DNA from: a bacterium
Lineage (GTDB): Bacteria; Vulcanimicrobiota; Xenobia; Xenobiales; JADMJV01
Direction: 5' to 3'
Length of the DNA stretch: 44,134 nucleotides
Assembly (NCBI GenBank): GCA_030149525.1
Contig: JASBRJ010000045.1
Coordinates: 1-44,134 of the forward strand
Shown here: positions 1 to 44,134 of the stretch, piece by piece
Layout: the number at the start of each line of letters is the position of its first letter
How positions within the stretch are numbered: position 1 is the first letter of the stretch
The notes under the pieces: model-generated
Told to the model about the DNA's origin: nothing
What the model saw: the letters and a program-made list of their open reading frames with translations, nothing else
Database searches by the model: none
Position numbers and translations under genes: made by a program

Positions 1-1305
1 CTGTTGGAAACAGAGTTGACTCCTCAGCAGAGAGATTCCGTGGAAATCATGTGCAAAAGCGCCGAGGCCCTGCTGCTGCTGATCAACGATCTTCTCGACT
101 TCTCCAAGGTTGAGTCGGGTGCGGTGCAGCTGGAAGAACGAACCACAGATCTCCGTGAAGTGGTCGACGACCTGGTGGAGTTTCTCGCCGTACAAGCCCA
201 GCAGAAAGAGATAAGTTTTCGCTATTGCATCGATCATCGAGTGCCGCTTCTGGTTGGGATCGATGCCGGCCGTTTGCGTCAGATTCTGATCAATCTTTTG
301 GGTAACGCTATCAAGTTTACCGACATCGGTACGGTCGAAATGATGGTGGAGGTGGAGGCCGGCCATTTGCGGTTCACCGTGTCCGATACGGGCATCGGTA
401 TGAGTGCAGAAGAGTTGGCCCGGGTGTTTGAGCCGTTCGCACAAGCCGACACTTCCAGCGCAAAAGGAGGGACCGGTCTCGGTCTGGCAATCTGTGAGCG
501 ATTAGTAGAACTTATGGGGGGAACCATCAGGGTGAAGAGTGCGGAGGACCAGGGAACCGAATTTTCCGTTCGGCTCCCTTTCACCCCCGTCGAGCAACCT
601 GATGCTGAGCGGGACTTGGTGGGACGCGGCGTGATGATCACTGGCGGTCGGGCGGAAGAGCGACGGCCGCTGCAGGAGATTCTTCACTTCCTCGGGATTG
701 GAGAGCCCGAAACAGAGGTGGAGGTCGAACTTGTTTTTCCCGGCGCGCGCCCCAGATACCCCGATGCCGGTCACATTTTGATGCTCCCCGTTACTCAGGC
801 TTCTCACATCGACCGCGCGGAAATGAAAGATTTCAGCGACGTTTTAACACTACCCCTTCGGCATCGCAGGGTGCAGCAGGTTCTGCGCAAGACGCTTGGT
901 CTGGAAAGGCAGCCCCCCTCCGAGGTGGAGAGCACGCAATTGGTGGTTTCGGTTCTGGTGGCCGAGGACAACGCGGTCAATCAGAAAGTGATTTCCAAGC
1001 TGCTCAAGAAGGTTGGATGTGAATTCGAGATCGCTTCTAACGGGGTGGAGGCGTGTCGAATCGCCGAGACCGAGCTGTTCGACCTTATTCTGATGGACCT
1101 ACAGATGCCTTTGATGGACGGCTTTGAGGCGGCACGCCAGATCCGCGCTGAGGGCCTCAACAGGGAGACCCCCATTATTGCGCTGACCGCCCACGCCACC
1201 GCCGAGCACAAAGAGCGCTGTTTTGACTGCGGTATGAACGATTATGTCACCAAACCTATTCGGCTGGCCAAGCTCCGCGAGGTCGTGAAAAACTGGGCTC
1301 TATAG
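1..1305 (+). CDS. Hybrid sensor histidine kinase (5' partial)
   Basis: The reading frame is open from the first base, so the N-terminus, including the phospho-accepting H-box, lies outside the window. What remains begins in the second helix of a HisKA dimerisation domain. It continues into a HATPase domain with an N-box (NLLGNAIKF, about residues 97-105 counted from the TTG at position 4), a G1 box (DTGIGM, 128-133) and a G2 box (GGTGLGLAI, 155-163). Residues about 205-300 look like a shrunken, degenerate receiver. Residues about 315-433 are a complete receiver with acidic pair E321/D322, phospho-acceptor D365 and K417. The family autophosphorylates and passes phosphate to its own receiver. 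The sensor input is not visible. The stop overlaps the stop of the convergent small gene by six bases. Confidence 0.93.
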   Translation: MLETELTPQQRDSVEIMCKSAEALLLLINDLLDFSKVESGAVQLEERTTDLREVVDDLVEFLAVQAQQKEISFRYCIDHRVPLLVGIDAGRLRQILINLLGNAIKFTDIGTVEMMVEVEAGHLRFTVSDTGIGMSAEELARVFEPFAQADTSSAKGGTGLGLAICERLVELMGGTIRVKSAEDQGTEFSVRLPFTPVEQPDAERDLVGRGVMITGGRAEERRPLQEILHFLGIGEPETEVEVELVFPGARPRYPDAGHILMLPVTQASHIDRAEMKDFSDVLTLPLRHRRVQQVLRKTLGLERQPPSEVESTQLVVSVLVAEDNAVNQKVISKLLKKVGCEFEIASNGVEACRIAETELFDLILMDLQMPLMDGFEAARQIRAEGLNRETPIIALTAHATAEHKERCFDCGMNDYVTKPIRLAKLREVVKNWAL

Positions 1306-1527
1306 AGCTTCAACCGCCGAGACGTTGAGGATTTTTCCGCCCGCTTCCACCGTGCTCTCGACGGTCCCGGAGACTTTCACTTTCTTCTGCACGAATTTGT
1401 TCAGGTCCACATCGCCGTCGGCCTGAAGGATGACGATTGTTTCGCCGCCGTCATCAACGAGTTGATGACTTCCCTGCATAAAAATCGACATTCCCATGGG
1501 CTCAATCTTACCGGTAAAACTTTCCAT
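1300..1527 (-). CDS. Small OB-fold-like protein, unknown function
   Basis: A 75-residue cytoplasmic protein with no signal peptide or membrane segment. The alternating pattern (FTGKIEPMGMSIFM, GETIVILQAD, KKVKVSGTVES, KILNVSAVEAL) suggests a small five-stranded barrel of the OB type, as in small bacterial proteins that contain a strand followed by KVxGxV. No catalytic residues are evident. A good ribosome binding site (AGGAG about 8 bases before the ATG) supports both gene and start. It converges on the hybrid kinase with overlapping stops and is divergent from the carboxypeptidase gene, so it is probably a single-gene transcript starting in the 1528-1689 spacer. I do not recognise a named family with certainty. 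Confidence 0.75.
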   Translation of the reverse strand: MESFTGKIEPMGMSIFMQGSHQLVDDGGETIVILQADGDVDLNKFVQKKVKVSGTVESTVEAGGKILNVSAVEAL

Positions 1528-1689
1528 TTTTCAATCTCCTGTGTTGCTTCTGCACGCTCTTTCAGAGTTTTGAAACAACGCTCCTGCGTAGGCGGTTTCG
1601 CAGCCGGGGCAAGAAACAGATCCAACAAGTCCACAAGCGGTTTACATGTTTCTAACAAGCGCCGGATTTTTAAGGATTATTTTAGCTTT

Positions 1690-2928
1690 ATGAATATTGT
1701 GACACACCATCAATGCGGCTGCGGAATTGAACATAGAATTCAAAAGGATGTCTTTAAATCTAAGGACCCAAATAAAAAAGAGTTCGAGCAATATAAGGTC
1801 AAACTTGGGGACAGATACACGCCGGTCATGGACGAGTATCACGCCATGGCTGCGGCTATGGACGAGAATAACAACGGGATTATCTCTTCCGACGAGATCT
1901 TGCCGCCCGTTTCCAAGATCGGACACGCCGAAGTGGATCAACCCGATTTCACTTTCAGCTTTAAGCACAAGCTGGCCGGATGGTCTAACCCCTGGGCCGA
2001 CCACTACCCCAGTGCCGCCCAGATCCACCAGAACATGGACAAGTTGAGCGAGCAGCATCCAGGCTTGATCCACAAGACCGTTCTCGGCACCTCGGCCGAA
2101 GGCCGGCCGCTCATCGCCTATCGAGTGGGCAAGGGTCAAGAAGGAGAGAAGCCTGGAGTTCTCGTGGTGGGCGGCCAACACGCTCGAGAGTGGGCCGGAA
2201 ATGGTGCCGTCACCGAGGCCGTGGAAAAACTTTTGGACGGTTACGGAAAAGATCCCGAGATGACCGAGAAGGTCGACGGGTTGGAAATGTGGTTCGTGCC
2301 CATGGCCAACCCCGACGGATACGAATACTCTCGTAACGCCGATCCGGATTGGCGGAAGAACCGCTCCCATCACGACGGATACGAGGGCGTCGGAACAGAC
2401 CTCAACCGAAACTATCGAGCCGACTATCGTTTTCACGGGGATGTGCCCAAGCGAGTGAACGATGATGCGGGTGCCTCCGACGACCCCAACAAGCTGACCT
2501 TCCGTGGTCCTCACGCTCTCTCTGAGAGAGAGAGTCAGACTCTGACAAATTTCATGGACACACGACCCAACCTCAAGGGAGTCTTGGATGTTCACGGCTT
2601 CGGCCGTATGATTCTCTGGCCGGGAGTAGAGGACAAAGACCGTGATGCCAAGTATCGAGCCGTGGCAGACAAGATCAACGCCGCCCTCGACGATCACAAG
2701 TACACGCCTCTGGCCATACCGGAATTGTACCCTACCACGGGCGATATGAGTGCTTACGGAGAGAAGTTGGGACTTCTGAGTATGGGGCTTGAGATAGGAA
2801 CGTCTTTTCAGCCTCATCCCGATAAAATTGACGACATTACAAACCGTGGCTCTAACGCGATTATCGCCTATCTCGATCAGGTGGCAGAAGACAACCTTCC
2901 CCCCGAGCAACTGGCCAACATCGTTTAG
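1690..2928 (+). CDS. M14-family zinc carboxypeptidase with N-terminal EF-hand
   Basis: 412 residues from the ATG at 1690; the open frame extends further upstream but overlaps the divergent gene and does not look coding. An EF-hand-like loop lies at residues 58-69 (D58, N60, N62, G63, E69). The carboxypeptidase A fold follows, with zinc ligands H164 and E167 in GGQHAREW and H302 in LDVHGF, substrate-binding N239/R240 in DLNRN, the NPDGYEYS and WRKNR motifs, and catalytic E368 in LEIGTS. The family removes C-terminal residues from peptides. No signal peptide or propeptide is evident, unlike most secreted M14 enzymes, although a Cys-containing N-terminus (CGCG, 9-12 region) is present. The ribosome binding site is weak. 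Activity is well supported by motifs; substrate and location are not known. Confidence 0.9.
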   Translation: MNIVTHHQCGCGIEHRIQKDVFKSKDPNKKEFEQYKVKLGDRYTPVMDEYHAMAAAMDENNNGIISSDEILPPVSKIGHAEVDQPDFTFSFKHKLAGWSNPWADHYPSAAQIHQNMDKLSEQHPGLIHKTVLGTSAEGRPLIAYRVGKGQEGEKPGVLVVGGQHAREWAGNGAVTEAVEKLLDGYGKDPEMTEKVDGLEMWFVPMANPDGYEYSRNADPDWRKNRSHHDGYEGVGTDLNRNYRADYRFHGDVPKRVNDDAGASDDPNKLTFRGPHALSERESQTLTNFMDTRPNLKGVLDVHGFGRMILWPGVEDKDRDAKYRAVADKINAALDDHKYTPLAIPELYPTTGDMSAYGEKLGLLSMGLEIGTSFQPHPDKIDDITNRGSNAIIAYLDQVAEDNLPPEQLANIV

Positions 2929-2936
2929 AGGCGGTC

Positions 2937-2952
2937 AGGAGCAAGGCCCATA
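2937..2952 (+). promoter_or_regulatory. Strong Shine-Dalgarno followed by ATA (possible start of the ABC gene)
   Basis: AGGAG at 2937-2941 is followed after 8 bases by ATA at 2950. ATA opens a frame that runs without a stop into the ABC transporter and adds 27 residues that read like a normal N-terminus (TPPPDKPKHRLTLSEFFKV and onward). The first ATG at 3031 has no comparable ribosome binding site. This suggests either a rare AUA start or an ATG changed to ATA in this genome or assembly. Confidence 0.5.
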
Positions 2953-3030
2953 ACACCGCCACCCGACAAACCGAAGCACCGACTCACTCTGTCCGAGTTT
3001 TTCAAAGTTTTCGGATACAGTAAGCAGGCT

Positions 3031-4782
3031 ATGAAGCTGGTCTGGGACACGAGTCCCAGTCTGGCTTTTTGGTTTTGTTTCCTAACCCTATTTGCCGGTG
3101 CTCTGCCGGGCGCTGTTGCCTATGTTTCTAAACTGCTGGTAGACGCGGTGTTAAAGGCCTCTCAGGGCCAGGACCCCGCTCTCAATGAATACGCCTTTCA
3201 GGTCGTTGCTCTGGAGCTCATCCTGGTAGTGACTGTGGCAGCTTTCCAGAGGGGTCTTTCCACCTGCGGCGATCTTTTGCGAGCGCTCTTGAGTCAAAGA
3301 GTCAACCAGATGATTCTGGAGAAAGCGCTGACTCTGAGTCTTTCCCACTTTGAAGATGCCAAGACCTACGATAAGCTCAGTCAGGCTCGTCGGAGGGCGT
3401 CTTCTAAGCCTTTATCGCTGGTGCAGCGAACCTTCGGTCTGCTCCAGAACTGTATCAGCCTGCTCACTTACGGTGCCCTTCTTTTGAATTTCAGTCCATG
3501 GGCTGTGGTGCTGCTTCTGGTGGCGGGGTTGCCCTCTTTCGCGGTGGAGGCGGCCTTCTCCGGAGAGGCTTTCCGACTTTTTAAATGGCAGTCTCAGGAA
3601 ACCCGCCAGCGAGCATACCTGGAGATGCTCATGGCGCGGGAAGACTACGTCAAAGAGGTCAAACTGTTCAATCTCGGCCCCTTACTGCTGGAGAGATTTA
3701 ACGAAATTTTCCACCGTCTTTACCAGCAGGATCGCAATCTCACCCTGCGCCGTTCGGGGTGGGGGTTCGTTCTTGGTCTGTTCAGTACGGTAGGGCTCTA
3801 CGGCGCTTACCTCTGGGTGGTCTATGAGGCGGTTCACAGTCGCATCACCCTGGGTGATATGACCATGTATCTGCTCGTTTTTAAACAGGGTCAAGCGGCT
3901 GTCACCGCTTCCCTCTCCGCCATCGGCCTCATGTACGAGGACAATCTCTATGTCTCTAATCTGTACGAGTTTCTTGAGGAGCCGGTGGATGCGGTCAAAG
4001 GAAGCGCCACCGAGGGGAGTCGGCCCGGCGACGGCGTGAGATTCGTTGGGGTGCGGTTTCAATATCCGGGAGCCAAAGGTTGGGCCCTAGACGGGGTGGA
4101 CCTCCATTTGAAGCCTGGAGAAAAGCTGGCTTTAGTCGGAGAGAACGGTTCCGGCAAGACCACGTTGATCAAGCTCTTGACTCGGCTTTACGAACCGACA
4201 GAAGGGAAGGTCTTGCTCGACGGCACCCCCCTTGAGGAATGGGATATCACTACGCTCCGTCGCCGAGTGGGGGTCATTTTTCAAGACTTTGTGCGTTATC
4301 AGTTTCTAGTTGGTGAAAATATCGGAGTCGGCGATGTGGACAATTTTGAATCGGAAGAAAAGTGGAAGTCGGCAGCTAAGAAAGGTCTTTCCCACGAATT
4401 CATTCCCGAACTTCCCGAGGGCTATCAGACCCAGTTAGGGCGCTGGTTTAAAGACGGGCGAGAGCTCTCGGGGGGGCAATGGCAGAAAGTGGCTCTTTCA
4501 CGTGCCTTTATGAGAGATCAGTCGGATATCGTTGTTCTGGATGAACCCACCTCAGCCATCGATGCGGAAGCGGAGACCAAGATTTTCGAGTACTTCCGTG
4601 AGGCTACCGCTGAGCAGATGGCGATTCTCATCTCTCACCGATTCTCCACCGTGAGAATGGCCGACACCATCGTGGTGCTTCAAGGGGGAAAGATCATCGA
4701 AAAAGGAAGTCATGAGGAGCTGGTGGAGCTGGGCGGTCGATATGCCGAACTGTTCGAGATGCAGGCCAAGGGATACCGCTAG
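3031..4782 (+). CDS. ABC transporter, fused permease and ATPase
   Basis: 583 residues from the first ATG, probably 610 if translation begins at the ATA at 2950. The N-terminal half (about 10-300) is a six-helix exporter-type membrane domain. The C-terminal half is an ATPase with Walker A GENGSGKTT (370-378), signature LSGGQ (479-483) and Walker B VVLDEP (501-506), followed by a switch His in ISHR. This half-transporter architecture normally works as a dimer that exports a lipid, peptide or drug; nothing here shows the substrate. The segment upstream of 3031 stays in frame back to the carboxypeptidase stop at 2928 and contains a plausible LSEFF-type elbow helix. The gene ends in a CTAG that also holds the stop of batE on the other strand. 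Confidence 0.93.
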   Translation: MKLVWDTSPSLAFWFCFLTLFAGALPGAVAYVSKLLVDAVLKASQGQDPALNEYAFQVVALELILVVTVAAFQRGLSTCGDLLRALLSQRVNQMILEKALTLSLSHFEDAKTYDKLSQARRRASSKPLSLVQRTFGLLQNCISLLTYGALLLNFSPWAVVLLLVAGLPSFAVEAAFSGEAFRLFKWQSQETRQRAYLEMLMAREDYVKEVKLFNLGPLLLERFNEIFHRLYQQDRNLTLRRSGWGFVLGLFSTVGLYGAYLWVVYEAVHSRITLGDMTMYLLVFKQGQAAVTASLSAIGLMYEDNLYVSNLYEFLEEPVDAVKGSATEGSRPGDGVRFVGVRFQYPGAKGWALDGVDLHLKPGEKLALVGENGSGKTTLIKLLTRLYEPTEGKVLLDGTPLEEWDITTLRRRVGVIFQDFVRYQFLVGENIGVGDVDNFESEEKWKSAAKKGLSHEFIPELPEGYQTQLGRWFKDGRELSGGQWQKVALSRAFMRDQSDIVVLDEPTSAIDAEAETKIFEYFREATAEQMAILISHRFSTVRMADTIVVLQGGKIIEKGSHEELVELGGRYAELFEMQAKGYR

Positions 4783-5504
4783 AAAACCTGCCCGGTCACC
4801 GGCACCAGTTCCGCATTTCTTACCCAACCGGTTTTCCCGTCGCCCAGGCGAATTTCTACAAAATGGCGTTGCTTGTCCATCACTTCCACCAGCCCGCCTT
4901 GATGGAGAGCCATACCGTTAGCCTCGGACGTCGGATCGGGCAAGATTCTTGCACTAGAACTCACGATGACGGCCCGCTGAGACGGTGGATTAAGAAGGAA
5001 AAAGAGGCCTCCCACGGCTATCAGGGTGCCGCTGAGTAAGCCCAGGTGGGTTCGGCGAATGCGGACGCCGGTCAAGCGGCGTCGCAAGCCTAGGGCCAAA
5101 AGGGCCAGAGAGGGCAGTAGGAGCAAGAGTTGGGCTTCCCGCTCAGTCCACCAGGGGGTTCCCATAACATCGATTTCAGAAAGATCGGGACTGAGTTTTT
5201 CTTTCACCTCTCGAAGGCGGCGGCGTGCGGCTAAATCTCTTGGAGCATACGTGAGGGCCTTCTCCAGGTAGGCTCGCGCGAAAGCGTTCTTTCCCTGATT
5301 GCGGTAGGCCAGGCCGAGATTGTAGTAGAGGCCGAACGAAGACTCCCCGCGCGTCTCCAACTCTTTTGCCAGGGTAACGGCATAGGAGTCGTCTTTTTTT
5401 CTCACCGCCTCTACCAGTTCCGAATAGTTGCTCTGGGCTGTGCATCCCAGGGCCAAGGTGAGCAAAAGAAAGAGAAGCAGTGAGAGCTTTGTCGGGTTTC
5501 TCAT
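4779..5504 (-). CDS. batE: BatE-like lipoprotein with TPR and SH3 domains
   Basis: 241 residues. A lipoprotein signal peptide ends in LALGC (Cys near residue 21). A TPR-like helical repeat follows (about 30-105), including the YNLGLAYRNQGK motif typical of TPRs. Two membrane segments lie near 125-145 and 155-175, and a C-terminal bacterial SH3-type domain contains GKTGWV near residue 228. This order matches BatE of the Bacteroides aerotolerance (Bat) operons. It is the last gene of the operon and its ATG overlaps the batD stop by four bases. The family acts at the cell envelope with the VWA proteins BatA and BatB; the molecular role is not settled. Confidence 0.8.
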   Translation of the reverse strand: MRNPTKLSLLLFLLLTLALGCTAQSNYSELVEAVRKKDDSYAVTLAKELETRGESSFGLYYNLGLAYRNQGKNAFARAYLEKALTYAPRDLAARRRLREVKEKLSPDLSEIDVMGTPWWTEREAQLLLLLPSLALLALGLRRRLTGVRIRRTHLGLLSGTLIAVGGLFFLLNPPSQRAVIVSSSARILPDPTSEANGMALHQGGLVEVMDKQRHFVEIRLGDGKTGWVRNAELVPVTGQVF

Positions 5505-7165
5505 TTTGAAGCTTCCTTCCTGAGGGCGATGAATTCGCTTAAGAGTTGCTCAAAATTTTCGCTGCCGCTGGTGGGCCGATATCTTTGGGCGGAGACTTTT
5601 CGCCGGAGTTCCTCGTATCTTTCGATCCGTTGGGGGGTCCAGTTTTGTCCCTCGAGATGGACCGAGCGGCTTATAGAGTCATGACCTGGAGCCAGCGTCA
5701 CCAGCGCTTTCTCCAACTGAGCCATATCCTTGGGTTTGCCGAGTTGACTCCAGGCGGGAAGCCGCAGCCCTTTTCCTCCATCGCCCCCTGAGAGCGACAA
5801 CACGACTCCCATGATGCCGATCAGAAAACAACCCATAAAAAAGGAATCGGAGATGTGGCTCGACACCGGTACCATCGGTCCTGGGTTCTCCATGGGCTTC
5901 TCGCTCTCACTGTTTTTGAGCGTCTTGCCGGCTTCCGCTTCGTCGGCCGGAGCTTCACCAGGGCTGACCTGAAGTTCAATGGGGGGCGCCTTGACCACCT
6001 CATAACGCTCCACCGAGGGGCGAAAGTAAGCTAGTGCAATATCGTCGAGTTTATAACTGCCAGGTTGCTTCAGTTTAAGGCGAAACACGTAGGTTCGTTG
6101 ACTTTTCACCTGGCCTGAACGGATTTCCGTCGAGGTGTCGCCGTCGGTTTGCCGTTTGCTGAGCCCCTCCCAGTCAGGCAAGTAGGGGTAAGGCACAAGT
6201 CCAAGGTGGCCGTCACCCTCCACATCCACTTTCAACTCCACGGTTTGACCCGCCTGGGCCTGATTGCGGTTAAGGTGTGCTTTGATTTGGAATTCCTCGC
6301 CCACTGCGCCGGTGAAGCTCACCGGTTGGCCCTCGGTCGGTAAAGGCAGGACTTCCACCACTTTGGGCTGAGTAGATAGCCTCTGCGAGCGACCGAAGAA
6401 TCCGCCGAAGTTGAGTTCGACTTCCGAGGGAGGAAAGGTATACTCGCCCTCGGTGAGAGGGAAAAAAGCCGTTTTCGCTTCTGTGACAGCGTAGTTACGA
6501 CCGTCTCTTTGAGTTTGGCTACTATTTTGCTCGTTGAACGGCAGGGCCAGAAAGCCGGTTGGGCTGATGGGGTTGTAGCGAGGATCACGAAACAGCCGAA
6601 CTGCCGCCAAAAGGCGGAGAGTGTAGACGGTCGCCTGGTGCTTATAGACTCTCTTCGGTTCAAGATCCGCTTCCAGTAAAACATCCTCTCCCCGCGGAGA
6701 TTGACTCAGCCGGGGCTGGCTTGGATTGGGGAAGACCGGGTTAGACCAAGGGTTCGTTTGAGGCTGAGGATTGGACCCTAGACCGTCGGTGACTTCCAGG
6801 CGCTGGGTGAGGGTCGTGTAGTCGACTCCGTTCACCGTCACCGTCACCCCGTCGATGACGTAGCGACCCTTCTTCAAAGGGGTGATCAAAAAATTGAATT
6901 TGGAGCTTGTCTGACTGACTCCATTGATACTGGTCATGGAGATTTCGCGACCGATAGGCTGTATTTGCAGACCGAAATCGGGTCTGGCGGCGGGCGTGGG
7001 CACGTCGAGGACGTCACTTGCCCCGTTGATAGAAATGGAGAGAACAGCGGATTCGCCCATGCCGATGCTCTGATGAGAGAGCTGGGCCGTGACCTTATCG
7101 TCTCCGGTCTGGGCGGTGGCCAGGGCGGCTAGGAAAAGGAAAAGAAGAATAAGGCGCTCTACCAT
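5501..7165 (-). CDS. batD: BatD-like membrane-anchored beta-domain protein
   Basis: 554 residues starting with a signal peptide (MVERLILLFLFLAALATAQ). The long exported region has repeated beta domains with the BatD-type opening (QLSHQSIGMGESAVLSISI). A single transmembrane segment lies near residues 445-465, followed by a cytoplasmic tail of about 90 residues. Length and layout fit the BatD/oxygen-tolerance family. The ATG lies 7 bases inside the end of batC, so translation is probably coupled. It lies between batC and batE, and is expected to contribute the periplasmic part of the Bat complex. No enzymatic motif is seen. Confidence 0.85.
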   Translation of the reverse strand: MVERLILLFLFLAALATAQTGDDKVTAQLSHQSIGMGESAVLSISINGASDVLDVPTPAARPDFGLQIQPIGREISMTSINGVSQTSSKFNFLITPLKKGRYVIDGVTVTVNGVDYTTLTQRLEVTDGLGSNPQPQTNPWSNPVFPNPSQPRLSQSPRGEDVLLEADLEPKRVYKHQATVYTLRLLAAVRLFRDPRYNPISPTGFLALPFNEQNSSQTQRDGRNYAVTEAKTAFFPLTEGEYTFPPSEVELNFGGFFGRSQRLSTQPKVVEVLPLPTEGQPVSFTGAVGEEFQIKAHLNRNQAQAGQTVELKVDVEGDGHLGLVPYPYLPDWEGLSKRQTDGDTSTEIRSGQVKSQRTYVFRLKLKQPGSYKLDDIALAYFRPSVERYEVVKAPPIELQVSPGEAPADEAEAGKTLKNSESEKPMENPGPMVPVSSHISDSFFMGCFLIGIMGVVLSLSGGDGGKGLRLPAWSQLGKPKDMAQLEKALVTLAPGHDSISRSVHLEGQNWTPQRIERYEELRRKVSAQRYRPTSGSENFEQLLSEFIALRKEASK

Positions 7166-7956
7166 GTCTTGCCCTCCACAGGGGGAGCCTGAGCTCGCAC
7201 TCTCACGGGCGGGCGTCCGTCTTTCTCTTGTTGTCGGAAGTATTCCAGCAGACGCTGGCGCTCGGCGGCTTCACGGGCTTTCTTTTTCTCCGCTTCCGTC
7301 ATCTCCGGTTGACCGTTTTTCTGCTCTTTTTCTTGCTCTTTTGGCTGAGACTTTTGCTGATCGTCTTTTTGATTCTGTTTCTCTTGCTGATTCTTCTTCT
7401 GGTCTTTGCCCTTATTCTGGTCCTTGTCTTGGTTCTTGTCCTGGTCCTGATCTTGATCCTTATTTTGATTTTGGTCTTTGTTCTGTTGCTGATCCTTGTT
7501 CTTGTCTTGCTGTTGTTGCTGCTTCTGTTTTTCCAGGATCACTTCGATGTTGTGGCGGGCGTCGTCGTCATCTGGATCGGAGAGAAGCGCCTGTTGATAG
7601 GCTTTCTTCGCCTCTTCGAGTTTCTCAAGTTTGAAGTAGGAGTTGCCCTGATTGTAAAGCGCTTTGGCCTTCAGGGCTCGATTGTCCTGAACTTTGGCCG
7701 CCGATTGAAAGAGGGGGAGAGCATCCTGATATTTCTCTTGGTTGTAGAGACTGAGGCCGAGATTGTAATCCACCTGAGACTGTTGCTGGGATGGAAGTTT
7801 TTGAGCCTTAAGTTTGCGCAGTATAGACTCTGTTTTGGCCCAGTTGGCTTCTTCAGCGGCCTTCATTATGGCGCCGGCGTCCCACGGTGGGATAGCGAGC
7901 GCGCCTTGGGCCGCTGTAAGAATCATCACCAGTATGAGAAGCAGTCGAGTTCTCAT
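7159..7956 (-). CDS. batC: BatC-like TPR protein with Gln/Lys/Asp/Asn-rich tail
   Basis: 265 residues with a signal peptide (about 1-21). Two to three TPR units follow (about 28-135; VDYNLGLSLYNQEKYQDAL and KALYNQGNSYFKLEKLEEA). A low-complexity region at about 143-215 is built almost only of Q, K, D, N and E, and a short charged tail follows. BatC proteins of other phyla also pair TPRs with a charged linker, but this tract is long. The matching DNA (about 7312-7530) is a quasi-repeat that may be unstable in length between strains. The start overlaps the batB stop (ATGA). Confidence 0.85.
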   Translation of the reverse strand: MRTRLLLILVMILTAAQGALAIPPWDAGAIMKAAEEANWAKTESILRKLKAQKLPSQQQSQVDYNLGLSLYNQEKYQDALPLFQSAAKVQDNRALKAKALYNQGNSYFKLEKLEEAKKAYQQALLSDPDDDDARHNIEVILEKQKQQQQQDKNKDQQQNKDQNQNKDQDQDQDKNQDKDQNKGKDQKKNQQEKQNQKDDQQKSQPKEQEKEQKNGQPEMTEAEKKKAREAAERQRLLEYFRQQEKDGRPPVRVRAQAPPVEGKTW

Positions 7957-8987
7957 CGTCTCTTGTCAATCTCCTCAAAAACAAGTCCCAGGAAAAAGAG
8001 TGCCGCTGCCGCCAGGAGGAAAAGACCGAAGCGCTCATGACGCAGAACTTCCGTCTTGCTCCCAAAGTTTCGGGTCTGGCGCTTCTTGAGACGTTCAAGA
8101 TAACTGTCCAGGCCGTCGCTTGAGGAGTCCACACGCAGGAACATTCCGCCGGTGACCTCCGCCATCTTCTTCAGGGTGGTACCGTCGAGTTTGGAGCGTA
8201 CAGGCTCTCCCTTCTCCTTGACAAAGCCTCCATAGGGGTTGGGGACGAGGGCGCCTTCCGGGGTCCCGATGCCGATGGTGTCAATGACCACATCCTCCCG
8301 GGCGGCCTGTTCTGCCATCTCCAGAGGAGCACTTTCGTGATCTTCCCCGTCGGTAAGGAGCAAGATGACTTTACTGCCCGCCACTTTAGATTGGTCGCCC
8401 ATCTTAAAGGTTTCAAGCCCCACTTTAACAGCTTCCCCTAGAGCTGTTCCGGGAACCGGAACGGCCTCGATGGTCATTTCGTCAAGAAACAGTTCTACAG
8501 CGTCGGTATCGAGCGTGAGGGGGCAGAACAGAAAGGCAGAACCTGCAAAGCCCACCAGACCGATCCGATTGCCTTTGAGTTCTTCCACCAAAAAAGCGAG
8601 TTCCCGGCGGGCGTTCTCTATTCGCGAAGGAGCGATATCGGTGGCTCGCATAGAGCTTGAAAGATCGACGGCGATGACGATGTCGAGACCTTTCTGCTGA
8701 ACCGTTTGCTCCAGGAGGCCCCACTGAGGCCTGGTAAGAGCAAGAGCCAGGAGAAGAGCCGAGGCCCACATGAGCCCGTTGGCCCAGGGTTGGAAGCGAG
8801 CTTTTTGGGTGCCGTCTCGAAGGAGCCGATCATGCATGGCTTGAGAAACGAAGTCTCTCGTTCCCGACTGAGTCTTTCGAACTTGGTCCACAAGACGGAA
8901 AACCAGGGGACTGACGGCCACCAGGGCCACTAGCCAGAAGGCCCATTTCTGGGCGAAATAGATTTCGTCCCAACTCAAGGGGATCAT
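7953..8987 (-). CDS. batB: BatB-like von Willebrand factor A membrane protein
   Basis: 344 residues. Two N-terminal membrane segments (about 13-33 and 70-86) precede a VWA domain with an intact MIDAS motif DLSSS (108-112) and the LLTDGEDHES segment. One more transmembrane helix lies near the C-terminus (about 318-336). The MIDAS site binds a divalent metal and mediates protein contacts in this family. The start overlaps the batA stop by four bases. Placement directly after batA and before batC matches known Bat operons. Confidence 0.9.
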   Translation of the reverse strand: MIPLSWDEIYFAQKWAFWLVALVAVSPLVFRLVDQVRKTQSGTRDFVSQAMHDRLLRDGTQKARFQPWANGLMWASALLLALALTRPQWGLLEQTVQQKGLDIVIAVDLSSSMRATDIAPSRIENARRELAFLVEELKGNRIGLVGFAGSAFLFCPLTLDTDAVELFLDEMTIEAVPVPGTALGEAVKVGLETFKMGDQSKVAGSKVILLLTDGEDHESAPLEMAEQAAREDVVIDTIGIGTPEGALVPNPYGGFVKEKGEPVRSKLDGTTLKKMAEVTGGMFLRVDSSSDGLDSYLERLKKRQTRNFGSKTEVLRHERFGLFLLAAAALFFLGLVFEEIDKRR

Positions 8988-9931
8988 ACTTGCTCACCTC
9001 TGTACCGTCTCCACAGCAGAGGGAAGATGAGTAAGAGGCTCAGGACCCCGGGATAGATCATGAGTTCTCGGTAGAGAATCTCAGGCTTCTCTTCGCGTTC
9101 CACCTTTTCCAACCGGTCGATCTCGCGATAGATTTCGGCCAAGCCCTCATTGTTGGTGGCCCGAAAGGCTTTCCCGCCCGTGCGACGGGCCACCGTGGTC
9201 AAAGTTTCCATATCGATACCGGCACCGTGGAGGAAGCCGCGGGTAGTTTCGGTGCCCACCCCGATGCAGTAGATCCGAATCTTGTATTCGGCGGCAAGTT
9301 CGGCCGCTTTCAACGGCTCGATCTCTCCGGCGTTGCTCCGGCCGTCGGTGAGAAGAATGACCACCTTGGACTCGCCCGGAATGTTTTTCAGGCGGTTGAC
9401 GCAAGTCACGATGGCGTTCCCGATAGCCGTTCCGTCCCTCTGGGTGATTCCCGCGAAAATTCTCTTGAGAAGCAGTTGAAGAGTCTGATGATCGGTGGTG
9501 AGAGGGCATTGAGTGAGAGCGATGCCCGCGTAGACGACCAATCCAAGTCTGTCATCGGGGCGAGATTTGACGAACGCTTCCGAGACGGTTTTGGCAGCCT
9601 CCAGGCGGTTGGGGTGAAGGTCGCGCGCCTCCATGCTCGACGAGGTGTCGAGGCAAAGCAGAATGTCGATCCCTTCTTTGGTTCGGGGCTTTTCTCCGAG
9701 CGATTGCTGAGGCCGTGCCAGAGTTAGCAAGAGTAAGGCCCAAAAGAGAGCGTGAAGGAGATCTGTTCGCCGGCTCAAGCGCAACGGGGTGACCGATTTG
9801 GACCACTCCAGCAGATGAAGGCTGGAGTATCCCAGGCTCTTTCGCCGGGCGGTGCGGCCCCTGCGCGCCCACCAAAGGAAGAGGAGAATAAGCGGAAAGA
9901 GAAACAGTGCTTCAGGGTGTAGGAGTCTCAC
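8984..9931 (-). CDS. batA: BatA-like von Willebrand factor A membrane protein
   Basis: 315 residues. The layout is a membrane segment near 7-21, a DUF-type linker, a second helix near 58-72, then a VWA domain with MIDAS DTSSS (95-99) and the metal-site loop LLTDGRSNAG, and a final C-terminal transmembrane helix (about 291-307). This is the classical BatA arrangement and it pairs with batB immediately downstream. The start codon overlaps the preceding gene by four bases. The VWA domain is expected to face the periplasm and to act with the MoxR ATPase at the head of the operon. Confidence 0.9.
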   Translation of the reverse strand: MRLLHPEALFLFPLILLFLWWARRGRTARRKSLGYSSLHLLEWSKSVTPLRLSRRTDLLHALFWALLLLTLARPQQSLGEKPRTKEGIDILLCLDTSSSMEARDLHPNRLEAAKTVSEAFVKSRPDDRLGLVVYAGIALTQCPLTTDHQTLQLLLKRIFAGITQRDGTAIGNAIVTCVNRLKNIPGESKVVILLTDGRSNAGEIEPLKAAELAAEYKIRIYCIGVGTETTRGFLHGAGIDMETLTTVARRTGGKAFRATNNEGLAEIYREIDRLEKVEREEKPEILYRELMIYPGVLSLLLIFPLLWRRYRGEQV

Positions 9932-10812
9932 TTCTGCGGCACCTTCTTCTCTTCGCTGAGAACGGACGTCAGCTTCTCTCTGAGATCGACGGCTTCCGGC
10001 TTGCTCAGGGTGGCTCCAGCGAATTTCACCCTGTCTCCCCGCACCAAAAGCTCCTCCGTCATATCCTTAAGGTGTGAAGCGCGATTGTCCAGAATCAAAA
10101 GGTTGATAATCTCTTTGGAGGTGGCTTCCCTGGTGGCCATGCCGTAGGCCTGATTCAGGTAAGATCTCAAGATATCCACGCATTCTAGAATCGTGTCTTC
10201 GCCCTCGGCTTCAACCTTTCCGAGTCTCCTCAGGCGCTTGAGGGCCCTGGCTTTTGGAGAGCGAAGTCGGTCTAGGAGGCCGCTGTAATGAAGTAGGGCC
10301 CACAGAGCCAAGGCCAAAAGAAGAGCAGCGCCGGCGTAAGTTGCCGCTTTCTTCCAGAAATCGACTGTAGAGATTTCAACAACCGGTTTAGCCCCTCGAA
10401 TTTCACCAGGTTTGTCCTGCTCGTTGGGTTGACTCCCGGCGAATGTCATCGTCAGTTTCTCGCTTTGCACGGAGCCTGCACTAGTGGATATCTCCACCGG
10501 GCCCACCTCGAAAGAGCCGGGTTCGAAGCGAGTGAAGAGAAGGTGATAGGAGACTTTGCGATACGACCCGTCCGAGCCCTTGTCCACCATGTAGCTATCG
10601 ATGGTGGTGGCCTGGGGGACTTTCAAGTCTTTCGCGGCCGGTGGTTCCAAGGAGTTGGAAGCCAGCCATTCTAAAGTGATGACCAGTTGGGCGGGCTTCC
10701 CGAAAGGAAGAGGATCTTCGGGGAGAATCAACTCCTGGTCGATCTTTATTCCCGGCGCGGCTTGAACGACAGTGATCAGCAAAGAGAGAAATAGGAACAG
10801 GTATCGTCTCAT
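9928..10812 (-). CDS. Single-pass membrane protein of the Bat operon (BatD/DUF4381-like)
   Basis: 294 residues. It has a cleavable-looking signal peptide (1-18), an exported beta-rich domain (about 20-150) opening with IKIDQELILPEDPLPFGKPA, one membrane helix (about 157-177), and a charged cytoplasmic region of about 115 residues. The position between the DUF58 gene and batA is where many Bat operons place a small membrane protein of the DUF4381 or short BatD type. I infer the same role, not a specific function. Both ends overlap neighbouring genes by four bases. Confidence 0.75.
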   Translation of the reverse strand: MRRYLFLFLSLLITVVQAAPGIKIDQELILPEDPLPFGKPAQLVITLEWLASNSLEPPAAKDLKVPQATTIDSYMVDKGSDGSYRKVSYHLLFTRFEPGSFEVGPVEISTSAGSVQSEKLTMTFAGSQPNEQDKPGEIRGAKPVVEISTVDFWKKAATYAGAALLLALALWALLHYSGLLDRLRSPKARALKRLRRLGKVEAEGEDTILECVDILRSYLNQAYGMATREATSKEIINLLILDNRASHLKDMTEELLVRGDRVKFAGATLSKPEAVDLREKLTSVLSEEKKVPQK

Positions 10813-11789
10813 CGGCGCCCCCGAGCATCCAGGAAATTGGCCAGGCCGGGCAACGGGTCGACGTCGGTTTGAAACTCTTGCCAGTCCCAGCGGCTGCGTT
10901 TCATAAGATCCGCGAAGTGTTCATTCCAGGAGTCCCATTTGGCCTGAAACTGTTTGCGCCAATCGGGGTGAGAGGTGTCGACTCTGACCGTTCTGCCATC
11001 GGATTGATCTCGTAGTGTCACTACGCCGGAGGAGGGGATGATTCTCTCCCTTTTGTCCAGAGTTCGCAAAGCGATCACTTCGTGTCTGTAAGAGAGTTTG
11101 CGGAGCGATTGCAGCACTGCCTCGGTCTTTTCCGGCTCTTTGCTCTCCAAGATCTCAGGTGCCAGGAAGTCGGATATGAGGCAGATGAAACCGCGACGGC
11201 GAAGTTGACCGCTCAGTTCTTTGAGGCAAGCCAGCAGATTGTTCCCGCCGGTCTGCTCCTGTTTGCCCAAAGGGCTCCAGATACTCTTGAGAACGGTTTG
11301 CTTTTGGTGCCGGCCTTTACCCGGTGGGATGTAGCGGCTCAGGGTGCCGTCGGTCTTCATGAATCCGACTTTGTCGCCACTAGCAACGGCGGTTAGCACC
11401 ATTAAAGTCGCCAACTGTTGAGCCAGTTCTCTCTTGGTCTCCCCGCCGCTGCCGAAGTTTTGCGACGGGCAAGCATCAAGAACGACCACCACGGAAAGCT
11501 CACGTTCTTCTTCCGAGTTTTTGACGAAGGGTCGTCCGAAGCGCGCCGTGACGTTCCAGTCGATGGTTCGGACATCGTCACCGGGAAAATACTCGCGGAA
11601 ATCGCGAAAGTCCAGACCCCGACCCTTAAATCGGCTCCGATAGCGTCCTAACAGTCTTTGCTGAGCTAAACGCTGGGCTTTGATCTCCAACTTTTTGATG
11701 ATCCGGTCGACTTCCGCCGTTCCGGCCACCGAGGGAGAGGAGCCCGTTTCTTCGCTGCCGCGAATCTTTTTGAGTAGACCACCCAGCAC
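10809..11789 (-). CDS. DUF58 domain protein
   Basis: 326 residues if translation starts at the GTG at 11789, four bases after the moxR stop and preceded by GAGGT. Upstream ATGs lie inside moxR and give an unnatural N-terminus. The hallmark DUF58 stretch is clear at about 58-83 (GLDFRDFREYFPGDD, then R-x-IDWN). A VWA-like domain follows, starting at VVVVLDACPS, whose MIDAS is imperfect (DACPS). DUF58 proteins almost always follow moxR and are thought to be its partners or substrates in assembly of surface complexes. The stop overlaps the next start by four bases. Confidence 0.88.
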   Translation of the reverse strand: MLGGLLKKIRGSEETGSSPSVAGTAEVDRIIKKLEIKAQRLAQQRLLGRYRSRFKGRGLDFRDFREYFPGDDVRTIDWNVTARFGRPFVKNSEEERELSVVVVLDACPSQNFGSGGETKRELAQQLATLMVLTAVASGDKVGFMKTDGTLSRYIPPGKGRHQKQTVLKSIWSPLGKQEQTGGNNLLACLKELSGQLRRRGFICLISDFLAPEILESKEPEKTEAVLQSLRKLSYRHEVIALRTLDKRERIIPSSGVVTLRDQSDGRTVRVDTSHPDWRKQFQAKWDSWNEHFADLMKRSRWDWQEFQTDVDPLPGLANFLDARGRR

Positions 11790-11793
11790 CGCT

Positions 11794-12783
11794 CTACGGC
11801 ACCTCGACCTTTTCCAAAATGGAATCGATAACCCGGTCGGTATTCCACCCGTCGGCCAGGGCTTCATAAGTGAGTAAAATTCGATGCCGGAACACTTCGT
11901 GTACAAGTGCTTTGACGTCGTCGGGTGTGGCGAAGGGCCGACCCTCGAGGAGGGCGTGGGCCCGGGCGCTCTTTACCAGAGCAAGGCTGGCTCGAGGCGA
12001 GACTCCGTTCTCAATCAGTTTGTCCAGTCCCAACGCTTTGGGTTCGCGGGTAGCGAAGATGAGATCGAGGATGTAGTTCTTGACTCGGTCATCCAGATAT
12101 ACATGAGGCACCATGCGCTGGAGAGTGATGATCTGTTTGGGGTCGAGAATCGACTTGGCTTCGGGAGGGGAAGGGGCGGTCATGCGGTCGATGATCGCCG
12201 ACTCTTCGGAGCGTCGGGGAAAATCGATCGTCACCTTCAGCATGAATCGGTCTACCTGCGCTTCCGGAAGCGGGTAGGTTCCCTCTTGCTCAATGGGGTT
12301 TTGAGTGGCCATAACCAGAAAAGGCTGGGGTAACTCGAGGGTCTGATCTCCGATGGTGATCTGTTGCTCTTCCATGGCCTCAAGAAGCGCGCTTTGGACT
12401 TTGGCCGGAGCCCGGTTGACTTCGTCGGCAAGGATAAGATTGGCGAAAAGGGGGCCGCGCTTGATCTTAAAGTCGCCGCTACCGGGATTGTAGATACTGG
12501 TTCCCGTAAGGTCGGCAGGCAGAAGGTCCGGAGTAAATTGGATGCGATGGAAAGTGGCGTCGAGAGTGTCGGCCAGGGTTTTGAGCATGAGAGTCTTGGC
12601 CAGGCCCGGCACCCCTTCCAATAGGATATGGCCCTTGGCCAGAAGGCCGACCAGAACCCTCCGGATAGCGGACTTCTGCCCTACTATGATGGTTTGAATC
12701 TCTTCGGTGAGCCGCTCGGTGAGCGCTCTGGCTTCCTCGGCAAGTTCGTCGGTTAATTCTTCTTTTGTCGTTACAGTGCTCAT
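11794..12783 (-). CDS. moxR: MoxR-family AAA+ ATPase
   Basis: 329 residues from the ATG at 12783, which has AGGA about 8 bases upstream. Longer in-frame extensions run through low-quality N-terminal sequence and the spacer. Walker A is GVPGLAKT (57-64), Walker B is LILADE (116-121) followed by VNRAPAKVQ, and sensor 1 lies in MATQNPIEQEGTYPLPEAQ-type sequence, all diagnostic of MoxR. The C-terminal lid follows (PHVYLDDRVKNYIL onward). MoxR proteins are chaperone-like ATPases that mature VWA proteins. As first gene of the operon its promoter must lie in 12784-12909, just past the terminator of the upstream gene; I see no clear -10/-35 pair there. Confidence 0.93.
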   Translation of the reverse strand: MSTVTTKEELTDELAEEARALTERLTEEIQTIIVGQKSAIRRVLVGLLAKGHILLEGVPGLAKTLMLKTLADTLDATFHRIQFTPDLLPADLTGTSIYNPGSGDFKIKRGPLFANLILADEVNRAPAKVQSALLEAMEEQQITIGDQTLELPQPFLVMATQNPIEQEGTYPLPEAQVDRFMLKVTIDFPRRSEESAIIDRMTAPSPPEAKSILDPKQIITLQRMVPHVYLDDRVKNYILDLIFATREPKALGLDKLIENGVSPRASLALVKSARAHALLEGRPFATPDDVKALVHEVFRHRILLTYEALADGWNTDRVIDSILEKVEVP

Positions 12784-12909
12784 TTGCAGTCCTTTGCCCG
12801 GTCCCCATACCCAAATATCGGGTTTGCTATACGCCTGGCCATAAATATCTGCATACTGGTTTGAAGACGTTACAAGTTTTGACCTGGACTCCGTTAGAAA
12901 GTTTCCCTC

Positions 12910-12949
12910 AAAAAAAAAGACCCCACGGGGAAGATTTTCTCCGGTGGGG
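12910..12949 (-). terminator. Rho-independent terminator of the 12974-13342 gene
   Basis: On the minus strand CCCCAC (12949-12944) pairs with GTGGGG (12926-12921), with a partly paired loop between. A run of T residues with one C follows (12920-12910). It lies 25 bases past the stop of the upstream minus-strand gene and insulates the Bat operon from it. Confidence 0.8.
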
Positions 12950-12973
12950 TGAGAGGGGGTGATGGGTTTTGGT

Positions 12974-13342
12974 TTAGGCCGAAAGGCCAAGCTCGTGAAC
13001 TTCGTATTCAAAGGTCTCGTCGCCTACCACCACACTGTCTGCGATCCACTCAAGTTTGAGGGCCTCGCTTCTGGGGAGTTGAGGGGCGATAACGAACAGA
13101 CGACCGGGACTCTGTTGACAGACTATCTCAAGGGCTTCCTCCCAACCCATTTGGCCGGCGTGAATGAGGACTACGTCGCGGCCCATCAGGTTGGCTTTCG
13201 GGAGTATCGCCACTTCGGCAGTGGGCAGGAGTGTTTTGACTTTTTCAGCGAGAAGCTTGCACAGTCTTGATGAGACGATGACCGGCTTGAGGAGTCGGGC
13301 CTCAGTCAGTTCCTGCTTCACACTGTCCATAAAACGATTCAT
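12974..13342 (-). CDS. Small cytoplasmic protein of unknown function
   Basis: 122 residues, Rossmann-like alternation of helices and strands (PVIVSSRLCKLLAEKV, AEVAILPKAN, RDVVLIHAGQ, RLFVIAPQLP). No signal peptide, membrane segment or recognised catalytic motif. The start is supported by GAGGT five bases upstream, and the gene has its own terminator, so it is a monocistronic transcript, divergent from infA. An alternative in-frame Met at residue 5 is possible. I do not recognise the family. Confidence 0.7.
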   Translation of the reverse strand: MNRFMDSVKQELTEARLLKPVIVSSRLCKLLAEKVKTLLPTAEVAILPKANLMGRDVVLIHAGQMGWEEALEIVCQQSPGRLFVIAPQLPRSEALKLEWIADSVVVGDETFEYEVHELGLSA

Positions 13343-13483
13343 TCTTTACCTCAATTCGTCCCCTATGTTCCATGAGGCAAAATTAACATTGTCAGAATTA
13401 GATTGAGAACACCAGGGGAGTCTTTTTCGGGGCATACCGACGGATGGCATACCTCCTACTCCCGTGCGAGAACAAACCACGGG

Positions 13484-13512
13484 TTGCCATGCGAAACCAT
13501 TTTGGCTAGACT
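13484..13512 (+). promoter_or_regulatory. Predicted sigma-70-type promoter of infA
   Basis: TTGCCA (13484-13489) and TAGACT (13507-13512) are separated by 17 bases. Transcription would begin near 13519, giving a leader of about 35 bases before the infA start. The match is 5 of 6 for the -35 and 4 of 6 for the -10. Confidence 0.45.
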
Positions 13513-13554
13513 ATCGGGCAACTGCCCCACGGGCTTATGAGGAAGGACATCAAA

Positions 13555-13776
13555 TTGTCTGATAAAGAAGAAGGCATAGAAGTAGAGGGGACTGTGGTAG
13601 AAGCGTTCCCCAACGCGAAGTTCAAGGTCGAACTGGAGAACGGTCACGAAGTATTGGCCCATGTATCGGGAAAGATTCGCCGCCACTTCATTCGTATTCT
13701 CCCTGGTGACAAAGTGACCGTCGAGCTCAGCCCTTACGATCTGACTCGCGGCCGAATCACCTACCGCTTCAAATAG
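13555..13776 (+). CDS. infA: Translation initiation factor IF-1
   Basis: 73 residues from the TTG at 13555. The core [20 protein letters not shown], then [17 protein letters not shown] and [13 protein letters not shown], is diagnostic of the IF-1 OB fold, which binds the ribosomal A site during initiation. I prefer TTG at 13555 over ATG at 13537: AGGAAGGA (13540-13547) ends 7 bases before the TTG, while the ATG has no Shine-Dalgarno, and the resulting protein ([12 protein letters not shown]...) has the usual IF-1 length and start. It stands alone with its own promoter and terminator rather than in the ribosomal-protein operon. Confidence 0.95.
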
Positions 13777-13787
13777 ATTTTCAGAAG

Positions 13788-13823
13788 ACAGCCCGGAGTG
13801 ATTTCGGGCTGTTCCTATTTTCT
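13788..13823 (+). terminator. Terminator after infA
   Basis: ACAGCCCG (13788-13795) pairs perfectly with CGGGCTGT (13805-13812) across a 9-base loop, followed by a U-rich tail (TCCTATTTTCT). It lies 11 bases after the infA stop. Confidence 0.75.
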
Positions 13824-13892
13824 CTTCGCCCTGAAGCCCCGACTCGCGGGGTCTTGTTTTGCGCGTTCTAGGGCGATGAAAGGTTGTTTGAG

Positions 13893-15083
13893 ATGAAAAT
13901 TTTGATCGCCGATAAGCTGCACCAGGACGTGGTGACCAGGTTGAACGACTTGGCGGAGAGTTGCGTTTTTAAACCCTCTCTGAAGGCTGAAGACCTGCCC
14001 CAGGAGGGAGCCGACGCCGATGTCATTATCGTTCGCTCCACCAAGGTGACGGCTGAAACCATCGAGGCAGCCAAACGTCTGTCTTTGATCATTCGGGCCG
14101 GCGCCGGAGTCAACACCATCGACCTCCAAGCCGCCTCGGCCCGGGGCGTCTCGGTTTGCAACTGCCCCGGCAAGAACGCTGTCGCCGTCGCTGAACTCGC
14201 GGTGGCTCTCATGCTCAGCTGGGATCGTCGAGTGCCGGACGGCGTGGCCGCGCTTCGAGCCGGGAAGTGGAACAAAGGCGAGTTCTCCAAGGCGGAGGGC
14301 ATGCAAGGCCGCACCGTAGGAATCATCGGTCTGGGGTCCATAGGCGAGGCTGTTATCGAGCGATTGCGGGGCTTCCGTGTCCGCCTTGTGGCCTGGTCGC
14401 GAAGTTTGACCCCTGAAAAGGCCGAAGAGATGGGGCTGGGTTATTGCAACTCGCCCATCGAGGTGGCCGAGAAGAGCTCCATCGTATCCGCCCACTTGGC
14501 TCTCAACTCCGACACTCGCGGCTTATTGGGTGAAGAGTTTTTCTCCAAGCTGCAAAAGGGTGAAATGTTTATCAACACCTGCCGCGCCGAGGTGGTCGAT
14601 CGTGATGCTCTCAAGAGTGCTCTCGACCGTGGGGTTCTCGTGGGCACCGATGTTTTTCACGACGAGCCGGCGGGGAAAGAGGGCGACTATCAAGACGAAA
14701 TCGCTTCTCACGAAAATCTGTACGGCTCTCATCACATCGGTGCCTCCACCACGCAGTCGGAGCTCGCCACAGGTATGGAGGCGGCCCGCATTGTGGAGGC
14801 GTTCTCTAAAGGTACGCCGCTGCCCAACTGTGTCAACGTGAGAACAACCCCAAGTGGTTGTCCGAGCCTGGTCGTCCGTCATGAAGACAGAGTGGGAGTC
14901 CTGGCCGGCGTTTTCAAAACATTGAAGGAGGCGGGGATCTCCGTGCAAGAGATGGAGAACACCGTTTTCGAGGGTGCTCGGGCGGCCTCGGCTCGAATCG
15001 TGTGCGACGTTTGCCCCACCGAAGAGAACATCACCCGAATCGAAGCTTGCGACGGCGTGTTTGCCGCTCGACTTTCCAAGTAG
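13893..15083 (+). CDS. serA: D-3-phosphoglycerate dehydrogenase-like 2-hydroxyacid dehydrogenase with ACT domain
   Basis: 396 residues from the ATG at 13893; a TTG nine bases upstream is an alternative. The NAD-binding motif GIIGLGSIG (143-151) is clear. The catalytic triad of the family is present: R231 in INTCRAE, E258 in HDEP and H281 in SHHIGAST. Residues about 320-396 form an ACT-like domain (VRHEDRVGVLAGVFKTLKEAG), the usual serine-sensing module of short SerA enzymes. The expected reaction is 3-phosphoglycerate to 3-phosphohydroxypyruvate, first step of serine synthesis, though a related hydroxyacid substrate cannot be excluded. The meaB gene follows after 9 bases, so co-transcription is likely. 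Confidence 0.85.
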   Translation: MKILIADKLHQDVVTRLNDLAESCVFKPSLKAEDLPQEGADADVIIVRSTKVTAETIEAAKRLSLIIRAGAGVNTIDLQAASARGVSVCNCPGKNAVAVAELAVALMLSWDRRVPDGVAALRAGKWNKGEFSKAEGMQGRTVGIIGLGSIGEAVIERLRGFRVRLVAWSRSLTPEKAEEMGLGYCNSPIEVAEKSSIVSAHLALNSDTRGLLGEEFFSKLQKGEMFINTCRAEVVDRDALKSALDRGVLVGTDVFHDEPAGKEGDYQDEIASHENLYGSHHIGASTTQSELATGMEAARIVEAFSKGTPLPNCVNVRTTPSGCPSLVVRHEDRVGVLAGVFKTLKEAGISVQEMENTVFEGARAASARIVCDVCPTEENITRIEACDGVFAARLSK

Positions 15084-15092
15084 GTCGACACT

Positions 15093-16070
15093 GTGGGACG
15101 TCTAACTCTCGATGATCTGGTGGAAGGAGTGGTGGCCGGAGACAGGCGTTGTCTCGGTCGAGCCATCACCACCGTGGAAGAGGGGGACGAGACTTCCTGG
15201 TCTTTATTGAAGCGTCTTTCACCCCACATCGGGAGCGCTCTTCGGGTGGGGATCACCGGTCCACCAGGGGCCGGTAAATCGACTCTGGCAGACGCACTTG
15301 TCCGGGAGCTTCGAACTCGTGATTTGGGCGTTGGTGTCATCGCCGTAGACCCCTCCTCGCCCTTTACCGGTGGTGCGCTGTTGGGAGACAGGGTTCGCAT
15401 GTTGCGCGCCACCGAAGATCCCGAAGTTTTCGTTCGCAGCATGGCCAGTCGTGGATGCCTTGGTGGCCTTGCCCGAACGACCCAGGAGGCCGCCGACGTT
15501 CTCGATGCGGCAGGCAAGGATATCGTTCTCTTCGAGACGGTGGGGGTAGGACAATCGGAGTTGACGGTGGCGTCTGCCTGCGACTTGACCATCGTCGTTC
15601 TTGTCCCGGAAGCGGGCGGTATGGTGCAAGCTATGAAGGCGGGCGTGATGGAGATCGCGGATATGTTCGTGGTCAATAAGGCCGACCGACCTGGTGCCGA
15701 TGAGATGGAGTTTCAACTGGTCGACGCTTCCCGCTATCTCATCTCCGACGGCAGACGCCCTCCGGTCCTCAAGACATCGGCTCTCAAGGACGAAGGGTTG
15801 GCTGCGCTGGCCGACGAGGTTCTCCAGTATCGAGAGTGGCTGCACCAAGGTGATCGTTTGGAGCTTCGTCGAAAGGCTCAAGCCAAGACCCGAATCCGAG
15901 AACTGGTCAGGTCGGCGTTGGAAGAAAAGTTTTGGTCCCAAGCTGGAGTCGACGAGAGCTTGAGTGTGGCCGCCGAGACCTTCCGCCAGGGAGAGCAAAG
16001 CCTTCTAGAGGTCGCTCAGAGCTTCTGGCTCTCGGTGAGAGAACAGATCGCGGTCAGCGATATCTCCTGA
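15093..16070 (+). CDS. meaB: MeaB/ArgK-type GTPase, chaperone of methylmalonyl-CoA mutase
   Basis: 325 residues from a GTG start. The P-loop is GPPGAGKST (about 56-64), with the MeaB-specific [15 protein letters not shown] segment, [10 protein letters not shown] (switch/base region) and NKAD specificity motif. MeaB loads and protects the adenosylcobalamin cofactor of methylmalonyl-CoA mutase using GTP. Immediate proximity to a mutase B12-binding subunit (65 bases downstream) strongly supports this role over the older name ArgK. Weak ribosome binding site (TAGG) before the GTG. Confidence 0.92.
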
Positions 16071-16134
16071 GCAGGTAGCTGCAGGAGGCTTCGGCGCTTT
16101 AGAAGAAACGGCGCGCCACCAAAGGTGGAGTGAG

Positions 16135-16545
16135 ATGGCACGCAGACTAAAAATCTTGTTAGCAAAAGCTGGGCTGGACGGCCACGATCGCGGAGTGAAA
16201 GTTGTCGCTCGCGCTCTTCGTGATGCCGGCATGGAAGTTGTTTACACAGGATTGCATCAGACCCCGGAGCAGATCGTGAACGCGGCTCTGCAAGAAGACG
16301 TCGATGCGGTTTGTCTTTCCATTTTGTCGGGCGCCCATATGACGCTCTTTCCCAGAGTGAAAGAGTTGATGGACGAAGCGGGCATCGGCGACACCTTACT
16401 TTCAGGTGGCGGCATAATTCCCGACGACGATATGGAAGAGCTGCAGACCCAGGGCGTGGGTCGTCTCTTCGGGCCGGGAAGTTCGCTCAAGAGCATAGTT
16501 GAGTACTTTGAGGAAGAGATTCCTCGTCGACGAGAGTTGCGATAG
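16135..16545 (+). CDS. mcmA2: Methylmalonyl-CoA mutase, B12-binding subunit
   Basis: 136 residues forming only the cobalamin-binding Rossmann domain. The B12 signature D-x-H-x-x-G is DGHDRG (15-20), where H17 would ligate cobalt. LSILSGAH and [10 protein letters not shown] complete the binding site. In split mutases this subunit pairs with a separate catalytic (TIM-barrel) subunit, which is not in this window. The reaction interconverts methylmalonyl-CoA and succinyl-CoA. A small hairpin (CCACC-AAA-GGTGG, 16116-16128) encloses part of the ribosome binding region just before the ATG. Confidence 0.92.
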
Positions 16546-16624
16546 AACGCGCTCTCAAAAAGCAAAAACAGACAAAGAGTAGACCCCCGGCGGATGCAGC
16601 CGCCGAGGAGAGGAGTTCACACGC

Positions 16625-17758
16625 ATGATAATCCACGAATACCAGGGCAAGGAATTGCTTCGAGAAATGGGTGTCCCGATTCCGGGTGGAAAGGTTGCCC
16701 AAACCCCCGAGGAAGCCGGTAAAATTGCCGGAGAGTTGGGTACCAAAGTGGCCGTTAAGGCTCAAGTTCACGTTGGTGGTCGAGGCAAAGCCGGAGGCAT
16801 TAAGCTTGCCGGGAGCGCTGAAGAAGCCGTTGCGAAAGCTAAAGAGATCATCGGGATGGACATTAAAGGCCTGACCGTCCACAAGGTTCTGGTGGAAGAA
16901 GCCATCGATATCGAGACCGAACTCTATCTCGGTATCACTCTAGACCGCGCCCGCGGCACCCATGTCATTATGTTCAGCACAGAGGGCGGCGTGGACATTG
17001 AAGAAGTGGCCGAGAAAACCCCTGAGAAAATTGTGAAAGTTGCCGTCGACCCTCGTCGCGGTCTTCTGGATCACCACATCCGCAAAGTATGCTACGCCTT
17101 CGATATGTCCAAAGAGAATCGCAAGGCTTTGGGAGTTTTTGTTAAGACTCTTTACAAGCTCTATATGGCTAAAGACTGCAGTATCGCCGAGATCAATCCG
17201 CTGGTAGTCACCAAAGACGGTCGTATGTTGGCTGCCGATGCCAAGGTGAATTTCGACGGCAACGCTCTCTACCGTCACCCCGAACTTGAGGCCATGGCTG
17301 AGATTTCCGAGGAAGATCCTTTGGAAGTGAAAGCCAAGGAGATGGGACTGGCATACGTTCGTTTGGACGGTGAAGTTGGTATTATCGGCAACGGCGCCGG
17401 TCTCGTCATGGGAACCCTGGACGAAGTGAACCGCGTAGGTGGAAAGCCTGCTAACTTCCTCGACGTAGGTGGTGGCGCCTCCGCTAAAGTTGTGACCAAC
17501 TCGTTGAGCCTAGTTCTCAGTGATCCCAACGTCAAGGGTGTTCTTTTCAACATCTTCGGCGGTATCACCCGAGGCGACGAAGTGGCCAAAGGGATCGTCG
17601 AGGGCACCAAGGTTCTCAATATCGACAAGCCTCTGGTCATTCGTCTGTCCGGCACCAACGAGGAAGAGGGTCGTAAGATCCTCTCCGACGCGGGTATTGA
17701 AACCGCGGCGACTATGGAAGAAGCGGCTGAAAAAATCGTCGCTCTGACCAGAAACTAA
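16625..17758 (+). CDS. sucC: Succinyl-CoA synthetase, beta subunit
   Basis: 377 residues, near the usual 385-390. The N-terminal ATP-grasp domain ([20 protein letters not shown] start; [19 protein letters not shown]) and the C-terminal CoA-ligase domain ([25 protein letters not shown]) are complete. Together with SucD it forms succinate plus nucleoside triphosphate from succinyl-CoA. The start is fixed by a doubled GGAG-type ribosome binding site about 10 bases upstream. A GC-rich hairpin (CGGCGG-ATGCAG-CCGCCG, 16588-16605) sits just before that site. Confidence 0.97.
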
Positions 17759-17768
17759 GGAGAGCAAG

Positions 17769-18650
17769 ATGAGCATTCTTATTGATAAAAACACCAAAGT
17801 TTTGGTACAGGGTATCACCGGTAAGGAAGGTTCCTTCCACGCCCAGCAGATGATCGACTACGGCACTAAGGTTGTTGGTGGTGTGACTCCTGGAAAAGGC
17901 GGTCAGACTCATCTCGGCGTTCCCGTTTTCAACACCGTTGAAGAGGCTGTGAAAGCCACAGGAGCCGACGCCTCGATCGTTTTCGTTCCCGCCCCTTTCG
18001 CTGCCGATGCCACTTCAGAGGCCATCGAAGCAGGACTGAAAGTTGTTTGCTGTATCACCGAAGGTGTGCCGATCAACGATATGGTCCCCGTTCGTGCTCA
18101 GGCCATTGAAGCCGGTTGTCGCCTGGTTGGGCCCAACTGTCCCGGTCTCATCACTCCCGGCGAGTGTAAGATCGGTATTATGCCCGGGAATATCTTCAGT
18201 TCCGGTCCTGTCGGCTTGATCAGCCGTTCTGGAACCCTGACCTATCAGGCGGTTGACGCTCTCACTCGTGCGGGTTTCGGTCAATCCACCTGTGTGGGTA
18301 TCGGTGGTGACCCCATTCTGGGAACCTACTTCAAAGATTGTCTGCCTCACTTCGCCAAAGACGAGAAGACCAAGATGGTTGTTCTCATCGGTGAAATCGG
18401 TGGATCTGCTGAAGAGGAAGCTGCGGCTCTGGTAAAAGAGCTGGGAATTCCCGCCGTAGCTATGATTGCCGGTCGTACGGCACCTCCTGGAAAACAGATG
18501 GGTCACGCCGGTGCCATCGTTTCCGGTTCTGCCGGAACTGCGGCTGCCAAAGTGAAAGCTTTCGAAGATGCGGGTGTGGCTGTCCCCGAGACCATGCAAG
18601 GTCTGATTGAGGAAGTAACCAAGCTTCTAGGCGCTCCAGTGGCGAACTAG
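17769..18650 (+). CDS. sucD: Succinyl-CoA synthetase, alpha subunit
   Basis: 293 residues. The CoA-binding fold starts at [18 protein letters not shown], and the transient phospho-histidine is H246 in [12 protein letters not shown], the same number as in the E. coli enzyme. It starts 10 bases after sucC with a good AGGAG site and is certainly in the same operon. The pair completes a methylmalonyl-CoA to succinyl-CoA to succinate route with the upstream mutase subunit, as well as the TCA cycle step. Confidence 0.97.
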
Positions 18651-18669
18651 AGCGGCTTTCGCTGCAAGG

Positions 18670-18698
18670 AGCTCCGGTCGTGAGATCGGGGCTTTTTT
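18670..18698 (+). terminator. Terminator after sucD
   Basis: AGCTCCG (18670-18676) pairs with CGGGGCT (18687-18693), with one G-T pair, across a 10-base loop, then a run of six T. It closes the serA-meaB-mcmA2-sucCD block. Confidence 0.85.
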
Positions 18699-18834
18699 CG
18701 TTCTGAACGACCTTTGAGAGGGATACTTTAGGATACAGGTCATGCAGCCATTCAGGACCTGATTGATGACTGCAGCGTGTGGTGTGATAGAGGAGAGCAT
18801 ACGCCACAGCGCAAGCTGACTAAGGAGGGGCTAG

Positions 18835-19842
18835 ATGAAGTCAACGATTCTGATTGTGGATGACCAGAAAATCAGTCGCGTCGTTTTGGAGGCGATACTC
18901 ACCAAGGCGGGATACGAAACTTGCCTTGCCTCCGACGGGGAACAAGCGTGGCACATCCTGGAAAGGCGGGAGGTCGCTCTTGTCGTCGCCGATGTCAGTA
19001 TGCCGAAGCTCGATGGATTCGGCTTATGCAAAAGAATGAAAGCGTGCAAGTCTCATCGTTTGATCCCTATTGTTCTTGTGACTGGAGCCGACGATGTATC
19101 GTCTCGAATATCCGCCTTCGAAAGCGGAGCCGACGACATACTCCCCAAGCCGGTCATCAATGAAGAATTGTTGGCTCGCGTTTCTAATCTCCTTCGCTTC
19201 TCGGCCTTGATAAGAGAGCAGCTTCAGTCGGAACTCAGTAAGGCGCAGCTGGAAAGAGAATTAGCCCTCACGAAGTTAAGGCAGGAAGAAGAGAAGATCA
19301 GAAACCGTCTTTATCACGATGTGCTCTTCGCCGCCACGGGAGGGACCTTGAAGCTCATGGATCAGAAAACCATGGCAAGCCTTTTGGATGATTGGAGTGA
19401 AGTGAGCGATTTGGAGCTAACGGACACCTCCGAGATTGGGAAGACTCGAAGGGTGGCTGAAGCTTTAGCCCACAAGGTGGGCCTCAATGATGAAGCCACG
19501 GGAGACCTGGTGCTGTGCGTGTCGGAGGCGGTGACCAACGCCCTAAAGTTCGGAACCCGGGTGAAATTTCGCTGCGGGCTCAAGGATGGAGAAATCTGTT
19601 TATATGTGGAGGACGACGGCCCTGGACTTGAGAGGTCCTTGCTCCCCCAAGTGACTCTGCAGAAGGGCTATTCCACCCACTCCTCCATGGGGATGGGGTT
19701 CTCTCTCATGCTTGAAACCATGGACGGTGTGGGACTTTGTACAGGTGGACACGGAACGTCCGTTCTCCTTAGCAAAAATTGCTCCGCCGGTGCAGATGTC
19801 GATATCGACCGCTTTTTGGAGCGGTTTTCCGTAGCTCTTTAA
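18835..19842 (+). CDS. Receiver domain fused to an anti-sigma-type HATPase
   Basis: 335 residues with a strong AAGGAGGGG site before the ATG. Residues 1-120 are a receiver (LIVDDQ with paired Asp; phospho-acceptor Asp in VVADVSMPKLDG; Lys in LPKPV). A coiled-coil linker (about 125-160) leads to a C-terminal HATPase domain of the RsbW/SpoIIAB kind, with CVSEAVTNALKFG (N-box) and YVEDDGPGL (G1). There is no dimerisation H-box. The most likely role is a phosphorylation-controlled switch kinase acting on an anti-anti-sigma factor or similar partner. No such partner is adjacent. An inverted repeat CAGGTC/GACCTG (18736-18741, 18756-18761) lies in the upstream spacer. Confidence 0.85.
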   Translation: MKSTILIVDDQKISRVVLEAILTKAGYETCLASDGEQAWHILERREVALVVADVSMPKLDGFGLCKRMKACKSHRLIPIVLVTGADDVSSRISAFESGADDILPKPVINEELLARVSNLLRFSALIREQLQSELSKAQLERELALTKLRQEEEKIRNRLYHDVLFAATGGTLKLMDQKTMASLLDDWSEVSDLELTDTSEIGKTRRVAEALAHKVGLNDEATGDLVLCVSEAVTNALKFGTRVKFRCGLKDGEICLYVEDDGPGLERSLLPQVTLQKGYSTHSSMGMGFSLMLETMDGVGLCTGGHGTSVLLSKNCSAGADVDIDRFLERFSVAL

Positions 19843-19854
19843 ACGGATGCACGG

Positions 19855-21186
19855 TCAGTTCTGCCCGAGCCACCCGCCGCTAAATCCAACCTTCTTCAAC
19901 GCATCCTTGAGATAGGGTTCTCGTCGCATATATTTCCACACGAAATCGTCCTGGTAGTTGGCAAGCATCCCCAGGATGGGCCCCTGGTCGATGCCGAGAT
20001 ACCTGTTGTGAAACCACACTTCGTCGATGAAGTCGCCGCTCCCCGGCTGGAGCTGGCTGGGGAAATAGGGGTTAAAAGAGTCGATGAACCCGTATTCGCG
20101 ATAGACGCTTGCACCGTAACGCTTTTTCATCTCTTGTAACGATTCCAGACACTCAGCAGGCGCGAACGGGATGGAGCCCCCGGCGGCCGTGGGAGAGATG
20201 GTGGAGTCATCTCGGATGTGGTCAAGCGAGGCACCGCGCGCCCAATAAGACTTGAAGGCCCGGGTTCCGCCGCCAGGTCCGGCACAGGCAGTGAGGCCCC
20301 AGATATTTTTGGGAAACTCTCGGGCTTTTCCGTAGGCTTTCTGAGATAGGGTCGCTCGGCGAGAGTTCTCGAAATAATCAATTCCTCGCTCTTTCATGTA
20401 GGGGTCTTGAATGTCCCGAAAGTCGACCCACAAGTGGGAATACTGATGGCCGAACAGGGGAGAGAAATTCACCTGTTCATAGCCCATAAACGAGCCCCAC
20501 TTGTATTCTTTGCAGAACGCTTCCCAGACGTCGGGAGTGGCGGGATGAGTGGGAGATCCCACGGCCAGAAGGTTGAGAATCATGGCCTCGCAATAGCCGT
20601 GATATTGGTAGGGAATCATCCCTTTCTCCGGTCGCCAACCATGACCCATCAGTCGGGTCTTTTCATCCTGGGCCCAGGCCCAATCCACTCGACGATACAG
20701 TATGTCGGCGAGTTCGCGGATCTCTTTTTCGGCCGAGGTTTCCCCGTCGTAGTATTCTTTGCTGAAAAGAACCCCGGCCATCAAAAGAGCGGTGTCGATG
20801 GTGGAGAGTTCGGTGGTCTTGAAGCGCTCACCGGTCTCGGGGACGAGGAAATGATAGAAGAACCCTTTGTAGGATGTCATTCCGGTGGGGCTATCGCCGC
20901 TTGGAGCGTTCCACAGAAAGCGCAATGTTTTGAGAGTTCTGGTGGCTCCTTGCTCTCGGGTGATATAGCCTCTGTCGATGCCGATGGGGTAGGCGGTCAG
21001 GCCGAATCCCACCGCGGCAACGCTTGCAAACTTGGTGTCCGGATAGTGATCGGGGATGAGGCCGGTATTGGGATCGGCGGTCTCCCAGAAGAAACGGAAA
21101 GTGCGTTCTGAAAGATCGGCTTCGAACGCCTCGTCGGCTGAGACGGGGCAGATTATGAGGAAAAGGAGTAGGATGATCTGAAACAT
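19855..21186 (-). CDS. Secreted glycoside hydrolase of the GH144 type (glucoamylase-like)
   Basis: 443 residues with an N-terminal signal peptide (about 1-17). The sequence follows the Pfam glycoamylase family/GH144 pattern: FRFFWETADPNTGLIPDH, SVAAVGFGLTAYPIGIDRG, the acidic segments LSTIDTALLMAGVL and GHQYSHLWVDFRD, ACAGPGG, and near the end GIDQGPILGMLANYQDD. This is a complete (alpha/alpha)6 barrel. Characterised members cleave beta-1,2-glucan (sophoro-oligosaccharides), so extracytoplasmic glucan degradation is the best guess. The gene converges on the receiver-HATPase gene with a 12-base gap and diverges from the DUF2809 gene. Confidence 0.88.
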   Translation of the reverse strand: MFQIILLLFLIICPVSADEAFEADLSERTFRFFWETADPNTGLIPDHYPDTKFASVAAVGFGLTAYPIGIDRGYITREQGATRTLKTLRFLWNAPSGDSPTGMTSYKGFFYHFLVPETGERFKTTELSTIDTALLMAGVLFSKEYYDGETSAEKEIRELADILYRRVDWAWAQDEKTRLMGHGWRPEKGMIPYQYHGYCEAMILNLLAVGSPTHPATPDVWEAFCKEYKWGSFMGYEQVNFSPLFGHQYSHLWVDFRDIQDPYMKERGIDYFENSRRATLSQKAYGKAREFPKNIWGLTACAGPGGGTRAFKSYWARGASLDHIRDDSTISPTAAGGSIPFAPAECLESLQEMKKRYGASVYREYGFIDSFNPYFPSQLQPGSGDFIDEVWFHNRYLGIDQGPILGMLANYQDDFVWKYMRREPYLKDALKKVGFSGGWLGQN

Positions 21187-21276
21187 AACGCCGGTCCTAT
21201 ACTCGCGGTTTTTCGAGGCACCTTTCGCGAGGGCTTTTAGGGAGGGCGGAAAGGTCTTTGAGAATAACTTTGCATC

Positions 21277-21639
21277 ATGAAGTTTTCTCCTACCTATCTG
21301 GTTCTGACCCTGCTCCTCTTGGCGGTGGAGGTTTATATTGGGCTCTATGTTCGAGACAGCTTCATCCGACCGTTCGTAGGGGATATGCTGGTGGTCGTTC
21401 TGCTCTACTGCTTCCTACGTACCTTCTGGTCGGATTCCGGTATGCGGCCGATCGTGCTTGTCTGTGTTTGGGCTTTTTTCGTTGAGTTTAGCCAGTATTT
21501 TGACCCGGTGGGGGTGCTGGGCTTAGAGGGGAATCGCATCATCTCCACGCTCTGGGGGCGGACATTTAGTTGGTTTGATCTTCTGGCCTATTTGGCTGGG
21601 TCGGCGGTGAATTATAAGCTTCGCAAGATTTGGCTTTAG
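21277..21639 (+). CDS. DUF2809 family membrane protein
   Basis: 120 residues with about four membrane helices (LVLTLLLLAVEVYIGLYV; GDMLVVVLLYCFLRTF; MRPIVLVCVWAFFVEFSQYF; FDLLAYLAGSAVNY). The conserved FIRPFVGDMLVV, FVEFSQ and the DLLAYLAG motif place it in DUF2809, whose function is unknown. The ribosome binding site is weak. It is a lone gene between the divergent GH144 gene and the convergent beta-helix lipoprotein. Confidence 0.85.
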   Translation: MKFSPTYLVLTLLLLAVEVYIGLYVRDSFIRPFVGDMLVVVLLYCFLRTFWSDSGMRPIVLVCVWAFFVEFSQYFDPVGVLGLEGNRIISTLWGRTFSWFDLLAYLAGSAVNYKLRKIWL

Positions 21640-21659
21640 AGGAGTCGGTCATTAGCTCG

Positions 21660-23663
21660 CTACTCAATATTACAGGCTCCGGCTGCTGTTGCCGTTGCGT
21701 TTCCGCTCACGCTGACGGCGCCTGCAACAGTGTTGACAGCCTCTAGAGGCCCCCCGTTGGGTGCGTCTAGCCGTTCTACAGTCAACATGGCGGTCAAGGC
21801 GCCTTCCAGGCTTAAATCCGTCCAGCTATTTCCAGTCGCATCCAGACAAAAGCTCGAACTGTTGGAAGCGGCAAGAAACGCGACAAGACCTATATTGTTG
21901 CGATAAGCAAGTTTCAGACGGCTATCCTCGGTAGAACGGATCTCCACACCATCGTTGGCAGGCTGGTTTGTGAGAGTGTTGCCCAGTATTCGTAGGGTTG
22001 CATCTGCACTCGCCGCGGTTCTCATGAAGAACGGCTTGAACTGTTGGTTGATAAGGGTGTTGCTGTCCATGGTTGCCGACACGGTTCCTCCGATGGCCAG
22101 GAGAAAAATGCCGTCCAGACCACCGGTCAAGCTATTTCCGCTAGCCGTTACAGACAACTGAGTGTCGTTGGTCTTAAATTCCAGAGGGCTGAAGCTGTCT
22201 GATTCGTCAGAAGCTAGGGCCGTTTGATTGATCGTGATCTGATTTGCCGTGGCCGTCACTGAGTTCTGGCCGGAACTGCTGCTAGTCAGAGAAATCCCGT
22301 CGTTGCTAGCTGTGACGGTGTTTTGAGAGAAAGTACAATTGAGGAGTGAGGTGTTCAAGCTGGAGACTTCAAACCCGGTGGTCTGAACTGGCAGAACATT
22401 TTGCAGAGCTGAGACGGTGAGCGTAGATGACTGGTCGGCGGTGGCCTGCAGGAACCGGTCGTAAGTTGCTGAGGAGTCCGGGGTGGTGAGGGTATTTCCG
22501 TTCAAGCTAACGGTAATATTTGAGGTTCCGGAGGCCGAGAGACCGATGGTGTTAGCGGGGTCGGTCACGGCGCCATCGGCAAAGGTGTTGTTGGAGATAT
22601 CGATGGTGGCGGTTTGGGCCTGGAAATCTGCTTGCAGGCAGTTGATCATAGAGGTCCCGGGCTCTTGAATGCTGTTTTGGGTGAATCCGACATTGCCGGA
22701 ACAGTTGGTGAGCTTTAGAACTAAGCCCGTTCCGCCCTGAAAAGTGTTTTTTCTTACGATGGCGTTTTGAATGGATTGCCCTAAGATAGTGTCTCCGGGA
22801 GACTGGCTAAAGGTCAATCCTTCTACGATGCAGTTGTCCGAGAGGACTACAGGGCCGGTCAAGCGCGCCGGCGTTCCGATGGGGATGGTGGTTCGGGCAG
22901 GTGTGGTCTCTGGATTGATCACCACAGGAGTGTTGAGACCCACGTTGACCGCTAGGCCGACACCTTCCCCCATGAGCCTTTGTCCACTCTTAAGTGTGAC
23001 CGGGGTGTCCAGGCCTTTCGAGGTACCGTCACCGGAGAAGACAAAAATAATGTCGTTTTCCTCCGCTTTAGCTATCGCTTCAGCCAGAGTTGAGAAGGGA
23101 CTCTTTTGGGAGCCGTCGCCCGCTGTTTTCGTGTTGTCCACATACCAAACGAGCGGTCCCACTCGAAACTCTACCGTGGCAGGTGTGACGGATAACATTA
23201 GGCTCTCACCCATCCGTTGTTTGCCAAGGTAATAACGCATCCTGTCTACCCCACGAAAGCCTGTATTGGGAAGGTAAACCATCGAGCCATCCGTTCCGAA
23301 ACCGTCAACGCCGATTCTTGGTTCGTCGGGAAAGATAACCCCGTGTTGCGGGAAATCTGCTTGGAATAAGACAAACCAGAGCCCGAGGGACTCTGGATCT
23401 AGTGATTTGTCCTCGTCGTTGTTCAAGATCCCGACTTCGTTTCGAAACCCATTGGTGTTAAGAAATGTGTTGCCAAGAAGAAAAAAGACGTCGTCTTTGG
23501 GGACCAGCAGCTCGCTTGTTGGAATCTCGTTCACACCAAACACTTCGCCGATGACGGTTTTGAAGTCTTCGTTTTCGTTACAACCAATCAAAGAGAAACA
23601 TGCTACAACAACCAAGAGGCAGAGCTGGTATTTTGTCATCCCAGGGCGTTCGCGCTCCCCCAA
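21660..23663 (-). CDS. Right-handed beta-helix lipoprotein
   Basis: 667 residues from the TTG at 23663, chosen because GGAGG lies 6 bases upstream; the ATG at 23639 lacks a close site. The signal peptide ends with the lipobox FSLIGC, so the protein is membrane-anchored. A cadherin/Big_9-like segment follows (DGSMVYLPNTGFRGVDRMRYYL). A DUF1565-like start of a pectate-lyase-type beta-helix comes next (SPFSTLAEAIAKAEENDIIFV), then many short repeats with N-ladders and S/T-rich turns (ISNNTFADG, SGNSLTGGLDGI). No catalytic residues are identifiable, so a surface or adhesion role is as likely as glycan cleavage. Confidence 0.82.
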   Translation of the reverse strand: MGERERPGMTKYQLCLLVVVACFSLIGCNENEDFKTVIGEVFGVNEIPTSELLVPKDDVFFLLGNTFLNTNGFRNEVGILNNDEDKSLDPESLGLWFVLFQADFPQHGVIFPDEPRIGVDGFGTDGSMVYLPNTGFRGVDRMRYYLGKQRMGESLMLSVTPATVEFRVGPLVWYVDNTKTAGDGSQKSPFSTLAEAIAKAEENDIIFVFSGDGTSKGLDTPVTLKSGQRLMGEGVGLAVNVGLNTPVVINPETTPARTTIPIGTPARLTGPVVLSDNCIVEGLTFSQSPGDTILGQSIQNAIVRKNTFQGGTGLVLKLTNCSGNVGFTQNSIQEPGTSMINCLQADFQAQTATIDISNNTFADGAVTDPANTIGLSASGTSNITVSLNGNTLTTPDSSATYDRFLQATADQSSTLTVSALQNVLPVQTTGFEVSSLNTSLLNCTFSQNTVTASNDGISLTSSSSGQNSVTATANQITINQTALASDESDSFSPLEFKTNDTQLSVTASGNSLTGGLDGIFLLAIGGTVSATMDSNTLINQQFKPFFMRTAASADATLRILGNTLTNQPANDGVEIRSTEDSRLKLAYRNNIGLVAFLAASNSSSFCLDATGNSWTDLSLEGALTAMLTVERLDAPNGGPLEAVNTVAGAVSVSGNATATAAGACNIE

Positions 23664-23800
23664 ATCAAACCTCCGCCGGTCACGTTCGTCGAAAGGTCCG
23701 GCTCCCAAGATGATACCAAATGGATTTCAGTGGATGGGCAAGAGCATTTCGTCTTGATTGACTTCAAGATCGACCGAACCTGGAAAATGATGGCTTGGAC

Positions 23801-25003
23801 TCAGTCTCTCAAGAGAACACGAAAAGCCACCAGTGAGAGCACGGAACACCCTGCGATGATCCAACCCATTCCAGTGAGGGTGTAATGATTGAGCGCGCCA
23901 ACGGCAGCCGAAGCAAGTGCGGCGCCACCGTACTGAATGGTTCCCAGCAAGGCCGAGGCGCTTCCCGCTTGATGCCCTTGCTCGGCCAGGGCTCCGGCGG
24001 TGGAGTTGGGGAACGCCATTCCGAGCGATGCCACGAAGAAAAAGAGCGGAACCAGTAAGGCTAACGGGCTCTGGAATTCGTGCCAGGCTTCATAGGCCAC
24101 CAGCGCTCCGGCCAACGTGGCCACACTGATGACTGCCTCGATGATCTGAGTGTAAGTATAGCGGCGAAGCAGCCAGCTATTGAGTTGAGAGGCTCCGATG
24201 AGGCCCACGGCGTTGACCCCGAAGAGTAAACTGAAAGAGCGGGGAGAGAATCCGAAATGTTCGATCACAACCGTTGGAAAGCCGGTGATATAGGCGAAAA
24301 GACCGGATTGAAGGCAGGTTCCCGCAATGGCGAATCCCATAAAGCGACGATCGCATAAGATTTCCCAGAAAGTGGTGAACGACCATCCACGACCCGGTTT
24401 GTCCGACACTCGGTCGGGAATGAGCCGAACCACACCAAACCACACAACGATGGCAAACGCTGCCACGGTGTAGAAGATGTATCTCCAACCCAGATGAGAG
24501 GCCACCGCCTGGCCGAACAGAGGAGCAAGAATAGGAGCTACCCCCATGACAAGCATGACTGTGGAGAAGACCTGGGCTGTTTCGGTGGGGGAAAAGAGGT
24601 CTCGAACCAGCGCGCGACCCACAACCATACCTGAGCAAGAGCCCAGTCCCTGGAAGAATCGCAGAACCAGCAGACTTTCGATTCCGGTGGCCATGGCACA
24701 ACCCAGTGAGGCGGCAATGTAGAGCGCCAAGCCGAAGAGTAGAGGTTTCTTTCGGCCCACCCGGTCGCTCAGCGGTCCGTAGATGAGTTGACCCAGGCAA
24801 AGCCCGACGAAGAAAGTTGCTAGAGTTGCTCCCAGAGGGCCGGCGGTCGTGTTGAAGGTTCTCTGGAGATCGGGAAAGGCGGGCAGATACATATCGATAG
24901 ACAACGGGCCGAATGCAGCCAGGGCAGCCAATATGAAGACCAATTGCCATTTCGGTAGTCTATGTGCCGAGTTTTCCACAACCTCGATCATAGGACGGTG
25001 CAT
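23801..25003 (-). CDS. Bcr/CflA-type multidrug efflux transporter (MFS)
   Basis: About 400 residues with 12 predicted membrane helices. Diagnostic stretches are GPLSIDMYLPAFPDL in helix 1, the MFS motif A GPLSDRVGRKK between helices 2 and 3, and RFFQGLGSCSGMVVGRALVRDL in helix 4-5, all typical of Bcr/CflA proton-driven drug exporters. I start it at the ATG at 25003; an ATG at 24991 and a TTG at 25015 are alternatives and none has a clear ribosome binding site. It is divergent from a LysR regulator with matching operator boxes between them, so the regulator probably controls this pump. Confidence 0.9.
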   Translation of the reverse strand: MHRPMIEVVENSAHRLPKWQLVFILAALAAFGPLSIDMYLPAFPDLQRTFNTTAGPLGATLATFFVGLCLGQLIYGPLSDRVGRKKPLLFGLALYIAASLGCAMATGIESLLVLRFFQGLGSCSGMVVGRALVRDLFSPTETAQVFSTVMLVMGVAPILAPLFGQAVASHLGWRYIFYTVAAFAIVVWFGVVRLIPDRVSDKPGRGWSFTTFWEILCDRRFMGFAIAGTCLQSGLFAYITGFPTVVIEHFGFSPRSFSLLFGVNAVGLIGASQLNSWLLRRYTYTQIIEAVISVATLAGALVAYEAWHEFQSPLALLVPLFFFVASLGMAFPNSTAGALAEQGHQAGSASALLGTIQYGGAALASAAVGALNHYTLTGMGWIIAGCSVLSLVAFRVLLRD

Positions 25004-25004
25004 G

Positions 25005-25054
25005 TATCTAGTCAATCGATATTTATGTGATACAATCTATCTAAATGCTAGATA
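25005..25054. promoter_or_regulatory. Two LysR-type operator boxes between the efflux and regulator genes
   Basis: Box 1 is TATCTA-AATGC-TAGATA at 25038-25054, a perfect inverted repeat containing the T-N11-A LysR pattern. Box 2 is TATCTAGTCAATCGATA at 25005-25021, the same length and T-N11-A pattern with two mismatches. Their centres are 33 bp apart, about three helical turns. An extended -10 (TGATACAAT, 25028-25036) for the regulator gene lies between them, so box 1 would overlap its transcription start, suggesting autoregulation. Confidence 0.6.
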
Positions 25055-25059
25055 CTTCT

Positions 25060-25971
25060 ATGAGCCTCAATCAACTCAATACCTTTGTCGCTGTAGCGGA
25101 GCTGGGGTCATTCTCTGCGGCAGCGCGGGCACTAGAGAAGGCCCAATCGGCAGTGAGTCACTCCATTTCTCAGCTGGAGAAAGAGTTGGGTCTGGAACTT
25201 TTCGACCGCTCCGGGCGGACACCACAGCTCACCGATGCGGGCGGCAGTCTGTTGGTGGAGGCTCGCCAGGTTCTCCAGCAGGTGAGTCAGCTCCAGAACC
25301 TGGCGAGTCAGTGGTCCGAGACGGAAGAAGAGCAAAGTTTTAGCCTGGTCGTGGATATGCTCTTTCCGGTGGAACCGCTGGTTCAGTTGATTGGGGGACT
25401 GAGAGAACGCTTCCCCCGCTTGAATTTGGCGGTTCACAGCGAGGCACGGGGGGCTGTGACAGCCCGAGTGATGGATGAGAGCGGACAACTGGGGGTCACG
25501 GGATTGCTCCTGCCCAACGTCCCCATCGGAATAGAGGTGCTCCCCCTGGGCTCCATCGATTTGGTGGCCGTGGTTTCACCGAAGCACCCACTGGCTCAGT
25601 TGGAGCAACCCGTCTCACTCAACGATCTTCGTCAGCATACCCAATTGGTGCTCGACGACAGAAGCCAGCTCTCAAGCGATCAGGAGATCGGGGTGGTGGG
25701 TGCCAATAACTGGAAGATCGGCAGCCAATTCGCCAAACACCGATTCTTACTAGAGGGGTTCGGCTGGGGTGTCATGGCACGCCACGAGGTGAGGGAGACT
25801 CTGGAGAACGGCTTGCTGAAAGCGTTTCAACCCGCTATCTGGAACAGCCCCACGATGCCTCTCCCACTCCACATCATTCATCGAAGTGACCGGTTGCCGG
25901 GAACGGTGGCCAAGCGCGCGATCCGGCTTCTGAAAGAGCTTTTTCAAGCTCGCAATGAGCAAAAGTCCTGA
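25060..25971 (+). CDS. LysR-family transcriptional regulator
   Basis: 303 residues from the ATG at 25060; the in-frame ATG at 25045 falls inside operator box 1 and is less likely. The winged-helix DNA-binding domain (LNQLNTFVAVAELGSFSAAARALEKAQSAVSHSI...) covers about residues 1-60, including the typical LELFDRSGR wing. The effector-binding domain follows (about 85-300) with the conserved LRERFPRLNLAV and a LVAVVSPKHPLA strand. It is divergently transcribed from the MFS pump, the standard layout for a LysR regulator and its target. No ribosome binding site is evident, so translation may be from a very short leader. Confidence 0.92.
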   Translation: MSLNQLNTFVAVAELGSFSAAARALEKAQSAVSHSISQLEKELGLELFDRSGRTPQLTDAGGSLLVEARQVLQQVSQLQNLASQWSETEEEQSFSLVVDMLFPVEPLVQLIGGLRERFPRLNLAVHSEARGAVTARVMDESGQLGVTGLLLPNVPIGIEVLPLGSIDLVAVVSPKHPLAQLEQPVSLNDLRQHTQLVLDDRSQLSSDQEIGVVGANNWKIGSQFAKHRFLLEGFGWGVMARHEVRETLENGLLKAFQPAIWNSPTMPLPLHIIHRSDRLPGTVAKRAIRLLKELFQARNEQKS

Positions 25972-26007
25972 TTTTATCGAGAAAAGACAAGGGGTAACCT
26001 CGTTTCT

Positions 26008-26154
26008 ATGCTAACCTGCAACAGACAGCCTTCAAATTCTTGCTGTGTTTCACCAGGGAACCAGCTATGTATTGCGACCAAAGCACATCGGTCAACCTCG
26101 ACGGCCTCCAGAACTTTGGAAGGCGGGGCGAACGGTAAGGGAGTTACGGCCTGA
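26008..26154 (+). CDS. Possible 48-codon upstream ORF before ilvA
   Basis: A short frame (MLTCNRQPSNSCCVSPGNQL onward) with four Cys ends with TGA two bases before the ilvA ATG. It has only a weak, distant purine-rich site (AAGGGG). It is not enriched in Ile, Val, Leu or Thr codons, so it does not look like a classical attenuator peptide. It may be chance. Confidence 0.2.
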   Translation: MLTCNRQPSNSCCVSPGNQLCIATKAHRSTSTASRTLEGGANGKGVTA

Positions 26155-26156
26155 CA

Positions 26157-27428
26157 ATGGGAAAAAATAGCGGCTCGGTTCAGTATTTCCCCGAGATCTC
26201 GGACATGGAGAAGGCCTGGTTGCGGCTGAAGGGCGTTTCCGTGCCCACTCCGCTTGCCAAGAATCTCAGGCTGTCCCGAGATTACGGTGCGGATATTCTT
26301 CTCAAACGAGAAGATTTGCAGACGGTCCGCTCTTACAAGATTCGTGGTGCCTACAACAAAATCGCCTCTCTGACGGAAGAAGAGAGAGGCCGGGGCATCG
26401 TTTGTGCAAGTGCCGGAAATCACGCCCAGGGTGTAGCCTACGCTTGTCATCTTCTCAACATCAAGGGAACGATTTTTATGCCTTCCACCACGCCGAAGCA
26501 GAAAGTGGCTCAGGTGGAGATGTTCGGCGAGGATTGGGTGGAGATCGTTCTGAAGGGCGACGTTTTCGACGATGCCAAGCATCTGGCCAACAGTTTTGCG
26601 GAGGAGTGGGAGTGTCCGGTCATTCATCCTTTCGACGACCGTCGGGTCATCGAAGGTCAGGGAACCGTGGGGCTTGAGATTCTTCGCAGTTGCGACCAGC
26701 CGGTGGATTATCTTTTTCTCCCCGTCGGCGGGGGAGGTCTGGCCTCCGGTGTGAGTGCCGCTTTTCATCACCTTTCCCCCCAAACGAAAATCATCGGAGT
26801 CGAACCTGCCGGGGCTCCGGCCATGAAGCAGTCTATCGAGGCCGGTCACCGTGTGGAATTGGAAAAGATCGACAAATTCGTAGACGGCGCCGCGGTGCGA
26901 AGAGTGGGCGAACTCAATTTCGATATCTGCAAGAAAACCCTCACCAACGTGGTCACGGTGGAGGAAGGTGAGGCGTGCCAGACTATCCTCAAGCTTTACA
27001 ATCGTGATGCAATTGTGGTGGAGCCTGCCGGGTCACTGTCCATTGCAGCTCTGGAGCAATATCGCGATGAAATTGAGGGTAAGACCGTTGTGGCTGTGGT
27101 GTCGGGAAGCAACAACGACATCAGTCGAATGGAAGAGATCAAGGAGAGAGCCTTGCTCCACGCTGGCCTGAAACACTACTTCCTGGTGATGTTTCCTCAG
27201 CGTGCCGGGGCTCTCAAAGACTTTGTCGTTAAGGTTCTTGGACCCGACGATGATATAACCTATTTTCAGTACACAAAGAAGAACGCTCGGGAGACCGGCG
27301 CTGCGGTGGTGGGCGTTGAGCTGAAACGCAAGTCGGATTTCGATCCGTTGTTGGAGCGGATGAAGACTTTGAACTTTTTCGGTGGCTATCTCAATGAGAA
27401 TCTGCCTTTACTGCAGCTTTTGACTTAA
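26157..27428 (+). CDS. ilvA: Threonine dehydratase (short form with one ACT-like domain)
   Basis: 423 residues, the size of the short IlvA enzymes. The PLP lysine is K61 in VRSYKIRGAYN, the phosphate-cradling glycine loop is GGGGLAS (191-197), and ASAGNHAQGVAYA (84-96) is the substrate loop. The C-terminus (about 335-423, HYFLVMFPQRAGALKDFV) is the single ACT-like regulatory domain. It deaminates threonine to 2-oxobutanoate, the first step of isoleucine synthesis; 2-oxobutanoate can also feed propionyl-CoA, which would connect with the mutase subunit at 16135. The AAGGGAG site is 13 bases before the ATG, a rather long spacing. Confidence 0.95.
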   Translation: MGKNSGSVQYFPEISDMEKAWLRLKGVSVPTPLAKNLRLSRDYGADILLKREDLQTVRSYKIRGAYNKIASLTEEERGRGIVCASAGNHAQGVAYACHLLNIKGTIFMPSTTPKQKVAQVEMFGEDWVEIVLKGDVFDDAKHLANSFAEEWECPVIHPFDDRRVIEGQGTVGLEILRSCDQPVDYLFLPVGGGGLASGVSAAFHHLSPQTKIIGVEPAGAPAMKQSIEAGHRVELEKIDKFVDGAAVRRVGELNFDICKKTLTNVVTVEEGEACQTILKLYNRDAIVVEPAGSLSIAALEQYRDEIEGKTVVAVVSGSNNDISRMEEIKERALLHAGLKHYFLVMFPQRAGALKDFVVKVLGPDDDITYFQYTKKNARETGAAVVGVELKRKSDFDPLLERMKTLNFFGGYLNENLPLLQLLT

Positions 27429-27438
27429 GGAATCGAGA

Positions 27439-27693
27439 ATGACTCAGAACGAACAACCTGACGAGGCTCAATTGGAAGACCTCGTTCGAGCCAAATTTCA
27501 ACAGGGTCTCGCGCGCCATGAGGCGGAGGTGCGACAGCAAATGATCGACGCCATGCGTGAGAACAATGCGGATCCGGCTTACATCTATGCTTTTGAGAAG
27601 ACCGGGCTTCTGGTTTTTCAGGAAACCATGGATCAGTTGACTCCCGAACAGCTCAATGAGTGGGCGGACGCCTACGAGGAATACCAACCTTAA
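27439..27693 (+). CDS. Small acidic helical protein, unknown
   Basis: 84 residues with AAGGA 7 bases before the ATG, starting 10 bases after ilvA and so probably co-transcribed. It appears mostly helical and acidic (LEDLVRAKFQQGLARHEAEV; DPAYIYAFEKTGLLV; LTPEQLNEWADAYEEYQP). The C-terminal part resembles a short acidic helix pair of the kind found in many small bacterial proteins, but I recognise no family. The stop overlaps the stop of the convergent repeat lipoprotein (TTAA). Confidence 0.75.
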   Translation: MTQNEQPDEAQLEDLVRAKFQQGLARHEAEVRQQMIDAMRENNADPAYIYAFEKTGLLVFQETMDQLTPEQLNEWADAYEEYQP

Positions 27694-28982
27694 GGGGTGA
27701 GGTCTCCTTCAAAAATCCCCCGGTTGGTTCCGATGACATAGCGCCCGTCTTCGGCCAATTGCCCGCCGTCGTCGGGGTACAGACGTTTGCCCTGGTGTTC
27801 CAGCAGGTGGATCTCCTCTTTGGCCACGTTGCCTACTGCCCAGCCCCGGTTCGAACCGGCCAGAAAATCCCCGTTTTCTGTGAGGTGAACTCCGAGATTG
27901 TCGATCCATTCCGGGTCTTCATCATCTTCGTCGTCGATCCCGTCGTCGGCGTAGAGCGTCCTGCCGTTGACCTGCAAAAGCGTGACATCGTCGGCATCAT
28001 ATTCGGTTTTGAAGAGGCCACGATGGCTGCCGGCAACGATCTGTCCCTTGTCGTTGATATCCATTCCGTCGTCGGAATAGAGTTGTCTTCCCTCATTTGT
28101 GAGCATCCGAAGGGAGCCGTCGCGCACGCTTCCCACGGCGAGACCCCTGTGGGTGCCCACAACGAATTGGCCTTCGTTGTTGATATCATTGCCCTCGTCG
28201 GAGTAGAGGTTGCGGCCCTGGGCGTCTTGGAGAACTCGCACCGACCCGTCGTCTACGTCACCCACCACGACGCCGCGGTTGGTACCGACGATAAACTCCC
28301 CTTCGTTGTTGATGGACATTCCCTCGTCGGAGTAAGCCGTGTGCCCTGAAACCTGGAGAACTCGAACCTGTTCCTGGCCCACCTCGCCAATCACCACCCC
28401 GTAGTTGGTTCCCACAATGAACTGGCCTTTCTCGTTGATGGAGTTCCCTTCATCGGAGTAGACCGTCCGTCCGTTCACAGTTAGGAAGTGGCTCTCTCCG
28501 CCCACGGTTCCGACTAAAACGCCGCGATTGGTGCCGGCAATAAACTGCTTGTTTTCATTGAGAGAAACGCCTTCGTCGGCATAGAGGTTACGACCGTCTT
28601 GGGCGACCTGCCGGTTTGCTCCGCCGATTTCACCCTCGCGAAGTCCGCGATGAGTTCCTATCAAGTAGCTACCATCGGCAGTCAGATCGACTCCCTCGTC
28701 GGCGAAAAGCGTGCGGCCCTCTAGATCGGTTACCTGGGCTCCGGAAAGTTCCACCACGGGATCCGGAATCGAGTCGGTACAACCGGCCAGGGCTCCCACT
28801 GCCAATCCGCCCAGGGCAACGACCTTCCAGAGATTTGTGGTGGAGGTCTCCTTATCGCGTGCTGCTTGAAACGACTCGGTGGTGTGGTTTGTCGCTTGTT
28901 TAGACCTCTTCAACTGTGGAGGAGAGATGCGGCGACTACGAATGGAAGTTGCAGACCGGTCAAGAGCAGAGGGTATATTCAT
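27690..28982 (-). CDS. Lipoprotein of eight about 42-residue repeats (probable beta-propeller)
   Basis: 430 codons from the ATG at 28982, but the true start is uncertain: that ATG lies inside a 20-bp palindrome, and a strong AAGGAG (about 28848-28853) is followed by no usable start. A TTG at 28913 is an alternative. The signal peptide ends in the lipobox GALAGC (C68 in the long form). Residues 89-430 hold eight repeats of the type GRxLYSDEGxxINxxGxFIVGTNRGVxVGxV; repeat 7 carries an acidic insertion (DDEDDEDPEW). Each repeat ends in alternating strands, as expected for propeller blades. No known family is recognised and no catalytic residues are seen. A surface-exposed binding protein is the best inference. 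Confidence 0.8.
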   Translation of the reverse strand: MNIPSALDRSATSIRSRRISPPQLKRSKQATNHTTESFQAARDKETSTTNLWKVVALGGLAVGALAGCTDSIPDPVVELSGAQVTDLEGRTLFADEGVDLTADGSYLIGTHRGLREGEIGGANRQVAQDGRNLYADEGVSLNENKQFIAGTNRGVLVGTVGGESHFLTVNGRTVYSDEGNSINEKGQFIVGTNYGVVIGEVGQEQVRVLQVSGHTAYSDEGMSINNEGEFIVGTNRGVVVGDVDDGSVRVLQDAQGRNLYSDEGNDINNEGQFVVGTHRGLAVGSVRDGSLRMLTNEGRQLYSDDGMDINDKGQIVAGSHRGLFKTEYDADDVTLLQVNGRTLYADDGIDDEDDEDPEWIDNLGVHLTENGDFLAGSNRGWAVGNVAKEEIHLLEHQGKRLYPDDGGQLAEDGRYVIGTNRGIFEGDLTP

Positions 28983-28988
28983 ACCCTC
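28969..28988. promoter_or_regulatory. 20-bp palindrome upstream of the repeat lipoprotein
   Basis: GAGGGTAT (28969-28976) and ATACCCTC (28981-28988) are perfect inverted repeats with a 4-base spacer. The AT-rich centre could include a -10 element on the minus strand. The stretch 28983-29139 shows no gene. Confidence 0.45.
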
Positions 28989-29139
28989 AGACTAGGGCTT
29001 TCGCAGCGATGGTGTGTTGTCGATTTGTTAAGGCATGTTTCAACGACCTTTGCCATAGTACAGAGGTCCCAGCGTTCAATCTTGAAGGTTCCTCGGAAAA
29101 CTATCTTTGAAAGCAGGAATGACGCCATTTTTTTGCCTG

Positions 29140-29169
29140 TTGCAGGGTATGGGTTGGGTATGCTATACT
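29140..29169 (+). promoter_or_regulatory. Predicted promoter of the YqzL-like gene
   Basis: TTGCAG (29140-29145) and TATACT (29164-29169) with 18 bases between; the -10 is preceded by TGC, giving an extended -10 (TGCTATACT). Transcription would start near 29176. Confidence 0.55.
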
Positions 29170-29171
29170 TC

Positions 29172-29200
29172 GCCCGTGCCGTGGTCGTAGACCACCGGGC
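29172..29200 (+). promoter_or_regulatory. Leader hairpin or operator at the predicted start site
   Basis: GTGGTC-GTA-GACCAC (29181-29195) is a perfect 15-bp palindrome. It is extended by GCCCG/CGGGC outer arms with a 4-base bulge. It overlaps the predicted transcription start, so it could be a repressor site or a stable 5' hairpin in the roughly 100-base leader. Confidence 0.45.
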
Positions 29201-29273
29201 AAAACTCGAGAGGTGAAGCTTGAGAAACTGTTTGCAAGGCACCAATTCACGAAAACCTTATGGAGGCGTCATT

Positions 29274-29369
29274 ATGAGTCAATTCGATCTTTTTTGGGAT
29301 ATTTTCAGGAAGAGCGGGTCTCCCGATGCGTACCTCCTCTATAAGGATTCGCAGGACTCGGCCGAGTAA
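29274..29369 (+). CDS. YqzL-like micro-protein
   Basis: 31 residues. A near-ideal ribosome binding site (GGAGG, 7 bases before the ATG), its own promoter and a strong terminator 14 bases after the stop show that it is a real gene. The sequence has an aromatic/hydrophobic N-terminal helix (FDLFWDIF), a Gly-containing turn and the segment SPDAYLLYKDSQD. This is the W-x2-F ... G-x2-D-AYLLYK pattern I associate with the YqzL family of short Firmicutes proteins, whose function is unknown. Assignment to that family is from memory of the pattern and not certain. Confidence 0.7.
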   Translation: MSQFDLFWDIFRKSGSPDAYLLYKDSQDSAE

Positions 29370-29383
29370 GATATAAACAAAAA

Positions 29384-29409
29384 CCCCTCCGCTTCGGAGG
29401 GGTTTTTTT
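29384..29409 (+). terminator. Terminator after the YqzL-like gene
   Basis: CCCCTCCG (29384-29391) pairs perfectly with CGGAGGGG (29395-29402) around a CTT loop, followed by seven T. A run of A precedes the stem. The 3' arm GGAGGGG also sits 11 bases before the ATG of the next gene and appears to be its only ribosome binding site. Confidence 0.92.
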
Positions 29410-29413
29410 ATTT

Positions 29414-30205
29414 ATGCGATTTTATACAGGAATCATAGTTTTAGTACTTCTGAGCTTTCTTTCTTCCTCGGCCACCGCCCAGGAAAAAAAGCCCCCGAGA
29501 GACATCAAGTTCTCCTCCGACACCGCTGACTACGATGAGAATCTGAATCGAGTTCGTCTGGTGGGCGATGTTGTTATCACCAGCGAAGGCTCGCGTTTGG
29601 AGGCCCCATACGCGGTGTACTATACCGTGAAGCAATACGCAGAGTTTCTCGGAGGCGTCAAAATGGTCGGTGAGCAATCCACCGCTACCGGCAAAGAGAT
29701 GAAAGTTTGGTACGGAGATACTAAAGCGCGCCTCGAGGGCGACGTGCGGCTGGTGAGTCAAAAAGCGAGCGACGGTGAGCAGCAAGAACCCACCATTGTA
29801 CTGGCCGACCAACTCGACTACGACTGGACGGCGGAAGAAGGCGTGGCCACCGGCGGTGTCAAGATGCGTCAAGGGATCAAACGAGCCTTCTGTGATCGTG
29901 CGGAGATCTACCAAAAGCGCAACGAAATTCTTCTCCTGGGCAATGTTCGAGTGGAGCAGGGCAACGGCGACTGGCTCACGGCTCAACGAGCGATTTACGA
30001 CACTCAGAATCAGACTGTGCGCGCAGAGGGTCGGGTAGTAGCCAAAACTCGCCTCGAGCAAAAGGAAGAATCGTCCGAACAGGCCTCCCAGGGCCCCGGC
30101 AAGCGTCCCTTGCCACAGCCGCTTTTGGAGGAACCGGACTACGACTTGCTTCCCATGAGACGATTTCCCACCGTTCCCCTTCCCTGGCTCAGGAATGACG
30201 AATAG
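29414..30205 (+). CDS. OstA/LptA-like periplasmic protein
   Basis: 263 residues with a signal peptide (about 1-22, ending SSSATAQ). The body is a series of short beta strands with the OstA pattern: IKFSSDTADYDENLNRVRLVG, DVVITSEGSRLEAPYAVYY, AEFLGGVKMVGE, then a second set (VLADQLDYDWTAEEGVATGG; EILLLGNVRVEQGNGDWLTAQRAIYD). This is the LptA/OstA jellyroll that bridges LPS from inner to outer membrane, supporting an outer membrane in this organism. A proline-rich tail (about 220-263) is unusual. Translation seems to depend on GGAGGGG embedded in the upstream terminator. Confidence 0.85.
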   Translation: MRFYTGIIVLVLLSFLSSSATAQEKKPPRDIKFSSDTADYDENLNRVRLVGDVVITSEGSRLEAPYAVYYTVKQYAEFLGGVKMVGEQSTATGKEMKVWYGDTKARLEGDVRLVSQKASDGEQQEPTIVLADQLDYDWTAEEGVATGGVKMRQGIKRAFCDRAEIYQKRNEILLLGNVRVEQGNGDWLTAQRAIYDTQNQTVRAEGRVVAKTRLEQKEESSEQASQGPGKRPLPQPLLEEPDYDLLPMRRFPTVPLPWLRNDE

Positions 30206-30260
30206 AGCAAGGCGCGCGGCCCGAGAAGCTCGGCCTCATCCTCTTTTCAGGAGGACCGTG

Positions 30261-31892
30261 GTGAGTAAAATTGAAGCGCTCACTATGCGCCTTGAAAATT
30301 CTCCCATACTCTCTTCTGTATCACGAACCATCCTGGGCTTAGGACTCAGTGCTTTTTTTCTTACCCCAGCCTCCGCCCAGGAGTTTCCGAGCATTGAGAG
30401 CGTGGCCGTGCAAGGAGCTGCCGGAGTCTACTCAAGGCCCGCATCTCTATCTGATGACGTGGCTTTTCAGCGTCTCCACCAGGCGGTGCTCAAGGCGCGG
30501 AGTGCAAGTAACCCTGCAGCAGTAGCGGAAGTGGAGCGAGCCCTCGAGAGCGTTACGGGCAATTTGGGAGAATATCCCCAATTGTCTCGGGTGCACGGCC
30601 ATGAGGAACCGATGTGGCTCACCGACCGAGGAGACCTTACGGCGCAGGCTGTTCTGGCGCTGGCTGCCCTGGAAAAAAAGTCTTCTCATCCCAATAGGCG
30701 AGAGACCTTGGAGCAGTTAGCCATGGGGCTGACCTATCTGCAACGCAAGGACCGCAAAGAGTATCCCTTCGGGGCCCACATCAGCTGGAAGGATACCACG
30801 CCCATGGCTCGTCTCGGGGATGGTAGCCAGGTTCCCGCCGCGTTGTATCGCACCGATCGGGCCTACGCCGTGCAGGCTCTAGCCGAGGCAGGCCAGCTTC
30901 TCGACAGTAAGGTGATGCTGGAGAGCGCTCAACGGGAAGCCCTCGGAATGGCCTCTCACCTGGTTGTTCATGGACGGCTTATCCGATCTTTCTCACCGCA
31001 ACCGGAGATGTCGTATGATGCCAACGACGCCCTGCCGTTGATCGGCGGTTTCGTGGCGCTCTATGAGGCTACCGGAAATCGTATTTACGCAGATCTCGGT
31101 GCGTTGGCGACCCACTGGACGGGGACCAGCGATACTCTTCGCGGGCCTGAGTGGTCGGCCCTGAAGGCAAAGCTTGAAGCCTCTCCGGCTGCTCCGCTTC
31201 TCAGAGCTAAGCCGGTCGGCAAGCCGGTCACCTTTCAGTACATTCAAGCCGAGGATGGCAAAGTAGTGAACAAAGCCATCGATACCTTGGATTTTCAGTC
31301 GTCCTCCGACCAGGAGGGTACTCTGGCTGTGATGGGGCGGGAGAATACCTTCTGGATGCGTTTTGATGTGCCCACCGAAGATGACTATCTGTTCGATCTG
31401 GCCTACGTGCAGAGCGATGTAGGAGGTGGTCTTGTGTCCGTTATGATGAGGATCGATGGAGACAAGATTTTCCAGGTGCCGCTGGGAGACGTCGACGGCA
31501 AGCCGATCCTGCGAAGAAAATATGTCGACGGGCCGAGGCCGTTGCGTTCCGGACCACACTCGTTCGGAATCCGCTTTTCCGGTCTTCTTATGACCAAGCC
31601 TGCGCTTCTTGATTCCGTGGTGGTTCAGCCTGCTCTGGAACGACGAGCCTTCAAACTGCCCGACGGGAATACTCTTTACCTGATTCATAACACCACCGAT
31701 GCGGTCGCTCGCACCGACCGTGAACACTTCGAGAGTTGGCCACCCGTCGAGCAGATCGTTGTAGACGGGGAGGGGCAACCCTCCAAACTCGGAAGCGCCG
31801 AAGACCGTCGCAGAAGAAAAACCTACGTGACGGTGCCGCCCTATGGTGTGGCCCTGGTCAAAGTTGCCCCGGGAAAGAGCGACAAGGAGTAG
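30261..31892 (+). CDS. Secreted protein with helical toroid-like and CBM-like domains, unknown
   Basis: 543 residues from the GTG at 30261, which has AGGAGG 6 bases upstream; longer frames extend into the end of the previous gene. The signal peptide ends near SAFFLTPASAQ. The N-terminal half (about 60-310) is helical, with WLTDRGDLTAQAVLALAAL and DRAYAVQALAEAGQLLDSKVMLE, resembling an incomplete alpha/alpha toroid such as those of glycan-active enzymes. The C-terminal half (about 330-470, FWMRFDVPTEDDYLFDLAYV) is beta-rich and resembles a CBM35-like module. No catalytic set can be named. It directly precedes murQ (2-base gap), so a role in cell-wall sugar metabolism is possible but unproven. 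Confidence 0.78.
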   Translation: MSKIEALTMRLENSPILSSVSRTILGLGLSAFFLTPASAQEFPSIESVAVQGAAGVYSRPASLSDDVAFQRLHQAVLKARSASNPAAVAEVERALESVTGNLGEYPQLSRVHGHEEPMWLTDRGDLTAQAVLALAALEKKSSHPNRRETLEQLAMGLTYLQRKDRKEYPFGAHISWKDTTPMARLGDGSQVPAALYRTDRAYAVQALAEAGQLLDSKVMLESAQREALGMASHLVVHGRLIRSFSPQPEMSYDANDALPLIGGFVALYEATGNRIYADLGALATHWTGTSDTLRGPEWSALKAKLEASPAAPLLRAKPVGKPVTFQYIQAEDGKVVNKAIDTLDFQSSSDQEGTLAVMGRENTFWMRFDVPTEDDYLFDLAYVQSDVGGGLVSVMMRIDGDKIFQVPLGDVDGKPILRRKYVDGPRPLRSGPHSFGIRFSGLLMTKPALLDSVVVQPALERRAFKLPDGNTLYLIHNTTDAVARTDREHFESWPPVEQIVVDGEGQPSKLGSAEDRRRRKTYVTVPPYGVALVKVAPGKSDKE

Positions 31893-31894
31893 GG

Positions 31895-32800
31895 ATGACC
31901 GAACTTAACCTTGGTGACATAGCCACCGAGAGCGTCTTGGAGGCCTCCAAGAATCTCGATCAGATGAGTGCTCTTGAGATCGTGGAGTTGATGAACCGGG
32001 AGGAGCTCACCGTTCGTCAAGCCGTGGAATCGGCTGCTGCTGCCGTGGCCAACGTGGTGGACAAGGTGGCGGTGGCCTTTCAGGGCGGCCATCGGCTTTT
32101 CTATGTGGGCGCAGGTACCAGTGGGCGGTTAGGTCTTCTCGATGCCTCTGAATGTCCGCCCACATTCGGTTCTCCGCCGGAACAGGTTCAGGGAATATTG
32201 GCCGGTGGATTGGCCGCTTTCGAGCGGGCTGTAGAACACGCCGAGGATCGTCCCGAAGACGGAGCGCGAGAATTGCGCGAGCGGGGGCTGACAAGCGACG
32301 ACGTGGTGGTGGGAATATCGGCCAGCGGTCGAACGCCCTACGTTCTCGGGGCGCTGGAGGAGGCGCGCCGCGTGGGCGCCTTCACGGCGGGAGTGTTTTG
32401 CAATTCCCAGGCCGCCATGGCACCGCTGTGTGACCAACCGGTTCATCTTCCAACCGGAGCGGAAGTGGTCACCGGGTCGACTCGACTCAAGGCCGGTACG
32501 GCAACCAAGCTAGTCCTCAACCAGATCACCACGGGGGCCATGATCCGCTCTGGGCGGGTTTTGGGCAACTTGATGATTTCTCTCACTCCCACTTGCGAGA
32601 AGCTTGTGGATCGTTCCCTTCGTATTTTGGAAAGAGCAGTAGGATGCACGAGAGATGAGGCTGCCGAGTATCTCGAGCAAGCTGGGCAGAGTGTACCTGT
32701 TGCCATCCTTTTGGCTCAAACCGACCTCTCGGCAGAGGAGGCGAGAACACATTTGAAAACCGAGCCCTTGAATCAGTTGCTGCAACGCCTGAGGAGATGA
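31895..32800 (+). CDS. murQ: N-acetylmuramic acid 6-phosphate etherase
   Basis: 301 residues from the ATG at 31895, with AAGGAG overlapping the stop of the preceding gene. The SIS fold is clear: FYVGAGTSGRLGLLDASECPPTFG, GISASGRTPYVLGAL and the conserved GSTRLKAGTATKLVLNQITTGAMI. Likely catalytic glutamates are E86 (in ASECPP) and E117 (in HAEDRPEDG). The enzyme cleaves the lactyl ether of MurNAc-6-phosphate to give GlcNAc-6-phosphate, part of peptidoglycan recycling. No anmK or transporter gene is adjacent. Confidence 0.95.
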   Translation: MTELNLGDIATESVLEASKNLDQMSALEIVELMNREELTVRQAVESAAAAVANVVDKVAVAFQGGHRLFYVGAGTSGRLGLLDASECPPTFGSPPEQVQGILAGGLAAFERAVEHAEDRPEDGARELRERGLTSDDVVVGISASGRTPYVLGALEEARRVGAFTAGVFCNSQAAMAPLCDQPVHLPTGAEVVTGSTRLKAGTATKLVLNQITTGAMIRSGRVLGNLMISLTPTCEKLVDRSLRILERAVGCTRDEAAEYLEQAGQSVPVAILLAQTDLSAEEARTHLKTEPLNQLLQRLRR

Positions 32801-33064
32801 TTTCAGCCTCTTCCTTTCCGACTCCGCCAAGGCCCACTGCGACGCCCACCCTTGGTCCCTCTGTGTTGGTGGCCAACCGCGGGTCAGGGACGGTTTAGGT
32901 GATCGATACAGCCACCGACACGGTCTCTCACATCATCACCGTACCGGGCGGCGCCACGACCTCTTTGCCCAGTCTTCGATACCGGTTCGGCGAATCGCGT
33001 TCCCCGCAATCCTCGCACCATCGCGTTGGGAATCACTCCCTTCGGAGTGGCTTCTATGCCCTAG
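32797..33064 (+). pseudogene. Decayed YVTN-type beta-propeller gene remnant
   Basis: A frame starting with ATG that overlaps the murQ stop (ATGA) reads to VLVANRGSGTV, then hits TAG at 32896, then continues in the same frame as VIDTATDTVSHIITVPGG. After about 32955 the reading shifts one base: the other frame gives VFDTGSANRVPRNPRTIALG and ITPFGVA up to a TAG at 33062. Together these are recognisable YVTN propeller repeat pieces (VANRGSGTVxVIDTATDTV; ITPxGVA). An in-frame stop plus a frameshift mark it as broken. It overlaps the tail of the minus-strand radical SAM gene. Confidence 0.7.
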
Positions 33065-34811
33065 CGGGGGTGGGGGCGGGTTGGCGCACGATCTCGGCAC
33101 CCAGGTCTTCCCATAGGCCCCACACGGCGTCGGACGTGGAGAGAATTCTCACCTTCATCCCCTCTTGAAGAGCTTTCTGAATGCCCTCTAATCTGGCAAC
33201 CGTGTCGGGGTCGAGTTCCGCAGCTTTCAACACGTCCGCGTCGGGGCAGAGGATATGAGCTTCGCAAGCATCGACTTCCAGAGTTTTGTAGCCTCGCTCC
33301 ATGGCAGTTCTCAGGCCCCAGGAAAGCAGCGTCCAGGGGTTGTAAAAGCGGCTTTTGCTTTCCACTTTCAGCTGAACTCGGTCTACGAAAAATTTGAGGC
33401 ATTGGGCCGAGCGAGCCTGGTGAACTTGATCCATCTTTTGGGCGATGAAGTTGGTGAGGTTGTGATAGTCGGCGTGGACTCGTCCTGGATGTTCATGTTG
33501 AGAGTGAACGCCGTAAGGGTGGGGGAGAAGAGGATCGTAGTCGGCCTGGTGAATCCCGCCGGCAGTAAAGTATTGATGGCCGGTAAAGGCCATATAATCC
33601 TCAAAACTTTTGCGGGTGACCACCATGCCGTATTTGTCAGGGTTTCGATCGATCAGGGAGCCGGGTTCGGTGGAGAGCGGGGTCACCGACAGTTCGCTCA
33701 GGGTGTATCCGTGCCGGTCGATGACGCCGCCGGTCCACTCGTAGGCGGCCTGGACATCCTCCGGCTTTTCTCCCGCCAAACCGATGATGCCGTATAGACC
33801 TGTCTCCATGTTCGGGGAGCGTCCGATGCGAGCGATGATCTCCTCGAAGTCGGCGTTGGGACGGAACGGCTTGAGCTGATTCTTGGAAGCCAGTTCCCTA
33901 CGCAGCCTTTCCGAGTAGCATTGGGCGTCCAGAGAGAGGAATACGGACCGAAATCGATTCTCCAGGGTGTTCACGAAGTCGAGGTCGGGAAGCGACCAAC
34001 TGTAGAAAAAGAGGTGATATTTCTGAGCCGGCAGTTGTTCAAAAAGCTCTTTGTAATAGTCGGCCTTTTGGGGGTCGGCGATGGGGTCGAAGTCGAACAT
34101 AATGGTGTTGTCGGACCATTTCGCCATCACTTCCATATCGGCCAGGACATGCTCGATAGGTCGATAGAGATAGCCCTTACGGCCGAAGATCTTTTTCTGT
34201 CCCAGGGCGGAGCCGCCGCAGAAAAGACAGGCGCAACGGCAACCTTTGCCCGTCCAGATGTAAGGGGCGGAGTGGCCCACGGTTTTCAGGAGCAAAGGGT
34301 CGGCGATCTCGGTAAGATCGTCGAGCAATCGAAGGTTTTCCGGCTTAGAGCTTTTTTGAACGTAGGCAACGGGGAGGTCGAGGCCGTCGGCGGTGACAAT
34401 GTTGGAACTGGGTTTTCCTCGAACGTAATCCAGAAGAGGTTGCTCTCCATCGCCTTTGATCACCGCGTCGAAATCGGTCTTAGTGACGATGTCGTGGGCA
34501 AAGCTAGTGGCGGTTTGTCCACCTACAACACATCGGATATCAGGGTCTACCGATTTGATAAATTTCGCTAACTGCACGGCTCCGAAGAGCGTGTCCCACC
34601 ACTTGCAGGAGATGGCCACATGGGAGGGTTGATGCTCCTTGAGCCAGCCCTGAACATTGTATTTCCAGTCCGGCCCGCTGGCAGAGTAGGTGCGGGCCGG
34701 CTGACCGTTGCGCACCAGAAAAGAGGCGAGGGTCAGGGTGGCGTTGTTAAAGAGGGAGCGCGTCCCGTCGTGGCGGCGAGGAGGGTTTATGAAAAGAACG
34801 GGTTTGGTCAC
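33054..34811 (-). CDS. B12-binding-type radical SAM protein
   Basis: 585 residues from a GTG start with GGAG 6 bases upstream. The N-terminus (about 1-130) is a Rossmann domain of the cobalamin-binding kind (VLFINPPR; HVAISCKWWDTLFGAVQLA; CVVGGQTA), but without an obvious D-x-H-x-x-G signature. The radical SAM core has the iron-sulfur motif C191-x3-C195-x2-C198 (with extra C193) and a TIM-barrel continuing through GLYGIIGLAGEKPEDV. About 100 C-terminal residues are of unknown type. Enzymes of this class do methylations, rearrangements or peptide modifications; no substrate can be inferred. It is the last gene of a four-gene minus-strand unit. Confidence 0.85.
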   Translation of the reverse strand: MTKPVLFINPPRRHDGTRSLFNNATLTLASFLVRNGQPARTYSASGPDWKYNVQGWLKEHQPSHVAISCKWWDTLFGAVQLAKFIKSVDPDIRCVVGGQTATSFAHDIVTKTDFDAVIKGDGEQPLLDYVRGKPSSNIVTADGLDLPVAYVQKSSKPENLRLLDDLTEIADPLLLKTVGHSAPYIWTGKGCRCACLFCGGSALGQKKIFGRKGYLYRPIEHVLADMEVMAKWSDNTIMFDFDPIADPQKADYYKELFEQLPAQKYHLFFYSWSLPDLDFVNTLENRFRSVFLSLDAQCYSERLRRELASKNQLKPFRPNADFEEIIARIGRSPNMETGLYGIIGLAGEKPEDVQAAYEWTGGVIDRHGYTLSELSVTPLSTEPGSLIDRNPDKYGMVVTRKSFEDYMAFTGHQYFTAGGIHQADYDPLLPHPYGVHSQHEHPGRVHADYHNLTNFIAQKMDQVHQARSAQCLKFFVDRVQLKVESKSRFYNPWTLLSWGLRTAMERGYKTLEVDACEAHILCPDADVLKAAELDPDTVARLEGIQKALQEGMKVRILSTSDAVWGLWEDLGAEIVRQPAPTPARA

Positions 34812-34814
34812 GAA

Positions 34815-35507
34815 TTACTCCATTTTCGATTCCGGAACCAACCCGAGATGGTGCAAGAGTCCTCGAGTTCGTCCACTCCAATCAGTTTCGCACACAAACG
34901 TCTCTCCTCCAAACGGAAAGGTGAGCGATCTGGAGTGGAGGAGCATACGCTTGATTTTGAACTGATCATGGAAGGCCCGGTTGAGTGTGCGGTCGCCACG
35001 TTTCTGATCGTTAATGATGGGGTATCCCCAGCCCCTCAAATGACGTCGAATTTGATGGTGTAAACCGGTCTTGGGAAAGAGTCTGAGCCTTGCCAGTCGA
35101 GTTTGCGGATGTTTGCCGAGTGGCATGTCAAGCAGGGACTTCTCTATCAGCTGAATTCTTGTGGAGGCAGCTTTGCCTGAAAGTTCTCTTTCTATGAGAT
35201 GCTCCTCCTGGGGCTCAAGCGGCGGCCAGCCTCTTACGACAGCTTCGTAGGTTTTGCTCACTTTGCGCTCGGCAAAAGCAAGCGATAACTCTCGGGCGGC
35301 ATCCTTGGAGCGCGCCATGAGGATGACTCCTGATGTTTGGCGGTCCAATCGGTTGACCGGATAGACGTCGGGACCGAGTAGGTTGCGCATGGTTTTGACC
35401 AGAGTGAAGTAGTCGTTGGCTCCACGAGAGCGATGGACGACCATCCCGGAGGGTTTATCGATGGCCAGCCAGTGGTCGGACTGGGCGATGATTTCCGGCG
35501 TTTCCAA
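34815..35507 (-). CDS. TruC-like tRNA pseudouridine synthase (RluA superfamily)
   Basis: 230 residues from a TTG start three bases after the hydrolase stop. The catalytic segment is VNRLDRQTSGVILMARS with catalytic D55. The usual DKPSGMVVHRS near the start and LFPKTGLHHQIRRHLRGWGYPIINDQKRGD later fit TruC (pseudouridine 65 of tRNA) better than RluA/C/D, and the length is about that of TruC. There is no S4 domain. Downstream coupling to the radical SAM gene (3-base gap) suggests one transcript. Confidence 0.85.
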   Translation of the reverse strand: METPEIIAQSDHWLAIDKPSGMVVHRSRGANDYFTLVKTMRNLLGPDVYPVNRLDRQTSGVILMARSKDAARELSLAFAERKVSKTYEAVVRGWPPLEPQEEHLIERELSGKAASTRIQLIEKSLLDMPLGKHPQTRLARLRLFPKTGLHHQIRRHLRGWGYPIINDQKRGDRTLNRAFHDQFKIKRMLLHSRSLTFPFGGETFVCETDWSGRTRGLLHHLGLVPESKME

Positions 35508-35510
35508 GCG

Positions 35511-36569
35511 CTAGGCTTTCCAACCGAAAAAGTCAGTCAACTCGAGGAAGACCTTGGTGTCGGAGGGGAGAAAGCCGTGTTGTTTGGTTCCGCGTCCGTC
35601 CAGCAGAACGGTGGGAACGCCGTCCAGTTGAACACTGGAATTTTGAACCAGACCGTCGCCTCCCTCGGTGCCACCCCAGGGTTTCGTGATGGTGGCGAGA
35701 TTGCGAGAGCCGATATTGAGCATCTCGGTCGCCTGCTTTCTCTGTTTTGCCAATCTGTCGGGAGAGTTCAGTTCTACCAGATTCGGATTGGGATGAGTTC
35801 CCTCAGGGTCTTCGGGTAGCATCCACTGCATGGCTGGAAGATGTCCGGCGTGGAGATTGCCTAGTTTCATGGCGAAGTTAATGTCTCGACGGATGACGTA
35901 GTTGGCCAGGGCGGCGAAACGGGTTCCGCGATGGGCGGTCCCCAGGTAGGCGACTTGATCCACGGTCTGCTCGGTGGTATCGAGCATCTTTCGCACCGCA
36001 AGTCCCCCCATACTGTAGCCGAGAACATCGACCTTCTCCCCGTGGACGGCTTTTATCATCGAAACAGCTCTGTCCACCTGAGAGGCCGTTTCCGGTGGTG
36101 GAGAGAGGACGTCGTCGTAGACGGCAACAAAGATCTTGTCCGAATCTCGGATTTCCGTAGGTTGGGTGCAGTCTTGATCCTGGAAGGCGTTGCCCTCCTT
36201 CAGGTAAACCGCCCTTTCCCCGTTCTCCGGCGATTTCAGGAGGTGGGCGATAAGATTGTCGAACTTTTCAGGGAGCGTGGTCCAACCAGGGGCGATGAGG
36301 AAAGGATCTTCTAATTTTACCACGGGGGCATCGGAAAGAGGAGGCTTTTCGCCCAGAGCGGCGGCGGCATCCTTGGCTGCTTCCTTGTAAAGGAATCCTG
36401 AACCCGCAAACTGGGCCACGGCGATAGCGTCGGTCAAAAAAGAGGCTGAACGCTCCCCAAGGTTGACCGAGTCTCGGTCGGCCTTCCCACCTGTCTGCTC
36501 GGGCTTGGTTGAGGGCTTGTTCGGTTTAGTCGGCCAGAACCTGAAAAGATCTCCAACAGCGAATGTCAT
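35511..36569 (-). CDS. Alpha/beta-hydrolase (lipase-like)
   Basis: 352 residues from the ATG at 36569; longer frames add a low-quality leader that overlaps the kinase region. The nucleophile elbow is GYSMGG with S186. A probable triad is completed by D305 (GGDGLVQNSS) and H331 (TKQHGFLPS), the lipase/esterase layout. YLGTAHRGTRFAAL resembles lipases of the LipA/PGAP1-like group that act on lipids or esterified substrates. There is no signal peptide but an N-terminal hydrophobic start (MTFAVGDLFRFW). The ribosome binding site is weak. It starts 70 bases after the sensor kinase stop. Confidence 0.8.
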   Translation of the reverse strand: MTFAVGDLFRFWPTKPNKPSTKPEQTGGKADRDSVNLGERSASFLTDAIAVAQFAGSGFLYKEAAKDAAAALGEKPPLSDAPVVKLEDPFLIAPGWTTLPEKFDNLIAHLLKSPENGERAVYLKEGNAFQDQDCTQPTEIRDSDKIFVAVYDDVLSPPPETASQVDRAVSMIKAVHGEKVDVLGYSMGGLAVRKMLDTTEQTVDQVAYLGTAHRGTRFAALANYVIRRDINFAMKLGNLHAGHLPAMQWMLPEDPEGTHPNPNLVELNSPDRLAKQRKQATEMLNIGSRNLATITKPWGGTEGGDGLVQNSSVQLDGVPTVLLDGRGTKQHGFLPSDTKVFLELTDFFGWKA

Positions 36570-36639
36570 AGCTCGAGTATATGAGGGGCGACGCGAGAGA
36601 GTTCTAACAAAAATTTGAACTTTACCCCGGGAGCCCAGG

Positions 36640-38001
36640 TTAAGGATACTGCTCTTTGGGGAGTACGGCGGGTACCGGTTCTTTGTCCAGCAATGCCGGA
36701 TCGAGGGTGATCTCGAAAAGAGCGCCACCGCCTTCGGCTTCCTTGATGAACATGTCTCCCTTGTGCTTGCGCACGATCTCTCGACATATGGCAAGCCCTA
36801 GACCGGTGCCCCGGCCGACCTCCTTGGTGGTGAAGAACGGCTCGAAAATTTTGGCTCGATGAGCTTCCGGAACTCCTGGGCCGTTGTCGGCTACGGTCAC
36901 CATCAGTTTACCGTTACGCATTGCGGAGGTCACGGAGATCTTCGGATCGGAGACTTTGTTCTCTTTAAGAGCGTCGCGGGCGTTGGCGATCAGATTGGTG
37001 AAGACATGGGACCACTGACTGCCGTTGGCTCTCAACGGGGGAAGCTCGCCCAGGTTCAGGTTTAACTCGATGTTGTCCGTCTTCAGTTCTTCGGACATCA
37101 TCTCGCCAATGCCGGAAATAATGGAATTGAGATTGGTGTCGGAGCGAACAAAGCGACTGAATGTGAGCCCCTGTTCGGTTTGGACAGGCGAGCGCGAGTA
37201 GACCAGAAGTTTGTTGATGATGTCTTTACACTTCTCCACGGCGTCTTTCACGATGGAGAGACGCTTTTTCTTGTTGGCGTCTTCTTCTTTGCGAAGAAGT
37301 GAGCCCACCATGGTTAGAACGGCGCCCAGAGGAGTATTGAGTTCGTGAGCCACCCCGGCGGCGAGCCGGCCCACCGAAGCCAGGTGATGTTCCTCACCCA
37401 TCTCTTGCTGAATCTCCTGGATCTCGGCTTTGGCGTTCTGTTTCAGCTCATGAACCTCGTCCCGCAATCGGAAGATGTCGATCTCGGATTGCAGCCCGGG
37501 AATGACAAAAGCCAGCAGGCGAGCCACCAGATTGAGGAGACTGCGACGAGTTTCGTCGGGGCGCTCTTCGTCTTCCCAAAAAAGAAGTAATGCCGCCCCC
37601 TCCGGGTTCGGAACAGGTAGGGCTAGCAAGAAACGCCCTCCCTGAACGGCTTCCGAGCTTGTTCCGGAGTTCATGGTCTGTAGGAGAAGGTCCCGAACCA
37701 CTCCGGGTCCGGTCACTTCGGCACTGTCGCCGGATTGAAGGAGCTTTTTGAGTCCACTGTCGGTGTTCGCGTAGAGAGCGAGCCCCCCGGCGTTGGTTCG
37801 ATCCTGGCATTCTCGACAGAGTTCTTTCGCCCGAGCGTCAAGCGTTTGATCCGGCACGCGGGCGGCATCAATTAAGCCGTGCATCTCGTTGATATAGTTG
37901 TCACGAGCTTTCAAAGAAGACCAGGCTACCAGAGCTCCAGCCAGGACAATTCCGGTGGAGCAGGCCCAGAAAGCATAGATAAGGCCGTCGGCGTTCACCA
38001 T
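36640..38001 (-). CDS. Membrane sensor histidine kinase
   Basis: 453 residues. One N-terminal membrane helix (about 7-29) is followed by a GAF-like cytosolic region (about 45-170, with a CxxC pair C62/C65), a coiled coil, and a HisKA domain with phospho-His H219 in GVAHELNTPLGAVL. The HATPase domain shows the N-box (NLIANARDAL), G1 (VADNGPGVP) and G2 (GRGTGLGLAIC). No receiver domain is attached. It is divergent from the SARP regulator at 38105 with 103 bp between, so they likely form a two-component pair. No ribosome binding site is evident before the ATG. Confidence 0.93.
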   Translation of the reverse strand: MVNADGLIYAFWACSTGIVLAGALVAWSSLKARDNYINEMHGLIDAARVPDQTLDARAKELCRECQDRTNAGGLALYANTDSGLKKLLQSGDSAEVTGPGVVRDLLLQTMNSGTSSEAVQGGRFLLALPVPNPEGAALLLFWEDEERPDETRRSLLNLVARLLAFVIPGLQSEIDIFRLRDEVHELKQNAKAEIQEIQQEMGEEHHLASVGRLAAGVAHELNTPLGAVLTMVGSLLRKEEDANKKKRLSIVKDAVEKCKDIINKLLVYSRSPVQTEQGLTFSRFVRSDTNLNSIISGIGEMMSEELKTDNIELNLNLGELPPLRANGSQWSHVFTNLIANARDALKENKVSDPKISVTSAMRNGKLMVTVADNGPGVPEAHRAKIFEPFFTTKEVGRGTGLGLAICREIVRKHKGDMFIKEAEGGGALFEITLDPALLDKEPVPAVLPKEQYP

Positions 38002-38027
38002 ACACGGGTTTTAAAATTGGGCAAACA

Positions 38028-38058
38028 ATCCTTCTGAGACTTTGTTTTCAAGAAGGAT
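38028..38058. promoter_or_regulatory. Inverted repeat in the divergent kinase/regulator spacer
   Basis: ATCCTTCT (38028-38035) and AGAAGGAT (38051-38058) are perfect inverted repeats separated by 15 bases, in the middle of the spacer between the sensor kinase and the SARP regulator. It may be an operator controlling both genes, or a hairpin in one leader. Confidence 0.45.
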
Positions 38059-38104
38059 AGCAACCGTTGTGGAGAAAAGTGACCTCCGGGTTGGAAGGTG
38101 GTAA

Positions 38105-40555
38105 ATGGCAGAAAAAATTCTAGTCGTTGAAGATGACCCCTTGATGCTCTCAGCTCTCGAGATCCTTCTCGAGGATGAGGGGTATGACGTGTCTACAGCC
38201 TCGTCGGGGATGGAGGCCATTGAAAAGGCCAAAAACGAAAATTTCGACTTAGTCGTGTCGGATGTGCGCATGGCGGAGATGGACGGCATAGAAACGCTGT
38301 CCAACGTCAAGCAGCAGCAACCGGACGCCCGGTCGATCGTCATCACGGGATATGCCTCACCGGACATACCTGTTCAAGCGATCAAGCTGGGGGTCGATGA
38401 CTACATCATGAAACCGTTCGACGACCGGCAGTTCGTGGCCAGTGTCAAACGGTGCTTGGAGAGCTTCAAGCTCCAGAAAGCCTACGCATCGGGCTTGGCG
38501 ACTCAATGGAAAGACTTTTCTTCCATCATTCGCCTACTGGCCGAAGGGGTTGAGGAGAAGGACGTTCACTTCGCCGGTCACTCTCGCCGGGTGGCGGAAA
38601 CCTCGCTCAAGGTGGGTCGTCGAGCGGGGCTTGCTCGAGATCGTCAGGAAATACTGGAGTTGGCAGCCTTCCTTCACGACATCGGAAGCATCGGCCGGAA
38701 GAAAGAGTTTCTGGACAAGGCTGAAGAGCTTGTGGAAGGCGAGAAACAGGAGTTGGAAGAGTCTCGCAGCGAGACGTCCAAGAACCTGTTCTCAAGCTCC
38801 TCTTCCCTCAAAGAGGTCTTTCGAGTCATTTTGCACCACCACGAGTGGTTCGACGGCTCAGGATATCCCGACGGGCTAAAGGGAGACGAGATTCCCTTGG
38901 AATCACGCATCCTGTGCGTTGTGGAAGCATTCGACGCCATGACGAGTCCTCGCCCTCATCGCCCGCCCATGAGCCATAACGAGGCGCGCCAGGTGCTCAA
39001 TAAGGAGTCCGGCACTCACTTCGACCCAAAAATCGTCAAGCTTTTCGAGGAAGTTGTCCTTGAAGGCGACGATGAAGAAGAAGAGACTTTCGATGTGGAA
39101 GAAAACATCAGCCGCGACCGCCAGGCCGAACTGATGTTGGGGCTGGCGCAGACTTACCTGTCCGCCGGCGATCTGGAAACCGCGGGGAAAGGGTTCGAAG
39201 AGATTGTCGGACTCTATCCCGACGAGAGTAAGCCACGTTTGCTGGCGGAAGCTCGTATCGGTCTTGCTCTCTCTCTGGTTCACCGAGGTCGCGTTGATGA
39301 AGGATTGGCGGCCGTGGAGAAAGCCTGGACGGCCTCTACCGGGGAAAATGGTCTGTTGAGAGGCCGAGTCGCCCGAGTTCGGGGTCTGGCCAAAGGCTTG
39401 CATGGCAAGCTCGACGAGGGCCTCGAGTGTCTGGATACAGCCAATGAGCAGTTCCAGCAGTGGGAAGCCCACGGTGATCGTGCTACCAACCTTCTGTATC
39501 GCGCACGTCTTTTGCGAGACAACGATCGCAACGAGGAGTCTCAAAAGGCTGTCCAAGCTGCCGTCGAACTGATCGACACCATGGAACTCTCTTCCATTCT
39601 GAAGGGTGAACGCCATCTGGCCATCCCTCTCATTCTAGAGGCTCTGGTGGGAATGGACGACCCGGCCGTGGCCGAGCGATTGCTGGCCAACTTCGGTTGG
39701 GACATCGTCTCGCCGTTTATGGCCGAAGTGTCCGAGCCCGCTCGTCAAAAAGCTATGGAGCTCTTCTCCAGTCGCGAGGGAGTGACTCAGACTCCGCCGC
39801 TATCGCTTTACGCCTTCGGTAAGTTCCGAGTGTTCTCCGGCGGTAACGAAGTTCACGACAAGCTCTGGAAGACGCGAAAGTCAAAATACATTTTCGCTTT
39901 CCTGGCCACTCAGGCGGGCAAGGATGTGGGCGACGAAAAGATCATGGATACTTTTTGGCCCGATCACCCTCCGGAGAAAGCTCGACAAAGCTTGTATGCG
40001 GCGCTGTCTCACATGAGGAAGGCTTTGGAAGCCGGCGGTGAGGCGGGCGAGAACGAACGAGTGGTTCTGGCTCGTAAAGGGTTCTATAAATTCAACGATG
40101 AGCGACCCTGGTTCTTTGATGTCAGTGAGTTTGAGCGCCTCTACGATACCGGTCAAGCCCGGATCAAAGAAGGCCGCGAAGATGAAGCGATCAACGCCTT
40201 TCAGAAAGCGGAAGCTCTCTATCAAGGGCCGTTCATGGAAGGCTACTACGCCGACTGGGCCGTTTACCTGAAAGAAAACCTCGAGCTGAGATTCGTGGAG
40301 ATACTGGAAATGATGATGGACCACTTCTTCGACAAACGTCGATATGAGGTGGCCAACGAATACGCTAACCGCCTCTTGGAAATCGACAACTGTCACCAGG
40401 AAGCTCACATCTGTTTGATGTCAAGCTACATCAAGCAGGGTAAGCCCGCTCAAGCGATTCGTCAGTACCAGTCTTGTTCGCAGGTCTTCAAGGATGAGCT
40501 CAATCTCAGTCCTCCCAGTGAGATGGCCGAGATGTATCTCGAAATCACGGCTTAA
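38105..40555 (+). CDS. Response regulator: receiver, HD-GYP, TPR region and SARP/BTAD DNA-binding module
   Basis: 816 residues with GGAAGGTGG before the ATG. Receiver 1-115 (VEDD, D53 in VVSDVRM, K103 in IMKPF). HD-GYP-like domain about 145-290 with HD at H191/D192 and HHHEWFDGSGYP at 244-255; the usual His of the middle motif appears lost and the late Asp ligand is Glu (E274 in CVVEAFDAM). TPR-like helices about 335-555. The C-terminal part (about 570-816) is a SARP-type winged helix (YAFGKFRVFSGGNEVHD; FWPDHPPEKARQSLYAALSH) followed by a BTAD helical domain. This fuses a cyclic-di-GMP-type phosphodiesterase fold to a transcription factor. Confidence 0.9.
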   Translation: MAEKILVVEDDPLMLSALEILLEDEGYDVSTASSGMEAIEKAKNENFDLVVSDVRMAEMDGIETLSNVKQQQPDARSIVITGYASPDIPVQAIKLGVDDYIMKPFDDRQFVASVKRCLESFKLQKAYASGLATQWKDFSSIIRLLAEGVEEKDVHFAGHSRRVAETSLKVGRRAGLARDRQEILELAAFLHDIGSIGRKKEFLDKAEELVEGEKQELEESRSETSKNLFSSSSSLKEVFRVILHHHEWFDGSGYPDGLKGDEIPLESRILCVVEAFDAMTSPRPHRPPMSHNEARQVLNKESGTHFDPKIVKLFEEVVLEGDDEEEETFDVEENISRDRQAELMLGLAQTYLSAGDLETAGKGFEEIVGLYPDESKPRLLAEARIGLALSLVHRGRVDEGLAAVEKAWTASTGENGLLRGRVARVRGLAKGLHGKLDEGLECLDTANEQFQQWEAHGDRATNLLYRARLLRDNDRNEESQKAVQAAVELIDTMELSSILKGERHLAIPLILEALVGMDDPAVAERLLANFGWDIVSPFMAEVSEPARQKAMELFSSREGVTQTPPLSLYAFGKFRVFSGGNEVHDKLWKTRKSKYIFAFLATQAGKDVGDEKIMDTFWPDHPPEKARQSLYAALSHMRKALEAGGEAGENERVVLARKGFYKFNDERPWFFDVSEFERLYDTGQARIKEGREDEAINAFQKAEALYQGPFMEGYYADWAVYLKENLELRFVEILEMMMDHFFDKRRYEVANEYANRLLEIDNCHQEAHICLMSSYIKQGKPAQAIRQYQSCSQVFKDELNLSPPSEMAEMYLEITA

Positions 40556-40561
40556 CTGCAC

Positions 40562-40567
40562 TATAAT
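40562..40567 (+). promoter_or_regulatory. Consensus -10 box before the Ser/Thr kinase gene
   Basis: TATAAT, 7 bases after the stop of the upstream gene. No convincing -35 at 16-18 bases upstream. It gives a leader of about 55 bases with a GGAAGGG site 11 bases before the ATG. Confidence 0.4.
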
Positions 40568-40629
40568 AGCGGAGTGCTAAGAACCTTTACGACGGCTCGT
40601 CTGACTGCGATGGAAGGGTCTGTACTTTT

Positions 40630-43600
40630 ATGAGTATGACCAATCTCGACCGACCTACCAAGAGTACGCTGAACTCTTTGGCAGGCGCCAGTGTTGAGGA
40701 GGCTGTCTCCTTAACCGGCGAGGTCATCGGCGGCATTCTGGAAGTTGGAGAACTTCTCGGCAAAGGCGGGATGGGCGTGGTTTACGAGGTGTTCCACCGC
40801 GAATGGAACCGTAAGCTTGCCATGAAGCTTCCCATTGCCCTTGGCGATCAGGACGACTTCGACTTAAAGCGCTGGGTCCGTGAGGCTCACACCTGGATCG
40901 ACCTGGGTCTTCATCCCCGGGTGGTTTCTTGCTGGTTTGTTCGCCAGTGGAACGGCGTGCCAATTCTCTTTCTCGACCTCTTTGCCGGAGGTTCTCTGAA
41001 GGAGAGAATGGAGCGGAGGGCGGGTCCTCCCTCCAACCCGGACGAGTGGGGAGAGTGTCTCACCTGGCTGATTCACGCTTGTGAAGGCCTGGAGCACGCG
41101 CATCAAATGGGCCTGGTCCATCGGGATATGAAGCCTGCCAACCTTCTCTTCAATTCCGAAGGCATGCTGGCGGTAACCGACTTTGGTCTGGGTAAGGCTA
41201 TCAACAAAGCGGAATCGATCAAGGGCTCGCCGCTGGCGCTTCTTCAACAAAGCGCCGAGATGTCTCATCTGGAGAGTTCACTTACCAAAACAGGTGTCAT
41301 GTCCGGCACGCCTCACTATGCCCCTCCTGAGCAGTGGATGCAGAAGAAGGTTGGGCCCCAGGCCGATATCTACGCTTTCGCGGTGATGGCCTATGAAGTC
41401 CTCACCGGGCGACACCCGTACGAGCCTCCGGGCGAGCGTTGGTCTTTGGGTCAACTGATTTCGGCCCACCTGATGGGTCAACCGCCGCCGGCTCAAAGTT
41501 TTCATTCGGAGGTTCCCGCGCCGCTTTCAGAGGCTCTGGTCCACTGTCTAGCCAAAAAAGACACCGACCGACCCCACAGCATGCGAGAGATCCGGGAAGT
41601 CCTGGTGAACGCTTTCAAGGAGCGGACCGGACGAGATTATAATTTCGGTTATCCGCAACCTCTCTCCCAGCGGGCCGACTCTTTGAACAATAAAGCCGTT
41701 TCTCTCTGGAGTATCGGTCTCCGGGAGGAGGCCATGCAGGCCTGGGGAGAGGCCGACCGTTTGGAGAGAAATCACCTTGAAGTGACCTACAATCGTATGG
41801 TGACCTCCTGGTTGACCGGGCGAAAGACAGCCGCCGAAGCTGAGAAAGTGATTCGTGATCTGTCCTCGGTTTCGGTACGCGGCCGATCTCTTGCCGGTAT
41901 GTTTATGCTGACCAGGGGGAAGTTTCCCGAGTCGGTCAGTCTGCTGGAAGAGAGTTTAGACAACACTCTCCTGAGCGAGGATGGAACGATTTGGAGGGGT
42001 CTCGGAGAGGCGTGTCTTGCTATCGGCGATCATGAGCGGGCCCGGTTCGCCTTCGAGCGAGTGCTCGCTCTTATCCCCACCGACGCCGCCTCCAAAAACT
42101 GTTTGCGGTTGATTCAGCGGGGAGACGTGCCGCACTACGAAGGGCTCGTTTCTCACACCTCGTGGAAGGCGCGGGGTCGTCTGCTTGGTTGGGTGATCGC
42201 CGACGATGGAGAGGCCGTCATCTCTCTTTTCGGACGTCATCTGGTGGTGACCGATCTGGAGGGTAAGGAGAGAGTCAGCCTTGAGGTTCCTCTCAGCAGT
42301 TCCGCCCCTTCCTTGCAGACGAGGGGCAAGAGTATTCTGCTCATCGATGGTCAATCGGCCTGGTCTATGACCCTCAGTAAGGGGGAGGAGTGGAAATTGA
42401 CCGAGCTTCGTCAGTGGCAGCAGCGAGTTCTCGGCTTCGTGGGGGACGACGCTATCCTTACCGGCGATACCACTCTGCAGCTTCGGAGTGCTGCCGACCA
42501 GAGTTCTCTTGGACCGCTGCTCATGGGTCACGAAAAACAGGTGCTCTGCTACACTACTACCGCTGACGGCAAGAAGCTCTTTACCGGCGGTGCCGACCGA
42601 GTGATCCGGGTTTGGAACGTGAGTGACGGGCAATGCCAAATGGAAGGGCGCGGCCACAGTGACTTTGTGAGCGCTATCGCTTTAGGGTCCCAGGAGCAAC
42701 TTTTCGTTTCAGGCGACCGGGCCGGTCAGGTGATTTTATGGCTTCTACCCAAGATGGAGAAGCTGCATCGTTTTGAATTTTCCGGTTGGATCAGCCGGGT
42801 AACCCTGCAGGGAGAAGGTCGCGGCCAGGTGTTGTTCGTGCAACATCATCCCGACGAAGCCGAGACTCGAACAGCGGTCATTTTCCTGGACCGGCTTCAG
42901 GTGGTTTTTGACAGGCCTGGCCATTTTTTCCCCTGGGCTCCCGGTTTTGGTATCTGGGAAGATGACGGTTTCAGCCTCTTCGGGTTGCCTGAGGGGGTAG
43001 AATGGCGGACTCAAGAAGTTCCCGGTGGTCCGGTGATGAACGCTCTTTTCAACAGTGAGGGGAGCGAAGTGCTCTTGTGGACGGATGTGGGAGACTACAA
43101 CCGCTACCGGCTTCCTGAAGATGTTCCGGAGTCGCCTTCTCTGCCTCTGGTACGCGCCAATACGCTCTCCGAGGTGCAGCAGGCGCGTCAGCAGTTTGCC
43201 AATTTGATGGAAGCGGCCTGGTCGAGCTATCGAGCGGAGAATTGGAGTGAGGCTTATTGGCAACTCTCCAAGGCGCGATTGGTAGAAGGCTACGCTCGTG
43301 AACCGGAAACCTTAGAGTTCCTCACACGTTTAGCCAAGCGTCTCAAGCGACGAGAGTTGCGGGAAATGTGGCGCATTCGTGAGTTGCAGGCTCCCGGCCA
43401 CGACCGGACGCAACAATTGGCCATCGACTATAAGGGCAACTGGGCCGCCACCTCTTCAAGTCATGTGATTCGTCTGTGGGACTTGAAGAACGGCACCTGC
43501 ATACGTGGTCTCACCGGACACCGAGACGAAGTGGTCTATCTGGAGTTTTGGGAAGGCGGTCTCGGTTTTGGGGCGGCCCCTCTTCTACTCTCTTTTAGCG

Positions 43601-44134
43601 CCGACCGAACAGTGCGTTTGTGGAATCCCAACTCCGGCGACTGTCTGCAATCTCTTCAGATCGCCGAGCACCCTATCGTCGCCGTAGGGGTGAGTCAGAC
43701 CAGTCGGCGCTTTGCCTGTGTGACCCGAGGTGGGCAGCTATTAGTGGGTGGATGGAAAGGGGAGGAGCCTTTTGAATTTGAGCTCCAAGCCTCCATAGAA
43801 TATCAGGGCGTTCCCCATCAGGTGAACTTTGCCGAGGACGGCGACATGATCATCGTTGGGGAGGAGAAGTCGCGCTTCTACAAGCTCAAAGAACGCGACG
43901 GAACCCTCACGATTTCGGCTAGCGGCGACACCAGTCACAGTATAGGCATGCCGCTCCCCAGATTCGAGCAGTTAGCCGGATTGAACCAGAAGGGCGACCT
44001 GGAGCTTGTCGGCTTGAAAAAGAAAAAGCCCGTCGCCCAACTGGCCAGCGAAATCAAAAAGATTCAAAGTGTCACCTGTAGCGGCGACGGCGGAGTTCTG
44101 GCCACCCTCGACGACCGGGATAATCTCTGCTTGT
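40630..44134 (+). CDS. Serine/threonine protein kinase with TPR-like and WD-repeat region (3' partial)
   Basis: More than 1,160 residues; the frame is still open at the right edge. The kinase domain (about 35-330) has the glycine loop LGKGGMGVVY (43-52), catalytic K66, HRDMKPAN with D166, DFG (184-186) and SGTPHYAPPEQ (225-234). All catalytic residues are present, and the activation segment is longer than usual. A TPR-like helical part follows (about 350-490). WD-type repeats come after that (ITGD, GHEKQVLCYT, ADRVIRVWNVSDG, DRAGQVILWLL; later ADRTVRLWNPNSG). The protein is probably cytosolic and large. It follows the SARP regulator by 74 bases, suggesting functional linkage. Confidence 0.92.
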   Translation, partial: MSMTNLDRPTKSTLNSLAGASVEEAVSLTGEVIGGILEVGELLGKGGMGVVYEVFHREWNRKLAMKLPIALGDQDDFDLKRWVREAHTWIDLGLHPRVVSCWFVRQWNGVPILFLDLFAGGSLKERMERRAGPPSNPDEWGECLTWLIHACEGLEHAHQMGLVHRDMKPANLLFNSEGMLAVTDFGLGKAINKAESIKGSPLALLQQSAEMSHLESSLTKTGVMSGTPHYAPPEQWMQKKVGPQADIYAFAVMAYEVLTGRHPYEPPGERWSLGQLISAHLMGQPPPAQSFHSEVPAPLSEALVHCLAKKDTDRPHSMREIREVLVNAFKERTGRDYNFGYPQPLSQRADSLNNKAVSLWSIGLREEAMQAWGEADRLERNHLEVTYNRMVTSWLTGRKTAAEAEKVIRDLSSVSVRGRSLAGMFMLTRGKFPESVSLLEESLDNTLLSEDGTIWRGLGEACLAIGDHERARFAFERVLALIPTDAASKNCLRLIQRGDVPHYEGLVSHTSWKARGRLLGWVIADDGEAVISLFGRHLVVTDLEGKERVSLEVPLSSSAPSLQTRGKSILLIDGQSAWSMTLSKGEEWKLTELRQWQQRVLGFVGDDAILTGDTTLQLRSAADQSSLGPLLMGHEKQVLCYTTTADGKKLFTGGADRVIRVWNVSDGQCQMEGRGHSDFVSAIALGSQEQLFVSGDRAGQVILWLLPKMEKLHRFEFSGWISRVTLQGEGRGQVLFVQHHPDEAETRTAVIFLDRLQVVFDRPGHFFPWAPGFGIWEDDGFSLFGLPEGVEWRTQEVPGGPVMNALFNSEGSEVLLWTDVGDYNRYRLPEDVPESPSLPLVRANTLSEVQQARQQFANLMEAAWSSYRAENWSEAYWQLSKARLVEGYAREPETLEFLTRLAKRLKRRELREMWRIRELQAPGHDRTQQLAIDYKGNWAATSSSHVIRLWDLKNGTCIRGLTGHRDEVVYLEFWEGGLGFGAAPLLLSFSADRTVRLWNPNSGDCLQSLQIAEHPIVAVGVSQTSRRFACVTRGGQLLVGGWKGEEPFEFELQASIEYQGVPHQVNFAEDGDMIIVGEEKSRFYKLKERDGTLTISASGDTSHSIGMPLPRFEQLAGLNQKGDLELVGLKKKKPVAQLASEIKKIQSVTCSGDGGVLATLDDRDNLCL

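Follow-up and report, generated by a model that had tools for sequence, protein, structure and literature searches.

Architecture of the regulator

The window, meaning the whole stretch of 44,134 nucleotides analysed here, carries a single uninterrupted open reading frame (ORF; 38105-40555, forward strand) that starts with ATG and encodes a regulator of 816 amino acids. From N- to C-terminus, the chain joins a receiver, an HD-GYP fold, TPRs, and a SARP composed of a winged helix (wHTH) and a BTAD domain (Table 1). An earlier note on this DNA had read these four parts in one chain, and the ORF, the Pfam matches and the Foldseek matches together confirm that reading.

Table 1. Features of the regulator and its surroundings (positions in the window; res., residues of the regulator).
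Feature	Positions	Strand	Basis
BatD / von Willebrand / DUF58 / TPR cluster	5501-11906	-	
Lipase-like protein, GYSMGG motif	35511-36794	-	
Histidine kinase, HisKA + HATPase_c, HELNT motif, divergent from the regulator	36640..38001	-	Pfam
Intergenic region between kinase and regulator, 103 bp	38002..38104	.	ORF boundaries
Receiver domain, res. 5-114	38117..38446	+	Pfam Response_reg, 105 bits
Long signalling helix, res. 107-151, continuous receiver-to-HD joint	38423..38557	+	AlphaFold2 model
HD-GYP fold, degenerate, res. 145-310	38537..39034	+	Pfam HD_5, 124 bits (cut-off 27); Foldseek match to DvhD
H159 = PmGH metal ligand H189, kept	38579..38581	+	Alignment
H191-D192 = HD dyad (PmGH H221, D222), kept	38675..38680	+	Alignment
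S195, replaces catalytic lysine (PmGH K225, HDxGK)	38687..38689	+	Alignment
S220, replaces middle metal histidine (PmGH H250)	38762..38764	+	Alignment
H245-H246 = PmGH H276, H277, kept	38837..38842	+	Alignment
E274, replaces metal ligand D305 of PmGH	38924..38926	+	Alignment
R283-P-H-R286, predicted nucleotide-contact arginines (PmGH R314, K317; DvhD R650, R653)	38951..38962	+	Alignment
TPR/helical-repeat region, ~res. 337-555	39113..39769	+	Pfam TPRs ~340-490; AlphaFold2 helical repeats
SARP winged-helix DNA-binding part, ~res. 564-660	39794..40084	+	Pfam Trans_reg_C 589-647, weak; AfsR match
BTAD domain, res. 671-814	40115..40546	+	Pfam, 81 bits
Ser/Thr protein kinase-TPR-WD40 gene, runs past contig end	40630-44133	+	

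The receiver retains an acidic pocket (E9/D10/D11), the phospho-acceptor D53, T81, and K103, the last three being near-invariant across 25 family sequences. Together with the winged helix (mean pair identity 0.75), it is the best conserved part of the regulator, and the TPR region is the least conserved large part (0.36 among six divergent orthologs, versus 0.59 for the HD domain). The Pfam Trans_reg_C match scored 19.9 bits, under the cut-off of 26.2; the winged helix is backed by Foldseek, in which the SARP domain matched AfsR as solved in complex with its promoter (8k60/8hvr; TMt 0.78). That single match, of 253 columns, spans the SARP of AfsR, a wHTH followed directly by BTAD, and AfsR was also the top match for the whole 816-residue chain. 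The full-chain AlphaFold2 model has a mean pLDDT of 84.7 and a pTM of 0.38, so the relative placement of its domains is unreliable.

Each half of the chain has familiar relatives. The N-terminal 330 residues resemble a common REC-HD-GYP regulator, sharing with PmGH and with REC-HD-GYP proteins such as RpfG the fold, the HD dyad, the HH and GYP motifs, and the order of receiver, helix and HD domain. The C-terminal half shares the wHTH and BTAD effector of the SARP activators AfsR and EmbR, and AfsR also has TPRs. Canonical actinobacterial SARPs are N-terminal, whereas this one is C-terminal (residues 564-814), and instead of the NOD ATPase or FHA of AfsR/EmbR, control would be exerted through the receiver and HD domain. 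No antibiotic cluster was apparent near the regulator. Outside the phylum, REC-HD-GYP (profile positions 1-322) and TPR-SARP (337-819) occur as separate matches, so the protein seems to have arisen by the joining of a common regulator of the REC-HD-GYP type to a TPR-SARP half.

A linked histidine kinase

Five further genomes of the family, and two of the class (f4), also carry a homolog of the divergent histidine kinase beside the regulator; directly upstream of several f2 and f3 orthologs, no kinase homolog was seen. In the window genome itself, a kinase gene abuts nine of the ten receiver-SARP paralogs, with several overlaps of 1-14 bp. Overall, the case for the regulator as the response regulator of a two-component system is strong, and the adjacent kinase is likely its cognate partner. 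The intergenic region contains no convincing sigma-70 site (the sigma-70/terminator scan performed at chance level), and the sequences upstream of the orthologs shared no repeat obvious by eye.

Other neighbors are listed in Table 1. The Ser/Thr kinase-WD40 gene, which begins 74 bases downstream of the regulator, was ruled out as part of the unit by its absence beside orthologs. The lipase-like protein has a weak homolog near one ortholog (L036), and the cluster of BatD, von Willebrand, DUF58 and TPR genes is typical of MoxR-Bat systems.

A phylum-restricted family

Full-length orthologs with 46-63% identity were found across the family, order and class of the window genome. Their presence in 11 genomes of the class besides this one rules out an assembly or frame artefact, and two further genomes contain an incomplete copy (G011) and a copy split across two frames (G015). 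A profile search recovered the family in 21 of 149 genomes from Eremiobacterota (Vulcanimicrobiota in NCBI), a little-studied phylum, and a pattern scan of 84,980 species found full-length matches confined to this phylum group. No chain with all four parts appeared among the listed matches in 28 other genomes with REC-HD relatives. Likewise, 291 genomes from the phylum of L081 and 400 from that of L100 yielded REC-HD or TPR-SARP halves only, in a search that scored few candidates per genome and that rare cases could escape. Among the sampled genomes, the four-part architecture is thus a phylum-restricted family with many members and not a one-off.

Two records call for comment. The split ortholog (G015:C75; L129/L133) consists of a REC-HD-TPR frame and a SARP frame, a split that may be genuine or due to a frameshift error. 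JAAZKF010000334 (L039) is titled Burkholderiales; its regulator match values equal those of G013 (L124), a genome of the window's order, and the title is probably wrong.

The combination was, according to the earlier note, without a well-studied example, and in the open-licence literature we found no already described family with this order, although automatic domain databases may list it. The same literature gave no HD-GYP domain with BTAD and a response regulator, or with SARP and TPRs; the single match joining SARP, c-di-GMP and HD-GYP appears to be a review of Streptomyces regulators. The best NCBIfam match is the NosR family (NF053512, 248.1 bits), and membership was ruled out by its cut-off of 400. 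NosR-type proteins do resemble the regulator in combining a receiver with a degenerate HD-GYP, and NosR is phosphorylated by a partner kinase (PMC12570481). They differ in that NosR of B. pseudomallei carries an HG-GTP motif, has lost the HD dyad, and is without a DNA-binding part (PMC12570481).

A degenerate metal site

Residue equivalences were assigned by alignment to PmGH (4MCW), whose numbering serves as the reference. Five of its eight metal ligands are kept and invariant among orthologs (H159, H191, D192, H245 and H246). The HD dyad, HH pair and GYP motif are all intact in the window protein, and the GYP tyrosine is unconserved among orthologs. As the earlier note had proposed, an ESRSETS-like sequence replaces the middle histidine: LEES(220)RSETS lies at the H250 position, and the equivalent of H250 is missing from 14 of 14 orthologs. 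The note would have been refuted by metal ligands reappearing on alignment, which for this one cannot happen. Masking by misalignment was ruled out since the stretch H191-H244 has no spare histidine; 12 of the 14 orthologs, this one included, have none between HD and HHH.

The note had also pointed to E274 in place of the late aspartate. The substitution itself is correct; its bearing on function is weaker than supposed, as glutamate is usual in the family and may still bind metal. A third change, absent from the note, is the replacement of the HDxGK lysine by S195. These differences set the regulator apart from active HD-GYPs such as PmGH, as does the added TPR-SARP half. Across the family, a lysine equivalent to K225 occurs in 0 of 23 members versus 34 of 35 other HD-GYPs; glutamate occupies the D305 site in 19 of 23 members versus 1 of 35 others (34 of which have aspartate); and histidine replaces the tyrosine of RPYR in 17 of 23 versus 0 of 35. 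These changes mark a distinct HD-GYP subfamily.

Mutants of PmGH provide a guide to the consequences. H250A and K225A each abolish hydrolysis, D305A reduces it, E185A and D305A retain some activity, and alanine changes in GYP, R314 and K317 leave hydrolysis without substantial reduction (PMC4159591). Because residues critical in PmGH (H250 and K225) are replaced here, the domain has likely lost c-di-GMP hydrolysis, in keeping with the note's suggestion that it may not cleave the nucleotide; the third altered site, that of D305, points the same way.

An altered phosphodiesterase that is still active would instead make the protein both enzyme and transcription factor. Its intact motifs would allow this: E274 can bind metal, H155 occupies the PmGH E185 position and could act as an extra ligand, and two PmGH mutants are only partly impaired. 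Yet both sites whose alanine mutants are dead in PmGH are replaced, with no substitute histidine, and the GYP tyrosine varies among orthologs, so we regard a bifunctional enzyme as very improbable.

A putatively retained nucleotide pocket

Of the predicted nucleotide-contact arginines, R283 is present in 22 of 23 family members and R286 in all 23, and their equivalents are retained even where a member's metal site is broken. The HD-only model (pLDDT 91.5) has as its best solved Foldseek match the c-di-GMP-bound domain of DvhD from Desulfovibrio vulgaris (9RBZ, 9RC0; TMq 0.85, 2.4 A, 31% identity). DvhD has lost both HD and HH, yet it binds c-di-GMP, metal-free and without cleaving it, and also responds to cGAMP; in its canonical site the c-di-GMP is contacted by R650, M646 and E668, and both R650A and Y652A/R653A weaken stabilisation by the ligand (PMC13090378). 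A HMMER alignment equates these residues with R283 (R650), R286 (R653), M279 (M646) and E301 (E668), which are nearly invariant in orthologs.

The resemblance has limits. DvhD sits in the membrane as a receptor that carries dCache and PAS domains, whereas the predicted output of the regulator is DNA binding, and the HD and HH motifs that the regulator keeps are SQ and MN in DvhD. Furthermore, DvhD Y621, K582 and the bridging-site P567 correspond to Y254, K214 and K199, at positions not conserved as such (that of Y254 is H, K or V in orthologs). Because these equivalents are unconserved, the nucleotide may be bound in a mode different from that of DvhD.

Sixty-one of 176 HD positions are invariant among six divergent orthologs, including D153, H159, H191, D192, H245, H246, E274, D277, R283 and R286; the ortholog L124, outside this set, has Q at the R283 position and A at that of E274. 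In a seven-ortholog set, the chance that positions 159, 191, 192, 245, 246, 283 and 286 are all invariant is ~4e-4, a figure to be taken as a guide only given that core histidines and arginines are usually conserved.

The draft genome of the host (8.27 Mb) contains 42 GGDEF, 22 HD_5, 9 EAL and 101 PilZ matches, many of the PilZ in tandem pairs. With this complement, c-di-GMP is very likely in use in the organism and is a plausible ligand. The contact residues, the DvhD-like fold and the genome's signalling repertoire are together consistent with the pseudo-HD-GYP acting as a c-di-GMP receptor that serves as a sensor for DNA binding.

The pocket might instead hold another ligand, such as 3'3'-cGAMP, pGpG, c-di-AMP or a mononucleotide. 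By sequence, the best PDB match is V-cGAP3, a 3'3'-cGAMP phosphodiesterase; the response of DvhD to cGAMP and the loss of the nearly universal RPYR tyrosine in most of the family would fit such a choice. Retention of the guanine-contact residues, and GGDEF and PilZ counts that suggest c-di-GMP to be the principal messenger of the genome, argue otherwise, and we consider a different ligand improbable.

Erosion of the HD domain

The HD domain has followed several courses. The equivalent of H250 is still present in many members from other parts of the phylum, among them that of L128, which also keeps D305 and has Q at the K225 position; it was lost a single time in the ortholog clade, and some other members are also without HH. 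A quick tree of the SARP domain, with some long branches, places the orthologs without the middle histidine together (SH-aLRT 96) and scatters vestigial or strongly damaged HD domains over several separate places.

The window genome also holds an expanded set of receiver-X-TPR-SARP paralogs (contigs C19, C187, C358, C184, C101, C37, C76, C73, C6 and C270), nearly all beside a histidine kinase, in which the HD domain is vestigial or unrecognisable. Those on C19 and C187 keep only a DGSG-P-IPL-SRI vestige of HD-GYP (hhalign E 2.8e-12), and profile comparison gave no support for an HD domain in the middle region of those on C358, C184, C101, C37, C76, C73 and C270. Since two paralogs retain a vestige and most others show none, this class of regulator can work without the domain. 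A further arrangement, receiver-less HD-TPR-SARP with HT for the HD dyad and ASL for GYP, is encoded twice in the same genome (L009 on C325 and L010 on C380); related proteins occur in families of the phylum other than its own (L184, L185 and L193).

This series of losses, across the phylum and among the genome's own paralogs, and the existence of kinase-linked receiver-SARP proteins with no HD domain suggest the main rival to a ligand-binding role. The HD-GYP would then be the scaffold of a spent enzyme, binding no nucleotide and passing on to the SARP the dimer changes that phosphorylation drives in the receiver. Such a scaffold would not readily account for five metal ligands and the contact arginines staying invariant in the ortholog clade while neighboring positions vary, or for the persistence of R283 and R286 equivalents in relatives with a broken metal site. 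We therefore hold it to be somewhat unlikely, and a c-di-GMP receptor remains our preferred reading of the domain.

Proposed mechanism and significance

We propose that the regulator is a phosphorylation-gated SARP activator in which the pseudo-HD-GYP is a c-di-GMP receptor within a dedicated two-component system, and assign this model a probability of about 0.5. The adjacent kinase would phosphorylate D53 of the receiver, and the long helix would couple the receiver to an HD domain that has lost hydrolysis, kept its nucleotide pocket and, probably, kept part of its metal site. Binding of c-di-GMP, or of a relative such as 3'3'-cGAMP, would alter the geometry of the receiver-HD dimer in the manner of DvhD; ligand and phosphorylation together would then free or dimerise the SARP at the C-terminus, the TPRs serving as a coupling arm.

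At their promoters, SARP activators recognise direct repeats with a spacing of 11 or 22 bp. AfsR, for example, binds direct repeats near the -35 element and recruits RNA polymerase (PMC10936776), and the SARP of the regulator may act on its own targets in the same manner.

More tentatively, and at somewhat less than even odds, the family may have arisen when a retired HD-GYP became a c-di-GMP sensor that gates a SARP jointly with phosphorylation, forming a phylum-specific coincidence detector from which the sensor was later lost stepwise in the expanded paralogs.

Known transcription factors that respond to c-di-GMP, such as BldD, FleQ, VpsT and Clp, are built on other folds. Within the open-licence literature, we found no paper describing a direct coupling of an HD-GYP domain to DNA binding. 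Because the family holds intact-like, partly lost and vestigial HD versions together, it makes it possible to ask how an enzyme domain becomes first a sensor and then a linker. If the proposed mechanism is true, the regulator would give this phylum's large c-di-GMP network a link to transcription.
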